From the IMG/VR virus record IMGVR_UViG_3300042887_000455, positions 1 through 45,943 of that record: a stretch of 45,943 nucleotides of DNA, one strand, 5' to 3'. The position numbers and the translations under genes are program-made. Positions within the stretch are counted from its first letter, which is position 1. Each line of letters begins with the position of its first letter. Source of the stretch: a virus. Under the pieces are notes generated by a model. The model made no database searches and was not told the origin of the DNA. It worked only from the letters and a program-made list of their open reading frames with translations. Shown here one piece after another: positions 1-45,943 of the stretch.

Positions 1-2014
1 CTCTAATGGCACTAGGAGTAGAAGATTTGATAAGTTCCAGACCCATAATCTTCAGTTTAGGTTGTTCATATTGAACACCCTCAGAATTATGCACTCTAAG
101 AATATACTTTTTCTTTTTACACCAAACACCCTTATCAGCAAGAACTTCTCGTTTCATTTGCATCTTATTTTGGAATGCATTCATATAAACTGCAAGTTCG
201 GAATAAGACTTTTCAATGATAGGAGTTATAACTTGACCACAGATCTTATCCATAAACTTGATTCTTTCTTCAATAGTTTTGTTGGGTTGATGTTGTTCAA
301 CTAGATTTTCTAAAGTAAGATAAACAGAATCGGTATCAATTGCAATAACATAATCTTTATCAACAGTTTTCATTGCTGTATTCATATATTGATTAAGAGT
401 ATTGGCTATCCATTTAATAGAAAGTTGACCTGACAAAGTAATACTTTCTGCCATTCTTAAATCGTAATATCTAAAATAAGCATTACCAAGTGCACCATAA
501 GCAGAGTTTAAGGCAATCTTAAGTGCCATTTGTAGATTAGATAATCTGGATATCTCTTTTAGTAAATGTTTCTTAGATTTATTCTGTTCATATTCTTGCT
601 CAACTTTTAACATTTGTTTCTTGTATACAGTTCTATTGTTATACATTGTTTCCATTAAAGAAGGTAAGAATCCTTGTTTATCTTTAGAATAACACCAACC
701 ATTTGCTGATACTGATAAACTTGTTTCAGGAATAGATTCTTTTCTTAACAAACCATCAATAGAAAGATTTAATCTTGTATCGGTTATAGTTTCTGGGCTG
801 ATATTATATTGCATTATCAAATGTGGGTATAGAGAAGCCAAATCGAATGATGTTACCCATTTATGCATACCTGTTAATGGATCTTTAACATAAGCGCCCT
901 CAAATTGTTCACCTTTTGAATGTCTTTCATTATCAGGGATAACAATTTTTTTGTTCAGTAAATCATTATAGATAATGGCATCCCAAAGTTTTACTGGACT
1001 AAAAGCATCATTATAGTTAATTTTGGCAGTATATGCCATAGTTAAATGAAGTTCAATCAATCGTAATTTATCTTCAAGTCTATCAACTAAATCAACATCT
1101 TTTATATTATAATCTACAAATAGTTGCCAATCTTTTTGATAAAATTCTTTAAATGAGTTCCATTGACTATGTTCTAATTTCTTTTCACCTAACTCAAGAA
1201 ATGCAATATGATCTAACTTAAATGATTCCACTGTTTGGTGCACATACTTTTTATAAAGAACTAGATAATCTAATGAAGATATACCAACAATATCAAACAC
1301 TATTTCTTCTGTTCCACGAGTATTAGTTTTCTTTTCGTTGACAATATTCCAAGGAGATAATTTTTTATAATCATCACCAAGAACTTTTTGTATACGATTA
1401 ACAAGATATGGAATATCAAAATAATCTGTATTCCAACCAGTAATGATATCTGGAACTGCACATTGCCAATGAGTAATAAACTTTCTTAACAAATCTTGTT
1501 CATTCTTACAAAGAACATAATTGTTTGCATTCTCGCCAGTATAAGGTCTTGAACCAAAAGTTTTATATTCTTTAGTTTTGTTATCTTGGATTGTGATTAG
1601 AAGGATTTCTTCAGCAGCATATTTCGGTTCAGGAAAGGCATCTGCTTCGGTAGCAGTTTCGATATCTATAGAAACAATTTTTAGAAACTCGGAATCAAAT
1701 ATAATATCATCAGGATAATTATCAGAGATATACTGCAAAGCATAATTAGTTTGCCCAAAGATATTAAACGATTCCACGCCATCATATGTTTTAATAAATT
1801 CTTTACAGTCATTGATATTTCCTGGTTTGATTTCATATGCAGGACTACCATGTAATGTAGACCATTCAGTAGGAGTTGAAACAGTTTTAGAATTGGTTGT
1901 ATAAAGTGTAGGATAGAAGTCTATCTTTTGCTTTTGCTGAAGTCCATCTCTGATTGAGCGAACAAGAAGATTGTTACCCCACTGGATAACATTTGTATAG
2001 AAAGTTTTTGACAT
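1..2014 (-). CDS. 43: Family B DNA polymerase gp43 (3' end beyond the window)
   Basis: Replicative DNA polymerase with 3'-5' proofreading, core of the T4-type replisome. I translated 671 codons from the ATG at 2014, which follows GGAGATACA; the C-terminal part lies outside the window. Exonuclease motifs are SIDIET (D117, E119), NTDYFDIPYL near residue 195 and YNIKDVDLV. Polymerase motif A is DLASLYPHLI near residue 390, motif B is ALNSAYGALGN near 495 and motif C is IDTDSVYL near 556. A KKKKY stretch follows, with PKLKIMGLE near the visible end. All catalytic acids are present. It is the distal member of the 45-44-62-regA-43 group found in T4, here with DexA, Hsp20 and two small genes inserted before it. 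It has its own early-type promoter at 2038-2066. Identification is near certain. Confidence 0.97.
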   Translation of the reverse strand, partial: MSKTFYTNVIQWGNNLLVRSIRDGLQQKQKIDFYPTLYTTNSKTVSTPTEWSTLHGSPAYEIKPGNINDCKEFIKTYDGVESFNIFGQTNYALQYISDNYPDDIIFDSEFLKIVSIDIETATEADAFPEPKYAAEEILLITIQDNKTKEYKTFGSRPYTGENANNYVLCKNEQDLLRKFITHWQCAVPDIITGWNTDYFDIPYLVNRIQKVLGDDYKKLSPWNIVNEKKTNTRGTEEIVFDIVGISSLDYLVLYKKYVHQTVESFKLDHIAFLELGEKKLEHSQWNSFKEFYQKDWQLFVDYNIKDVDLVDRLEDKLRLIELHLTMAYTAKINYNDAFSPVKLWDAIIYNDLLNKKIVIPDNERHSKGEQFEGAYVKDPLTGMHKWVTSFDLASLYPHLIMQYNISPETITDTRLNLSIDGLLRKESIPETSLSVSANGWCYSKDKQGFLPSLMETMYNNRTVYKKQMLKVEQEYEQNKSKKHLLKEISRLSNLQMALKIALNSAYGALGNAYFRYYDLRMAESITLSGQLSIKWIANTLNQYMNTAMKTVDKDYVIAIDTDSVYLTLENLVEQHQPNKTIEERIKFMDKICGQVITPIIEKSYSELAVYMNAFQNKMQMKREVLADKGVWCKKKKYILRVHNSEGVQYEQPKLKIMGLELIKSSTPSAIR

Positions 2015-2037
2015 TGTATCTCCATTAATAAGATTAT

Positions 2038-2066
2038 ATTATACTACAAAATAGTAACAAAGTAAA
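2038..2066 (-). promoter_or_regulatory. Early-type promoter for gene 43
   Basis: Reading on the minus strand, TTTACT (2061-2066), a 17-nt spacer and TATAAT (2038-2043, in TAGTATAAT). The -35 box abuts the dexA stop codon. The pattern matches T4 early promoters (GTTTAC / TATAAT). Confidence 0.7.
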
Positions 2067-2627
2067 CTAAATTGGATACATCAACATCGTAGCACCAAAG
2101 GCGCAATCATGAACAGGATCGTGCTTGATTACCTTTTGAATTGTAAAATCTTTCAAATTCACTTTACAATATCCATTTTCTGCAGTTGATGCTAAAATAT
2201 CAATTGCAGTTCTTACATCACGATATTGATTGTATCTAACTAATGGTTTTACACCAACAACATTACATAAACTTTCAATAGCCATTTGATCTAAAGAACC
2301 TCTAGTCCAAATTATTTTAGTAGGAGATGGATCAATCTTAAGATAATCTCGCAGTAATTCTATACCATCTATTGCGGATACATCATATTTTGAAGGGTTA
2401 AAACTGGTATTTTTTGCAAAATCACATTGTTTTGACCACCACTCTAAAGTAGATTTGGAAACAGTGCGTTTGTATTTTTGGATTTGTTCTCGGGAATTAA
2501 ACTTAACAAAGATTGATTTTTCAATCATTTCCTCATAAGTCATACCATCATCAAAGTATACCATTGCAGCAGAAAGGATAACACAGGTACTTTCCGTAGA
2601 AAGCGTTTCAATATCAAAACAGATCAT
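2067..2627 (-). CDS. dexA: Exonuclease A, DexA-like (DnaQ/DEDD 3'-5' exonuclease)
   Basis: A 186-residue exonuclease of the T4 DexA type, which degrades DNA from 3' ends. The N-terminal FDIET carries the first DEDD acid pair. STLEWWSKQ near residue 58 matches the DexA STIEWW block, RGSLDQMAIE carries the second motif, and HDPVHDC near the C-terminus gives the last catalytic His and Asp. It is shorter than T4 DexA (227 residues), having lost the C-terminal tail. The start is the second ATG of ATGAATGATC, spaced from a GGAG. A terminator hairpin (2646-2675) separates it from the gene upstream. Its position directly before DNA polymerase suggests a role in DNA metabolism, as in T4. Confidence 0.88.
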   Translation of the reverse strand: MICFDIETLSTESTCVILSAAMVYFDDGMTYEEMIEKSIFVKFNSREQIQKYKRTVSKSTLEWWSKQCDFAKNTSFNPSKYDVSAIDGIELLRDYLKIDPSPTKIIWTRGSLDQMAIESLCNVVGVKPLVRYNQYRDVRTAIDILASTAENGYCKVNLKDFTIQKVIKHDPVHDCAFGATMLMYPI

Positions 2628-2645
2628 TCATTTTCTCCATAATGT

Positions 2646-2675
2646 AAAAAATTTGGCAACCATTAAGATTGCCAA
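2646..2675 (-). terminator. Intrinsic terminator after the 99-aa gene
   Basis: Perfect 7-bp stem TTGGCAA (2653-2659) and TTGCCAA (2669-2675) with a 9-nt loop, followed on the minus strand by ATTTTTT. Confidence 0.75.
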
Positions 2676-2686
2676 GTATCAAAATT

Positions 2687-2986
2687 TTAAAGTATTATTT
2701 TTTTATCGGGAACTTGAATTAGAGGTTGTTCTTCAAATTTAGATTCATATTCTAAAACTAATCCCTCAGCAGGAGTGCCGATAGATGAAATAGCAGATTT
2801 GAAAATTATAACATCACCTTCAGAATAAGGCATATATTGAGCAATCATTAAGCCAATAGAACCATCTTCTTTTGGTTGGATTGCAATTTGAGCAGGGTTT
2901 GATACTACATATTGAAGAACATCTTCATCAACAATATTTGCTAATAATTCTTCACCAGATACTAATTTAAAACATTTTGTAATCAT
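2687..2986 (-). CDS. Small conserved phage protein, possibly Sm-like fold
   Basis: A 99-residue acidic protein with an N-terminal KLVSGEELLANI and an internal SEGDVIIFKSA. These short beta-strand motifs resemble Sm-like small proteins seen in other T4-like aquatic phages, but no catalytic signature is visible, so no function is assigned. It sits alone between two intrinsic terminators (2646-2675 after it, 2998-3026 before it), so it is insulated from hsp20 and dexA. I saw no TATAAATA box before it. It is surely coding: good length, a clean start and conserved-looking composition. Confidence 0.75.
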   Translation of the reverse strand: MITKCFKLVSGEELLANIVDEDVLQYVVSNPAQIAIQPKEDGSIGLMIAQYMPYSEGDVIIFKSAISSIGTPAEGLVLEYESKFEEQPLIQVPDKKIIL

Positions 2987-2997
2987 ATATTCACCAT

Positions 2998-3026
2998 AAA
3001 AAAGTGGGGAAGATTTTACCTTCCCC
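2998..3026 (-). terminator. Intrinsic terminator after hsp20
   Basis: Stem GGGGAAG (3006-3012) and CTTCCCC (3020-3026), 7 bp with a 7-nt loop. On the minus strand it is followed by a run of six T (2998-3003). Confidence 0.8.
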
Positions 3027-3032
3027 TAAAGT

Positions 3033-3497
3033 TTATCCCAGAAGGATTTTATTGTGTGGAGAATTGATTTCCAATTTCCTTGGTTTGTGTGACTCTGGGA
3101 TAATGTGTGCAAGATATATCTTCAATAACCCATCTTGTAAAACAACATCAGTAATCTCTACACGTTCTGCCAAAGTGAAAGTTCGTGTAAATGCTCTTGA
3201 TGCCAAACCTTTATGAAGATATACGCTGGTATCATCATCAGTTGCTTTACCAACAACAGTAAGGTTCCTATCTAACAATTCTACATCAATATCTTCCTGC
3301 TTAAAACCTGCGACAGCAATTTCAATCACATATTTCGTATCCCCAATACTTTTAATATTATAAGGCGGATAGTTAGATTGATTCTTTGAAATTGCTTCTT
3401 TCGATTTTCTAATAGAATTCATCTCTGTATCAAACCCAATAAAGAATTTTAGTAGGTCTTGTTCTATGTTAGGAAAGAATGCTTGTTGTGTTGTCAT
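3033..3497 (-). CDS. hsp20: Hsp20/IbpA-type small heat shock protein
   Basis: A 154-residue small heat shock protein, an ATP-independent holdase. After an N-terminal region (about residues 1-45), the alpha-crystallin domain starts at YPPYNIKSIGDTKYVIEIAVAG, continues through FKQEDIDVELLDRNLTVVGKA, then LASRAFTRTFTLAERVEI, and ends in DGLLKIYLAHIIPE, all in the order and spacing of IbpA. Translation can be extended four codons to a TTG, but TGGAGA lies just before the ATG at 3497, so that is the chosen start. Phage Hsp20 genes are common in cyanophages and related myoviruses, where a role in virion protein folding or in host stress is suspected. It is followed by a strong terminator. Confidence 0.92.
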   Translation of the reverse strand: MTTQQAFFPNIEQDLLKFFIGFDTEMNSIRKSKEAISKNQSNYPPYNIKSIGDTKYVIEIAVAGFKQEDIDVELLDRNLTVVGKATDDDTSVYLHKGLASRAFTRTFTLAERVEITDVVLQDGLLKIYLAHIIPESHKPRKLEINSPHNKILLG

Positions 3498-3529
3498 ATT
3501 TTTCTCCAATTATGCGAGATTTAAAGTTT

Positions 3530-3548
3530 GTTACCCCGAAGGCGTAAC
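3530..3548. other. UUCG-type hairpin between the 58-aa gene and hsp20
   Basis: On the minus strand GTTACGCC-TTCG-GGGGTAAC folds as an 8-bp stem with one G-G mismatch and a TTCG tetraloop. It lacks a clear T run, so it may be a processing or stability element or a weak terminator. A second possible pair nearby is TGGGGA with TCCCCA. Confidence 0.4.
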
Positions 3549-3594
3549 GGTAATTTGGGGAATTTTTAAATTGCTCTCCCCACGCAAATTTTAC

Positions 3595-3771
3595 TTAGGC
3601 TTCTTCAGTTACTGATTCAGCTTCTTGTAATGCTTTGATTTGAACTTCACCTTGTTCTCTAATTTTACTTACTAAAGCGACAACATCTTCGAAAGGATGT
3701 TTGCCTAAAGATGCTAAGATCATATTGATTTCGTTCAAAGTCAATTCAATTGTTAAGTCTGAGTTTTCCAT
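3595..3771 (-). CDS. Small conserved hypothetical protein (58 aa)
   Basis: Starts at the ATG at 3771 with GGAGATAAT directly before it and ends at TAA 3595-3597. The protein begins MENSDLTIELTLNEINMILA, continues with SLGKHPFEDVVALVSKIREQ and ends in a Glu-rich tail ESVTEEA. It looks like two amphipathic helices and is acidic. No enzymatic motif is seen. It lies between regA and hsp20, and a TATAAATA late-type box (3798-3805) lies about 30 nt before its start, suggesting late expression with hsp20. Similar short proteins occur at this position in aquatic T4-like phages, as far as I recall. Confidence 0.8.
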   Translation of the reverse strand: MENSDLTIELTLNEINMILASLGKHPFEDVVALVSKIREQGEVQIKALQEAESVTEEA

Positions 3772-3797
3772 ATTATCTCCAAAAAGTTAAAAAATTA

Positions 3798-3805
3798 TAT
3801 TTATA
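3798..3805 (-). promoter_or_regulatory. Late-type promoter before the 58-aa gene and hsp20
   Basis: TATAAATA on the minus strand, preceded by TAG and followed by TAATTTTTT. It lies upstream of a well-spaced ribosome binding site and start at 3771. Confidence 0.6.
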
Positions 3806-3893
3806 CTACATCTATCTTGTTTCCAAGAACTTTGGTGCTCCATGCAATTCCTTTGTTTGACACATCCATATATCTATTAAATCTTTCTAACAC
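3801..3893 (-). CDS. Candidate 30-aa peptide overlapping the end of regA
   Basis: A GTG at 3893, inside the regA 3' end in another frame, opens a 30-codon frame that includes FNRYMDVSNKGIAW and ends KIDVV. The composition looks protein-like and the frame fills the otherwise empty stretch between regA and the late box. No convincing ribosome binding site is seen, so it would depend on re-initiation after regA. An alternative ATG start inside it would give 22 residues. Confidence 0.25.
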   Translation of the reverse strand: MLERFNRYMDVSNKGIAWSTKVLGNKIDVV

Positions 3894-4302
3894 CTATGGC
3901 GTACTTCTGCACCAATTGCCATTTAGGTTTTTCGGCATAAGACAAAATCTTTATAGAAGATAAAGATGTCCTATTTTGAGTTTTTTCTACATCTACTACT
4001 TTTAACAAGTTCCAGTCTTGAAGCAATATTGCTATTGTATTTCTACGTTCGATATCACTCATACTTATATTGGTATCTTTTCCATCCAAAGCAAATAGTT
4101 CTTTAAAGTGAACTAAAAAGTATCTACCTTGTTTATGAAGAATATGGCAAGATTGATAAAGGGTATTATCTTTCTTTGAAGCCACACCAATTCTTGTTAA
4201 TGTTTCTTTAATCTTTAAAAAACTATCAGGTTCAGGAATTGTAATCTCAAGCATCGAGTCAATAGTCCATTCCACATATACAGTATTATCATTATATTCC
4301 AT
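3877..4302 (-). CDS. regA: RegA translational repressor
   Basis: RNA-binding repressor that blocks ribosome loading on early phage mRNAs. FLKIKETLTRIGVASKK and LYQSCHILHKQGRYFLVHFKE match the T4 RegA core almost block for block, followed by RRNTIAILLQDWNLL and a C-terminal PKWQLVQKYAIG. The start used is the ATG at 4302, whose A is shared with the gp62 TGA stop and which has GGTGGAAAG upstream. This adds about 16 residues before MLEITIPEP, where T4 RegA begins, so an internal start near 4254 is possible. It is the fourth gene of the 45-44-62-regA unit and likely regulates its own operon, as in T4. Confidence 0.95.
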   Translation of the reverse strand: MEYNDNTVYVEWTIDSMLEITIPEPDSFLKIKETLTRIGVASKKDNTLYQSCHILHKQGRYFLVHFKELFALDGKDTNISMSDIERRNTIAILLQDWNLLKVVDVEKTQNRTSLSSIKILSYAEKPKWQLVQKYAIGVRKI

Positions 4303-4682
4303 CACTTTCCACCTTTGTTTTGCTTTTCTCTGATATAGTTAAGTTGTTCCTCTGTGAGGATATTTAGTACACTTTTTGCTTCTCGTTTAGAGTAACCATA
4401 AAATGCACATACATTTTCAAGATCTTCTGTTACGACTTCTTTCGGAGCCCATTTTGAAAACCTTTTCTTTTTTGTTATACTATATAGTAAAAATGAAAAC
4501 TGTTGTTGGTTAGAAAGATCAGGATATCTATTCATTTCATTTGCATACATTACTGTATCTGAAAAATAAGATAGACCACGATTAACAATAAATGATGTAT
4601 AATCTTTATTGGATTGTGGATCTTGAAACATATCCTCTTTAGTAAAGTTAATTGCATTTAGAAAATCAAAGGGAGTAGCCAT
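4302..4682 (-). CDS. 62: Clamp loader small subunit gp62
   Basis: A 126-residue partner of gp44 in the clamp loader that opens and places the gp45 ring on DNA. Recognised by TPFDFLNAINFTK at the N-terminus, then WAPKEVVTEDLENVCAFYGYS, and by its fixed place between 44 and regA. It is shorter than T4 gp62 (187 residues), as is usual in cyanophage-type relatives. It is translationally coupled to regA (its stop overlaps the next start) and follows gene 44 by 15 nt. Confidence 0.88.
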   Translation of the reverse strand: MATPFDFLNAINFTKEDMFQDPQSNKDYTSFIVNRGLSYFSDTVMYANEMNRYPDLSNQQQFSFLLYSITKKKRFSKWAPKEVVTEDLENVCAFYGYSKREAKSVLNILTEEQLNYIREKQNKGGK

Positions 4683-4697
4683 AATATAATCCTAAAT

Positions 4698-5657
4698 TTA
4701 CTTAAAGGAACAAGAACTCATTACTTCAGTCAAACAAGCCATGGTATTAATCTCACGGTCTGTCACAAAAGCATTTTTATAACCATAATCAGCAAGTATT
4801 AATACTAATTGTGGTATGCTTGTCACTTCAATATATTCCACAGATTTATCATATAATCTTCTAAATAATTCTGTAGATTCTATATCAATATTTGTTCCTA
4901 CCCATTTTCTAACTTCTGTAAAGTTTTTATCTTTTAACATCTTCAATAAAGGGGTAAAAGTTTCATCAGAAGTATTAACTAATATACCAGCATCAATTTT
5001 ACCTGAAACAGAATATCTTTGTAACTCATTTAAGATTCTTCTGTAATCAGGAAAATGTTTTGTTACCAATTCAGCTACAACTTTTTGGTCAAACTCAACA
5101 TTTTCCGATTTCAAAATAGTTGTTGCACGTTTGAAAAAAGATGCAGCAATTTGTTGTTTATCTTTACTATCTATTTTAAAATCTATACAAGTACATCGGC
5201 TATGTAACGGTTCAATAATACGATTCTTAAAATTACAAGTTAAAATAAATCTACAATTTGCACTAAATTCTTCCATAAAGTTTCTAAGAGCAGGTTGTAC
5301 CGATTGAGCATTGGTATAATCTGCTTCATCAATAATAACAACCTTTTTAGAATCTGTTAAAGAAACGGTAGAAGCAAAACTTCTAATAGTGGTTCTTAAT
5401 GTATCAATAGAACGTCCTTCATCAGAACCATTAATCATTAAGAACTCAGCACCAATCTCATTACATAATGCTTTAGCAATGGTAGTTTTACCTACGCCTG
5501 CCGTGCCTGAAAATAAAAAGTTTGGTATTTGTCCAGACTTAATAAATTCTTTAAAAGTTTCTTTCAAGGATTCTGGTAAAATACATTCATCTATAGATTG
5601 TGGGCGAAATTTCTCTACCCACAAAAACTGCATATCATTTACATTCAATTCATTCAT
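4698..5657 (-). CDS. 44: Clamp loader ATPase gp44
   Basis: AAA+ ATPase subunit of the sliding clamp loader, 319 residues, equal in length to T4 gp44. WVEKFRPQSIDECILP at residues 13-28 is the clamp-loader N-terminal signature. Walker A is GTAGVGKTT (51-59), Walker B is IIDEAD (108-113), sensor 1 follows as FILTCNF, and the SRC arginine-finger motif is at 153-155. The C-terminal domain keeps HFPDYRRILNELQRYS. It acts with gp62 to load gp45 at primer ends and is transcribed with 45 and 62. Confidence 0.97.
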   Translation of the reverse strand: MNELNVNDMQFLWVEKFRPQSIDECILPESLKETFKEFIKSGQIPNFLFSGTAGVGKTTIAKALCNEIGAEFLMINGSDEGRSIDTLRTTIRSFASTVSLTDSKKVVIIDEADYTNAQSVQPALRNFMEEFSANCRFILTCNFKNRIIEPLHSRCTCIDFKIDSKDKQQIAASFFKRATTILKSENVEFDQKVVAELVTKHFPDYRRILNELQRYSVSGKIDAGILVNTSDETFTPLLKMLKDKNFTEVRKWVGTNIDIESTELFRRLYDKSVEYIEVTSIPQLVLILADYGYKNAFVTDREINTMACLTEVMSSCSFK

Positions 5658-5672
5658 AATATAATCCTAGAT

Positions 5673-6332
5673 TTATTCAAAAGTTGAATCAGATTCCACA
5701 CCAACATAATAAACAAGATCAGAATTGTCAGCACTAAATCTTGAAATACGTTTAGAAGAAATAGAAACAGTATAATCTGTTTGTAAGAATTTTAACATTT
5801 CAACCTTAAAGTTAATACAAAAGGTAGATTCTGTATTACCAACATTAACATCAAAACTATTGCTTGTTGCATTTTTCTTATCAGAAACAACTAACTTTAA
5901 TTTACCGTCAGAACCAACAAAAGAAACATCTGGTGCTCTTAACACAGAAGAAGTTTTAAGAATCATTGCTAATGTATCTGAACTTAATTTTAACTCAATA
6001 TCTGGAGTTGGAAAATTAATTTCTTTTTTTGGAACAGATAACACAGATGGATCAGCTGAAAAATATTTAATAGATGTTTCACCATCAGATATTCTTACAA
6101 ATTTTTCTGAGAATGCTAATTCTGGATTTGGAAATAAAGATAAAACACCAAGAAATTCATTTAGGTCATAAATACCAAATTCCACTGGAAATACATCTGG
6201 CACAGTTACCGAAGATAAGATTGTATTTTGAACTGATCTTGTTTTAAGAACACTTCCTGGATTGATTAAGATATTTGGACTAATAGAACTGTAATTTTTT
6301 AAGATTGTAACTGCTTCTTTAGATAGATTCAT
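5673..6332 (-). CDS. 45: Sliding clamp gp45
   Basis: Trimeric DNA polymerase processivity clamp, which in T4 also activates gp55-dependent late transcription. The protein from the ATG at 6332 starts MNLSKEAVTILKNYSSISPN, aligning with the T4 gp45 start MKLSKDTTALLKNF, and has GAGGAATGAA before it. It is 219 residues against 228 in T4. An upstream in-frame ATG at 6374 would put the start inside the promoter at 6363-6391, so I reject it. Further clamp features are PDVFPVEFGIYDLNEFLG and FCINFKVEMLKFL. First gene of the replication operon. Confidence 0.94.
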   Translation of the reverse strand: MNLSKEAVTILKNYSSISPNILINPGSVLKTRSVQNTILSSVTVPDVFPVEFGIYDLNEFLGVLSLFPNPELAFSEKFVRISDGETSIKYFSADPSVLSVPKKEINFPTPDIELKLSSDTLAMILKTSSVLRAPDVSFVGSDGKLKLVVSDKKNATSNSFDVNVGNTESTFCINFKVEMLKFLQTDYTVSISSKRISRFSADNSDLVYYVGVESDSTFE

Positions 6333-6362
6333 TTCATTCCTCTTTTCATTATTTAATATAAT

Positions 6363-6391
6363 ATTATAACTCATTTCTTACTATTTGTAAA
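6363..6391 (-). promoter_or_regulatory. Early-type promoter for the 45-44-62-regA operon
   Basis: TTTACA (6386-6391, in GTTTACA), a 17-nt spacer and TATAAT (6363-6368) on the minus strand. It overlaps the 3' end of the upstream gene, which ends at 6371, and fixes the gp45 start downstream at 6332. Confidence 0.7.
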
Positions 6392-6814
6392 CATTTTTAT
6401 AACTTTTTCCCATTCCTCCTCAGTATGTAGATCCCGTTCCAGAAGGAACATAATATTACACATAGCATGTGCCAAATGATTGATCCCTGTTTCTGGATCC
6501 AATTGCTCACCTTCAAACCAACTCCAAAGATGTCGTTGCAAAGCATCGTAATATCTAGATTGTGCATCGGGCACTTTTTTCCAGTTATTTTTGTCATATT
6601 TTACCGCTCCAAATGTTAAAACTTTAACTGTTTCTTTCAATGCCAATGGTGGAATCAAACCATATTGTAATTTACCACCATCAAACTTTCTACCTCTAGT
6701 TGTTGCTGTTTGTGTTTTCTTAACAGTATCATCAGAAGGTAAACCATAATAACTTGGATTTTGTCGAACAACATTAGTATCTTCTGGATCAATTGGTGCA
6801 TTATAACCATTCAT
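6371..6814 (-). CDS. dATP/dGTP diphosphohydrolase-like protein (DUF5664)
   Basis: A 147-residue protein whose core matches the DUF5664 family: RKFDGGKLQYGLIPPLAL at about residues 42-59, then FGAVKYDKNNWKKV, DALQRHLWSWFEGEQLDPETG and HLAHAMCNIMFLLE. Family members are described as dATP/dGTP diphosphohydrolase domains of the MazG-like all-alpha NTPase type; the Glu, His and Asp residues of the helical blocks are kept. It probably trims deoxynucleotide pools during phage replication. The first ~40 residues are low in complexity. It has its own early promoter at 6847-6875 and lies head-to-tail with gene 45. Confidence 0.8.
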   Translation of the reverse strand: MNGYNAPIDPEDTNVVRQNPSYYGLPSDDTVKKTQTATTRGRKFDGGKLQYGLIPPLALKETVKVLTFGAVKYDKNNWKKVPDAQSRYYDALQRHLWSWFEGEQLDPETGINHLAHAMCNIMFLLERDLHTEEEWEKVIKMFTNSKK

Positions 6815-6846
6815 ATTATACCTCTTTATTGTATATTGTAAAACAT

Positions 6847-6875
6847 ATTATACTATATATTTTGTTAAAAGTAAA
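6847..6875 (-). promoter_or_regulatory. Early-type promoter for the DUF5664 gene
   Basis: TTTACT (6870-6875), a 17-nt spacer and TATAAT (6847-6852, in TAGTATAAT) on the minus strand, about 30 nt before the start at 6814. Confidence 0.7.
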
Positions 6876-6883
6876 TAGTACAG

Positions 6884-6973
6884 TTTTCAATTTGTATAAA
6901 TAGTAATAGGTGTTACTCACGGTGTCTAGACCTAGTAACTCTAATCATTCTTCTATTAATTACAGGAACTAAT
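6884..6973 (+). promoter_or_regulatory. Late promoter and structured leader of the first homing endonuclease
   Basis: TATAAATA at 6895-6902 inside the shared block TTTTCAATTTGTATAAATAG. The leader then carries GTTACT...AGTAAC (pairing arms) and TAATAG...CTATTA, followed by AGGAA a few bases before the ATG at 6974. Almost the same leader precedes the HNH gene at 11169. Confidence 0.75.
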
Positions 6974-7759
6974 ATGACCAGCATAACTACTTATACACCT
7001 TTCACATATTGCCTTACATTTCTCCTTACAGGTCAACGATACTACGGCGTTAGATATGCAAAAGATTGCCATCCAGATCAACTCTGGACAACCTATTTCA
7101 CCTCCTCAAAAATAATATCCGATCTTATCAAAGAATACGGTAAAGATGCTTTCACCTTCGAAGTCAGAAAAACATTTATTACTGCGGAAGAAGCATGTTA
7201 TTCAGAAACAAAATTCCTTACTAGAATTGATGCGGCTAAGTCTCCAAATTGGTTAAACGGTCATAATGGATCAGGAACTGTAATAGGTTCCAAAGAATCT
7301 AACATTATAGGTAAAAAGACCAAACAGTTAAGATATAATGATGATTCATACAATAATAGACCTAAGTGTCGTGAAACTAAACAATTAAGATATAATGATG
7401 ATTCATATAATAATAGACCCAAATGTACAGAAACCAATATAGAAAAATACGGGTTTGAAAATCCATTTCAAACCCCCAGTATCAAACAAAAAATTAAAGA
7501 AACTAATATAGAAAAATACGGATTCGAAAATCCGTTTGAGATCCCATTATGTAAGCAGAAAATTAAAGAAACCAATATAGAAAAATACGGTTTCGAAAAC
7601 CCCTCTCAAAATCCTAGCATAAGAGCTAGGCAAATATTAACTTATAAAGAAACTTGCAAGAACAGACCCCTAAAGATATGTCCTTACTGTAGTGTTTCTG
7701 GTAAAGGCGGTAATATGACAAGATGGCATTTTGATAACTGTAAACTTAAACCTCAATAA
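6974..7759 (+). CDS. GIY-YIG homing endonuclease with tandem DNA-binding repeats
   Basis: A 261-residue free-standing homing endonuclease. The N-terminal domain reads CLTFLLTGQRYYGVRYAKDC followed by LWTTYFTSSKIISDLIKEYG, the variant GIY-YIG core seen in T4 Seg-type enzymes, and a catalytic-type Glu lies in AEEACYSETKFL. The middle contains two near-identical copies of TKQLRYNDDSYNNRPKC and three copies of ETNIEKYGFENP(F/S), typical of DNA-contacting repeats in these enzymes. The C-terminus has a likely zinc finger, CPYC followed by H and C in WHFDNC. It lies on the plus strand, opposite its neighbours, and its last 14 bases overlap the end of the convergent AAA+ gene. It has a late-promoter leader. 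Confidence 0.88.
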   Translation: MTSITTYTPFTYCLTFLLTGQRYYGVRYAKDCHPDQLWTTYFTSSKIISDLIKEYGKDAFTFEVRKTFITAEEACYSETKFLTRIDAAKSPNWLNGHNGSGTVIGSKESNIIGKKTKQLRYNDDSYNNRPKCRETKQLRYNDDSYNNRPKCTETNIEKYGFENPFQTPSIKQKIKETNIEKYGFENPFEIPLCKQKIKETNIEKYGFENPSQNPSIRARQILTYKETCKNRPLKICPYCSVSGKGGNMTRWHFDNCKLKPQ

Positions 7760-8858
7760 CGCCATCATCATTAATCAATTTTTCAAATAATTCAATAAAT
7801 GCCACTCTTGTGGATTCATCAAATCTGTTGACACAAAGTTCAACAGATTTCTTTTTATCTTTGAAGATTGAGAAAGACTTAACAATATGTATCAATCGAC
7901 GGGTAGTAATGTTTTCATCAATTCCTCCATCCGAATATGTTCTACGAATGGTATCAGCCCATCGAACTAAATCATTAGCAAAATCAGTATCCAAACAATC
8001 AAAATGATTCATTACATTAGTAATAATCTTTAACTCAATAGCTTGACCAGGATAATCTTGAACCATTGTTACTGCAAATCGTTCAAGGAATGCTTCATTT
8101 AAGATGTTAGTACCGATGTAACGACCATCTTCAGAGCCCTTACCTTTTGTATTAGCAGTAGCAAAGATATTGAAACCATCAGCAGGAATAATCATTTCAT
8201 TCTTCAACTTAAAGTAGAATGGTTTTCCTTCTAAAATAGGTTGTAAACAAAGTAAAGTATTTGCATTACCAGCATCAATCTCATCTAGTAACAACACATA
8301 ACCCATTCTCATAGCACGAACAATTGGACCTTCAATTACTTCAACATTACCATCAGTCAAAGTTTTGGTTCCAATCAACTGGTCTTCATCAGTCATACTG
8401 TTAAGATTAATTCGGATAATTGGACGATTTTGTTTAGCACATATCTGTTCAACTGTAGTAGATTTACCGTTACCAGTTGGTCCATAAATATATGTTGGAT
8501 AAAAGATTTTAGATTTGATTACTTTTTCAACATCTTTATGGATACCGAAAGGAACATAAGTAAGATCAGTTGGAGGTATCAAAGATTCTGAAATATCATT
8601 TGACAATTCAGTTTTAACGATTGTTAATTTAGGTTCAACATCTTTAACATTTCCAGTATATCCTGGTAAGGCATAAACACCTCTAGAAACAGCAACACAA
8701 TCAATATTATACCACTGAACAGGTTCGTTTATTTCTAATGATAATTTTTTAGAACACTCTAATGCTTGTTGACGAGTAACAATATTGGAAGAATTTGTAT
8801 CAGGATACATTTCAGCAATAAGACTTAATAATTTTAACTTTTTTTCACTTTTTTTCAT
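7746..8858 (-). CDS. MoxR/CobS-like AAA+ ATPase
   Basis: A 370-residue AAA+ protein of the MoxR/CobS class, often annotated as a cobaltochelatase subunit in phages. Walker A is GPTGNGKST (126-134), Walker B is LLLDEID (189-195) and sensor 1 is IFATANT (231-237), followed by NEAFLERFAV and the arginine-rich TTRRLIHIVKSF. The first ~100 residues are a separate N-terminal domain. The ATG at 8858 is chosen; a GTG five codons upstream lies within the leader duplicated at 14365-14417. It is the downstream partner of the VWA gene at 8931. MoxR proteins typically remodel a VWA partner, so the two probably form one machine. No evidence here links them to cobalamin synthesis. Confidence 0.88.
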   Translation of the reverse strand: MKKSEKKLKLLSLIAEMYPDTNSSNIVTRQQALECSKKLSLEINEPVQWYNIDCVAVSRGVYALPGYTGNVKDVEPKLTIVKTELSNDISESLIPPTDLTYVPFGIHKDVEKVIKSKIFYPTYIYGPTGNGKSTTVEQICAKQNRPIIRINLNSMTDEDQLIGTKTLTDGNVEVIEGPIVRAMRMGYVLLLDEIDAGNANTLLCLQPILEGKPFYFKLKNEMIIPADGFNIFATANTKGKGSEDGRYIGTNILNEAFLERFAVTMVQDYPGQAIELKIITNVMNHFDCLDTDFANDLVRWADTIRRTYSDGGIDENITTRRLIHIVKSFSIFKDKKKSVELCVNRFDESTRVAFIELFEKLINDDGVIEV

Positions 8859-8902
8859 AATATATTTTCTCACTTGGTTTATTTAATTTATAAGTTATTA
8901 TA
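8850..8902 (-). repeat. 53-bp duplicated promoter/leader, copy 1
   Basis: Identical over 53 bp to 14365-14417. On the minus strand it runs from the -10 TATAAT through TTATAAATTAAATAAACC and a GAGAAAA segment to ATGAAAAAA, so it covers the core promoter, leader and first codons. Confidence 0.95.
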
Positions 8903-8925
8903 ACCTATATGATTATCATTGTCAA
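8897..8925 (-). promoter_or_regulatory. Sigma70-type promoter for the AAA+ gene
   Basis: TTGACA (8920-8925), a 17-nt spacer and TATAAT (8897-8902) on the minus strand, matching the host consensus exactly. Confidence 0.75.
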
Positions 8926-8930
8926 CACAA

Positions 8931-11006
8931 TTATGCAACTAATTTAATAAATTGATCTAGAACAGTACGATTGGTTTTCTTATTGTTTAAGAATTTTTTA
9001 AACTGAGAAGCCATACCAGTAGTAGATGCATTAGGTTTAATTTCCAATTCAGCAACAGTGGTTTTGTTGTTTGATGCTGGAAGAAAATATAATTCATCAT
9101 AAGCAGTTGTTTTTAAAGTATAAACACCAGTTTTTTTAATACTAGACCTAATATTTTCATACATGGTATAACTATCACGTTGAATCATGTTTATATGACC
9201 ATATATAAAATTAAAAATATCACGTTTAGTTGTTCCAGAAATATAAAAACCAATCACTGGGATTTCATAACGGTCTTTGATAACTTTTAAAAGTAACTGA
9301 GTTTGTTCATCAGCATTAATAGGAAAAACATAATCTTTTTTAGTTTTGGTATCTCGCAATTTGTGCAGAATTTTACGTTTCCAATTACCACAATTATCTA
9401 AGTCTAATGTATTTGAAACACCATCAGTTAAAACAACTAATGAAGTTTTTTCAACATTGTTCATTCTAGAAAATTTACTGATATAATCTATCATGTATAA
9501 CAAGGATGAATTCAATGGAGTATTACCTAAACGATAACCTCTAGAATAATACCAAGGTTTAGACAACATCAAACCTATCATATTATTGAATTCTGTTACA
9601 GTCATTTTATTAGAAAACAATTCTAAAAGATTAAATTGATCCGATAATATAGTAGCATTAAGATTTCTACTATCAATTTTTTGTTTATCATAATTAGAAG
9701 TAAATGCTAACACTTGATAAGCAATTCCAGATCTTTGACAAAAAGAAGCCAGATTGATAACTTGTTTCAAGGTATCTTCCATAACATAAGACATTGAACC
9801 AGACCAATCTAATAAAAAGATCATACCGTGGTTTTTGTCATCAGTTACCGTTGATATAGATTTGAACAAATTATCTGATATTTTATGAGCATATAATTTA
9901 TTAACATTAAGACCACCAGTTTTAGCAATAGTAGTTCTTGCATAACGTCTAGCAGACTTCTTCATTTCAAATTCTTTAACAAGATAATTTACATAATTAG
10001 AAGATTCAGTTTTGAAAGTTTTTATTTTAGAATCATCCTTTCTAGCAAAACCTTCTTGAATACCTATGTTAAAATCAGTTATCAAATCAGATAAAACAGT
10101 TTTATAACCAACAATTGGAGTTTTAAACTCTGAAGGAATTTCTGTGGTATGATTAATGATATTTAAATCAGTATCAGCCAAATTACCTAGATTATCATCA
10201 AAAGCATCTTGGGTAGATGCTTCTAGTGCTTCCTCTTCTTCCTTTTCTTCATTTGTTAATTGATTATTGCTACCTGAACCTTTTGAATTGGTTGATTCAA
10301 ATTCATCAGAATCTGATTCATCATCATTATCAGAATCATCTTGATAAGATTCATAATTGTCATCATCATATGATTCCGAATCATCATCATTCTCATAATC
10401 AGAATCTTCACTTTCTTCAGGTTCTTGTGACATTTGCTCTTGTTGTTGTTGTGCTTTCTTATCTTCATAATCAGCTTTAGAGAAGGCATATATGTCATCA
10501 GATAAAGTAATGACATCATTAACTGTATCAGAAGTTTTGGCACGTTCAACAAATACCATTTCTTGTTTTGAAAACTTAACACCACAAACAGAACCAGCTT
10601 TGAAATAAAGATTGATCCTATTAATTAGGTTTAATTTTGAAAGGTCTTTGTTAGCAATTTTGAAGAAGTCACGGTCATTTAATTCTTTGTAACCTTGAAC
10701 AAAATCTTTACGAAGACCAGGAAAAGAAGATTTGATTTTACGTTCAATACGAACGTCTTCTATCACATTGATATATGATTTAGGAGTTTTAGAATCATTA
10801 TTGAGAAGTTCAATTGGACTGAACAAAGCATGAGCTGTTTCATGAAAACAAAGCATATTCTCTATTGTAGGTGTCATATCCTGCCAATTAGGAATAGTAA
10901 GCACTCGATTAACAATATCAAAAGATGCAGTAGAAACTGCTGATCTAATAATATCTATGTTCTCTGAAGCTAGTAGTTTGGATAAAATATCTATTTGACG
11001 ATTCAT
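8931..11006 (-). CDS. VWA-domain protein with HEXXH motif (CobT-like partner)
   Basis: A 691-residue protein. The N-terminal half holds HETAH (H55-E56, H59) in a CFHETAHALF helix and a downstream INVIEDVRIE, the layout of a zinc metallopeptidase. A long Asp/Glu/Ser/Gln-rich linker covers about residues 185-265. The C-terminal von Willebrand A domain has an intact MIDAS motif, LLDWSGSMS (D400, S402, S404), and TSLVVLTDGVSN. This CobT-like arrangement occurs in aquatic T4-like phages, often labelled peptidase. It precedes the MoxR-like ATPase on the same strand, which fits an ATPase/VWA adaptor pair. Substrate unknown; peptidase activity is inferred from the motif only. Confidence 0.85.
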   Translation of the reverse strand: MNRQIDILSKLLASENIDIIRSAVSTASFDIVNRVLTIPNWQDMTPTIENMLCFHETAHALFSPIELLNNDSKTPKSYINVIEDVRIERKIKSSFPGLRKDFVQGYKELNDRDFFKIANKDLSKLNLINRINLYFKAGSVCGVKFSKQEMVFVERAKTSDTVNDVITLSDDIYAFSKADYEDKKAQQQQEQMSQEPEESEDSDYENDDDSESYDDDNYESYQDDSDNDDESDSDEFESTNSKGSGSNNQLTNEEKEEEEALEASTQDAFDDNLGNLADTDLNIINHTTEIPSEFKTPIVGYKTVLSDLITDFNIGIQEGFARKDDSKIKTFKTESSNYVNYLVKEFEMKKSARRYARTTIAKTGGLNVNKLYAHKISDNLFKSISTVTDDKNHGMIFLLDWSGSMSYVMEDTLKQVINLASFCQRSGIAYQVLAFTSNYDKQKIDSRNLNATILSDQFNLLELFSNKMTVTEFNNMIGLMLSKPWYYSRGYRLGNTPLNSSLLYMIDYISKFSRMNNVEKTSLVVLTDGVSNTLDLDNCGNWKRKILHKLRDTKTKKDYVFPINADEQTQLLLKVIKDRYEIPVIGFYISGTTKRDIFNFIYGHINMIQRDSYTMYENIRSSIKKTGVYTLKTTAYDELYFLPASNNKTTVAELEIKPNASTTGMASQFKKFLNNKKTNRTVLDQFIKLVA

Positions 11007-11035
11007 AATATATTCTCTTTTTTAATTTATAAGTA

Positions 11036-11064
11036 ATTATACTACAACTATTATAATAAGTAAA
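11036..11064 (-). promoter_or_regulatory. Early-type promoter for the VWA gene
   Basis: TTTACT (11059-11064), a 17-nt spacer and TATAAT (11036-11041, in TAGTATAAT) on the minus strand. The region just downstream, TTATAAATTAAA with GAGAATATATTATG, resembles the 53-bp repeat but is not identical. Confidence 0.7.
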
Positions 11065-11080
11065 GACTTATTTTAGTGAA

Positions 11081-11168
11081 TTTTCAATTTGTATAAATAG
11101 TAATAAGTGTTACTCACGGACGGCAATCCTAGTAACTCTAATCATTCTTACAATAATCAAGGACTATT
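11081..11168 (+). promoter_or_regulatory. Late promoter and structured leader of the HNH gene
   Basis: The shared block TTTTCAATTTGTATAAATAG (11081-11100) is followed by GTGTTACTCACGG, a variable stretch and CCTAGTAACTCTAATCATTC, nearly as at 6884-6973. GTTACT and AGTAAC can pair. AAGGAC precedes the ATG at 11169. Confidence 0.75.
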
Positions 11169-11897
11169 ATGACCAGCAACGATATTTATACTCTACTTTC
11201 TAGCAAACCTCATAACCCCCACTATCTTGGCAGATATTACAAGTTCATACTATCATTTCAATACCAAAAAAAGGAAGTAGGTATTACTGAACGACATCAT
11301 ATTTGCCCTAAATCCAATGACTTATTTCCAAACCATAAATCATTTAGAACTTATAAATGGAATTCTATACACTTAACAAAACGTCAACATTTCATAGCTC
11401 ATCACTTACTAGCTAAAGCATATGGTGGTAAACAAGTATATGCTTTTTGGTCTATGTGTAATAAACAATCACCTAAAGATATCAGAACAAGAGAATATAA
11501 AGTCACATCTAGGTTATATGAAAAAATAAAAATAGAAATCTCAAAATTGATATCACCAAATAAAAATATGGGAGTTTATAGAAATAAAGATGGTATCATA
11601 ATTAGAACCAATATATTAGATGCTAGAGTATTATCTGGCGAATTTGTTGGTCATTCAAAAGGTAAAGCTGCATATAAAAATACAAATGGAGATATTATTA
11701 CCTTGTCCACATCTGATCCAAGAGTATTATCTGGCGAATTTGTTGCAGAATCAAAAGGTAGAATTGCTCACAATAAACTAAAATTTTCAAGAATCCAACC
11801 TTGTATAATATGTAACAAATATCATACCAATCAAGGAAAAACTTGTTCTAAAATTTGTAGTTTAAAATATCAGTCTAACCTAAGAAAAAAACTATAA
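11169..11897 (+). CDS. HNH homing endonuclease
   Basis: A 242-residue HNH endonuclease. TERHHICPKS (H43, H44), then YKWNSIHLTKRQHFIAHHLL with N65, H74 and H78, form the HNH fold of phage homing enzymes of the ERHHI-PKS type. The middle carries two copies of a ~35-residue module ending RVLSGEFV..SKG; the same module is present in the GIY-YIG gene inside the terminase locus. The C-terminus has paired cysteines, CIICNKYH and CSKICS, a likely zinc finger. It lies on the plus strand after a late-promoter leader and runs into the 3' end of the minus-strand tRNA cluster. Confidence 0.88.
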   Translation: MTSNDIYTLLSSKPHNPHYLGRYYKFILSFQYQKKEVGITERHHICPKSNDLFPNHKSFRTYKWNSIHLTKRQHFIAHHLLAKAYGGKQVYAFWSMCNKQSPKDIRTREYKVTSRLYEKIKIEISKLISPNKNMGVYRNKDGIIIRTNILDARVLSGEFVGHSKGKAAYKNTNGDIITLSTSDPRVLSGEFVAESKGRIAHNKLKFSRIQPCIICNKYHTNQGKTCSKICSLKYQSNLRKKL

Positions 11898-11986
11898 ATT
11901 TGTTGGAGTTAATAAGAATTTCACTGATGACCTTTATAATGCTATTACAATGCTCTTTTTAACTGAGTTATAACTTCAAATGGGTG

Positions 11987-12057
11987 AAGGGGATGGTAGG
12001 ATCGAACTACCGATGACTGGATCAAAACCAGTTGCCTTACCGCTTGGCTAATCCCCT
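11987..12057 (-). tRNA. tRNA-Gln (anticodon TTG)
   Basis: Full cloverleaf on the minus strand: acceptor AGGGGAT with ATCCCCT, D arm GCC-AAGCGGTAA-GGC, anticodon arm ACTGG-TTTTGAT-CCAGT giving TTG, and T arm GGTAG-TTCGATC-CTACC. CCA is not encoded. Last gene of the tRNA cluster. Confidence 0.92.
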
Positions 12058-12092
12058 ATAAACTTATTTTGGAACAAATTCAAAATTAGTGG

Positions 12093-12163
12093 AGCTGGTA
12101 GGAAGAATCAAACTCCCATCTAAAGATTACAAGTCAATTGTATTATCGTTATACTATACCAGC
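12093..12163 (-). tRNA. tRNA-Thr (anticodon TGT), weak anticodon stem
   Basis: Acceptor GCTGGTA with TACCAGC, D arm GTAT-AACGATA-ATAC and T arm GGGAG-TTTGATT-CTTCC are good. The anticodon arm ATTGA-CTTGTAA-TCTTT has two T-T mismatches. The loop gives TGT. It may be decaying or may tolerate a loose stem. Confidence 0.7.
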
Positions 12164-12352
12164 AAAAATTGAGGCGTAATTCAAGGACTCTTACCCCACC
12201 ATTTTACCAGTCCCAAGCCATACTGTGGTGTTTTACTTTTGGTTAAAAACTTCACAACCAATCAATAAATAAAAGCATTTTAGCACAACATCGTCCATCT
12301 GTGACCTTAGAGTGTGCAGAAGTTAATTGATTCAATTAACCCAAATACTTTT
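12164..12352. other. Non-coding stretch between tRNA-Thr and RNA element A
   Basis: No credible gene is seen. It holds several small inverted repeats: GGACT...AGTCC at about 12185-12213, TTGGTT...AACCAA at about 12239-12261, and a near-perfect palindrome GTTAATTGA-T-TCAATTAAC at about 12322-12340. It may be spacer RNA processed from the tRNA precursor. Confidence 0.4.
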
Positions 12353-12438
12353 AATAAAACACACTATAGAATAGTTTTAGTCGCCTCTATTCTTAACGAG
12401 TAAGCGAATTTATATAAACTCGATTAATGTGTTTTATT
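12353..12438 (-). ncRNA. Structured RNA candidate A in the tRNA cluster
   Basis: An 11-bp closing stem, AATAAAACACA (12353-12363) with TGTGTTTTATT (12428-12438), encloses two hairpins: AGAATAG/CTATTCT (12368-12374, 12387-12393) and CGAGT/ACTCG (12397-12401, 12418-12422). It does not fold as a tRNA. The strand is assumed from the flanking tRNAs. T4 carries small stable RNAs C and D in its tRNA cluster, a possible parallel. Confidence 0.5.
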
Positions 12439-12442
12439 AAAT

Positions 12443-12540
12443 ACTTTTAAGAATATACTGATTCGCATTAACACTGCGATTCGACACATTTTACCTTGCC
12501 CTTGCGGTCATGCTCCGCAGCTCAATATATTCTTAAAAGT
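12443..12540 (-). ncRNA. Structured RNA candidate B in the tRNA cluster
   Basis: A perfect 15-bp closing stem, ACTTTTAAGAATATA (12443-12457) with TATATTCTTAAAAGT (12526-12540), encloses two hairpins, each with a 5-bp stem and a 7-nt loop: TGCGG/CCGCA (12503-12507, 12515-12519) and, on the minus strand, TCGCA-GTGTTAA-TGCGA. The geometry recalls anticodon arms but the whole is not a tRNA. Only 4 nt separate it from element A. Confidence 0.55.
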
Positions 12541-12588
12541 GCCGTCTTTGACCACTTTAGAAGTCATCACATCTTTCGGCGTTGAAGT

Positions 12589-12660
12589 TATCACTAGAGT
12601 GAGTTGAACACTCATTCCCCGTATCTTTAGTACAGGATCCTACCATTAGAAGATAGCGAT
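12589..12660 (-). tRNA. tRNA with anticodon AAA (Phe by code)
   Basis: A 72-nt cloverleaf: acceptor ATCGCTA with TAGTGAT (one G-T), D arm TTCT-AATGGTA-GGAT with a weak first pair, anticodon arm CTGTA-CTAAAGA-TACGG, 5-nt variable loop, and T arm GAGTG-TTCAACT-CACTC. The anticodon reads AAA. A first-position A is unusual; the usual phage tRNA-Phe would have GAA here. Confidence 0.75.
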
Positions 12661-12668
12661 AATTAGGA

Positions 12669-12715
12669 GGAGATATCGCAGACTTTTACTGCACCATTAT
12701 TCAAAGTGTATCTCC
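12669..12715 (-). other. Small two-stem element between tRNAs
   Basis: GGAGATA (12669-12675) pairs with TATCTCC (12709-12715) over 7 bp, and inside GCAG...CTGC (12678-12681, 12689-12692) closes a 7-nt loop. It is too short for a tRNA and could be a remnant of one. Confidence 0.35.
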
Positions 12716-12774
12716 CGACCTTTGAAGTGTTTTCTTTCAAGTTTTTACCTTGAAGTTTGTTTAAATAAGCAGTG

Positions 12775-12859
12775 CTCTTAGGGAGGGACTCGAACCCCCA
12801 TAACATTTCTGTATACGTTTGATTAACAGTCAAATCTCTTACCATTAGAGTACCTAAGA
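12775..12859 (-). tRNA. tRNA-Asn (anticodon GTT) with long variable region
   Basis: Acceptor TCTTAGG with CCTAAGA, D arm CTCT-AATGGTA-AGAG, anticodon arm TTTGA-CTGTTAA-TCAAA (GTT) and T arm GGGGG-TTCGAGT-CCCTC. The variable region is 18 nt, long for Asn. The acceptor stem continues outward by 7 more pairs (GCAGTGC 12769-12775 with GCACTGC 12860-12866). The 5' end overlaps the stop codon of the upstream endonuclease gene. Confidence 0.85.
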
Positions 12860-13519
12860 GCACTGCTCACTTTTTACTGTTCTACCTTTATACCATCCAT
12901 CAAGTATAATATAATCTTTTTTAATCTTTTTATTTTCCTTTCCATTAGTAATCCACATAGTACCATATTGTGAATTTCCTTTTCCAGATTCTCTTAATGA
13001 ACTCGCAGCACCTATTTTTGCTTTTGTAACATCAGTATGAGTTTTTCCTTTAAAATGATTAATCAATCTTCCTGAACTATATCCTTCTTTTAAACTATTA
13101 GAAATAGATTTTATATATTCTTCATATCTTCCATTATCTCTCATATATTGTGAAGTGTTTTTTATTAAATTTTCTAAACCATATCCAGATTGACCATTTT
13201 TTCCGTAAATATTTTTACCGTTATCGTTAATATAATCCCATCCTCCATCTAAAGTTTCTTCTTTAAGATTCGCCCATTCTGAAGATTTTACTATATTGTT
13301 ATCATTACTGAATTGTAATGCGATATTCATACATTCTTGCTCATCATTATAATAACCTATGATTTCAGTAGAAACATCATAACCATGCTTATTGATATGT
13401 CTAGTCCAATATTTGCCAGAACCTTTATATGAATATGGATCTTTTGCAGTAGTTTTACCGAAATATTTTAAATTTGTTATATTATGCGTTTTAACATAAA
13501 GATATGTTGGTTTAAACAT
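12854..13519 (-). CDS. GIY-YIG homing endonuclease next to the tRNA cluster
   Basis: A 221-residue GIY-YIG enzyme. The N-terminal core reads YLYVKTHNITNLKYFGKT followed by YKGSGKYWTRHINKHG. SSEWANLKEETLDGGWDYI contains the likely catalytic Glu region, HFKGKTHTDVTKAKIGAAS is a NUMOD3-like DNA-binding segment, and it ends with SQYGTMWITNGKENKKIKK. This is the order seen in many phage Seg-like enzymes. Its final codons and TAG stop run into the extended acceptor stem of tRNA-Asn, and its transcript probably carries the whole tRNA cluster. It is related to the enzyme at 31850, sharing the IV.S.EWAN block. Confidence 0.88.
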   Translation of the reverse strand: MFKPTYLYVKTHNITNLKYFGKTTAKDPYSYKGSGKYWTRHINKHGYDVSTEIIGYYNDEQECMNIALQFSNDNNIVKSSEWANLKEETLDGGWDYINDNGKNIYGKNGQSGYGLENLIKNTSQYMRDNGRYEEYIKSISNSLKEGYSSGRLINHFKGKTHTDVTKAKIGAASSLRESGKGNSQYGTMWITNGKENKKIKKDYIILDGWYKGRTVKSEQCS

Positions 13520-13630
13520 TTTGACACCCGTATAAATAGATTTGTGTAGGACAGCTAGGTTAATCCGTAGCCGAGTTGGGAAATGCTAGTAACATTTCCC
13601 TAACTACATCTATTTATACAAATTGAAAAC
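13520..13630 (-). promoter_or_regulatory. Late promoter and leader of the tRNA-side endonuclease
   Basis: On the minus strand TTTTCAATTTGTATAAATAG is followed by a hairpin, GGGAAATG-ttacta-gCATTTCCC. GTATAAATAGAT near the start and ATCTATTTATAC near the end form a 12-bp inverted repeat, so a second TATAAATA (13531-13538) faces the other way on the plus strand. Confidence 0.7.
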
Positions 13631-13633
13631 TCA

Positions 13634-13867
13634 CTACTTAGTCATTGATTTCTTAAACAAAGAATCCAATTTATCATTCATTTCTTTTTCGCCTTTCGCA
13701 CAATGAGCAGTACACATTGAACCAGCTTTTACTGTAGATGCTTCAATCTGAGCAGCAGTAGAAGTTTTCAATAAATCTACTTGTGATTGAAGATCCGTAA
13801 CATCGCCATTGCTTGCACAACCCACAACTAACATTGCAACCATTGCTGCTAATAACATTTTTTTCAT
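13634..13867 (-). CDS. Lpp/OprI-like small outer membrane lipoprotein
   Basis: A 77-residue protein with a lipoprotein signal: MKK, a hydrophobic stretch, and the lipobox LVVGC with C17 as the acylated residue. The mature 61 residues begin CASNGDVTDLQSQVDLL, a coiled-coil start like Braun lipoprotein and OprI, and end in LDSLFKKSMTK, closing with the Lys that in Lpp is linked to peptidoglycan. C52 and C56 form a CTAHC motif absent from Lpp. The gene overlaps the 52-aa gene upstream (ATGA), so the two are coupled under an early-type promoter. Possible roles are envelope modification or blocking of superinfection; neither is shown. Confidence 0.85.
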   Translation of the reverse strand: MKKMLLAAMVAMLVVGCASNGDVTDLQSQVDLLKTSTAAQIEASTVKAGSMCTAHCAKGEKEMNDKLDSLFKKSMTK

Positions 13868-14022
13868 ACTTGTTTTCCTTTTAGAATTTTCATTCGGTTT
13901 ATGATTTTATCTTTATCTCTTGGACGTTTAGTTGTTTCCAACAATTTTTCCAGTTGAGGCATAGACAGTGGTTTGATTCTTGCTTGACCAGTAATAGTGG
14001 TCTTGGGATTTCTCTTTCTCAT
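13864..14022 (-). CDS. Small basic protein (52 aa)
   Basis: Starts at the ATG at 14022 with GGAGATATA in front. The protein begins MRKRNPKTTITGQARIKPLS, continues MPQLEKLLETTKRPRDKDK and ends RMKILKGKQV. It is strongly basic with one likely helix, suggesting nucleic-acid or partner binding, but I do not recognise it. Its stop overlaps the lipoprotein start by the ATGA arrangement, so the two are co-translated. Confidence 0.75.
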   Translation of the reverse strand: MRKRNPKTTITGQARIKPLSMPQLEKLLETTKRPRDKDKIINRMKILKGKQV

Positions 14023-14064
14023 TATATCTCCACTTGTGTTTCATTAAATTTCAATTCAAATTAT

Positions 14065-14093
14065 ATTATACTACGATAGTTCTAAAAAGTAAA
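14065..14093 (-). promoter_or_regulatory. Early-type promoter for the 52-aa and lipoprotein genes
   Basis: TTTACT (14088-14093), a 17-nt spacer and TATAAT (14065-14070, in TAGTATAAT) on the minus strand. Confidence 0.7.
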
Positions 14094-14097
14094 GTCT

Positions 14098-14373
14098 TTA
14101 CACATAAAACTCCTTAACAACTTCAAACCCTGTTTTAGTCAAACCAACTTTAGATTCCCTTCCTTCAGATGTATGCCAAACCAAATCAGCATTAAGTAAA
14201 CTTGTAAAAGTTCCTTTGTCTTGAGCAGTTTCTAAAATACCTGACGCCCAAGTAGTGCTTTCATTAGGATCATTTGATTCAAGTAATGCTTTAACATTAC
14301 CGTTGAAATTTGTATAATCATCTTCAACGATTTTAGACAGTAAGTTAAATTGTAATTCAGTAGGTTTTTTCAT
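14098..14373 (-). CDS. Hypothetical small protein, possible winged helix (91 aa)
   Basis: From the ATG at 14373 the protein begins MKKPTELQFNLLSKIVED and ends with ADLVWHTSEGRESKVGLTKTGFEVVKEFYV. The final part looks like a beta-hairpin wing followed by a helix, as in small winged-helix proteins, but there is no firm family match. Its promoter, leader and first three codons are identical to those of the AAA+ gene at 8858 (53 bp), so the two should be expressed together early. It lies between gene 46 and the lipoprotein operon. Confidence 0.75.
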   Translation of the reverse strand: MKKPTELQFNLLSKIVEDDYTNFNGNVKALLESNDPNESTTWASGILETAQDKGTFTSLLNADLVWHTSEGRESKVGLTKTGFEVVKEFYV

Positions 14374-14417
14374 AATATATTTTCTCACTTGGTTTATTTA
14401 ATTTATAAGTTATTATA
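14365..14417 (-). repeat. 53-bp duplicated promoter/leader, copy 2
   Basis: Identical to 8850-8902, including the -10 box, leader, ribosome binding region and ATGAAAAAA. The -35 regions outside the repeat differ. Confidence 0.95.
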
Positions 14418-14440
14418 CTATATCTGTAGAAGAAGTCAAA
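14412..14440 (-). promoter_or_regulatory. Sigma70-type promoter for the 91-aa gene
   Basis: TTGACT (14434-14439, 16-nt spacer) or TTTGAC (14435-14440, 17-nt spacer) with TATAAT (14412-14417) on the minus strand. Confidence 0.65.
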
Positions 14441-14447
14441 CTTTATT

Positions 14448-16160
14448 TTATGCAATCACGGAAAAATCGTGTCTTTTTTCTATTGTTATAACATTCTTAA
14501 ACTTATCTACAATCTGGTCAACATTGTGCGATATGACAAACACATTGACAGAATCTCCAAGTGTTGTTAATAAATTCGTTACATAATCAGTTCCATTAGT
14601 ATCCAGCGATCCTTCTAAAATTTCGTCAAGTAACAACAAATTGGTATTGGCTGAATTTTTCATCCTAGCAATTTCTCTCCAAGTAAACAACAATGCCAAA
14701 TCTATACGACTACGTTCTCCTTCAGAGAAACTTGCATAGGTAAAGTCATCACGGTATCTGGATTTGATAGATTCATTGAACGATTCATCAAGAGTGAATT
14801 GGACAAAGAAATCCATTGCAGTCAAATACTTATTAATCAGAGTATTCATTGTTGGGAGATATTCCTTGATCACGGATGTTTTAATCCCATTATCTTTCAA
14901 TAATATAGAAGCAATATCTTCAATATTTCTTTGTTCCTGAAGAACAGTTTTGATAGCAATGTTATCAATAGCAACATTAGCAAATTCTTTTAACTTATCT
15001 CTTTCTAAATCTATATTACCTTGATCTTTCTGAGTTTCTTTTATATCAAGTTCTAATCCAGCATTTTGTTCTTGTAATGTCTTTATAGCAGAAGTGTAGG
15101 TATATATTCCATTCTTTGCAGCAAGAACTTCTGAAGCAACCTTATTGACTTCAACCATTCGTTCATTACATCTTTGTATTTCTTGATTTAATTGTTCAAT
15201 TTCTACTAGATTCAAATCATATTCAGTTTGAAGAGTTTCTCTTATTGTAGATTTATGTTCATGAGGAATATTCTGTGAACAAGAAGGACAACTATCATTT
15301 TCATCAAAGAACCCAAAAGTTTTTTCCATTATACTATTGTTATGAGAAATAGTCCTAACCATAGAATTGGCATGAGTTATATTTGCATGAACTGTTCTAG
15401 CATCAGCAATTTGTAACTGCATTTCTTCTATTCGGTCTTCAGTTTGTTTTAAGTTTTTCTTGGTTAATTCTATATCTTTTTGATTTTTATCAATTCTAAT
15501 TTGTATACTTTCAATATGAGTTTGTTTGCTAGTCATCATACTATTAATCAAAGTTTGTTGATTATCCACAGTAGATTTAGCAATTTGGATGCTAGTAGTA
15601 ATATTATCTATTTGTTGTTTGGTATGTTGAATCTTTTCTTTTAACAAAGTATTCATTGTGCTAAAGATTCTGATATCCAAAATATCTTCAATAACTTCTC
15701 TTCTGTTACTAGCTGATAACTGCATAAATGGAACAAAAGAAGATGAACCTAAAATGACCACTTGAGTAAAAGTTCGGAAGTTCATCTTTAGAATTTGTTG
15801 TTCTAAAACAGTTTGATAATCCTTCAAAGCAGCATCTTGTGTAATTAGAATATCATTTTTCCAAATCTCAAACAGATTAGGTTTGACTCCACGAATCACA
15901 CGATAAACACTTCCAGCAACTTCGAACTCTACTGTCACCAGAAGATTCTTGCCATTAATTGAATTGACCAATTGTGGTTTGGTAATAGTTCTAAATGGTT
16001 TATTGAATAAGGCAAATGTTAAGGCATCAAGGATAGTTGATTTACCATTACCATTTTTACCAATAATTAATGTGGAAGAATGAACATTTAGATCTATTCT
16101 AGTTGGAACATTACCAGTTGAAAGTAAGTTTTTCCATTCAACATAACGAAATATAATCAT
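14448..16160 (-). CDS. 46: Recombination endonuclease subunit gp46 (Rad50/SbcC-like)
   Basis: A 570-residue SMC-type ATPase, the partner of gp47 in resecting DNA ends for recombination-dependent replication. Walker A is GKNGNGKST (34-42). Coiled-coil arms flank a zinc hook, CPSC at residues 291-294. The ABC signature is FSEGERSRIDLALLF and Walker B is LLLLDEILEG. The length is close to T4 gp46 (560). It starts one base after the gp47 stop, so the pair is co-transcribed with gene 55 upstream. Confidence 0.97.
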   Translation of the reverse strand: MIIFRYVEWKNLLSTGNVPTRIDLNVHSSTLIIGKNGNGKSTILDALTFALFNKPFRTITKPQLVNSINGKNLLVTVEFEVAGSVYRVIRGVKPNLFEIWKNDILITQDAALKDYQTVLEQQILKMNFRTFTQVVILGSSSFVPFMQLSASNRREVIEDILDIRIFSTMNTLLKEKIQHTKQQIDNITTSIQIAKSTVDNQQTLINSMMTSKQTHIESIQIRIDKNQKDIELTKKNLKQTEDRIEEMQLQIADARTVHANITHANSMVRTISHNNSIMEKTFGFFDENDSCPSCSQNIPHEHKSTIRETLQTEYDLNLVEIEQLNQEIQRCNERMVEVNKVASEVLAAKNGIYTYTSAIKTLQEQNAGLELDIKETQKDQGNIDLERDKLKEFANVAIDNIAIKTVLQEQRNIEDIASILLKDNGIKTSVIKEYLPTMNTLINKYLTAMDFFVQFTLDESFNESIKSRYRDDFTYASFSEGERSRIDLALLFTWREIARMKNSANTNLLLLDEILEGSLDTNGTDYVTNLLTTLGDSVNVFVISHNVDQIVDKFKNVITIEKRHDFSVIA

Positions 16161-16161
16161 A

Positions 16162-17214
16162 CTATAGAATTTCCTTGGCTTCTAAAAATAGACCTTTCAT
16201 AAAGGATTTAATTTTATCACGATTTGTATTATCAGCAACTGAATCTATATAGTTATTTAAAACTTCAGCAGTATCTTCAATACTTATTTGGGTTGTATCA
16301 ACAACCCCTTCTGAAAAGTCCGATAAATCTTCTAAAATTTTAATCTCATAGGTATTCGATTCATAAAGTTTCTTAAGGAACTGGTCGAACTTGTAGTAAT
16401 CTGTTTTCTTTACTACTACAATCTTTATATATTTTCGTTGAAACTGGGTAATATCAATAGTATCATAATCAACTAATTCATCATTGTATTCATGTCTAAT
16501 AAACATTGTATAAGGATTCTTAATAAATTCTGTTTGTCTTGTTTCGGTATCAAATATATGAAATCCTTTTTGGTCATTGTAATCCGACCAAGTCATCTCA
16601 TAAGGTGTTCCGACATAATGTATATTCTCTTTATCTGATTTTGTATGAAAATGACCAGAGTAAACTCCTTCATATTTGGCAAACAAGTTACCTGCTAATC
16701 CATCATGAGATTCCATACCCTTATACATTGAAAATCCTAGGATTTCAAAATGACCAAAACATAAATCAGATTTACTTTCTTTGATAAAATTAAAGGCATC
16801 TAATTCATTTTCTTTACAAATCCAAGGAATAATATCAATGGAAGTGTCATCAAACATAACTTTTGTTGGTTTGTCATACATAGTAATATTTGTAAACTCA
16901 CCTAGCAATAATCCAGTAGAATTTACCGATAAAGATTCACGGTAATACAAATCATGATTACCTAACAATGTATGAAGTTCAATACCAGCATCTTGTAAAG
17001 GTTGAAAGAAAAATCTTTTACTTTCTGCTAAGGTATTGAAGTTGATATATTTTCTTCTATCGAACATATCACCTAGTTGCCATACAACTTTTATATCGTT
17101 ATCTTTTAGGTAAGGAATAAAGATATTTGTATAAAAGTTATCCTGTAGAGCAAGGAAGTTAGGACTGTCATTCCTAACTCCATAATGAGTATCCCCAAGA
17201 ATTGCTATTTTCAT
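16162..17214 (-). CDS. 47: Recombination endonuclease subunit gp47 (Mre11/SbcD-like)
   Basis: A 350-residue calcineurin-like phosphoesterase nuclease. Metal-binding motifs are all present: GDTH (D8, H10), QLGDMFDRR (D49), GNHD (85-88), a histidine in FGHFE near 155, and SGHFH (186-190). It forms the nuclease part of the gp46/gp47 complex. Its ATG overlaps the gp55 stop in an ATGA arrangement, giving translational coupling. Confidence 0.97.
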   Translation of the reverse strand: MKIAILGDTHYGVRNDSPNFLALQDNFYTNIFIPYLKDNDIKVVWQLGDMFDRRKYINFNTLAESKRFFFQPLQDAGIELHTLLGNHDLYYRESLSVNSTGLLLGEFTNITMYDKPTKVMFDDTSIDIIPWICKENELDAFNFIKESKSDLCFGHFEILGFSMYKGMESHDGLAGNLFAKYEGVYSGHFHTKSDKENIHYVGTPYEMTWSDYNDQKGFHIFDTETRQTEFIKNPYTMFIRHEYNDELVDYDTIDITQFQRKYIKIVVVKKTDYYKFDQFLKKLYESNTYEIKILEDLSDFSEGVVDTTQISIEDTAEVLNNYIDSVADNTNRDKIKSFMKGLFLEAKEIL

Positions 17215-17744
17215 TCTGAAATCGCATCAAGTGTTTGACAAGTCATTACAACTTCTTTTGGAACTTTTACTTTTCTAACTGTATTAGGAAGTTCTGCATT
17301 ACTAAATTCTGCAAGAAATTCACGATATGAATTTACAAATTCTTGATCATCATCCTGTTCTTGAAGTTCAAAAACAATATTACCCACAGATTGTATAATC
17401 TTATGTTTAAGTTGATATTGTTGTTTTTCTTTGGCAATTCTTCTTAGGTATGCAAAGTATATGATTTGTGTATAATAGGAAAATGGATTAGATGATTTTT
17501 CAGGATTAAATTTATCGAAATACTTGATACAGTTTTCTATACCATCGCATATCATTTCATCTTTAAAGGAATAACCATTGAAGTTACCTTTATTAGCAAG
17601 GTTATTGGCAATCTTAAGAATACATTCACCAAGATAGTTCGAGATTTGAGGAATTGGTAATCCATTCTCTTCCGCTTTCTTTAAAAGTTCTTTTCTTTCA
17701 ACTATTGCTACAAAAAAATCTTTATTGGAAACATATTCAGCCAT
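17211..17744 (-). CDS. 55: Late-transcription sigma factor gp55
   Basis: A 177-residue sigma-family protein that directs host RNA polymerase to TATAAATA late promoters, with gp45 as activator in T4. Recognised from NLANKGNFNGYSFKDEMICDGIENCIKYFDKFNPEKSSNPFSY, split here as the KDEMICDGIENCIKYF helix and the NPFSYYTQIIYFAYLRRI helix, which match the sigma region 2 of T4 gp55 (YTQSWKQEMIADGIE...NPHAYITQACFNAFVQRI). The ATG at 17744 follows AGGTGA; a GTG three codons upstream is less likely. The many TATAAATA boxes in this window are its expected targets. It has an early-type promoter at 17776-17804. Confidence 0.92.
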   Translation of the reverse strand: MAEYVSNKDFFVAIVERKELLKKAEENGLPIPQISNYLGECILKIANNLANKGNFNGYSFKDEMICDGIENCIKYFDKFNPEKSSNPFSYYTQIIYFAYLRRIAKEKQQYQLKHKIIQSVGNIVFELQEQDDDQEFVNSYREFLAEFSNAELPNTVRKVKVPKEVVMTCQTLDAISE

Positions 17745-17775
17745 AACAATCACCTATTAATTTAACATATAATAT

Positions 17776-17804
17776 ATTATAATATAAAACCATCTAAAAG
17801 TAAA
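17776..17804 (-). promoter_or_regulatory. Early-type promoter for the 55-47-46 operon
   Basis: TTTACT (17799-17804), a 17-nt spacer and TATAAT (17776-17781) on the minus strand. The spacer holds one arm of the inverted repeat 17784-17830. Confidence 0.7.
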
Positions 17805-17830
17805 GATTGTCTTGACTTAGATGGTTTTAT
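17784..17830. repeat. 14-bp inverted repeat shared by two divergent promoters
   Basis: ATAAAACCATCTAA (17784-17797) and TTAGATGGTTTTAT (17817-17830) are exact inverted copies separated by 19 nt. Each arm lies in the -35/-10 spacer of one promoter of a divergent pair. Confidence 0.85.
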
Positions 17831-17840
17831 GTGTTATAAG
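17812..17840 (+). promoter_or_regulatory. Divergent plus-strand promoter upstream of gene 55
   Basis: TTGACT (17812-17817), a 17-nt spacer and TATAAG (17835-17840) on the plus strand. It points into a gene-free region and then antisense to uvsW. Confidence 0.5.
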
Positions 17841-18028
17841 AAAAAGTCTGGAACATTCTATTTTTCTTAATTTTCTTGTTTTTATTTCTTTACAATTCAA
17901 TATCTTACAATCACTTTTTTTCATTAAAAATGATAATGTGTGTAAAGTTACTACCTAAATTTCTTAATTTGATTTAAATCGACTTATTTTATAATAATAT
18001 TTTATAAATCAATAAGTTGGTAATAATA
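17841..18028. other. Gene-free region between the divergent promoters and uvsW
   Basis: No gene of credible length on either strand; the only plus-strand frame of note is 15 codons from an ATG near 17940. ACTTATT...AATAAGT (about 17980-18016) can form a hairpin with an inner TTATAA repeat. It could specify an untranslated plus-strand RNA. Confidence 0.4.
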
Positions 18029-18090
18029 TTGACTTTTACTGATTTTGATGATATACTTTATCTGTAGTCCGGTTAAGTAGATTTATAGAT
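18029..18090. repeat. 62-bp exact repeat, copy 1 (two-way regulatory element)
   Basis: Identical to 33839-33900. On the plus strand it contains TTGACT, a 17-nt spacer and TATACT. On the minus strand it contains CTATAAATC, a late-promoter-like box. It lies directly after the uvsW stop and before the gp55 operon. Confidence 0.95.
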
Positions 18091-18095
18091 AAAGA

Positions 18096-19583
18096 TTATT
18101 TTAAGTCTACTTGGTGAAGTTTCAAATCAAATTGTTCTTCAGTATAAGTTTTTACTCTTTCGGCAAAATGTGAAAGAGTATGATTCTTAGAAGATTTCCA
18201 AGAAAGGTCATCAGCAATATCATATAAAATACAAGACGATTTTCCTTCCCTCAATCTTAATCCTCTACCTATTGATTGAAGATTCCTAATCTTAGACTTT
18301 GTTGGACTAGAAAAAATAATGTTTTCAATTGAAGGGATATTAACACCAGTGCTAAATGTGCCAAAGGAAGCAACAATAATTGCATTAGTTTCATTCTCAC
18401 ATTCCTTTCTTATATATTCTCTTTCTTCAGCATTAACTTCACCAGATACAAAGAATAACTTTCTACCATCACCTAATCTATCTTGTATCATTTTATGAAG
18501 AATCTTTCCATGTTTGGCTACAAATTGAAATAGAACCAAAGTATTACCATCTTGTTTCAATGCAAGATTAGTTATAAATTTATTTCTTCCTTCATGGGAT
18601 ACAAGAAAATCCATCTCTTCTTGATACTTCATACCACTATATATCTTTCTCAATTCTTCTGGATATTTCAATAGTAGACATTTGATATCAAGTTGAACTA
18701 CCCGATTAGAATCCATCAACTGTCTAGTTGTAATTACACGATGAACTGGACCCATTATTCCTTCAAGTTGAAGTTGATTAACTTGAGAGTTATCTATTGT
18801 TCCAGTAGTTCCAATTCTATATTTAACATCAGTCATATTCTCAAACATACCTGTTAAAGAAGATGCTTTGGCAAGATGACATTCGTCTGAAAAGACCACA
18901 TCGAATTGGTTACACCAGTCCTTCGATAATTTAAAGGTAGATTGCCAAGTTGTAATCAAAACATTAGATGTGAAATCTTTAGATAATCCAGAATATAATT
19001 TTTGACAATTATTAACAGTAGACCAACCATTACCAGTTGAATAGTCCTCAAAATCAGAATACAACTGTTCTACTAATGAAGTTGTCGGTACAATAATAAT
19101 GCAAGTCAATCCTTTAGCAAGAAACCATCTTAATAAGGTATAGATTATCAGAGATTTACCAGATGCTGTCGGACTCAATAGGACTGTTCTACAATTATTC
19201 AGTGCTTTATGAATAGCATCTACTTGATAATCTCTTATCTCAATTGGATTACCTTTTGAACAAGGATTAATTACTTTAGCAAATCCTTCTACTTGTTTAG
19301 TTGTAATTCCCATATCATATTCTATATCATCAGCAATTTCCAACTCATAATCATTTCTTGAGGCAAATTCTTTTACATATTCTATGAGACCTGCGTATAG
19401 TTTTTTAGTTTGTAGGTTATAAAGTCTCGCCTTGCCATCCCAGATTTTAGCCTTAAACTTAGGCATAAATTTAGCACCAGGAACTGGAAAAGTAAAGAAG
19501 TCTGATAGTTCTTGTTCAGTGGATTTATCAGTAAAGATACGGACAAATGCCTCATCCATCTTTTCAACTTTTATTAGTGTCAC
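18096..19583 (-). CDS. uvsW: UvsW-type DNA helicase
   Basis: A 495-residue SF2 helicase that unwinds branched DNA and R-loops and helps shift T4 from origin to recombination-dependent replication. The N-terminal domain begins MTLIKVEKMDEAFVRIF, matching the T4 start, which supports the GTG at 19583 placed right after the uvsY stop with GGTGG as ribosome site. Helicase motif I is SPTASGKS (137-144), motif II is DECH (233-236), motif III is GTTGT and motif VI is QSIGRGLR. It pairs with uvsY, as in T4. Confidence 0.96.
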   Translation of the reverse strand: MTLIKVEKMDEAFVRIFTDKSTEQELSDFFTFPVPGAKFMPKFKAKIWDGKARLYNLQTKKLYAGLIEYVKEFASRNDYELEIADDIEYDMGITTKQVEGFAKVINPCSKGNPIEIRDYQVDAIHKALNNCRTVLLSPTASGKSLIIYTLLRWFLAKGLTCIIIVPTTSLVEQLYSDFEDYSTGNGWSTVNNCQKLYSGLSKDFTSNVLITTWQSTFKLSKDWCNQFDVVFSDECHLAKASSLTGMFENMTDVKYRIGTTGTIDNSQVNQLQLEGIMGPVHRVITTRQLMDSNRVVQLDIKCLLLKYPEELRKIYSGMKYQEEMDFLVSHEGRNKFITNLALKQDGNTLVLFQFVAKHGKILHKMIQDRLGDGRKLFFVSGEVNAEEREYIRKECENETNAIIVASFGTFSTGVNIPSIENIIFSSPTKSKIRNLQSIGRGLRLREGKSSCILYDIADDLSWKSSKNHTLSHFAERVKTYTEEQFDLKLHQVDLK

Positions 19584-20024
19584 TTAACCACCAGCCAAAA
19601 ATGTCTTATATGAAATACAATTTCGGATAGACCAAGTTCTATCAGCAATAGATTTCAATATAGATTCTAAAAGATAAATTGTTGAAGTAAGATATTCAAG
19701 TTTAAGATCCATTGCTGTAATATCTGAATCACCTTTTAAAAATTCATCCATTTCATTCTTTAATGGTTTTGTATATTGCCACTGTTCCCAACCAAGTTCA
19801 ATAAGTTCTTGTTTGGAAAGTTCGCCACGATAATATCTGAACTTATTTTTTCGGAGTGTATTATAATCTACTTTAGTTTTGCTATAACGTAATTTGGTAT
19901 TCATCAATAATGAAATGTATTTTGCATGTAGTTTAGCAGTTTTTACTGATTCATTATCAAGATTATTTGAATCTATAGAAGAATCAATGTCCCATAAATT
20001 CTGGATTTCTTCAATTGTGGCCAT
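19584..20024 (-). CDS. uvsY: UvsY recombination mediator
   Basis: A 146-residue mediator that helps load the UvsX recombinase onto gp32-coated single-stranded DNA. Sequence identity is visible in short blocks such as NTKLRYSKTKVDYNTLRKNKFRYYRG and LKLEYLTSTIYLLESILKSI, read as the helix LRKNKFRYYRG and the helix LESILKSIADRTWSIRNCI, plus a C-terminal LAGG. Its place immediately before uvsW is the T4 order. T4 UvsY has 137 residues. Confidence 0.88.
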   Translation of the reverse strand: MATIEEIQNLWDIDSSIDSNNLDNESVKTAKLHAKYISLLMNTKLRYSKTKVDYNTLRKNKFRYYRGELSKQELIELGWEQWQYTKPLKNEMDEFLKGDSDITAMDLKLEYLTSTIYLLESILKSIADRTWSIRNCISYKTFLAGG

Positions 20025-20038
20025 AATAATCTCACTGG

Positions 20039-20554
20039 TTAAATAAATTTAAAATATGTATAATCGAAAATTGCGTTACAAGTTATATAGTTGACATCAG
20101 TAGAAGTTGAAACAAAAGACATATTACCTAATGAAATTGGAACTAAATCAACAAAGGTAATTGTTTTAATAGGTTTATTATTAGAACCTAAAATTTGTAA
20201 TGTAGCATCAGAATGATTTTTTGATAATTTACTAAAACTTGTATTATCTTTATTTTGATAACTTATATATTGTTCATAAGATTCAGGAAACCCCATAGAA
20301 ATCATCCAATCGCTTATACCAAGGTAATTTGCCATAGATTCATCGACAAGAAAATCTATAGAAAGTGATTCAAAAGTTAATAGATCACCTGACATTTGCA
20401 TAGTAGAGAAAGGAGTATTAACAGAAATATTAGGTAAAGTTATAGATGGTAAAGAAACTTGTTGAGCAAAGTATGTAAGTTCTGGTAATTTTTGTATAGA
20501 GAATTGAAATCCATTAGGAGAAAGTGGATTAAGATTTGAAGGTATTGTACTCAT
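20039..20554 (-). CDS. Tail tube-fold structural protein (position of gp3)
   Basis: A 171-residue virion protein. FQFSIQKLPELTYFAQQVSLP and the closing DYTYFKFI resemble the strand pattern of tail-tube proteins such as gp19 in this same genome (FRVALQFP..., FNYNYFSIDL). In several aquatic T4-like phages gp3, the tail completion protein, occupies the slot between gene 23 and uvsY; this protein may be gp3 or a baseplate tube-initiator relative. It is preceded by a TATAAATA late promoter at 20582-20589, directly after the gp23 terminator. Confidence 0.7.
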   Translation of the reverse strand: MSTIPSNLNPLSPNGFQFSIQKLPELTYFAQQVSLPSITLPNISVNTPFSTMQMSGDLLTFESLSIDFLVDESMANYLGISDWMISMGFPESYEQYISYQNKDNTSFSKLSKNHSDATLQILGSNNKPIKTITFVDLVPISLGNMSFVSTSTDVNYITCNAIFDYTYFKFI

Positions 20555-20581
20555 AGTATATTCCTTAATTGGTTATATTAC

Positions 20582-20589
20582 TATTTATA
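20582..20589 (-). promoter_or_regulatory. Late promoter for the tube-fold gene
   Basis: TATAAATA followed by GTAATATAACC on the minus strand, 28 nt before the start at 20554 and just past the gp23 terminator. Confidence 0.8.
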
Positions 20590-20594
20590 AGACA

Positions 20595-20621
20595 TAAAAA
20601 AAGGGAGCCGAAGCTCCCTTT
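20595..20621 (-). terminator. Strong intrinsic terminator after gene 23
   Basis: AAAGGGAGC-TTCG-GCTCCCTTTTTTT on the minus strand: a GC-rich stem with a TTCG tetraloop and seven T. The best terminator in the window, placed after the most highly expressed gene. Confidence 0.95.
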
Positions 20622-20645
20622 CATATTTTAATCCGAAGATTAATA

Positions 20646-22004
20646 TTACATCAAGTTAGTAACAGCGACTTTTCTGTAATAGGTATTTGCGTTCAAAAAC
20701 ATCCCATTGGCATCAATATTGCTAGTAGAATAAGCTGCGAATGGGTTTGAAACCATACCGTAACGAGTTCTAAAACCAATTTTTGGTTGGAAAGTATTAG
20801 AATCTTGTGCTTTTACCATTTGTAAAGGAACATATGGGCAGTAGAAAATACCAGCATCAAATGCAGAAGTACCTTTATAACCAACTACAAAGTATTGAGC
20901 AGCTGAACTGTTAGCAGCATATGGATCAACATATACTTTATATTTGCCGTTTAATACACCAGCAAAAGTAGTAGAAGTATCATCAACAGTCAAGTTGTTA
21001 GACAAACCTGAAGAGTAATCAAGAACACCAGCCATTGCTAAAGCAGAAGCTACATCAGCAGAAGTGATGATGAAGTTACCACGGCCTCTACGAGTACGTT
21101 GACCGATTGCATTAGCTTCACGTTCAATTTGGAACATAAGACCTTTGAATTTTTCAACAGACCAACGACCATTAGAATCAACGTCAAGGTCAAATGTACC
21201 AGCAGTAGCAGTACCAACAACAGCACCAACTTCAGCAGACATATAAACACGACGAATTACTTCACGGTTGATTTCAGCAGTAATTTCTTGAGAAAGAATT
21301 GAACTCAATTCAGCAGCAGCATCTAAGCCATGAACAGCTTTAAGATCTTGTGCTAATTCATCAGAGTATTCTGCTTTCAATGCACGAGTTTGAGCAACAA
21401 CTGAAGTTTTTTCAATTGAGAATGCCATTTGTGCCCAAGCATCATTACCTTCTTGAGTAACAGTTAAGTTACCAGTACCAGTGTTACCAGTATTAGCAGT
21501 ACCACTTAAAGTAGCAGCAATAGTAGAAGGAGTAGTGCCAGAAGTAGCAGATGCATCACCATCAAACAAAGTTGATGCCAAAGCAGAACCAGAATAAGCA
21601 GTATTTGCTTCGTTAAATAACGCTTCTGCACCACCTTGAGTGCCGTAACGTGATTTCATAGCGAAGATCAAACCAGTTGGTTGAGTCATTGGTTGAACAC
21701 CACAGATGTCGAATGCGATCATTTGTGGAATAGCTCTACGAACTAAAGAGATAAGAACAGGATCATAACCAGTTACACCACCAGTAGCAGAAGCACCAAC
21801 AGTACCAATTTGGCCAGAACCAACACCATTTGTAGGAGATGCTTCGAACAAGTTAGAACTTTGGCTTGATTCACGGATATCTCTTTCTTGGTTTTCTAAA
21901 AGAACAGCAGTGATTTCTTTACGGTAATGATCTTTAATTGCAGGTAAAGCAGAATGTTCCAAAATTGGAGCCCATTTTGCTAATAAATCAGGACGAGTTG
22001 TCAT
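20646..22004 (-). CDS. 23: Major capsid protein gp23
   Basis: A 452-residue HK97-fold major capsid protein. The region YDPVLISLVRRAIPQMIAFDICGVQPMTQPTGLIFAMKSRYG is the hallmark gp23 block, seen here as LISLVRRAIPQMIAFDICGV and QPMTQPTGLIFAMKSRY. Also typical are EMSFSIEK-like AFSIEKTSVVAQTRALKAEYS and GRGNFIITSADV. The N-terminal ~55 residues are likely removed by gp21; NLFE followed by Ala near residue 53 is a plausible cleavage site. Expression ends at a strong terminator. It is shorter than T4 gp23 (521). Confidence 0.97.
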   Translation of the reverse strand: MTTRPDLLAKWAPILEHSALPAIKDHYRKEITAVLLENQERDIRESSQSSNLFEASPTNGVGSGQIGTVGASATGGVTGYDPVLISLVRRAIPQMIAFDICGVQPMTQPTGLIFAMKSRYGTQGGAEALFNEANTAYSGSALASTLFDGDASATSGTTPSTIAATLSGTANTGNTGTGNLTVTQEGNDAWAQMAFSIEKTSVVAQTRALKAEYSDELAQDLKAVHGLDAAAELSSILSQEITAEINREVIRRVYMSAEVGAVVGTATAGTFDLDVDSNGRWSVEKFKGLMFQIEREANAIGQRTRRGRGNFIITSADVASALAMAGVLDYSSGLSNNLTVDDTSTTFAGVLNGKYKVYVDPYAANSSAAQYFVVGYKGTSAFDAGIFYCPYVPLQMVKAQDSNTFQPKIGFRTRYGMVSNPFAAYSTSNIDANGMFLNANTYYRKVAVTNLM

Positions 22005-22022
22005 TTGTATTTCCTTATTGTG

Positions 22023-23066
22023 TTATTTAATTCTATTAAAAGTTTCTAGATATCGAGCAACATTTGCATCGACATGTTTAGTTTCTTCGTTAAGTTGTAC
22101 AGGTGAATCAGTTACAACAGATTCAACATGCGTTGATGGTTTTTTACCAAAATAATTTTCTTTAATGATTTGTAATTTAGATGCATAAGTTGTAGCATCT
22201 TCATAAACCAATTCTTCAGCAAGAGCAGTAAACTTCTCTACTTCAGTATCAGTCATATCAGAACAAAATTCACCAGTAACAGAGTCACGAGTCATTTCAT
22301 TAAGTTCTTTCATCATTTGAACATTTTGTTCTAGTGATTCATCAAGTTTAGATTCAAGAAAATCAACTTGTTCTTGTAGTTCACCTACAATATCAAATCT
22401 TTCTTCAGGAACTTCAATATAATGTTCTTGGAACAAAGTTTTCAAACCGTCTACAAATCCTTCAAGGATATCAGATTTTAAACCATTTTCAATTGCAATC
22501 TCATTATCACTCATCCACTGCTCGACTACATAGCCAAGGTATCCATCAACTTTCTCAATAATTTCTTCTTTGTCAAGTTCAGCTTGTTCAACTAAACGCG
22601 CTTCGAATGCTTCTTCAAGAGTTGCTACTTCAGCATTAACTCTTGCCATAACTGCTGCTTCAAAAATTGTTGCAGCTTTTACTTTAAATTCTTCTGATAA
22701 ATCTTCACCGAAAAGTAATGCATCAACGTCTTCTTGGACATTAAACTCTTCTTTCATTTTACCTAAACCTGTAGGTTTTGCTACTGCTCTTGTTGTTCTT
22801 TTGTAAATACTATGGTCTGCACCTGATTGTTCACCAGCTTTGTGTAGAACCCAACCTGCACCTTTAGGTCTAGAACCTACAGGAACTTTAACTTTTTCAA
22901 CTGAATCTTCATCCAATTGTTCTTCGTCTAATTCTTCAACTTCTTCAGATTCCACTTCTTCTACTTCTTCTTCTACTACTTCAATTTCTTCTTCAGCAGT
23001 TTCTTCCATCATTTTCAATTTAGCAGATTCTTCAAGAAGGTCTGCAATTTTTTGTTCTATAGACAT
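22023..23066 (-). CDS. 22: Prohead core scaffolding protein gp22
   Basis: A 347-residue acidic scaffold that fills the prohead and is degraded by gp21. The N-terminal ~60 residues are nearly all Glu and Val. Helical segments follow: EEFKVKAATIFEAAVMARVN, a long coiled coil with VEQAELDKEEIIEKVDGYL, and WMSDNEIAIENGLKSDILEG, the block conserved in gp22 of T4-like phages. It lies between 21 and 23 as in T4 and has a late promoter at 23097-23104. Confidence 0.92.
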   Translation of the reverse strand: MSIEQKIADLLEESAKLKMMEETAEEEIEVVEEEVEEVESEEVEELDEEQLDEDSVEKVKVPVGSRPKGAGWVLHKAGEQSGADHSIYKRTTRAVAKPTGLGKMKEEFNVQEDVDALLFGEDLSEEFKVKAATIFEAAVMARVNAEVATLEEAFEARLVEQAELDKEEIIEKVDGYLGYVVEQWMSDNEIAIENGLKSDILEGFVDGLKTLFQEHYIEVPEERFDIVGELQEQVDFLESKLDESLEQNVQMMKELNEMTRDSVTGEFCSDMTDTEVEKFTALAEELVYEDATTYASKLQIIKENYFGKKPSTHVESVVTDSPVQLNEETKHVDANVARYLETFNRIK

Positions 23067-23096
23067 GAATGTCTCCTATTAGATTATAATTATAAG

Positions 23097-23104
23097 TATT
23101 TATA
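23097..23104 (-). promoter_or_regulatory. Late promoter for genes 22 and 23
   Basis: TATAAATA followed by CTTATAATTATAATC on the minus strand, adjoining the gene 21 stop and 31 nt before the gp22 start. I saw no separate TATAAATA right before gene 23. Confidence 0.75.
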
Positions 23105-23746
23105 TTATTTAATATTGTTTAAGAAATATTTGAAATAACCTAATTGAGATTCAGTTATTGCCTTCATATTCTTGTTCCGTAGTTCCTGTTGAATTTGTTC
23201 TGCTAACACCCAAGAATTGGTTGAAGCATTGAAAACCCATTCCGCACCTTCCATTATGCCATTAACCCAACAATCAATTCCACTTGGTTCATGTACGATA
23301 TCAACTGTTGCTAATCTAAAGTCCTTTTGAACTTCATTAACGGAACCTCTTTGCATAACACTTCCCATACCTCTTGAAGATACGCCAAGTTTTACACCTT
23401 CATCAAGAAAGTTTCTAGCAATATTTCCCATAGGAGTATCAAGAATTTTTGCTTTTCCAACAATATCATTACCTTCAAATTTTAATGCAGTAATAAGATG
23501 CGAAACTTTATCAAGATTTAATGATGGTGATTCAGGATGACCCAATTCACCTAGTGCTCTTTTTTCGTTTATAGAAGATTGGTATTTGTTTAGTTCTGAT
23601 TCTAAAACACCTTTAGGATAGATTCTACCGTTACGATTTGCTTTCTCCGCTTGCATAAAAACTCCACTGATATAGTGAGATTTTTTGCCTTGTTCAGCTT
23701 CAACGATATATTCAACATCCATTATTTGTTCTGTGATTAATTTCAT
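23105..23746 (-). CDS. 21: Prohead core protease gp21
   Basis: A 213-residue serine protease of the herpesvirus-like U9 type that matures the prohead. GVFMQAEKANRNGRIYP and ALGELGHPESPSLNLDKVSH contain the catalytic His region, and LGVSSRGMGSV holds the nucleophile Ser. GNDIVGKAKILDTPMGNIA is a conserved strand block. Position and length match T4 gp21 (212). Confidence 0.95.
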   Translation of the reverse strand: MKLITEQIMDVEYIVEAEQGKKSHYISGVFMQAEKANRNGRIYPKGVLESELNKYQSSINEKRALGELGHPESPSLNLDKVSHLITALKFEGNDIVGKAKILDTPMGNIARNFLDEGVKLGVSSRGMGSVMQRGSVNEVQKDFRLATVDIVHEPSGIDCWVNGIMEGAEWVFNASTNSWVLAEQIQQELRNKNMKAITESQLGYFKYFLNNIK

Positions 23747-23755
23747 CTCAAATCC

Positions 23756-24160
23756 TTATGAACTTGCAGCAGTCAAGTAATCTGTATTTTTATAACCAGA
23801 AACTTTTCTTAATCTAATCCAGCATTCTGCTTGACCGCCAGAAATTGTAACTACAATATTGCTAGTGTTTTCTGTTGCTTCAGGTGGGAATATTTGACCA
23901 CCGAAATCTAAGAAACCAGATGCTCCAGCATTTAAAGTCATTACTATTACATTATTTCTAGTGATAGTAATAATACCTGCAGCAACACCTGTCCAAGTTA
24001 CAGCAGCAATATTTACAGTAGGAGTTCCACCTACTACAAGAGAATCATTAGTTGCAAGTAAATCGGTAGCAAGGTTTATTGTTTCGGCTGCAGCAGTTCC
24101 AGCAACTTTTACAAGTGCTTCCCCGTATGTTTTTTTAAATATAGTTTTAGCGGTTGCCAT
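23756..24160 (-). CDS. Probable virion-associated beta-sandwich protein
   Basis: A 134-residue protein starting MATAKTIFKKTYGEALVKVAG, with alternating strands TVNIAAVTWTG, IITITRNNVIVMTL and a closing AECWIRLRKVSGY. The small beta-sandwich pattern recurs in head gene clusters of aquatic T4-like phages, so a head decoration or fibre role is possible. The exact family is not known to me. It lies between the prohead core genes and gene 21, within 10 nt of each. Confidence 0.75.
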   Translation of the reverse strand: MATAKTIFKKTYGEALVKVAGTAAAETINLATDLLATNDSLVVGGTPTVNIAAVTWTGVAAGIITITRNNVIVMTLNAGASGFLDFGGQIFPPEATENTSNIVVTISGGQAECWIRLRKVSGYKNTDYLTAASS

Positions 24161-24169
24161 ATAACTTCC

Positions 24170-24481
24170 TTAAATTATTAATTGAATGATATTAAAGAAA
24201 TTATCTTTGGATTCATTCATATACTCTACTACATTGTATTTATTAAATAATAAATTTTGTAATTTATTTCTCGTATATGTATTTATAGAAACGATAGAAT
24301 CGTCTTCTAACATATAATTTATCTTATTGTGTAGAGAAGATTGATTATCCCGTAGTTCTATAACCACAGGATCAATACTAAATCTATCTGATTCAATGAG
24401 AGCAGAATACTCCTCTACAAGAATAGATGGAACATCATCTAAGTGATAATGTTCCTTAATAGAAGTTTCTATTGTTTTCAT
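24170..24481 (-). CDS. Hypothetical protein in the head cluster (103 aa)
   Basis: A 103-residue acidic protein beginning MKTIETSIKEHYHLDDVPSI. It is mostly helical and its start overlaps the stop of the prohead core gene by ATGA, so it is translationally coupled to it. I do not recognise the family. Two TATTTAT-like strings inside it on the plus strand look like chance. Confidence 0.65.
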   Translation of the reverse strand: MKTIETSIKEHYHLDDVPSILVEEYSALIESDRFSIDPVVIELRDNQSSLHNKINYMLEDDSIVSINTYTRNKLQNLLFNKYNVVEYMNESKDNFFNIIQLII

Positions 24482-25284
24482 TTTGGCATCTTTAAGAATT
24501 TACCTTTGTGAGCAATTCCCTCTGCTTCGTTTTTATCAGTAGTAACTTCATACTTAGATCCTTCTTTGTTCTTTTTAACATAGTTCCAAGAGTGATGTTT
24601 TCCATCAACATTAGAGAAATGTTGAGCACCGCCATGGTCTGAACTATTATGGTTAGCAATCAATTGACTAGCAGTAACTGCTTCTTCAAGTTCAATTTCT
24701 TCTGTATAATATCTTGTTGGTAATCCTTTTTTGGCTCGGTCATTATTGGTTTTTCCTCTCAGGGTATCTATAGCTCGTTCTTTACCATCAGTTCTATTAT
24801 TGGCTGTCTTTCTATTTTTGTCACGTTCGTCTGAACCTTCAGGAGCTTTGTATAAATCCTTCAATGCATTACTCTGTGAACTCCTAGCCTTACCAATATA
24901 AGAACTTAACGTCTTTCTGCTTAATTCATCTAATTGTTCAAAGTCTTCGGACATCATGAAATCTTCTAGTTCCTCAACTGAATAATCTTCAAGAGTAAAT
25001 TCTTCTTTGGTTAATGCTTTATTAACTCGTTGGGTATTTTGGGCACTTTTCATTCTCAATTTATATTCTTTATCAGGATCAACTCCTTTTTTTTCATCAT
25101 CGGCTTGTTTTTTTCTTGCATCATCAAATACACTTTCTTTAAACATAGATTGTGCAATTTCAGTTCTTCTAGATTCCATTGCAATAGAAATCTTATCAGT
25201 AATTGCTTCTTGAAATGCAGTTTCAATATCAGTAGCTCTACCTGAAATGATTGCATCAACTAAATTTATTGTAAAATCTGTCAT
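24478..25284 (-). CDS. Prohead core protein (gp67/gp68-like N-terminus)
   Basis: A 268-residue charged protein. The first ~50 residues, INLVDAIISGRATDIETAFQ then KISIAMESRRTEIAQSMF, match the helical start common to small prohead core proteins of T4-like phages. The rest is rich in Lys, Glu and Asn, with EEFTLEDYSVEELEDFMM and RKTLSSYIGKARSSQSNALK. The His-rich C-terminal region (HNSSDHGGAQHFSNVDGKHH) is extra compared with T4 gp67 or gp68. It lies between portal and protease, as gp67 and gp68 do in T4. Confidence 0.7.
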   Translation of the reverse strand: MTDFTINLVDAIISGRATDIETAFQEAITDKISIAMESRRTEIAQSMFKESVFDDARKKQADDEKKGVDPDKEYKLRMKSAQNTQRVNKALTKEEFTLEDYSVEELEDFMMSEDFEQLDELSRKTLSSYIGKARSSQSNALKDLYKAPEGSDERDKNRKTANNRTDGKERAIDTLRGKTNNDRAKKGLPTRYYTEEIELEEAVTASQLIANHNSSDHGGAQHFSNVDGKHHSWNYVKKNKEGSKYEVTTDKNEAEGIAHKGKFLKMPK

Positions 25285-25292
25285 CTTATTTC

Positions 25293-26765
25293 CTATTGTT
25301 GTTGGTTTGGATCAACAGGAGCAGGTTCTGCTTTCATCTGTTTATCGATTTCTTTAATATCGTCTTCAGTTTGTAATAATACATTTCTTCTAACCCATTC
25401 TACTGAAAAGTATCTTCCAACAAATGGATCAATTGCATTTAAAGTTGCAAGTCTATTTTGAATAACCTCAGCATCTTTTAATTCAGAATAATGGTTATCT
25501 TGTTGAAACTTATATTTTATACATTCTAATATTTCTTCCCATTCATCTTCACGAATAATACCTTTCGCTATTAGTTGAATTCTTAATATATTAGAAAATA
25601 TACCAGAAAATTTATTTCTTAATCTATTAATAAATTTTGAGAATTTAACTTCATCTCTTGTAATAGTAGATGATTGACCTATCGAAAATCCAACATCTGG
25701 TCTTAATCTAGATATCGGTACATTCAAAGATTGAAACAATTTATTTTGAAAATAATTGATATCTTCAATTTGTCCTAGATTTTGTGCACCATCTAATGTA
25801 GTAATTTCCGTTCCTTTACCACCTTCTCTTCGTGGCATCCAAAAATCTTCCATCATAGAAAGATGTTTCTTATCGTCTTTTATTTCACCAGTAGTTGCAT
25901 CATAAACCAGTTTATTTCTAAACTTATTCATAATGTCTTGTACATACTGTTCTGCTTTTAATTTTGGTAAATTACCTACATCAATATAAAATATCCTACG
26001 TTCAGGTGCTCTTGAAACACGATAAATTACTAAAGCATCCTCAATCATTTTTAGTTGATTAGTTGGTTTAATTGCTTTATGAAGATAACTTAAAACAATA
26101 CCTGTATTTTGATCTAATAAACCTGAATTACAATATGCAACAGTATCTAAACTTAATTTAACACCTTGAGTAGTACCTGTTGTTAATCCTTTATCATTAT
26201 AGATATAATATTCATCAACTCCAGTTGTGACTTCAACACCAGTAGGAGTTTTAGATTTCTTTATAGATTTTACTTTTCTAATTTTTTGTGGTTCAATATA
26301 TCTTAATTCAGATATACCTGTTTTCTTTGTTGCTTCATCTATCAAAATATTAAAATAAAGTCTTCCATCGATATACCAAGATCTAAACAGGTCATGACCT
26401 TTATCAGAAAACTTCATCAAATTTAAGATTATTTTAAATTCATCCCTGATTTTATTTTTAATAGAATCTGAAATTTTTGAATCATCTAGATTGATTTCCA
26501 CAATAGGATTTACGCCATCGCTAACAATTGCTTCATTAACTATGTCTTCAACTGCGGAATCACAATCTGGATAATTACAAGTTTCCCTATACTTGCGTAT
26601 AAGTTCATTTTCATTTTTTAAACTTCCATCAAGATCAATAGAAATTCCGTAATAATTTGCTGCAGATACCAAAGCAGAACCATCATCCTGAGGTGGCGAA
26701 ACAACTGTCGCCACCTGCTTAGGATTCAATTTCTTTTTGGTTAAATTAAGTCCAAAAATTTCCAT
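25293..26765 (-). CDS. 20: Portal vertex protein gp20
   Basis: A 490-residue dodecameric portal subunit through which DNA is packaged. Signature blocks are RKYRETCNYPDCDSAVEDIVNEAIV, read as YPDCDSAVEDIVNEAI near residue 70, then WYIDGRLYFNILID, APERRIFYIDVGNLPK, DFWMPRREGGKGTEI and SIGQSSTITRDEVKFSKFI. These match gp20 of T4 and cyanophages. Length is slightly below T4 (524). Confidence 0.97.
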   Translation of the reverse strand: MEIFGLNLTKKKLNPKQVATVVSPPQDDGSALVSAANYYGISIDLDGSLKNENELIRKYRETCNYPDCDSAVEDIVNEAIVSDGVNPIVEINLDDSKISDSIKNKIRDEFKIILNLMKFSDKGHDLFRSWYIDGRLYFNILIDEATKKTGISELRYIEPQKIRKVKSIKKSKTPTGVEVTTGVDEYYIYNDKGLTTGTTQGVKLSLDTVAYCNSGLLDQNTGIVLSYLHKAIKPTNQLKMIEDALVIYRVSRAPERRIFYIDVGNLPKLKAEQYVQDIMNKFRNKLVYDATTGEIKDDKKHLSMMEDFWMPRREGGKGTEITTLDGAQNLGQIEDINYFQNKLFQSLNVPISRLRPDVGFSIGQSSTITRDEVKFSKFINRLRNKFSGIFSNILRIQLIAKGIIREDEWEEILECIKYKFQQDNHYSELKDAEVIQNRLATLNAIDPFVGRYFSVEWVRRNVLLQTEDDIKEIDKQMKAEPAPVDPNQQQ

Positions 26766-26779
26766 TATAAACCTTATTA

Positions 26780-27304
26780 TTAAAGATCGATTGAGAAGTA
26801 GTTATAATTAAATGTTACAGTATATTCTTCGATTGTATTTGCTGCTTCAAAACTTAATCGAATATCACTTACATCTGTTGGATACGCATCATGGAAAACA
26901 TATTCCCTAAGAGGAATACCAGATCTATCCAATTGTATAACAGATAATTGTTGTTGATACATCATTGGAGCAGTAATACCTAAAGTAGAATCATATTGTT
27001 GAATTCCATTAGACCAACTTTCTAATGCACGTCTAATAATAAAATCAACATCATTAAGAACAGTAACAGTCCAAGGAGCAAAAGTTCTTTCTCCTGCAAA
27101 GTTCACATTACGACCCATATATTGTACAGGAATATTTTCTATTGTAGAAGCAGGCAAACTTGCTGATTTACATAAAAAAGGTGCTTTTGCCATTGCTGCA
27201 GTACCAGCACCAACCCATGATGGAAATTGTAATGCCACTCTAAATTGATTGGATCTTGCACCACCACCAACCATATTTGCTTTAAACTCACTTATATTAG
27301 CCAT
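26780..27304 (-). CDS. 19: Tail tube protein gp19
   Basis: A 174-residue tail tube subunit (T4 gp19 has 163). FKANMVGGGARSNQFRVAL opens the protein, FAPWTVTVLNDVDFIIRRAL is the central block and TVTFNYNYFSIDL ends it. It stacks inside the gp18 sheath. Gene 19 follows gene 18 and has its own late promoter overlapping the gp18 stop, with a strong hairpin in the leader. Confidence 0.95.
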   Translation of the reverse strand: MANISEFKANMVGGGARSNQFRVALQFPSWVGAGTAAMAKAPFLCKSASLPASTIENIPVQYMGRNVNFAGERTFAPWTVTVLNDVDFIIRRALESWSNGIQQYDSTLGITAPMMYQQQLSVIQLDRSGIPLREYVFHDAYPTDVSDIRLSFEAANTIEEYTVTFNYNYFSIDL

Positions 27305-27331
27305 TTTTTTCTCTCTATTTGAATTAAGTGT

Positions 27332-27360
27332 AACGGTTGTAGTTAATAGCTACAACCGTT
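27332..27360 (-). other. 11-bp hairpin in the gp19 leader
   Basis: AACGGTTGTAG (27332-27342) pairs perfectly with CTACAACCGTT (27350-27360) around a 7-nt loop. It has no T run on the minus strand. It starts about nine bases past the TATAAATA at 27369-27376, so it would sit at the 5' end of a late gp19 transcript. Confidence 0.75.
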
Positions 27361-27368
27361 ATTAGTTA

Positions 27369-27376
27369 TATTTATA
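27369..27376 (-). promoter_or_regulatory. Late promoter for gene 19
   Basis: TATAAATA on the minus strand, overlapping the gp18 stop codon (27372-27374). Confidence 0.75.
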
Positions 27377-30300
27377 TGCCTAATTCTTCAAAACTTGCAC
27401 CAGTTTTGGCAGCAATGAAGTTTAGTGTAATAAAGTTGATAGATCTATTTGGTTTAATATAGATGTCAGCAATAAACTGGTTACTATCAATTACTTGAGG
27501 AGTATTATTAGATTCATCACATTTAACCATGAAGTCAGTAATACCTCTACGACCTTGAACATCTCTTAAATATGGTTCAACAATATTCTTGAATTGTGCT
27601 CTTGTAAATTGATCATTAAATTCAAATAATTGATATTTAGAAGCAGTTGATATTGCTTTTTCCAAAACAATAAACAATCTACGAACATTAATACGGTCAA
27701 AAGCACTAGGAGTTTTCAATAAAGTTTTGTCACCATAAAGAACAGTACCTTGTCCTGGGAACGTAACAATAGGATTAACGCCATTTTGATAAAGAATATC
27801 ACGTTGAGCTTCATTAGGATTAAATGCAACTTTAATGATATTTTTAACAACACCACGATTAAAACCACCTGGAGAGAACCAAGGATCAGCTACTTTATCA
27901 GTATTTGCACACAAACCAGCAGTATCACCGTTCATCGGAATCCAACGATATTTGTCGCTGTATTTGTCGTATTGATATTTCCAAGTTGAATCCATAACAC
28001 CATAAGAACTTGATACAATAGTATTTCTGTAGTTTGCTATTTGAGTAGCAATTACTGAAGAAGTACCAATTAATAATGGAGGTGAAATAAATGCAACACA
28101 ATCTTTACGTTTTTCTGCAACATTTTGAATTACATAATTAGCAACTGTAGCATTAACATTACCAACAGGTATTAATGAAATATCATATAAATCACTTTGT
28201 TGATAAAGATCATATGCTTCAGATAAATTACCATTAGATGTATGTGCTTTAATTGTATCAACACCACCAGATAATTGGCGAGTCAATACATTTGCAAGGT
28301 TTTTAAATGTATTATTAATAACAGAAGAACCAAAATTAACACCAGTATCTAGTAAATTAGTTACAGAAAATACATTAGTTATATTTTGACTAACAGTTAA
28401 AGAATTTACAACAGTAGGTGCTTTATTAGTTTTAAATGTAACTGCAAAAGGAACTAAATCCCAATTAGAAGCAGGTGTGAAAGATAAATAACCACCGTTA
28501 GAAATTGAAACGATACCTTTATTAGGAACAATAGCAACAGTTCCTGGATTATAATTAACAGGAACAGTTGAGAAAGTACCTGTTTCTGTAGCAACCCAAG
28601 CATGTGTAAAGTAAAAATTATCAGCATCTATAACAGTAATAAGATAAGTGCCATTATAATTAGTAGTTCCAGCAATTACTTGTGAAGAAGTTCCAACTAA
28701 TCCATGAGCAGTTGAAGTTGCTTTTACTGTTCCTGCTACTGTAGAATTATAATTAGCAAATGCAGAAATATCTTTACTACTTGGAGTAATTGCAAAAGAA
28801 GAAACAAATAATGAATCAACATCATCACCAGCAGGATGATCAGACCACCAAACCCAATTAGAAGAAGAATTGATTACATCTTTATAATAGTTATTTCTAC
28901 CACCTACTTTTCCATCATTACCTTTAGATAGACCAGCAAATTGTTCTATAACAGTTCCTGCAGGTGCAAGTTTACCAAGACTATCAACAACAACCATATG
29001 AATTTCGTCATTAGAACCGTTATTAGCAGCAGCAAATGCACTTGTTCCAGGAGCTTTATTAAATCTTGATTTATATTTCCATTCAACAGTAAAAGTTTCA
29101 TCAAAGATATTATATTGAGCAGGAGCTTTTAAGTAAGCAACAACAACATTTTCAACTGATTCAACAACACCAATTGTTTCATATACGATAGATGCATCTT
29201 CTTGAGGAACTCTTACTTTTAAAATATTATTGACTGTGATATCATAAACTTCAACATCATCTAATCTAACATAAAAAACTTTTTCAGATAATTCATATTG
29301 ATGATCTAAATCATTCCAATATTTGTATAAACCATCTATTTCGCCAACTTTATTAGCACCAACATAAACGTCAACATCACCAGCAACTAAACTTTGTGAT
29401 CTTAATACAGTTAATGCATCTGATACTAAAGTGATTTTGCGATAAGTTACAGTCGTGTCAACATGGTCAATTTCGCCGACTAATTTTTGTAAACCAGCAG
29501 TAGCAGTTCTAGCAATTTTACCAGCATCTAATTCAAAGGCAGATAAAGCAGAAGAAACACCTTCACCTATAATTCTAAGAACAATTAATTCTCTTTCATC
29601 TTCACGGTCTTCAACAGTATGTCTTGCAGATACTGTTCCAGTAGCAGGAGCTATCCAATTAGCAGAATCACATAATGAAACTGATAATGAATTACCTAAT
29701 TCACCAGCATATTTTGCAACAAATTCACCTTTACCAACAAGACCAGCTTCGCCAACCATATTAAAATAATGAGTAGAATTTTGAATTTTAACTGCATCAC
29801 CAACTACAGTAACAGTAGCAGATGCTTCAGTTGAAATTTCTGCAGGATCTTGAAGATCAGGTAATACTTCGATATAAATGTCAACTATTTGTGATTCTGT
29901 ATAACCAGAACCTCTGTTATTGATAATAATTTTAGAAATAGAACTAGCAGTTGATGTAAATGTTACTGAACCTAATTCTCCAGCAGAAGAAACAACAGAA
30001 CCTTCAATTGCATTATCAATTGTATTAACATAACCATTACCAGCATAAGTAATTGTAATACCTGTTATAGCACCACTACCACTTACAGTAGAAACTTCTG
30101 CAGTTGCTTGATCAAAAACTAAAACATTATTAACTAATGTTTTGATACTTGGTGCAGGTAAAGTAATAACATCACCTACAACATAACCTGTTCCTGCAGT
30201 AACGATAGCAGAAGCAGAAATTGGACCACCACTTAAAACAGCAGTAAAAACTGGAGAAGATCCATCAGCAGTTTCAGGAGTAGAAGCAAAAACTTTAGGA

Positions 30301-30644
30301 ACTGTTCTATAACCAGCACCACCATTAGTAACAGTAATTGTACTGATACCGCCAGTTTTAAGAGAAACAGCATTTCTACTTGGACCTGTATCAACACGAG
30401 TTACTAATAGGTTATTAGAATATGCTAAAAAATTGGTTGCGGTATAAAATGATTCAAAATTATTATCATCAGGAGCTCTAAAAGCATTTATTAATTCTCC
30501 TTGTGATGTTACTACTGTTGGTTGTAAAATTGGACCCCATTTGAAATTGCCTACCATTGCTCCTCTAGAAGCAGATACAGCAGGAACAATTTGGGTAAAA
30601 TCTTTTTCTACTACTTGTACGCCAGGACTTAATTGGATTGGCAT
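27372..30644 (-). CDS. 18: Tail sheath protein gp18, enlarged
   Basis: A 1090-residue contractile sheath protein; T4 gp18 has 659. The N-terminus, LSPGVQVVEKDFTQIVPAVS, and the C-terminal block, with FSPGGFNRGVVKN, PIVTFPGQGTVLYGDKTL, FDRINVRRLFIVLEKAI and FEFNDQFTRAQFKNIVEPYLRD, are typical gp18. The extra length lies in the outer part: repeats such as TVTNGGAGY, VTAGTGYVVGD, ITYAGNGYV and NNRGSGY at residues ~115-260, and a further inserted domain around 640-730. These would decorate the outside of the sheath. It is preceded by a late promoter at 30738-30745. Confidence 0.95.
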   Translation of the reverse strand: MPIQLSPGVQVVEKDFTQIVPAVSASRGAMVGNFKWGPILQPTVVTSQGELINAFRAPDDNNFESFYTATNFLAYSNNLLVTRVDTGPSRNAVSLKTGGISTITVTNGGAGYRTVPKVFASTPETADGSSPVFTAVLSGGPISASAIVTAGTGYVVGDVITLPAPSIKTLVNNVLVFDQATAEVSTVSGSGAITGITITYAGNGYVNTIDNAIEGSVVSSAGELGSVTFTSTASSISKIIINNRGSGYTESQIVDIYIEVLPDLQDPAEISTEASATVTVVGDAVKIQNSTHYFNMVGEAGLVGKGEFVAKYAGELGNSLSVSLCDSANWIAPATGTVSARHTVEDREDERELIVLRIIGEGVSSALSAFELDAGKIARTATAGLQKLVGEIDHVDTTVTYRKITLVSDALTVLRSQSLVAGDVDVYVGANKVGEIDGLYKYWNDLDHQYELSEKVFYVRLDDVEVYDITVNNILKVRVPQEDASIVYETIGVVESVENVVVAYLKAPAQYNIFDETFTVEWKYKSRFNKAPGTSAFAAANNGSNDEIHMVVVDSLGKLAPAGTVIEQFAGLSKGNDGKVGGRNNYYKDVINSSSNWVWWSDHPAGDDVDSLFVSSFAITPSSKDISAFANYNSTVAGTVKATSTAHGLVGTSSQVIAGTTNYNGTYLITVIDADNFYFTHAWVATETGTFSTVPVNYNPGTVAIVPNKGIVSISNGGYLSFTPASNWDLVPFAVTFKTNKAPTVVNSLTVSQNITNVFSVTNLLDTGVNFGSSVINNTFKNLANVLTRQLSGGVDTIKAHTSNGNLSEAYDLYQQSDLYDISLIPVGNVNATVANYVIQNVAEKRKDCVAFISPPLLIGTSSVIATQIANYRNTIVSSSYGVMDSTWKYQYDKYSDKYRWIPMNGDTAGLCANTDKVADPWFSPGGFNRGVVKNIIKVAFNPNEAQRDILYQNGVNPIVTFPGQGTVLYGDKTLLKTPSAFDRINVRRLFIVLEKAISTASKYQLFEFNDQFTRAQFKNIVEPYLRDVQGRRGITDFMVKCDESNNTPQVIDSNQFIADIYIKPNRSINFITLNFIAAKTGASFEELGI

Positions 30645-30737
30645 TTGTATTACTCCATTGTTAAAATTGTAAAATTATATAAAATTTGTGCTTTATAATG
30701 TATTAAGGAACAACATTTTACCGCAGTTCATTAGTAG

Positions 30738-30745
30738 TATTTATA
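30738..30745 (-). promoter_or_regulatory. Late promoter for gene 18
   Basis: TATAAATA followed by CTACTAATG on the minus strand, close to the T4 late consensus. The leader to the start at 30644 is about 90 nt long. Confidence 0.8.
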
Positions 30746-30758
30746 TAAATTGAAAAGT

Positions 30759-31853
30759 CTAAAAATTATAAAGCACCTCAGAATCTTGTCCATCATTATA
30801 AAAACCAAATGGAGTTAATTCATCTTCTATTTGTCTAATCTGATTTTGATAGATCATATGTCTAAGATCTACATTGTTTAATTCTTTAAAATAAGGTTGA
30901 GTTACTAACCAACCAAATAATACTAATGTCATAACTAAATCATCATGATAACCATTATCTGCTGCAAATGAACCTTTAACTTCTATAAATGTAGAAAGTT
31001 CAGATATAATATCTGCATCAGGTATCAATAATTTAGATTCTTCAATTAACATCTTAAGTGAAGAACATCCAATTCGTTTTACTTTCTTATCTGTTATGAT
31101 ACCTACTTGTGACTTTCCTGAACCAAATCCACCAGTAATAGTTTGTCCAGTCACACTTCTATTTATAAATAAAATGTTTTCATACTCTAATTCATTATAA
31201 AGAATGTATCCTACTTGTTCACCCACATTACCTTCAATAAGAATATTTGCACCATTATATTCCATTCCTACTTTATATATAACATTTGGAAATAATAATG
31301 GACTAATAGTATTATTTTTATATTTTGCAACAACTCTATATGGTGTTTCTGTTATATCAATTACTGTAAATGCAGAATAATCTCCACCTACACCTTTTGA
31401 TACATCAACAATCATTGCATAAACCCTATTAATCATAGGTCTTTCATATACATCTAAACTATCTTTAGAATAAATTATAGGGGATGCTGAAAGTCTGGCT
31501 AGTGCATCACTATTTATTAGTGTTGAAGATGAACCGAGGAAGTCGCAATTGTGTGATATTAATCCATCAGTTAGATATAAATTCCCATTAGATACATTAA
31601 TTGGATCATATACATCAACGATTCCGTTAGGAATAATATCTATGATTACCTTGTTAGATAAACTTTGTCCTATTTCCAAACAAGATGTTGTTATCTCTAT
31701 ATCATCATAGACAAACTTATGGTTTGGTGTTGTGACTATATTAGTATCGTCTGAAAATAATATTTTAATAGTTTCTTTGTTATTTTTAACAATACCTTCA
31801 AATCCTTGAAATCCAGATGGCGTTAAAATTTCAAATCTATTATTTTGTCTCAT
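30759..31853 (-). CDS. 17: C-intein fused to the C-terminal half of large terminase gp17
   Basis: A 364-residue precursor. Residues 1-102 are the C-terminal part of a split intein and residues 103-364 are the nuclease half of the terminase. The terminase part starts CDFLGSSSTLIN, the segment that in unbroken gp17 follows the end of the ATPase domain. RNase H-fold nuclease acids are present: IVDVSKGVGGD (D150, D158), ILIEGN (E207) and HDDL (D304, D305), the counterparts of T4 D401, E458 and D542. It should become functional only after trans-splicing to the product of 32753-33637. Its ATG overlaps the TGA of the homing endonuclease gene, so the two are translationally coupled. Confidence 0.93.
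   Translation of the reverse strand: MRQNNRFEILTPSGFQGFEGIVKNNKETIKILFSDDTNIVTTPNHKFVYDDIEITTSCLEIGQSLSNKVIIDIIPNGIVDVYDPINVSNGNLYLTDGLISHNCDFLGSSSTLINSDALARLSASPIIYSKDSLDVYERPMINRVYAMIVDVSKGVGGDYSAFTVIDITETPYRVVAKYKNNTISPLLFPNVIYKVGMEYNGANILIEGNVGEQVGYILYNELEYENILFINRSVTGQTITGGFGSGKSQVGIITDKKVKRIGCSSLKMLIEESKLLIPDADIISELSTFIEVKGSFAADNGYHDDLVMTLVLFGWLVTQPYFKELNNVDLRHMIYQNQIRQIEDELTPFGFYNDGQDSEVLYNF
31548..31853 (-). other. C-terminal split intein segment (IntC, 102 aa)
   Basis: Contains the intein block B TxxH pattern (TTPNHKF near residue 45), block F (VDVYDPINV near 80) and block G ending LISHN, followed by Cys as the +1 residue. The terminal His-Asn and +1 Cys are those needed for branch resolution. 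The whole closely resembles the AceL-TerL C-intein as I recall it, in which the N-part is short and the C-part is about 104 residues. Confidence 0.93.
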
Positions 31854-32698
31854 AATTTATCCATAAGTAAAATTTTCCTATCTAATACGTTTAGAATAGT
31901 TTTAGATGTAACTCCAAATTCTACACAATATACTTTAGCAAACGCATTTTTATAATGAAAAAATTTACCATTCTTAGCAATATAATCATATGGTATATGA
32001 AGCAATGGTACAGTATCATATAAATCTAATATTTTTTTATATAATTGAAGCCTTATATTTTGTGTTTCTTCTGTTAGATTAATATTATTACCCTTTCTGA
32101 TATTAGATTGCAATAGTTTAGTTTCATTGCTAACATTTCTTCCTCTAAGTTTTATATTAGGAACACCTTTTTTAGCAGCACTAATCTTATCACCAGTCTC
32201 TTTAGGTCTTTTCATTCCAGTATGAAGATTTAACTCTTTGGGTAAATTTAATGCCCAATGACAAGCACTAGAAATCTTCTTTTGCTCTTCTGTATATTTT
32301 CTACCCTTTGAGATAGAAACCCATTCTCCTCCCATAACTTCGATAGCATCTGTTTTTAGTTGCCTAACTTCATTGGTAACGACATTTCTATATGAAGCCT
32401 TTCCTTTATTGGTTCCCTTTGGAGAACCGCCACCTATACCATTTTCTGGTATTTTATTAGCCCACTCATCAGATTCTACAATATCAAATTTTTTAGAAAA
32501 CCACAAACAAAATCTAGTACAAACATCTTGGCGTTCAAATTCCCAAATTTGTAAATTTATTACATATTTGCCATTTTCAGATAAGTGTTTCTTCCAATCA
32601 ACACCACTACCGTTATATTTTTCAGGGTTTTTCTTAGTTTTACAAAAATATTTTAATTTTGTATTTGTATGTTGTTTAACACAAATATATATAGACAT
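31850..32698 (-). CDS. GIY-YIG homing endonuclease inside the fractured terminase locus
   Basis: A 282-residue free-standing enzyme between the two terminase halves. The N-terminal GIY-YIG core reads YICVKQHTNTKLKYFCKT then YNGSGVDWKKHLSENG, related to the enzyme at 12854 (LKYFGKT, YKGSGKYWTRH). The Gly of the second motif is Cys here. IVESDEWANKIPENGIGGG is the likely catalytic Glu segment. Then comes the module NKGKASYRNV...GGEWVSISKGR, also present twice in the HNH enzyme at 11169, a NUMOD3-like HTGMKRPKETGDKISAAKKG, and a C-terminal region with a helix-turn-helix look. AAGGAAG precedes the ATG at 32698. Fractured intein genes with an endonuclease gene between the halves are known from metagenomes. 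Confidence 0.88.
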   Translation of the reverse strand: MSIYICVKQHTNTKLKYFCKTKKNPEKYNGSGVDWKKHLSENGKYVINLQIWEFERQDVCTRFCLWFSKKFDIVESDEWANKIPENGIGGGSPKGTNKGKASYRNVVTNEVRQLKTDAIEVMGGEWVSISKGRKYTEEQKKISSACHWALNLPKELNLHTGMKRPKETGDKISAAKKGVPNIKLRGRNVSNETKLLQSNIRKGNNINLTEETQNIRLQLYKKILDLYDTVPLLHIPYDYIAKNGKFFHYKNAFAKVYCVEFGVTSKTILNVLDRKILLMDKL

Positions 32699-32752
32699 GC
32701 TGTTCTTCCTTCTAAGAATAGTTCTGATGGATGTTGACGCATCGCGATCAGT

Positions 32753-33637
32753 TTAATTTATTAAATTATATGCTTCTTCTATAGTCGTATTTATAATATT
32801 CCCAGTTAATATATCCCTTATAGTAATCTGAGTTTTTCCTCCAACACACAAAATTTCCTGTGTGAATTTGAGGTCACCAAGTAGTTCTTTTTGTTGTGCT
32901 GCCCATGCTTCATCTCTACTGGGATGTTCCCAATAATTTACTCTAACAGGAACAAACCCATTTATATTTTGTTCTGCTTCATTCCAAAACTTCCAAAAAT
33001 GATTGTATCCAAGTGGAGTAGACGTTAGAATAATCTTAGTAGTTTTACCAGAAGAAATTGTAGGATAGGTAGATGTAAAGAAATCTTCAGCAACATTATT
33101 GGGAATGATTGAAGTTTCATCTATATAAAGTACATTTACAGATTTACCACGAATACCAGATGCGGAAGTAGCAGATGTAAATACTTTTGAACCATTTTCT
33201 AATTCAATATCGCCCTTGTTCCAAGTTTTAACTCCTTGTTGAAGAAAACTTGGAAGATATTCATACATTAATTGATAACGAGATAAAATTTCTCTTGCAG
33301 CAACTGCCTTATTAGCAAGAATTGCAACAGTTTTATTATCATTGAACAATGTATAATAAAGAAGATAAGCAGCAACAACTTGTGTTTTACCACTTTGCCG
33401 AGGTTGCATTGATACAACACGATTTTCTTTATGGATTGTAGATATAAATCTTTCTTGATAATCAAATAAATGAAAATCAATAAGACCTAAATCTAAAGAA
33501 ATAATTTTACAATAATTTCTAATAAAGTAAATTGGATCATTCTTACATAAAATATATTCGGCAACCTGATCCTTAGTAAACTGAATAGGAGTATTGGTTG
33601 CCTTTAAATTTATGTTTGCATTATAAAATAAACTCAT
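32753..33637 (-). CDS. 17: N-terminal half of large terminase gp17 fused to an N-intein
   Basis: A 294-residue precursor. Residues 1-263 are the packaging ATPase domain: MQPRQSGKTQ (Walker A, 79-85), an adenine-binding and coupling region, VLYIDETSIIPN (Walker B and catalytic Glu, 172-174) and ILTSTPLGYNHFWKFW (motif III-type). It ends LKFTQEIL, where intact terminases continue into the C(D/E)FLGSS segment. Residues 264-294 are a short N-intein beginning with Cys. Joined to the C-half without inteins, the product is 525 residues, a normal size for gp17 of such phages. No separate full-length copy of terminase is present in the window. Confidence 0.95.
   Translation of the reverse strand: MSLFYNANINLKATNTPIQFTKDQVAEYILCKNDPIYFIRNYCKIISLDLGLIDFHLFDYQERFISTIHKENRVVSMQPRQSGKTQVVAAYLLYYTLFNDNKTVAILANKAVAAREILSRYQLMYEYLPSFLQQGVKTWNKGDIELENGSKVFTSATSASGIRGKSVNVLYIDETSIIPNNVAEDFFTSTYPTISSGKTTKIILTSTPLGYNHFWKFWNEAEQNINGFVPVRVNYWEHPSRDEAWAAQQKELLGDLKFTQEILCVGGKTQITIRDILTGNIINTTIEEAYNLIN
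32756..32848 (-). other. N-terminal split intein segment (IntN, 31 aa)
   Basis: Begins with Cys1 directly after LKFTQEIL and holds CVGGKTQITIRD, the block A pattern, then TIEEAYNLIN before the stop. It is unusually short; classical split inteins have about 100 residues on the N side. The split just after block A is the atypical type seen in AceL-TerL. Confidence 0.92.
32788..32795 (-). promoter_or_regulatory. Late-promoter box inside the N-intein coding region
   Basis: TATAAATACGACTATAG on the minus strand, about 90 nt before the endonuclease start. It could give late transcription of the endonuclease and the C-half. Confidence 0.5.
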
Positions 33638-33823
33638 TTACGTTTTTGGTTTTAGTTTTCTCATAACTTTAGTAATAGCCAAACTTGAACCTGATAACCT
33701 TTTTTTAACTTTTTCAGTATTATCAGTATCCATTAGTTTTTTTCTTTCTTCAGCACTCTTATCAATATACTTGTTTAGAGTTCCTTTCGATAATTCTATT
33801 AGAAAATCCTTAAATGTTATCAT
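33638..33823 (-). CDS. Small basic protein before the terminase (61 aa)
   Basis: A 61-residue basic protein beginning MITFKDFLIELSKGTLNKYI, a start seen in many short phage proteins, and ending VMRKLKPKT. It directly abuts the terminase N-half. The position is that of gp16, the small terminase subunit of T4, but it is much shorter (gp16 has 164 residues) and shows no recognisable DNA-binding domain, so I do not call it gp16. It follows the 62-bp regulatory repeat, which should drive it together with the terminase. Confidence 0.7.
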   Translation of the reverse strand: MITFKDFLIELSKGTLNKYIDKSAEERKKLMDTDNTEKVKKRLSGSSLAITKVMRKLKPKT

Positions 33824-33838
33824 TTTTATTCCTTTTTC

Positions 33839-33900
33839 TTGACTTTTACTGATTTTGATGATATACTTTATCTGTAGTCCGGTTAAGTAGATTTATAGAT
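33839..33900. repeat. 62-bp exact repeat, copy 2 (two-way regulatory element)
   Basis: Identical to 18029-18090. Minus strand: CTATAAATC late-like box pointing at the 61-aa and terminase genes. Plus strand: TTGACT, 17 nt, TATACT pointing antisense into gene 15, whose stop codon begins at its last base. Confidence 0.95.
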
Positions 33901-34646
33901 TAAAACTCTCCTAACCATTCTTCTGATATAACTGTTTCAGTTACTTCATCACCTATTGCTGTATAGTTCACTAATGGTTCAGTAAAAGTTTTATTTCCTT
34001 CTATATTTGAATGAACAGTAGTGATAATTTTCCTATTAGAAATACCACCAAACAGATTTATTTTTATAGTAAAAGTTAATGTATGAGTGACAAATCTTCT
34101 TGTTTGAAAATCTCCTTCATAATCATCTTGAACAGAAACACTATTTAGTATTATAGGAATATCTTGTACAACTTCCATATCTGGAATAGCATTAATAGAT
34201 AAAGTATATTCGGGTGTAAATGTAGGTAAAATCTGTTCTAATATTTGAAGACCATCTTCTTGTGTTTTTGTTAGAATATAAAGACTAATATCTATATTAT
34301 AAGGAACAGGACTTTGCATTGTAGTATAAGAATTAGAACCCTCAACATGAGAAATCTTTTGCATCTTATTGATTTTCCTAGAGGAATCATAAGAATAACC
34401 TGTTATTTCAAATGCCATTCTAGGAAGAGTAGTATATGTATTGTTTTCTAAATTTGGATCTCCATCTAATCTTTGAATCCATTTTTCTTTATTAGAATAA
34501 GCAAGAGGTATCTGAAGTCTTTGGATAGTTTCACCATTAACAGAATCCCCTTGTTTACGGTCTATATAGATATTAGAAAACAAACTACCGAATGCTACGA
34601 TAGTTTTTCTAATAATTCCGTGATAGAAAACATTGTTATTTAACAT
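33900..34646 (-). CDS. 15: Tail sheath stabiliser and completion protein gp15
   Basis: A 248-residue protein that caps the tail and binds the last sheath ring. GSLFSNIYIDRKQGD, RLQIPLAYSNKEKWIQRL, TLPRMAFEITGYSYDSSRKIN, VPYNIDISLYILTKTQEDGLQILEQILPTFTP and RRFVTHTLTFTIKI follow the block order of T4 gp15 (GDLFSNI, IPITYASKEHF, TILPRINLHLVDFSY, IYELSIFTRYEDDMFQIVEQILPYFQP). Slightly shorter than T4 (272). Confidence 0.93.
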   Translation of the reverse strand: MLNNNVFYHGIIRKTIVAFGSLFSNIYIDRKQGDSVNGETIQRLQIPLAYSNKEKWIQRLDGDPNLENNTYTTLPRMAFEITGYSYDSSRKINKMQKISHVEGSNSYTTMQSPVPYNIDISLYILTKTQEDGLQILEQILPTFTPEYTLSINAIPDMEVVQDIPIILNSVSVQDDYEGDFQTRRFVTHTLTFTIKINLFGGISNRKIITTVHSNIEGNKTFTEPLVNYTAIGDEVTETVISEEWLGEF

Positions 34647-34649
34647 TTA

Positions 34650-35705
34650 TTAATCCCAAACACCATCAGGAGAACAGACCCAAGCACCGTCAATAAAGAT
34701 AGCAGTTACAAGAGATGGAGGTCTGTTACCAATTGTTACACCAAAAACATTAGAAAATATTGGTCCATTATCATATGGTATATTAACATCCTCATTTATT
34801 CTTGCATGTTGAAAATCAACCTTAATATCTAATGGAGTTGAACCTGTTGCTAATGTTAAATAAGTAAGTTGTCCTTCAACACCATCAGGTAAGTAATACC
34901 AACCAGACGTTAATTTATGTACTGATTTAGTCACATCAAGAGTTACTGCTTCTATCCTAGAAGCGCCACCAATACCAACAGAATTAGTGTTATGCACAAT
35001 AGTTCCTGGTAATGTTAAAGAACCCTCTGGACTAAAATACCATCCCTTATAAACTAAATTATCTGGATCTGTTTGGTCAATTGCTTCTATAGAAACACCT
35101 TCTCCACTAGCAATATGGAATCCCATACCAACTCTAATAGATGTATTGTTTCTATCAAAAACTATACCACCATCAACAGGAAGTGACAAATCTCCAGTTT
35201 TTCCAAAATTCCAAGTTTTTGATTGTGCTCCCTCAGCAACTCTATCAAAAGCAGAAATATTAACTCCATTATATTGACCAACATTTACATAGTTGTAATC
35301 ATCGCCTAAGAATAACTGTCTATCAATTATTTGAGCATTACTATTTTGAAATGCAATATGAAAATGAGTTGGAACTCCAGGTGCTTCCATATCAGTCCCA
35401 AGTGCAAGATTTCCTCTAGCAGTTTCAATAATCATTCCAGCAGTATTGGTAACAGTATCAGCAGAAAATGTGAAATTACCTGTATTAACATTACCGCCCA
35501 ATAAACTATCACTATCAGCTAATTGATTTATGTCAGTAGGAATAGACGGTTTATTAGATAGATCAATATAAGAACCTGATGGAATAGTAGCAACTGCTGT
35601 ATACAATTCAGTAAAATTAGCATTAACTTTAGTGAATGCTGTTCTTAATGGATCTCCAGTATGGTCATTCGCTACTGTTCCAATTGAAATCGTTTGTTTA
35701 GCCAT
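34650..35705 (-). CDS. Appendage-like structural protein between genes 14 and 15
   Basis: A 351-residue protein beginning with TISIGTVANDHTGDPLRTAF then TKVNANFTELYTAV, an N-terminal motif common in phage tail and fibre proteins. The middle contains beta-strand rich segments such as WNFGKTGDLSLPVDGGIVF and WYFSPEGSLTLPGTIVHN, a repeated W.F...GSLTLPG pattern. No enzyme motif is seen. T4 has no gene here; its neck fibre gene wac is upstream of 13. Start and stop are tightly packed with 14 and 15 (1-nt overlap and 3-nt gap), so it is part of the neck operon. Confidence 0.8.
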   Translation of the reverse strand: MAKQTISIGTVANDHTGDPLRTAFTKVNANFTELYTAVATIPSGSYIDLSNKPSIPTDINQLADSDSLLGGNVNTGNFTFSADTVTNTAGMIIETARGNLALGTDMEAPGVPTHFHIAFQNSNAQIIDRQLFLGDDYNYVNVGQYNGVNISAFDRVAEGAQSKTWNFGKTGDLSLPVDGGIVFDRNNTSIRVGMGFHIASGEGVSIEAIDQTDPDNLVYKGWYFSPEGSLTLPGTIVHNTNSVGIGGASRIEAVTLDVTKSVHKLTSGWYYLPDGVEGQLTYLTLATGSTPLDIKVDFQHARINEDVNIPYDNGPIFSNVFGVTIGNRPPSLVTAIFIDGAWVCSPDGVWD

Positions 35706-36442
35706 TAGTTTCTATCCGCTGTTGTATTGTCCGTGTCTACATTAAAGGCAGTTGAGTCTGCCTTAAAGATTGTGTATGGTGTTGAAGTTACTACTTCACC
35801 AAAGGGATTATTTGTATCAAAAAATAAATTAACAGATTCTTCCTTAAACTTGTTATTATCACCAAACGAATCTGGAATATCTATATCTGCTTCTTTAGTT
35901 GTATCAAAAGTTTTTAAAGTTTCAAATACATCTATATCAGGAATACCAGTTTCAATTCTTTCAGAAGCATATTGGAACAATTCAACTTGAAGTTTATAAA
36001 CATAAAGTTTACCAATTTGATAAAATGGGTCTTGATGTTTTACAAATTTAATTTCAAATAGTCCTTTAGTAAGAGGAAAATATAAAAGGTCGCCTTCACA
36101 AGGTCTAGTAGGTATAATTGTTTCTCCGTGAACCCCAATAAGTTGAGTCCACCTTTTTCTAGCAACAACTAATGTTGCAGATTGTTCCATCATTAAACCA
36201 AACTTTTGAAGCATAGCACCTTGACCATCAAAAGAATCTATATTTTCAAAATACATTTCGATGGGATAACTACTGGTAAATTCAGATAATCTATCTTCAC
36301 CAAGAATATTATCTTTTGATATTAGAGTTCTAGGAATATAAAATAAATCATTACCATAAATCTTCATAGATTCTATGATAATATCTTCCATTAGATTCTG
36401 TTCGTTAGCAGTTCCTTGGGTGAAATAAGAATTTCTAGCCAT
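35705..36442 (-). CDS. 14: Neck protein gp14
   Basis: A 245-residue head completion neck protein. ANEQNLMEDIIIESMKIYGNDLFYIPRTLIS matches the T4 block [22 protein letters not shown], followed by GEDRLSEFTSSYPIEMYFENIDSFDGQG, FGLMMEQSATLVVARKRW and GDLLYFPLTKGLFEIKFVKHQDPFYQIG, as in gp14. Acidic C-terminal tail. Together with gp13 it seals the packaged head. Confidence 0.93.
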   Translation of the reverse strand: MARNSYFTQGTANEQNLMEDIIIESMKIYGNDLFYIPRTLISKDNILGEDRLSEFTSSYPIEMYFENIDSFDGQGAMLQKFGLMMEQSATLVVARKRWTQLIGVHGETIIPTRPCEGDLLYFPLTKGLFEIKFVKHQDPFYQIGKLYVYKLQVELFQYASERIETGIPDIDVFETLKTFDTTKEADIDIPDSFGDNNKFKEESVNLFFDTNNPFGEVVTSTPYTIFKADSTAFNVDTDNTTADRN

Positions 36443-36445
36443 CTG

Positions 36446-37417
36446 TTAACCTGTAAACCATTGAAGAGGTGCAGATTTATTCATCAATTCATCTTCAAGG
36501 TCTTTAAGTTCACCAATTGCTTCATCATACATTGCTTGACCATCTATTTGAACACCACCAGGAAGTAACATACCACCAAATTTCTTAAGATTCATGCCCC
36601 ATTGTCTTTTGAATAATCCAGTTGTATAATGTTTCAACCAAATCTCACCCCAAACTTTATTGAATACTGTAGGATCTAAGGCACGATAACATTGTGCTAC
36701 AATATATTGTCCAACAAATATTTCAGTTTCCCAATTGATATCAAGCATCAATCTACCTTGATATCTATTAAATCTTATAGTAGGAATTCTAGTTAATTCA
36801 AAATTAACTAAATCTAAATAACTCATTGCTATTGTGTAATAGATTAAAGATAATGATGAAAGGTCAGCAAAACTATTTAATCTTAATTGATATTGGATAT
36901 TATTGAAAAGATTTTGTGAATTTTGATAAGTATTTCCAATAGGAAGAATATTTGTGATACCATAAACTAAATCTGGAACATTAATATATTGATTATCATA
37001 TACACCTTTTAGAACAGGATTAACTGCTAGAATTGCTGTTACATTAGAATCTATACCAGTAATAGTTTCACCAGCAATAAAAGTTCCAATAATCTTGTAG
37101 ACCAAAAGTTTATTATCTATAGAAGTTCTGAGTCCTTCAAGTGTTACAATTGCTGTAGCGTTAGAAGTTGAACCTCTGACCATTTCTCCTGTTTTAAATA
37201 AATCAGCATCAGAAGTTGTAAGAGTTATTTCAGAAGCAGTAATCATTTGCTTCATATAAATTTGTTCAACACCATCTGAATGGTATTGTCTCCAATATTC
37301 TAATGCATCATCAATTCTATCTTCAAGTTGGTCATCATCAACATTTATTTCAAGAACAGGAGCTCCAAGTGCTCTAAGGCAATATTGTTTAAGTCCTTCT
37401 CTACTATTTACTGCCAT
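36446..37417 (-). CDS. 13: Neck protein gp13
   Basis: A 323-residue neck protein. It starts NSREGLKQYCLRALGAPVLEINVDDDQLEDRIDDALEYW, seen as the helix LKQYCLRALGAPVLEINV and the helix LEDRIDDALEYWRQYHSDG, the standard gp13 opening. An inserted segment holds two copies of a GE(M/T)(V/I).G..SNATAI pattern. The C-terminal half keeps RFNRYQGRLMLDINWE, VAQCYRALDP and WGEIWLKHYTTGLFKRQWGMNLKKF. Late promoter at 37442-37449. Confidence 0.93.
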   Translation of the reverse strand: MAVNSREGLKQYCLRALGAPVLEINVDDDQLEDRIDDALEYWRQYHSDGVEQIYMKQMITASEITLTTSDADLFKTGEMVRGSTSNATAIVTLEGLRTSIDNKLLVYKIIGTFIAGETITGIDSNVTAILAVNPVLKGVYDNQYINVPDLVYGITNILPIGNTYQNSQNLFNNIQYQLRLNSFADLSSLSLIYYTIAMSYLDLVNFELTRIPTIRFNRYQGRLMLDINWETEIFVGQYIVAQCYRALDPTVFNKVWGEIWLKHYTTGLFKRQWGMNLKKFGGMLLPGGVQIDGQAMYDEAIGELKDLEDELMNKSAPLQWFTG

Positions 37418-37441
37418 TTGAAACTCCTATTATTTTAATAG

Positions 37442-37449
37442 TATTTATA
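37442..37449 (-). promoter_or_regulatory. Late promoter for genes 13-14-15
   Basis: TATAAATA followed by CTATTAAAATAATAGGAG on the minus strand, matching the T4 late consensus TATAAATACTATT. It lies 25 nt before the gp13 start. Confidence 0.85.
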
Positions 37450-37451
37450 TA

Positions 37452-37772
37452 TTATAAAATAGCATCTTGAAATGGTGTTAAATCTTCATCTGTCCAATGA
37501 GTTTTAGATAACATAAGTGCGATATGTTCTTTGTTTCTAGATACTGTATCAGCCCAATCTTCTTCACTCATCCATTCAGGTTTTCCGTCATTTAATAAAG
37601 TAACAGAATTCATAGTAGCAGAATATTGTTGTTGAATTTGTTCTGGAGTAAGAACCATTTGTTCAAAGACAGATTCTTGAGCAACTACTTCTTCAACTAA
37701 TTCACCAACTACTGGTTCATCTATTTGTTCAACGATTTCTTCTATAATTGTTTCTTCTACTTTTTTGACCAT
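37452..37772 (-). CDS. Small acidic protein downstream of the fibre gene (106 aa)
   Basis: A 106-residue acidic protein. The first ~40 residues are Glu/Val-rich (VEETIIEEIVEQIDEPVVGE). The second half holds LTPEQIQQQYSATMNSVTLLND and KPEWMSEEDWADTVSRNKEHI. This W-rich helical segment recurs near fibre genes of aquatic T4-like phages, so it may be a fibre accessory or assembly factor. No firm family match. Confidence 0.7.
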   Translation of the reverse strand: MVKKVEETIIEEIVEQIDEPVVGELVEEVVAQESVFEQMVLTPEQIQQQYSATMNSVTLLNDGKPEWMSEEDWADTVSRNKEHIALMLSKTHWTDEDLTPFQDAIL

Positions 37773-37800
37773 TTTATTATTCCTATTTTATTTAAATTGA

Positions 37801-40800
37801 TTATGCAGATACAGCTTTATGTATTGAAAAGTTTACTATTGGTGCATCAGAAGCAGTTCCAGCAACAGATGCCATTGTTACTTGAAATGAAGTTGCTGCC
37901 GTAATTGCAGATACAAAGGCAATATAAGTATTAGATGCGCCTCTAACATTTAAAATAATTGTATCAGTTGCTGCAATAGCGGTATTTGGTACAGTAAACG
38001 AAAAATAAGTACCAACAACTGCTGTAGTGGTAAATAATGTAACAGCACCACATAACTTAGCACTTGTGGTTGGTGCAGCAGTAGTTCTACTTGTTAATTG
38101 AGTAACAGCAACACCAGCGCCTGCAGCATATCCAATACCAGCACCTGATGAAGTTATTGCTCCTGTAACTGCTAAAGATGTACCTGTAGCTGCACCAATA
38201 TTAGGAGAACTTGTCCAAGTTGGAGGCGCATTAGCTGCTGAAATTAATATTTGTCCAGCAGTTCCATATGCTGAACCAGAAGAACCAAAAGAAATACCAC
38301 CTGTAGGAGTTATTCTTAACCATTCAGTGTTATTTGTATTAAACACCATTGGAATAGAAGTTATATTATTAATTGTTGTACCAGTAGATTGTGATTGTAT
38401 TCTAAAAGTTTCTGTATCAGCTGTTTTAAGACTTAATACTCCACCAGATGACCCATTAAGAGTCAATGAACCATACGCACTATTAGAAAATGGACTAGAT
38501 GTTCCAATACCCATACTAGCTGATAACGATAATATGCGGATACGTTCAGTCAAGGCAGTGTCAGCAACTGCAGTTCTACCTGAAAATACTAAATCACCTA
38601 CACCATTAGTGTTTCCATTGCTCAATAATGATTTGATACCCCATTGTGGCGTAGTTCCTCCTACACTAGAAGCAGATGAGAGTAATAATGCACCGCCAGC
38701 ACCAGCAGCAGCTGAAGTTGAATGTATTTGTAGTGTACCAGTATCAACACCTGCATCTGATATTGCAGCAACTAATTGACCTGCACCAGAAACAGTAAGT
38801 TGAGAAGGAATTGAGGTACTTATACCGATACCCACGTTACCAGAAGAATCAATAACTTGTCTTACAGTTCCAGCACCATCAGATAATACAATGTAATTTG
38901 AGCCTGTTGCTGATATAGGAGCAGCAACACCAGTATAGCCACCAATGATTACATTATTTGCTCCTGATGTTATAGCAGAACCAGCACCATATCCAAATGC
39001 AACATTATTTGCTCCAGTAGATAAAGTTAATGCTAAATCCCCAAATGCACAACTTCCACTACTCGTAAGATTTGCTTGAAGAGCATTTCTACCAAAAGCA
39101 TTATTATTACCACCAGTTGTGTTTATTTGTAAAGAACCTCTACCAAAAGCATTATTACTACTACCAGTCGTATTTGCAGATAATGAAACATATCCAAAAG
39201 CATTATTTAATGTTCCAGTCGTATTAGCATAAAGTGCAGTACCACCAACGGCTGTGTTTTGTTGACCAGTTGTATTAGCATAAAGTGCACCACCACCAAC
39301 GGCTATGTTTTGTTGACCAGTTGTATTAGCATAAAGTGCATTCACACCCATAGCTGAGTTGGCGTTACCCGTTGTGTTGTTCTGGAGCGCACCCAGACCC
39401 ACAGCTGTGTTTTGTTGACCAGTTGTATTATAACTTCCTGAACTTAATCCAATGAAAGTGTTATATAAAGAAGAACCTACTCTTGTTTCAAACATTACTG
39501 TATTAGTTGAGTCTTTTAGTGATATAACTGGGGCTGATATTGCTGTTATAGATTTAATTGAGAAAACAATAGTTCCAACAAAAGTAGAAGTTGGAGTAAT
39601 TACTAGATTACCAGTTGTTGTAGTTGTTGGTCCAAATGCACCAGTTGCAGTAATACCTGCAAGACTTTGACCACCAAAAGCAACTGTAAACGATCCAGCG
39701 GAATACCCTGTGACTGTATAGGCAATTTGGTATCTTGTAGATACAACAGCTGCGACAGAATAAGATAAGGCTGTTGCATTACTTGCTCCATTTACCCAAC
39801 CTGTGGTATTATTGCCTGTCCAACCAGTTGAAGTCCATGTACCACCAGTGATAAATTCAGCTCCCAATGTGGGAGCATCTGTAGCAGTTGTTCCTTGAAT
39901 AGATAACTTAGATGTTGGACTACTCGTCCCAATCCCCACGTTACCATAAGGAATAACTGTAGAAGTAACTGCACTACCACCAAGAGTAATTGTATTATCA
40001 CCAGTACCAACAGCATTATATCCAATTACAGTTTCATTAGTACGATTATCAGCAGATGCTTTAGTATTATTTCCAATATACGTTGAGTTATTTACAACAG
40101 TTAAAGCTGTTAAGCCATCAGCAATAAATCTACCTGCTTGAAACCCAATTGCTGAATTTCCACTACCAGTTGTGTTGCCAAAAAGTGAAGCCCAACCTAT
40201 TGCTGAATTGTAATGACCAGTTGTGTTAAGTTGGAGTGCAGCCTGACCAACTGATGAGTTATACAAACCAGTTGTATTGTTGTAGAGTGCATTTACACCT
40301 ACTGATGTATTGAAATTACCTGATGTGTTGTTAGTAAGTGCATGTGCACCAACTGCTGAGTTATACAAACCAGTTGTATTGTTGTAGAGTGCTTGAACAC
40401 CTATTGCTGAATTTCCACTACCAGTTGTGTTAGCGTTAAGTGCAATATAACCAACTGATGAGTTGTTATATCCAGTTGTATTGTAACTTCCTGAACTTAA
40501 ACCAAGGAAAGTATTATTAACAGTAGAACTTACTCTTGTTTCAAACCTTACTGTATTAGTTGAATCTTTTAGTGATATAACTGGAGACGATACTGCTGTT
40601 ATAGATTTAATAGAAATAACGATTGTTCCAACAAAAGTGGAAAGTGGTGTTATAATTAAGTTTCCAGTTGTTGTAGCAGTTGGACCAAACGTACCTGTAG
40701 CAGCAATACTTGCTAAACTTTGACCACCAAAAGTAACAGTAAAAGAACCTGCACTAAATCCAGTAACTGTATAAGAAATTTGGTATTTTGTTCCAATAAC

Positions 40801-41064
40801 TGCTGCTGTTGGATATGTTAAAGTTCCAGAATTACCTGTTGCGTGTACCCAACCTGTAGTATTATTACCTGTCCAACCTGTTGTTGTAGTCCAAGATGCA
40901 GATGTAGTTATGAACTCTGAACTATATGTAGGTAAATCTGTAGATGTTGTTCCATTTGAAGTTAGAGTTCCTATAGTAACTGCTGATTTACTTTGAAACG
41001 CCATATCTCCTAACATTCCATTTACTGGAACTTGGTCTGGTGCTGTGCCGATTGTTGTACTCAT
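37801..41064 (-). CDS. Tail-fibre-like protein with NTTG repeats (1087 aa)
   Basis: An elongated appendage protein. A module of ~130 residues (EFITTSASWTTTTGWTGNN ... PVISLKDSTNTVRFETRV) occurs at about 50-180 and again at about 400-525. Each copy is followed by 17-residue repeats of the form NTTG..N.A.G..AL.., the second run longer than the first. The C-terminal third is Ala/Ser/Thr-rich. The repeats resemble trimeric adhesin shafts, so a trimeric fibre is likely. In this repeat DNA some units (about 39350-39415) are richer in G+C and nearly match units at 45670-45943. Late promoter at 41134-41141. Confidence 0.85.
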   Translation of the reverse strand: MSTTIGTAPDQVPVNGMLGDMAFQSKSAVTIGTLTSNGTTSTDLPTYSSEFITTSASWTTTTGWTGNNTTGWVHATGNSGTLTYPTAAVIGTKYQISYTVTGFSAGSFTVTFGGQSLASIAATGTFGPTATTTGNLIITPLSTFVGTIVISIKSITAVSSPVISLKDSTNTVRFETRVSSTVNNTFLGLSSGSYNTTGYNNSSVGYIALNANTTGSGNSAIGVQALYNNTTGLYNSAVGAHALTNNTSGNFNTSVGVNALYNNTTGLYNSSVGQAALQLNTTGHYNSAIGWASLFGNTTGSGNSAIGFQAGRFIADGLTALTVVNNSTYIGNNTKASADNRTNETVIGYNAVGTGDNTITLGGSAVTSTVIPYGNVGIGTSSPTSKLSIQGTTATDAPTLGAEFITGGTWTSTGWTGNNTTGWVNGASNATALSYSVAAVVSTRYQIAYTVTGYSAGSFTVAFGGQSLAGITATGAFGPTTTTTGNLVITPTSTFVGTIVFSIKSITAISAPVISLKDSTNTVMFETRVGSSLYNTFIGLSSGSYNTTGQQNTAVGLGALQNNTTGNANSAMGVNALYANTTGQQNIAVGGGALYANTTGQQNTAVGGTALYANTTGTLNNAFGYVSLSANTTGSSNNAFGRGSLQINTTGGNNNAFGRNALQANLTSSGSCAFGDLALTLSTGANNVAFGYGAGSAITSGANNVIIGGYTGVAAPISATGSNYIVLSDGAGTVRQVIDSSGNVGIGISTSIPSQLTVSGAGQLVAAISDAGVDTGTLQIHSTSAAAGAGGALLLSSASSVGGTTPQWGIKSLLSNGNTNGVGDLVFSGRTAVADTALTERIRILSLSASMGIGTSSPFSNSAYGSLTLNGSSGGVLSLKTADTETFRIQSQSTGTTINNITSIPMVFNTNNTEWLRITPTGGISFGSSGSAYGTAGQILISAANAPPTWTSSPNIGAATGTSLAVTGAITSSGAGIGYAAGAGVAVTQLTSRTTAAPTTSAKLCGAVTLFTTTAVVGTYFSFTVPNTAIAATDTIILNVRGASNTYIAFVSAITAATSFQVTMASVAGTASDAPIVNFSIHKAVSA

Positions 41065-41133
41065 AAGATTACCTCAGGCTGTCCAGCCCATATTTGTAAA
41101 TTAGTTAAATTATTTGTTATGGAAATATTATTA

Positions 41134-41141
41134 TATTTATA
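41134..41141 (-). promoter_or_regulatory. Late promoter for the 1087-aa fibre gene
   Basis: TATAAATA followed by TAATAATATTTCC on the minus strand, 70 nt before the start at 41064 and just before the stop of the next gene. Confidence 0.75.
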
Positions 41142-41146
41142 TAAGT

Positions 41147-43090
41147 TCACGAGGTTAATGCCACAAGATTAGATGATGAAAGTGCAACTGGATAGTAGGA
41201 GAGTTTCTTGATGTGACCGTTTATAGTATTAACTGTTCCAGCACTATTAGTATCAAATAATGCTAACAGAGTAGCATAATCTGTAGAAACTCCATTATAA
41301 TATGATGGAGAAGCAGGAGATACTGCTGTACCAATTGATGTTCCATTTACAGTTAAATACATATTTCCACCAAAAACCCAACTTCCAACATATTTATTAG
41401 TTGAACCAGATACAATAGTACCACCAAAAATATTGTTTGGTGTTGAAGTGAAAGAAAATCTAGCAGCACCAGCATTTGTATGAGATATAGACCCTCTGTT
41501 GGTTCCATTTGATGCTGCAAATTCCGCAGGTATTGCAGTTGCAGTAGATGTTGCTGAATTAAATTCAACATACAGAGTTCCTTGATTTTGGTTATACCAA
41601 GAACTAAAGTTAGTACCTGATATTACTCCTGCATCTAATGCTCTAGTTACAGTTGAGGCAACTGTTGGTATATAAGAAGTAGGAAATGTTCCAACTTCAA
41701 GTTGTGCGCCCCACATTAAAACTCCACTATAACCATCTCCAGCATAACTAGATATCCCTGTTTGACCTGATTGCATAAAAAATACACGCATTAAAGTGCC
41801 ATTACTTATTGGTTGGGTATATGTTGATGTGCATCTATACCAACCATTTCCAATATAAGTTATTGTTGCTGAATCCACACCTGAATTTATTATAGTACCT
41901 AAAGATAAATCAAAAACAGTAATTAAACCACCAACAGACCACCAAATTGCTGCACGATCATATCCTGCTGATTTTAGATAAACTGAGTAAGTATATGCAA
42001 TCCCTGCTGTTGTATTAACTGATTTTTCCATATGAGGATTTGATATACTGGTAGAAGGTATTACTTGTGTAGCAGTCTGAGACCCATCAGGAGCTATTGC
42101 GGCATTTAAAGTAGAACTAACAGTACCTCCCAACCAACCAGTTCCGCCAATCGCACCACTATATGAAGCCAAATTAGTCCTACTCTCCTCAATCAACAAC
42201 CCTAAACTCTTACCTGTAATTGGGTCACAATTAAACCTTGGTATGTTAGCAGACGCTGTCATTAAAACAGGAATGTAATTAGTTATTGGAGATGTGGTTG
42301 TAGGAGTATAAGCAGTAACCGAAGAGCGTTGTTCTAACTGTGCGCCCCAAACTAAAATGCTTGATGTCCCATCTCCGACATAAGAATTTGTTGTTCCATC
42401 ACATAGAGCGATTATATTTAACGTTGATGCTTGTGTAGGGGTGTAATTAACCCAGAATCTAAACCACCCATTAGATAATGTAGACGACCCATAATTAGTT
42501 ATAGTTCCATTACCAGTTGTTGTGCTTACATAAGCGCCCGATGAATTAAATATAATTCCAACGGTGTGTGCGCTAGTACCTTGAGGTGTTAATACAATAT
42601 TTCTTGTGCCTACATTCCATTTAACATAAACTGAAAAAACTATTGAAGCTATAGGTGTAGATAGTAATTGTTGATTTGTTCTATGTTGCCCAGTAGAAGT
42701 GTCCTCTGAGAGAATTAAAGCAGTAGTAGTACCATCTGGAGCTATACTAGGTGTGGCAATACTAGAGCCTAAAACACTCCATCCACTAGCAAATTGACTC
42801 TGCAATAACAAATTCTGCTCTGCCAACGCAGTAGTTTGACCATCATAATAAGTAGCAATGCTATTTCGTGTAAATGTAATCCTAGAATCTAATTGTTTAC
42901 TATTAGCAAAATCTAAATTTAGTGTTGGATACATTGTTGGGTATGTGCTACTACTAACTCCAAGAAAATTTGATGTTGTATAATTTTTAGTTGATGCATC
43001 TTGTATATTAACTGGATCAGTAACATTAGTAATAGTATTGGAATTGTTATCCAATCCATTTTTTGCGATAAATCTTTTCTGAGTTGCCAT
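41147..43090 (-). CDS. Fibre-like protein with paired lectin-type domains (647 aa), paralog 1
   Basis: A 647-residue protein. After a short head-binding-like start, ATQKRFIAKNGLDNNSNTIT, and LNLDFANSKQLDSRITFTRNS, it has two related domains. Each begins near an AEQNLLLQS or SRTNLASYS segment and ends in WGAQLE.....AYTPT or SYIPT, with NGW(F/Y)R in the centre: the pattern of carbohydrate-binding modules in phage spikes. A LamG-like C-terminal domain ends IKKLSYYPVALSSSNLVALTS. It is a paralog of the gene at 43149, with identical DNA across the leader and first codons. It probably binds host surface glycans. Confidence 0.82.
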   Translation of the reverse strand: MATQKRFIAKNGLDNNSNTITNVTDPVNIQDASTKNYTTSNFLGVSSSTYPTMYPTLNLDFANSKQLDSRITFTRNSIATYYDGQTTALAEQNLLLQSQFASGWSVLGSSIATPSIAPDGTTTALILSEDTSTGQHRTNQQLLSTPIASIVFSVYVKWNVGTRNIVLTPQGTSAHTVGIIFNSSGAYVSTTTGNGTITNYGSSTLSNGWFRFWVNYTPTQASTLNIIALCDGTTNSYVGDGTSSILVWGAQLEQRSSVTAYTPTTTSPITNYIPVLMTASANIPRFNCDPITGKSLGLLIEESRTNLASYSGAIGGTGWLGGTVSSTLNAAIAPDGSQTATQVIPSTSISNPHMEKSVNTTAGIAYTYSVYLKSAGYDRAAIWWSVGGLITVFDLSLGTIINSGVDSATITYIGNGWYRCTSTYTQPISNGTLMRVFFMQSGQTGISSYAGDGYSGVLMWGAQLEVGTFPTSYIPTVASTVTRALDAGVISGTNFSSWYNQNQGTLYVEFNSATSTATAIPAEFAASNGTNRGSISHTNAGAARFSFTSTPNNIFGGTIVSGSTNKYVGSWVFGGNMYLTVNGTSIGTAVSPASPSYYNGVSTDYATLLALFDTNSAGTVNTINGHIKKLSYYPVALSSSNLVALTS

Positions 43091-43145
43091 AATTCCCTAT
43101 CCTTAAGGCTTTAAAAATACAGTTATTAACTGCTTAGTATCTGTT

Positions 43146-43153
43146 TATTTATG
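43146..43153 (-). promoter_or_regulatory. Late-promoter-like box for paralog 1
   Basis: CATAAATA on the minus strand, one base from the consensus, before a leader with a small hairpin CAGTT-AAT-AACTG. Confidence 0.5.
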
Positions 43154-45089
43154 ATGTCAACGCCACAAGATTAGATGATGAAAGAGCGACAGGGTAGTAG
43201 GTTAATTTACGGATGTGACCAGTAAGATATGATGCCGTACCGGGAAAATAGCCAATATAAAGAGTATCCAAATTATGAGGAATATTAACATTAACATTTG
43301 TAACAAACAGAATACCGTTAGCAGTGCATGATACTGCACCATCTTTAAATGATGCTGCTTGTTTTATAGGTTGGGTTGTTGTAGAAGATAATGTATTGAT
43401 TACATAAACTGTATTTAGTCTGACCAGCAATCTGGCTCGGTTGATCGATCCATCGCCATAAAAGGCAATCGCATTATTTCCAGCAGCACCTATATTAAAC
43501 AGAGTTGCCGCACCATTAGAGTTTCCCCCAACATCATCCGATTCAGCATATAAACTCCCCTGACTCTGATTATACCAACTACTAAAATTAGTCCCCGTCA
43601 TACTAGCAGCATCAGCATCACGAGTTACGGTTGAGGCAACTGTAGGTATATACGATGTTGCAAATGCCCCAGCTTCAAGTTGTGCGCCCCAGATGTAAAT
43701 GCCTGAGTATCCGTCACCTGTATATGAAGTTGCTAATGCACCTGAACTTAAATGGAATGCTATATTAGCACTTGCAGTAGCAGTAGCAGTTGATGATGCT
43801 GAAATTCTATACCATCCATTTCCAATATTAGAAATTGAAGAATTAGTTATAGAAGCATCTGTAGAAGTTACAACCCCAGTATTCAAATTAAAATATGCTG
43901 CACCAGAAGCAAATGCACTATTAGTACCATAAAATTGAATTGCACAATAACTTCTTTCTTTTGCCTTTACATATATACTTTTTGTATAAACTAGGGCATT
44001 GGTAACTGGCACTCCAGGTTGATATATATAATGTGTATTAGTAACTGATGTATCTTCAATAAATGTGTCAGCAGTTAAAGTACCATCAGGCGCAATTGTT
44101 GTATTTGATGTTACAGAACTTCTATTTTTATTCCAAGCAGCATTACTAAAGTCACTACTATAAGTTGCTAAATTAGTCCTACTCTCCTCAATCAGTAATC
44201 CCAATGCTTGACCTGTAGTTGGAGCATAATCCAAGCGTGGTACACCAGCAGGTGCTGTCATTAGCTGAGGAATGTAGTTAGTTATAGCTGCGGTGGTTGT
44301 GGGTGTGTAGGCTGTAACTGAAGAGCGTTGTTCTAGTTGTGCGCCCCATATTTGCATTCCAGAAGTTCCATTGCCTACAAAAGCTGCTACGCTATCAGTA
44401 GACATACTCCAAAATGTAACTGGATTTGATGTTGTAGAGATGGTAACTGGCAATACTATACTACATCTATACCAACCATTACCAACCGAAGTTATAGTCG
44501 GTGTTGCCCCGCCATTAATTGTCCCCAGTGTCCCAGTAGATATATTAAAAGAGTAATAAACATTAATACCCCCAAATTGTGTTTGTAAAATAGCATAATT
44601 GTACCCACTGGCTTTTAAATATACAGATAAAACATAAGTGGCTCCAGAAATAACACTGCTATATGTTTGATATACTGTATGCGTATTTGATGTGGTATTG
44701 GGAATTAACGTTGCTGCTGTTGTAGTACCATCTGGAGCAACAACACTATTAGCAGTAAGTGTTGAATTAAGTGGCGACCAACTTGCGACAAAATTACTCT
44801 GCAACAACAAATTCTGCTCAGCCATCGCAGTCGTCTGACCATCATAATAAGTCGCTGTGCTGTTACGCACGAACGTGATGCGGGGGTCTACGGTTTTGCT
44901 GTTGGCAAAGTCTAAGTTAAGGGTTGGTTGGACTGTGGGGTATGCACTACTACTTGCACCAACAAAATTAGACGATACATAATTCTTAGTAGCCACATCT
45001 TGAAGACCACTAGGATCTGCAACATTAGTAATGGTATTAGAATTGTTATCCAATCCATTTTTTGCGATAAATCTTTTCTGAGTTGCCAT
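43149..45089 (-). CDS. Fibre-like protein with paired lectin-type domains (646 aa), paralog 2
   Basis: A 646-residue paralog of the gene at 41147, with the same layout: identical N-terminus, LNLDFANSKTVDPRITFVRNS, two WGAQLE-ending domains (…VTAYTPTT and …ATSYIPT) and a C-terminal IRKLTYYPVALSSSNLVALTS. The internal domains have diverged strongly while the ends stay nearly identical, as expected if binding specificity is under selection. The conserved arms would also allow recombination between the two genes. Confidence 0.82.
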   Translation of the reverse strand: MATQKRFIAKNGLDNNSNTITNVADPSGLQDVATKNYVSSNFVGASSSAYPTVQPTLNLDFANSKTVDPRITFVRNSTATYYDGQTTAMAEQNLLLQSNFVASWSPLNSTLTANSVVAPDGTTTAATLIPNTTSNTHTVYQTYSSVISGATYVLSVYLKASGYNYAILQTQFGGINVYYSFNISTGTLGTINGGATPTITSVGNGWYRCSIVLPVTISTTSNPVTFWSMSTDSVAAFVGNGTSGMQIWGAQLEQRSSVTAYTPTTTAAITNYIPQLMTAPAGVPRLDYAPTTGQALGLLIEESRTNLATYSSDFSNAAWNKNRSSVTSNTTIAPDGTLTADTFIEDTSVTNTHYIYQPGVPVTNALVYTKSIYVKAKERSYCAIQFYGTNSAFASGAAYFNLNTGVVTSTDASITNSSISNIGNGWYRISASSTATATASANIAFHLSSGALATSYTGDGYSGIYIWGAQLEAGAFATSYIPTVASTVTRDADAASMTGTNFSSWYNQSQGSLYAESDDVGGNSNGAATLFNIGAAGNNAIAFYGDGSINRARLLVRLNTVYVINTLSSTTTQPIKQAASFKDGAVSCTANGILFVTNVNVNIPHNLDTLYIGYFPGTASYLTGHIRKLTYYPVALSSSNLVALTS

Positions 45090-45145
45090 AATTCCCTATC
45101 CTTAAGGCTTTTGAAAAGAGGCAGTTAGTATCTGCCTCCTATTAG

Positions 45146-45943
45146 TTATATATTTATTAGAGTTTTGATTACCTTATAAACTGTTACAGCATTGGTAGGA
45201 GTAGTAAGAAGTCTTAAAGTACCACCAGATATATCAGCATCAAAAGTTGCTAAAGAAACACCTGTGTAAATATCTGCATATTGACCCATATAAGCAGTAG
45301 TACCATCGTGTATAATTGTAATAGTACAAGAATGATAAGAAGTGCTTGAAGTCATTTGAATATCATATTTAACAGAACGATATACAGTAGAAGAATTGGT
45401 ATCAATAACTTGACTTGCAGTAGTGGCAGATGTAGTTAAAGTAGCAGAACCAATCGCACCATTGTTTATTATGATATTTCCAAATAATGTAGTTGAAACT
45501 GTAGCAGAAGTTCCTATAACTGTAGTATTAGCACCAGCACCAGTTGCATTATATCCAATTACAGTTTCGTTTGTTACATTGTCAGCAGATGCTTTAGTTA
45601 AATAACCAAGATAAGTTGAATTATTAACTATAGTTAATGCAGTTACACCATCAGCAATATATCTTCCAGCGCTCGTACCCACAGCTGAGTTTTGGACACC
45701 CGTTGTGTTGCTCTGGAGTGCACTCACACCCATAGCTGAGTTGTTGGCACCCGTTGTATTGCTAAGGAGTGCAGCTTGACCCACAGCTGAGTTGAAGTAA
45801 CCCGTTGTGTTGGACTGGAGTGCAGTCCGACCCATAGCTGAGTTGAAGTAACCCGTTGTATTGCTAAGGAGTGCACTTACACCCATAGCTGAGTTTTGGA
45901 CACCCGTTGTGTTGCTCTGGAGTGCACTCCGACCCATAGCTGA
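45146..45943 (-). CDS. Fibre-like protein with NTTG repeats (start beyond the window)
   Basis: At least 265 codons; the frame is open to the window edge (…SAMGRSALQ), so the N-terminus is missing. Six or more 17-residue NTTG repeats are followed by DGVTALTIVNNSTYLGYLTK and NVTNETVIGYNATGAG, which parallel the 1087-aa fibre gene. A non-repetitive beta-rich end includes TSSTSYHSCTITIIHDGTTAY. The repeat DNA uses more G and C at third positions than the neighbouring genes. Confidence 0.8.
   Translation of the reverse strand, partial: SAMGRSALQSNTTGVQNSAMGVSALLSNTTGYFNSAMGRTALQSNTTGYFNSAVGQAALLSNTTGANNSAMGVSALQSNTTGVQNSAVGTSAGRYIADGVTALTIVNNSTYLGYLTKASADNVTNETVIGYNATGAGANTTVIGTSATVSTTLFGNIIINNGAIGSATLTTSATTASQVIDTNSSTVYRSVKYDIQMTSSTSYHSCTITIIHDGTTAYMGQYADIYTGVSLATFDADISGGTLRLLTTPTNAVTVYKVIKTLINI
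45151..45158 (-). promoter_or_regulatory. Late-promoter-like box for paralog 2
   Basis: AATAAATA on the minus strand, one base from consensus, followed by a leader with GGCAG-ATACTAA-CTGCC. The leader segment AAGCCTTAAGGATAGGGAAT is identical in both paralogs. Confidence 0.45.

Follow-up and report, generated by a model that had tools for sequence, protein, structure and literature searches.

An exactly duplicated 62-bp element in a T4-like phage and its putative family of low-copy early promoter cassettes

The two copies and their surroundings

Why would a phage carry the same 62 bases at two places, each time directly behind a gene that runs the other way? In the window (the whole stretch of DNA analysed here, 45,943 nucleotides), positions 18029-18090 and 33839-33900 agreed at 62 of 62 bases, as the preliminary description had claimed, and on either side the sequences diverged abruptly. 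Two exact copies of this length, spaced 15.8 kb apart, are far above the chance expectation. The placement between minus-strand genes was likewise confirmed: copy 1 separates uvsW from gp55, and copy 2, which overlaps gp15 at the final base of its stop codon, separates gp15 from a 61-aa ORF that is followed by the N-part of the terminase gene. Both copies contain the plus-strand sigma70-type promoter reported earlier, TTGACT-17-TATACT, directed antisense toward uvsW and gp15, and this assignment is supported because the hexamers and the 17-nt spacing are kept in relatives despite a changing spacer sequence. The features concerned are the following.

17211-17753, minus strand: gp55-like late sigma factor gene (phrog_234, 8.9e-50)
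17776-17804, minus strand: gp55's own early-type promoter, TTTACT-17-TATAAT, directly before gp55 (pattern scan)
17897-18028, plus strand: upstream part of the approximately 200-bp cassette, common to the ClpP and primase sites and absent at copy 2
18029-18090, plus strand: element copy 1, putative early-promoter/leader cassette antisense to uvsW, identical to copy 2 at 62/62 bases
18029-18034, plus strand: -35 hexamer TTGACT of copy 1; all orthologues and 17 antisense copies have TTKACW
18052-18057, plus strand: -10 hexamer TATACT of copy 1, with a 17-nt spacer and TGn upstream; TATNNT in all copies
18058-18090, plus strand: predicted initial transcribed region (leader) of copy 1; TATCTGTRGTNSGGTTAAGTAGAT is conserved across sites and phages
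18096-19583, minus strand: uvsW-like helicase gene, whose 3' end faces copy 1 (phrog_16, 4.6e-102)
32753-33637, minus strand: N-part of the terminase large subunit (phrog_5989, PF03237)
33638-33823, minus strand: 61-aa ORF between copy 2 and terL, conserved in L227, L231, L234 and L238 (56-83%)
33839-33900, plus strand: element copy 2, antisense to gp15 and abutting its stop codon, identical to copy 1 at 62/62 bases
33839-33844, plus strand: -35 hexamer TTGACT of copy 2 (window-wide promoter pattern scan)
33862-33867, plus strand: -10 hexamer TATACT of copy 2 (window-wide promoter pattern scan)
33900-34646, minus strand: gp15-like tail sheath stabilizer gene, whose 3' end faces copy 2 (phrog_227, 2.8e-74)

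That one copy might be an assembly artefact is unlikely: both junctions match the gene order of relatives that have the element at the same place. A search with the exact 62-mer matched no other record. Further copies, which the preliminary description had proposed to look for, were found in related phages and on a contig that overlaps the window, G017 (IMGVR_UViG_3300042887_001390, 47.8 kb). The first 127 bases of this contig (G017:C1:1-127) are identical to window positions 45817-45943, as is commonly seen where two contigs of one assembly adjoin, and on this evidence G017 continues the same phage genome. The break between the two falls in a tail-fibre-like repeat region. The G017 copy lies before a ClpP-like protease gene and has the leader GTAGTCCGG, the same as in the window copies. 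The element is thus intergenic and repeated, with two copies in the window and one on the overlapping contig.

Similarity around copy 1 extends beyond the 62 bp, since an alignment of 197 bp between window positions 17897-18090 and G017 positions 34583-34390 showed 83% identity; L222, L220 and G021 matched similarly. This upstream similarity of the uvsW, ClpP and primase sites indicates that the full cassette measures about 200 bp, and the copy at the gp15 site consists of promoter and leader only. Upstream of the promoter, at 17890-18020, the window has repeated CAATAASTTAYAA-like boxes about 110-120 bp apart, which are common to the ClpP and primase sites and are possible regulator sites; searched for as iteron-like boxes across the contigs, they gave only scattered matches.

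The terminase gene next to copy 2 has a feature of its own. At 30759-33637 (minus strand) a split intein breaks up the large subunit: its N-part has the end FTQEILC-VGGKTQITIRDILTGNIINTTIEEAYNLIN*, a separate ORF at 31850-32698 resembles the window's homing-endonuclease-like ORFs, and the next terminase ORF opens with an intein C-part ending ISHN, followed by CDFLGSS and the nuclease domain (PF17289). The gene is unbroken in relatives such as L231 and G005.

A promoter and leader at recurrent sites

The pattern TTKACW-N17-TATAMT occurred nine times in the whole window, against 0.37 expected from shuffles. Seven of these matches fell on the minus strand; the two 62-bp copies accounted for both matches on the plus strand. 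Judged by this pattern, the promoter in the two copies is of the phage's own early type, opposed to the surrounding genes. To gather relatives at the uvsW site we used UvsW and gp55 similarity, and the element was present between these genes in five diverged phages (L003/G001, 89%; L186/G007, 84%; L004, 79%; L206/L243; and G005). Their hexamers read TTGACT/TATACT, TTTACT/TATACT, TTTACT/TATAAT and TTGACA/TATTCT, with a spacer of exactly 17 in all. Between genomes the hexamers were about 88-90% identical and the spacer about 52%, but its length was always 17 nt. It is therefore well supported by sequence conservation that the 62-bp sequence is a promoter; it would be active as an early promoter, with transcription predicted to start near 18064 in copy 1 and near 33874 in copy 2.

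The family consensus is TTKACTTTT, a 17-nt spacer, TATAMT and the leader WTATCTGTRGTNSGGTTAAGTAGAT. When viral contigs were scanned for the -10 box with the leader, 25 stretches were recovered, and a promoter pattern that did not require the full leader gave 26; the 22 stretches common to both scans imply that promoter and leader go together. Contigs of 8-68 kb held one or two copies each when one mismatch to the pattern was allowed, and a profile search gave much the same. From these counts, the 62-bp element looks as if it belongs to a low-copy family, with about four near-identical early promoters in each genome. Members of the family come from a clade of uncultured T4-like phages, and the cultured phages and bacterial genomes searched gave no copy.

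Four main sites recurred: uvsW/gp55, gp15/terL, the interval between a 134-aa coiled-coil gene and the DNA primase gene, and the region before the ClpP-like protease gene. The gp15/terL site is also occupied in G005/L207, L227, L231, L234 and L238, which means that copy 2 is not peculiar to this phage. In the outgroup phages (65-71% gp15 identity; L026-L033), terL directly follows gp15 without the element, and the 61-aa ORF was found neither in these phages nor in G005. G005 is 77% identical to the window phage in uvsW and 72% in gp15. A recent two-copy duplication unique to the window phage was rejected, both sites being occupied in G005 and others. The earlier proposal that the identity reflects copying or gene conversion is supported, but purely recent copying does not explain everything, as G005 has its own version at both sites.

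Antisense copies at the 134-aa/primase site were present in L220, L223, L224, L226 and L228; L232 and L245 have the cassette in the opposite orientation, reading toward primase, and G005 lacks it at this site. Before the ClpP-like gene the copies are sense (L222/G017, L230, L235), with the ribosome site about 70-80 nt after the -10, and in L221 a sense copy, likewise with a ribosome site, precedes a 79-aa ORF. Measured from the start of the -10, the opposing gene's stop codon was 31-53 nt away at most antisense sites, with the exception of two gp15 loci (72 and 114 nt) and of G005 at uvsW. L237/L240 (3300047277) represents a ClpP site in which a homing-endonuclease-like gene is inserted between the cassette and the ClpP gene; the assembly breaks at this cassette. 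In a more distant phage two copies (G020:C1:9751 and 35004) are alike for about 190 bp upstream as well, as if the copied stretch had been longer and had taken in a divergent gene start.

No structured RNA was detected at the element. RNA folding gave a weak stem only together with the copy-1 flank (z -2.6), while z was about 0 for the element alone and -0.5 for copy 2. The leader folds gave no stable structure, the element has no T-run of an intrinsic terminator, and a search for a conserved terminator of an antisense RNA found none. In Rfam only tRNAs reached the gathering score, with nothing credible at the 62-bp element. A stem-loop RNA or a known RNA family was rejected on these grounds.

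Likeness of the copies within one genome

We compared 23 copies from eight phages, taking the leader as 26 nt. The phages were grouped by metagenome sample, except for copies linked by a common contig or an overlap (the window with G017, the G005 pair, and L221 with L224). The mean identity of the leader was 96.4% for copies from separate sites within a genome, 82.7% for copies from one site in different genomes and 83.7% where both differed; the corresponding values for the spacer were 71%, 51% and 52%. Label permutations gave 0/10,000 for the leader and 0/10,000 for the spacer, and after removal of G005 and two copies of the window phage (gp15, primase) the counts were 0/10,000 and 8/10,000, respectively. 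In the flanks the effect was weak upstream (-70 to -30, 148/5,000) and was not seen downstream.

The clearest single case was G005, whose two copies have 86 of 99 bases in common; elsewhere in the set its version was found only in L229, an identical copy of the G005 gp15 element. Leader variants change in step within one genome (GTGGTGGGG four times, GTGGTAGGG three times). The linked copies of L221 and L224 differ in spacer and leader. Taken from these comparisons, concerted evolution, in which the copies are homogenised within each genome, is well supported, and gene conversion would be the homogenising process. The within-genome likeness suggests that the copies are overwritten by one another and matter to the virus.

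Possible roles and known counterparts

We consider it probable that these are low-copy early sigma70-type promoter/leader cassettes, sense at ClpP and antisense at three sites, which recombination or gene conversion homogenises. Each cassette would comprise a promoter and a conserved transcribed leader of about 26 nt, with an upstream control region of about 130-200 bp at three of the four sites, and host RNA polymerase would start there early after infection. At the ClpP-like site, sense transcription would yield an mRNA whose 5' UTR and ribosome site are normal. At the three antisense sites, two of them in the window, the cassette is placed directly after the stop codon of an opposite-strand gene, and polymerase starting 20-30 bp past the gene end would transcribe antisense into uvsW, gp15 or the 134-aa gene. 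The antisense RNA that would be made there, or the head-on transcription, could be useful by opposing minus-strand read-through and restraining uvsW and gp15 expression until late. In T4, UvsW is a late product whose absence early on is important for origin replication, and against this background an early promoter directed antisense behind uvsW is plausible. Recombination or gene conversion may keep the copies alike in this highly recombining type of phage, the exact 62-bp identity being a recent conversion tract.

Homogenisation alone could nevertheless keep the hexamers at the antisense sites without selection there, the orientation near the primase gene is reversed in L232, and some genome groupings rest on the metagenome sample. 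An alternative that we regard as possible but rather doubtful is that the cassettes at antisense sites are neutral leftovers of cassette shuffling, which have no role, are harmless and are overwritten by the functional ClpP copy. Cassette gains, at the primase site in comparison with G005 and at the gp15 site in comparison with the outgroups, would fit it, as would the L232 reversal and the identity tracts common to sites across phages (L220 equals the window over the first 39 nt). However, two antisense sites are each occupied in five to six diverged phages in the same orientation and at nearly the same stop-codon distance, and it would be surprising for a strong antisense promoter against essential genes to be kept without benefit. 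It seems very unlikely that the leader acts as RNA, a late minus-strand read-through complementing the ClpP mRNA leader in trans and silencing it, or the reverse. The leader is the best-kept part within genomes (96%) and changes in step among the copies of one genome, and read-through across copy 2 is expected, since the interval from 37449 to that copy has no late-type box; but only about 18 contiguous bases are common to the ClpP leader and the window copies, the leader is about 60 nt from the ribosome site, and the promoter hexamers, which such a model does not need, are kept too. An unlikely reading in the same direction is a sense/antisense timing switch, with the copies kept identical so that the early ClpP leader matches its complements in late transcripts; the picture of one such switching module at about four fixed sites, antisense at three and aimed at uvsW, gp15/terminase and replication genes, is equally speculative.

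The preliminary description had also proposed a late promoter on the minus strand, and the box CTATAAATC is indeed present in both copies with a core TATAAAT match. That it recruits gp55-RNA polymerase to transcribe gp55 and terL is highly improbable: TATAAATC occurs in 4/17 antisense copies and is absent from 13/17, L003 for example having CTACTAATC, and gp55 has its own early-type promoter. The T4-type late -10 box is TATAAATA, as in the window's late-type boxes before genes, whereas the element has TATAAATC, without their final A. This reading was rejected since the box is not conserved, and with the late promoter unsupported, it is unlikely that the element simply co-regulates the gp55 and terminase operons. 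There is only a slim chance that the element is another protein-binding site (for replication origin, packaging or recombination) with promoter-like hexamers by chance, or a bidirectional promoter. The AT-rich upstream region with its repeated CAATAASTTAYAA-like boxes and the adjoining of terL by one site may speak for the former, but the gp15 site lacks these boxes, the sense copies stand at normal promoter distance from ribosome sites and the spacing of exactly 17 is kept. For the latter there is a weak minus-strand hexamer pair in the window, TTAACC-17-TATCAT, but its -10 is not kept among relatives (by eye), and the bidirectional promoter was rejected for this reason.

The nearest known kind, beside which we set the element following a secondary description, is the PeSLs, whose original papers are reportedly those of Arbiol et al. 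from 2010 and Comeau et al. from 2014. According to that secondary description, PeSLs are mobile early-promoter/stem-loop regulatory cassettes of T4-type phages, short and intergenic, repeated within genomes and linked with shuffling (PMC4503421). The element resembles them in having, as a sequence, a conserved early promoter (TTKACW-17-TATAMT, like the window's other early-type promoters), and gene shuffling would be consistent with the homogenisation of the copies, the unoccupied sites and the additional ORF at the gp15 site, although no gene swap between cassettes was seen. Unlike PeSLs it has no stem-loop or terminator and instead has a conserved transcribed leader, and it lies antisense behind stop codons at fixed sites, with copies homogenised within each genome. 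Since a stem-loop was looked for and not found, we class the element not as a PeSL but as a variant of that kind. With T4 early (host sigma70) promoters it shares the -35/-10 spacing, near-consensus hexamers and sense copies before early-type genes, but it differs in its extended common leader, low copy number and antisense placement. Antisense transcription at T4 gene 32 (Belin et al. 1987, cited in PMC3014915) provides a precedent in a T4-type phage, though other genes are involved and the element is a cassette repeated at several syntenic sites. Bidirectional bacterial promoters with a symmetric -10 are described in PMC10268837 and PMC12825309; the TATA core of the element is near-symmetric, and the window sequence allows a weak reverse promoter to be drawn, but in contrast to those promoters its reverse -10 is not conserved in relatives.

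If antisense early promoters do act at these conserved positions, they would give the phage a simple hold on late functions (uvsW, tail completion, packaging) and antisense transcription a defined role in T4-like phages. Concerted evolution of a dispersed promoter family would document in nature how frequently conversion of short sequences takes place between distant phage sites, and it cautions that a 60-bp repeat in a viral metagenome can be genuine. For tests, the 17-nt spacing and the leader variants of the individual genomes offer ready-made natural variants.

Other parts of the window also contain repeated or apparently transferred stretches. A second regulatory stretch is duplicated at positions 6884-6960 and 11081-11157 (86% over 77 bp) and consists of a late-type box TATAAATA and a leader before two plus-strand homing-endonuclease-like genes; the same box with an upstream TTTTCAATTT recurs at 13610-13636 and near 30745. 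A third duplicated stretch, 8850-8911 and 14365-14426 (94% over 62 bp), spans part of an early-type promoter, the 5' UTR and the start codon of two minus-strand genes. Finally, window positions 12659-13867 are 98.2% identical to G005 positions 24825-26033, while most of the neighbouring DNA is 75-84% identical. This segment contains a homing-endonuclease gene (12854-13519) and a tRNA, which together with the high identity makes a recent transfer likely.

What the first reader, a model, noticed from the sequence alone, without database searches (positions are those of the whole stretch)
31850..32755. Endonuclease gene sits exactly at the intein break, with a late promoter hidden in the N-intein
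The GIY-YIG gene fills the gap between the intein halves. A TATAAATA box lies within the IntN codons (32788-32795), and the endonuclease stop overlaps the C-half start (ATGA). So C-half expression appears tied to translation of the mobile gene, making the endonuclease hard to lose. Its GIY-YIG core has Cys where the relative at 12854 has Gly, so its nuclease may be altered.
Basis: partly seen in the sequence, partly recalled or inferred. Interest (0 to 1): 0.65.

Follow-up and report, generated by a model that had tools for sequence, protein, structure and literature searches.

The report
Nuclease gene inside a broken terminase
In this phage the gene for its DNA-packaging motor is cut in two by a nuclease gene, the halves are probably rejoined as proteins by a split intein, and relatives suggest that the nuclease gene carries its own late promoter and ends inside the start of the second half, yet can still be lost.

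Summary
On the minus strand the T4-type large terminase gene is broken into an N-half ending in a 31-aa IntN and a C-half starting with a 102-aa IntC (AceL/GOS/Cat-TerL kind). A 282-aa nuclease-like gene fills the break; its stop overlaps the C-half start (ATGA), and TATAAATA lies in IntN codons. In the window alone the box could be chance. Relatives make it credible: 62 of 70 non-redundant nuclease-bearing loci have TATAAATA within 120 nt upstream of the nuclease start, against 0 of 12 other split loci upstream of IntC, and the window's IntN codons are conserved at silent sites. All 70 nuclease stops lie from 28 nt inside to 1 nt before the IntC start, usually without a Shine-Dalgarno, so coupling is likely. 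'Hard to lose' fails: 10 distinct split loci lack the nuclease, and a contiguous intein keeps a nuclease scar. The Cys is real but marks a subfamily in which Gly19>Cys goes with loss of Tyr6 (56 of 56). Verdict: a fractured gene of a known kind, with a recurrent promoter-nuclease-overlap design that was lost repeatedly.

The parts
32849..33637 (-). TerL N-extein (263 codons)
   Evidence: ORF; PHROG terminase large subunit E 1.7e-60
32753..32848 (-). IntN, 31 codons from Cys1, plus stop
   Evidence: ORF; aligned with relatives
32788..32795 (-). TATAAATA, predicted T4-type late promoter box inside IntN codons
   Evidence: same place in L012 and L325; silent-site conservation
32707..32711 (-). 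AAGGA, Shine-Dalgarno 8 nt before the nuclease start
31850..32698 (-). GIY-YIG-fold nuclease-like gene, 282 aa, in the intein break
   Evidence: ORF; PHROG homing endonuclease, weak, E 0.0025; model and I-TevI match
32429..32698 (-). N-terminal GIY-YIG-fold domain, residues 1-90, with Cys6 and Cys19
   Evidence: pLDDT about 97; 1mk0 Z 9.0, 86 residues, rmsd 2.8
31853..32098 (-). C-terminal helical domain shared by TerL-intein nucleases with different heads; modelled stretch, profile match residues 213-275
   Evidence: i-E 5.2e-9 against 42 proteins; model pLDDT 86; weak HTH matches, Z under 4
31850..31853 (-). ATGA: nuclease stop overlapping the IntC start
31548..31853 (-). IntC, 102 codons ending His-Asn
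   Evidence: 6dsl CatC E 6.4e-14
30759..31547 (-). TerL C-extein from Cys+1, plus stop
17211..17753 (-). gp55-like late sigma factor, expected to read TATAAATA boxes
   Evidence: phrog_234 late sigma factor E 9.4e-50

Best explanation
This is a fractured terminase gene. A homing-nuclease cassette sits in the loop between IntN and IntC of an atypical TerL intein. The N-half is made from the long late message. The box in IntN (inferred promoter for the gp55-like sigma) starts a further late message with the nuclease and the C-half. Ribosomes start the nuclease at its own Shine-Dalgarno; the C-half, which has none, is started by ribosomes that end the nuclease at ATGA (inferred from geometry and its conservation). 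IntN and IntC join the halves (inferred from homology). The nuclease spreads the cassette (inferred from fold and patchy distribution). Selection keeps the C-half start coupled to an upstream stop; the nuclease itself can be deleted or its head replaced.
For: Anatomy. Overlap of nuclease stop and IntC start, -28 to +1 nt, in 70 of 70 non-redundant nuclease-bearing loci, 13 of 13 clusters at 50% identity, and at five junctions in terminases broken at other sites or twice. Shine-Dalgarno at IntC starts 8 of 31 against 100 of 145 other ORFs, p 1.2e-5. TATAAATA 62 of 70, 9 of 13 clusters; 0 of the first 31 loci have it reverse-oriented. Silent-site conservation in IntN. Late sigma present. Fold match to I-TevI. 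In two phages the nuclease is fused in frame to one intein half (VP-1 to IntN; Va1 to IntC).
Against: No transcript, protein or splicing data. 55 of the 70 loci are one nuclease clade, so cluster counts (13) are the fair sample. The nuclease choice required a stop within 60 nt of the IntC start; one search had no such limit and agrees, and the 12 left over were read singly. 4 of 13 clusters lack the exact box. In many relatives the box starts 13-25 nt before the nuclease ATG, which would give near-leaderless messages. L261 has a nonsense codon in its nuclease gene with an intact C-half. The window's ATGA region shows no unusual fold (z -0.28). TerL N-half starts also rarely have a Shine-Dalgarno (8 of 36).
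Confidence: 0.68

Rival explanations
1. The C-half starts on its own. The overlap is only a by-product of a nuclease gene inserted into intein coding DNA, where its frame runs to the first stop.
For: Overlaps vary in length (-28 to +1), as an insertion would give. 8 of 31 IntC starts do have a short Shine-Dalgarno. L261 tolerates a closed nuclease frame. L047 has a 203-nt gap with AAGGA 6 nt before the start.
Against: Nuclease-less alleles have a close stop-start pair in 8 of 10 cases; L021 keeps a 54-aa remnant that bridges its gap.
Confidence: 0.25
2. The window's TATAAATA is a chance word in AT-rich IntN codons; the nuclease and C-half come only from the long late message.
For: Window-wide enrichment is weak (16 against 10.2). 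The box lacks the TTTTCAATTT element of 4 others. Nuclease-free L009 has a TATAAATA elsewhere in its intein, so such words do arise there without a nuclease.
Against: Same box at the same place in L012 and L325. Silent-site conservation in IntN, not in the nuclease or exteins; L012 and L325 agree in IntN, so this is one comparison. Strong box-nuclease association in relatives.
Confidence: 0.3
3. The nuclease is dead and its ORF is kept only because its translation feeds the C-half.
For: Tyr6 and Gly19, near-invariant in the first set of relatives, are both Cys. Weak PHROG match only.
Against: Cys19 without Tyr6 is a subfamily of 56 distinct proteins; in the 14 with Cys at both places the other conserved positions are kept, which does not look like decay.
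Confidence: 0.2

Closest known systems
AceL-TerL, GOS-TerL and Cat-TerL atypical split inteins
   Same: Same host protein, short IntN (31 aa here; 25, 37 and 30 aa in PMC11766414, passages read), IntC of 102 aa against 104, 115 and 104; match to 6dsl CatC
   Different: A nuclease gene lies between the halves here. L026, which fits the AceL letters as I recall them, has none and a 1-nt overlap of the halves
Fractured genes with split inteins and free-standing homing endonucleases (Dassa et al. 2009; paper not held, recalled)
   Same: Gene broken inside an intein, free-standing nuclease gene between
   Different: GIY-YIG-fold nuclease instead of the EDxHD kind (recalled); promoter and overlap design described here
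T4 intron nucleases I-TevI, -II, -III (PMC2988022, passages and section 9 read)
   Same: Nuclease inside the interrupted gene with a middle or late promoter of its own; GIY-YIG fold for I-TevI
   Different: Intein, not intron; no RBS-sequestering hairpin found in the window
T4 segG and other nuclease genes holding promoters of essential neighbours (PMC2988022, section 9)
   Same: Nuclease tied to expression of an essential gene; that paper argues this favours retention
   Different: Here the tie is also translational (inferred), and natural losses are seen

Membership tests
Atypical TerL split intein | Short IntN with Cys or Ser at position 1 | tested here: met
   31 aa, Cys1
Atypical TerL split intein | IntC homologous to Cat/AceL-TerL, ending His-Asn before Cys+1 | tested here: met
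   6dsl E 6.4e-14; SHN|CDFLGSS
Atypical TerL split intein | Splices in trans | not testable with these tools
   needs a bench test
Fractured gene with intervening nuclease | Separate nuclease ORF between the intein halves | tested here: met
GIY-YIG nuclease | GIY-YIG fold | tested here: met
   AF2 model residues 1-90; I-TevI 1mk0 Z 9.0, rmsd 2.8, 86 aligned; 1ln0 Z 8.5
GIY-YIG nuclease | Pfam PF01541 score | tested here: not met
   no match; L012, with the usual motif, also has none
GIY-YIG nuclease | Tyr of the first motif and Gly of the second | tested here: not met
   Cys6 and Cys19; Tyr17 kept. So it is called GIY-YIG-fold, not a canonical member
GIY-YIG nuclease | Site-specific cleavage and homing | not testable with these tools
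   needs a bench test
T4-type late promoter | Exact TATAAATA in transcript orientation, with a gp55-type sigma in the genome | tested here: met
T4-type late promoter | Transcript start 3' of the box | not testable with these tools
   needs 5'-end mapping
I-TevI-like self-operator | Copy of the homing site next to the promoter | tested here: not met
   window locus (read as its twin L001): best match to the C-extein start no better than shuffles (55 of 100 as good); offset 0 ranks 130 of 390. Present in another nuclease clade

The most novel reading that the evidence does not exclude
A modular homing cassette: a late promoter that may itself supply the IntN stop codon, an interchangeable nuclease head (several GIY-YIG kinds, HNH), a shared C-terminal domain found so far only next to TerL IntC, and a 3' end laid over the IntC start. 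Its deletion leaves free split inteins of the AceL kind, or re-fuses the intein with a nuclease scar, so fracture is a reversible stage of an intein life cycle.
Probability: 0.45. Interest if true: 0.75.

Novelty: new variant of a known kind. Interest (0 to 1): 0.58.

Why it matters
It suggests how a mobile nuclease gene can break an essential phage gene without stopping its expression, and gives natural alleles (with the nuclease, deleted, fused, re-fused) with which the question of why split inteins exist becomes testable. It also offers an origin for AceL-type split inteins used as laboratory tools, as deletion products of such cassettes, and a candidate active-site variant of the GIY-YIG fold.

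Tried and rejected
RNA folds around the nuclease start and around ATGA: no convincing sequestering hairpin (best z -2.17 over 32650-32760; -0.28 at ATGA).

Window search for a copy of the intein insertion site near the box: none.

Foldseek of the whole nuclease model against PDB: nothing under E 0.001; the second aligner found I-TevI. C-domain alone: only weak HTH matches, Z under 4, so its fold is undecided. Its Pfam scan gave no convincing family. A defence-library scan of the nuclease gave nothing.

The C-domain context scan returned only TerL loci (77 of 80 with IntC right after; in the other 3 the contig ends within 100 nt or the profile hit lay elsewhere), but these are close relatives of one clade, so it is a weak test of site specificity. 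The same tail as a query found nothing in the named phage collection. The scan with the window's own C-domain gave 8 loci; 7 are contigs already in the TerL set and the eighth, L325, is a TerL locus too.

Literature: I did not see this design in the listings, but the key 2009 paper is not held, so I make no claim that it is unpublished.

Rows dropped: L005, L006, L007, L008, L035, L055 and L057 were left out of the split-locus counts (fusions, other sites, partial, three-piece); so were duplicates by sequence key. Five rows of unknown state in the tree were not counted. L058 was set aside because its IntN ORF runs on for about 126 aa of unknown kind.

Full report
What is there. On the minus strand lies a T4-type terminase gene in two pieces. 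The first ends in IntN (31 aa, Cys1). The second starts with IntC (102 aa, ending His-Asn before Cys+1), and IntC matches the solved consensus TerL intein CatC at E 6.4e-14. Between them is a 282-aa ORF, 54 nt after the IntN stop, with AAGGA 8 nt before its start. Its last four bases, ATGA, include the C-half start. TATAAATA lies in the IntN codons. The phage is of T4 type: the window has a gp55-like late sigma factor (phrog_234, E 9.4e-50) and the sliding clamp.

Is the box real? In the window alone this cannot be said: 16 boxes against 10.2 +/- 3.1 expected, 7 of 100 shuffles as many. On the minus strand 9 of 12 boxes are at least partly intergenic, and TATAAATA is the commonest of its 56 letter permutations. 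I fetched relatives of the IntC from IMG/VR (301 relatives, the best 80 kept). Among 31 non-redundant nuclease-bearing split loci, 25 have TATAAATA within 120 nt upstream of the nuclease start; 0.65 were expected from each locus's own density, the median of the 56 permutations is 1, and the reverse orientation gives 0. Among 10 split loci without the nuclease, 0 have it upstream of IntC. With more loci the numbers are 62 of 70 and 0 of 12; two of these 12 are special, L058 (unclear ORF) and L261 (broken nuclease gene, which does keep a box in front of it). L047, a nuclease-less locus, keeps a box 11 nt after the IntN stop, some 190 nt from IntC. By nuclease cluster (50% identity) 9 of 13 have the box, 5 of 8 at 35%. 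In four loci the IntN stop TAA lies inside the box. The window's box has the same place in IntN as those of L012 and L325. Codons for shared residues are identical in 19 of 21 IntN positions against L012; elsewhere the fractions are 0.61 (N-extein), 0.52 (nuclease), 0.62 (IntC) and 0.59 (C-extein), Fisher p 0.003. The nuclease gene being the least conserved argues against recent transfer of the whole cassette as the cause. L325 gives p 0.0006 but agrees with L012 in IntN, so it is not independent.

Is the C-half coupled? In all 70 non-redundant nuclease-bearing loci the nuclease stop lies between 28 nt inside and 1 nt before the IntC start; 52 of them have -8, nearly all one clade, but all 13 clusters agree. 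The choice of ORF required a near stop, without that limit, agrees. IntC starts have a core Shine-Dalgarno in 8 of 31 loci, against 100 of 145 other ORFs of at least 120 aa in the same loci (p 1.2e-5); nuclease starts have it in 6 of 31 and TerL N-half starts in 8 of 36, so rarity is not unique to IntC. The same overlap occurs at five junctions where terminases are broken at other sites or more than once (L024, L052 twice, L057, L325: 4 to 25 nt). Two named phages go further: in Vibrio VP-1 the nuclease is fused to IntN, in Vibrio Va1 to IntC.

Can the nuclease be lost? Yes. Ten distinct split loci have none: L020, L021 (a 54-aa remnant), L023, L026, L034, L041, L043, L047, L066 and L071. L070 and L071 have flanks identical in 666 of 666 positions around a clean 587-nt difference, 99.7% over 1977 nt and 99.0% over 880 nt, and L073 from a second sample has the same junction. 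L041 keeps, in its gap, codons that read as the last residues of an L053-type nuclease. L032 is a contiguous intein whose linker, read in another frame, gives KIVEKKSWTNV-stop, against KIVEKKSWHNV-stop in the nuclease of L025. So halves have been re-fused after loss. In 8 of the 10 losses the IntN stop lies -26 to +32 nt from the IntC start; L021 bridges its gap with the remnant, L047 has a Shine-Dalgarno. On a tree of 57 C-halves (52 with known state) the presence of the nuclease changes at least 14 times; the count does not separate gain from loss. Six distinct contiguous inteins are in that tree, among them L009, the closest IntC to the window's apart from its twin L001 (65%). L026 looks like AceL-TerL as I recall its sequence, which would make that laboratory tool a deletion product; the identity rests on memory, and 6dsl is only its nearest solved relative (E 1e-39).

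The nuclease. Residues 1-90 are modelled with pLDDT about 97; the best solved match is the I-TevI catalytic domain (1mk0 Z 9.0, rmsd 2.8, 86 aligned). Pfam GIY-YIG does not match the sequence. At the Tyr of the first motif and the Gly of the second (positions 6 and 19; naming by the I-TevI motif is recalled) the window has Cys and Cys. Among 110 distinct relatives the pairs are Tyr/Gly 53, Leu/Cys 33, Cys/Cys 14, Met/Cys 8, Ile/Cys 1, Cys/Gly 1 and Tyr/Cys 0. One scan was aimed at the Cys forms, so the shares are biased, but one pattern of each scan left position 6 free, so the pairing was not forced. The change is thus a subfamily trait; whether these proteins cut DNA is unknown.

A shared tail. 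A profile of the last 78 residues of one nuclease clade finds the same domain at the end of the window's nuclease (i-E 5.2e-9 against 42 proteins) and of nucleases with other heads, including an HNH-like one (L078, head named by eye); no significant match in L002, L024, L028, L036, L005, L055 and the window's three other nuclease genes. It is modelled at pLDDT 86 with weak HTH matches only. I infer that it helps to find the target.

How it most likely works: see Best explanation. Shown: anatomy, overlap, association of the box with the nuclease, natural losses. Inferred: transcript start, reinitiation, splicing, homing.

What was known. T4 intron nucleases have middle or late promoters inside the interrupted genes, and nuclease genes that hold promoters of essential neighbours are said to be favoured for retention (PMC2988022, passages and section 9). 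Atypical TerL split inteins and their IntN lengths are in PMC11766414 and PMC13014065 (passages). PMC10448857 was seen in passages and PMC3229294 in one passage. Fractured genes date from 2009 (not held; recalled). I therefore class this as a new variant of a known kind.

Noticed in passing
L325 122-4327; L024 108-4508; L052 834-5616; L274 502-3935; L057 80-3606: Terminases in three pieces with two split inteins, mostly with a nuclease gene in each break, so two trans-splicing steps would be needed for one motor protein. In L021 and L058 the middle piece also starts with an IntC, but the N piece was not seen.
   Followed up: partly
55-locus GIY-YIG clade (for example L025, L038, L059, L061), L045, L049: A 14-16 nt copy of the C-extein start (the intein insertion site, CEFLG codons) lies beside the nuclease's late box; in the big clade and L045 offset 0 ranks first of 390, in L049 second. 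This recalls I-TevI, whose operator resembles its homing site (PMC2988022). The other 10 of 13 clusters, the window's included, do not show it at rank 1 or 2.
   Followed up: partly
window 30756-30738 (-), 13629-13611 (-), 6884-6902 (+), 11081-11099 (+): Extended late box TTTTCAATTTRTATAAATA upstream of the tail sheath gene and of three homing nuclease genes.
   Followed up: no
L261, between the intein halves: Nuclease gene with an in-frame TAG and an intact C-half: a natural nonsense mutant.
   Followed up: no
window 27372-30644 (-): Tail sheath protein of 1090 aa, against 571 and 631 aa in L003 and VP-1; the sheath profile is matched across a long insertion.
   Followed up: no
window 33638-33823 (-): A 61-aa ORF sits where T4-like phages have the small terminase gene (order recalled) and has no PHROG match.
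   Followed up: no
L008 (Campylobacter phage F341) 1489-2817: Terminase C-half with an IntC at another site and no nuclease before it; the genes upstream are a neck protein and a hypothetical, so the N-half must lie elsewhere.
   Followed up: no
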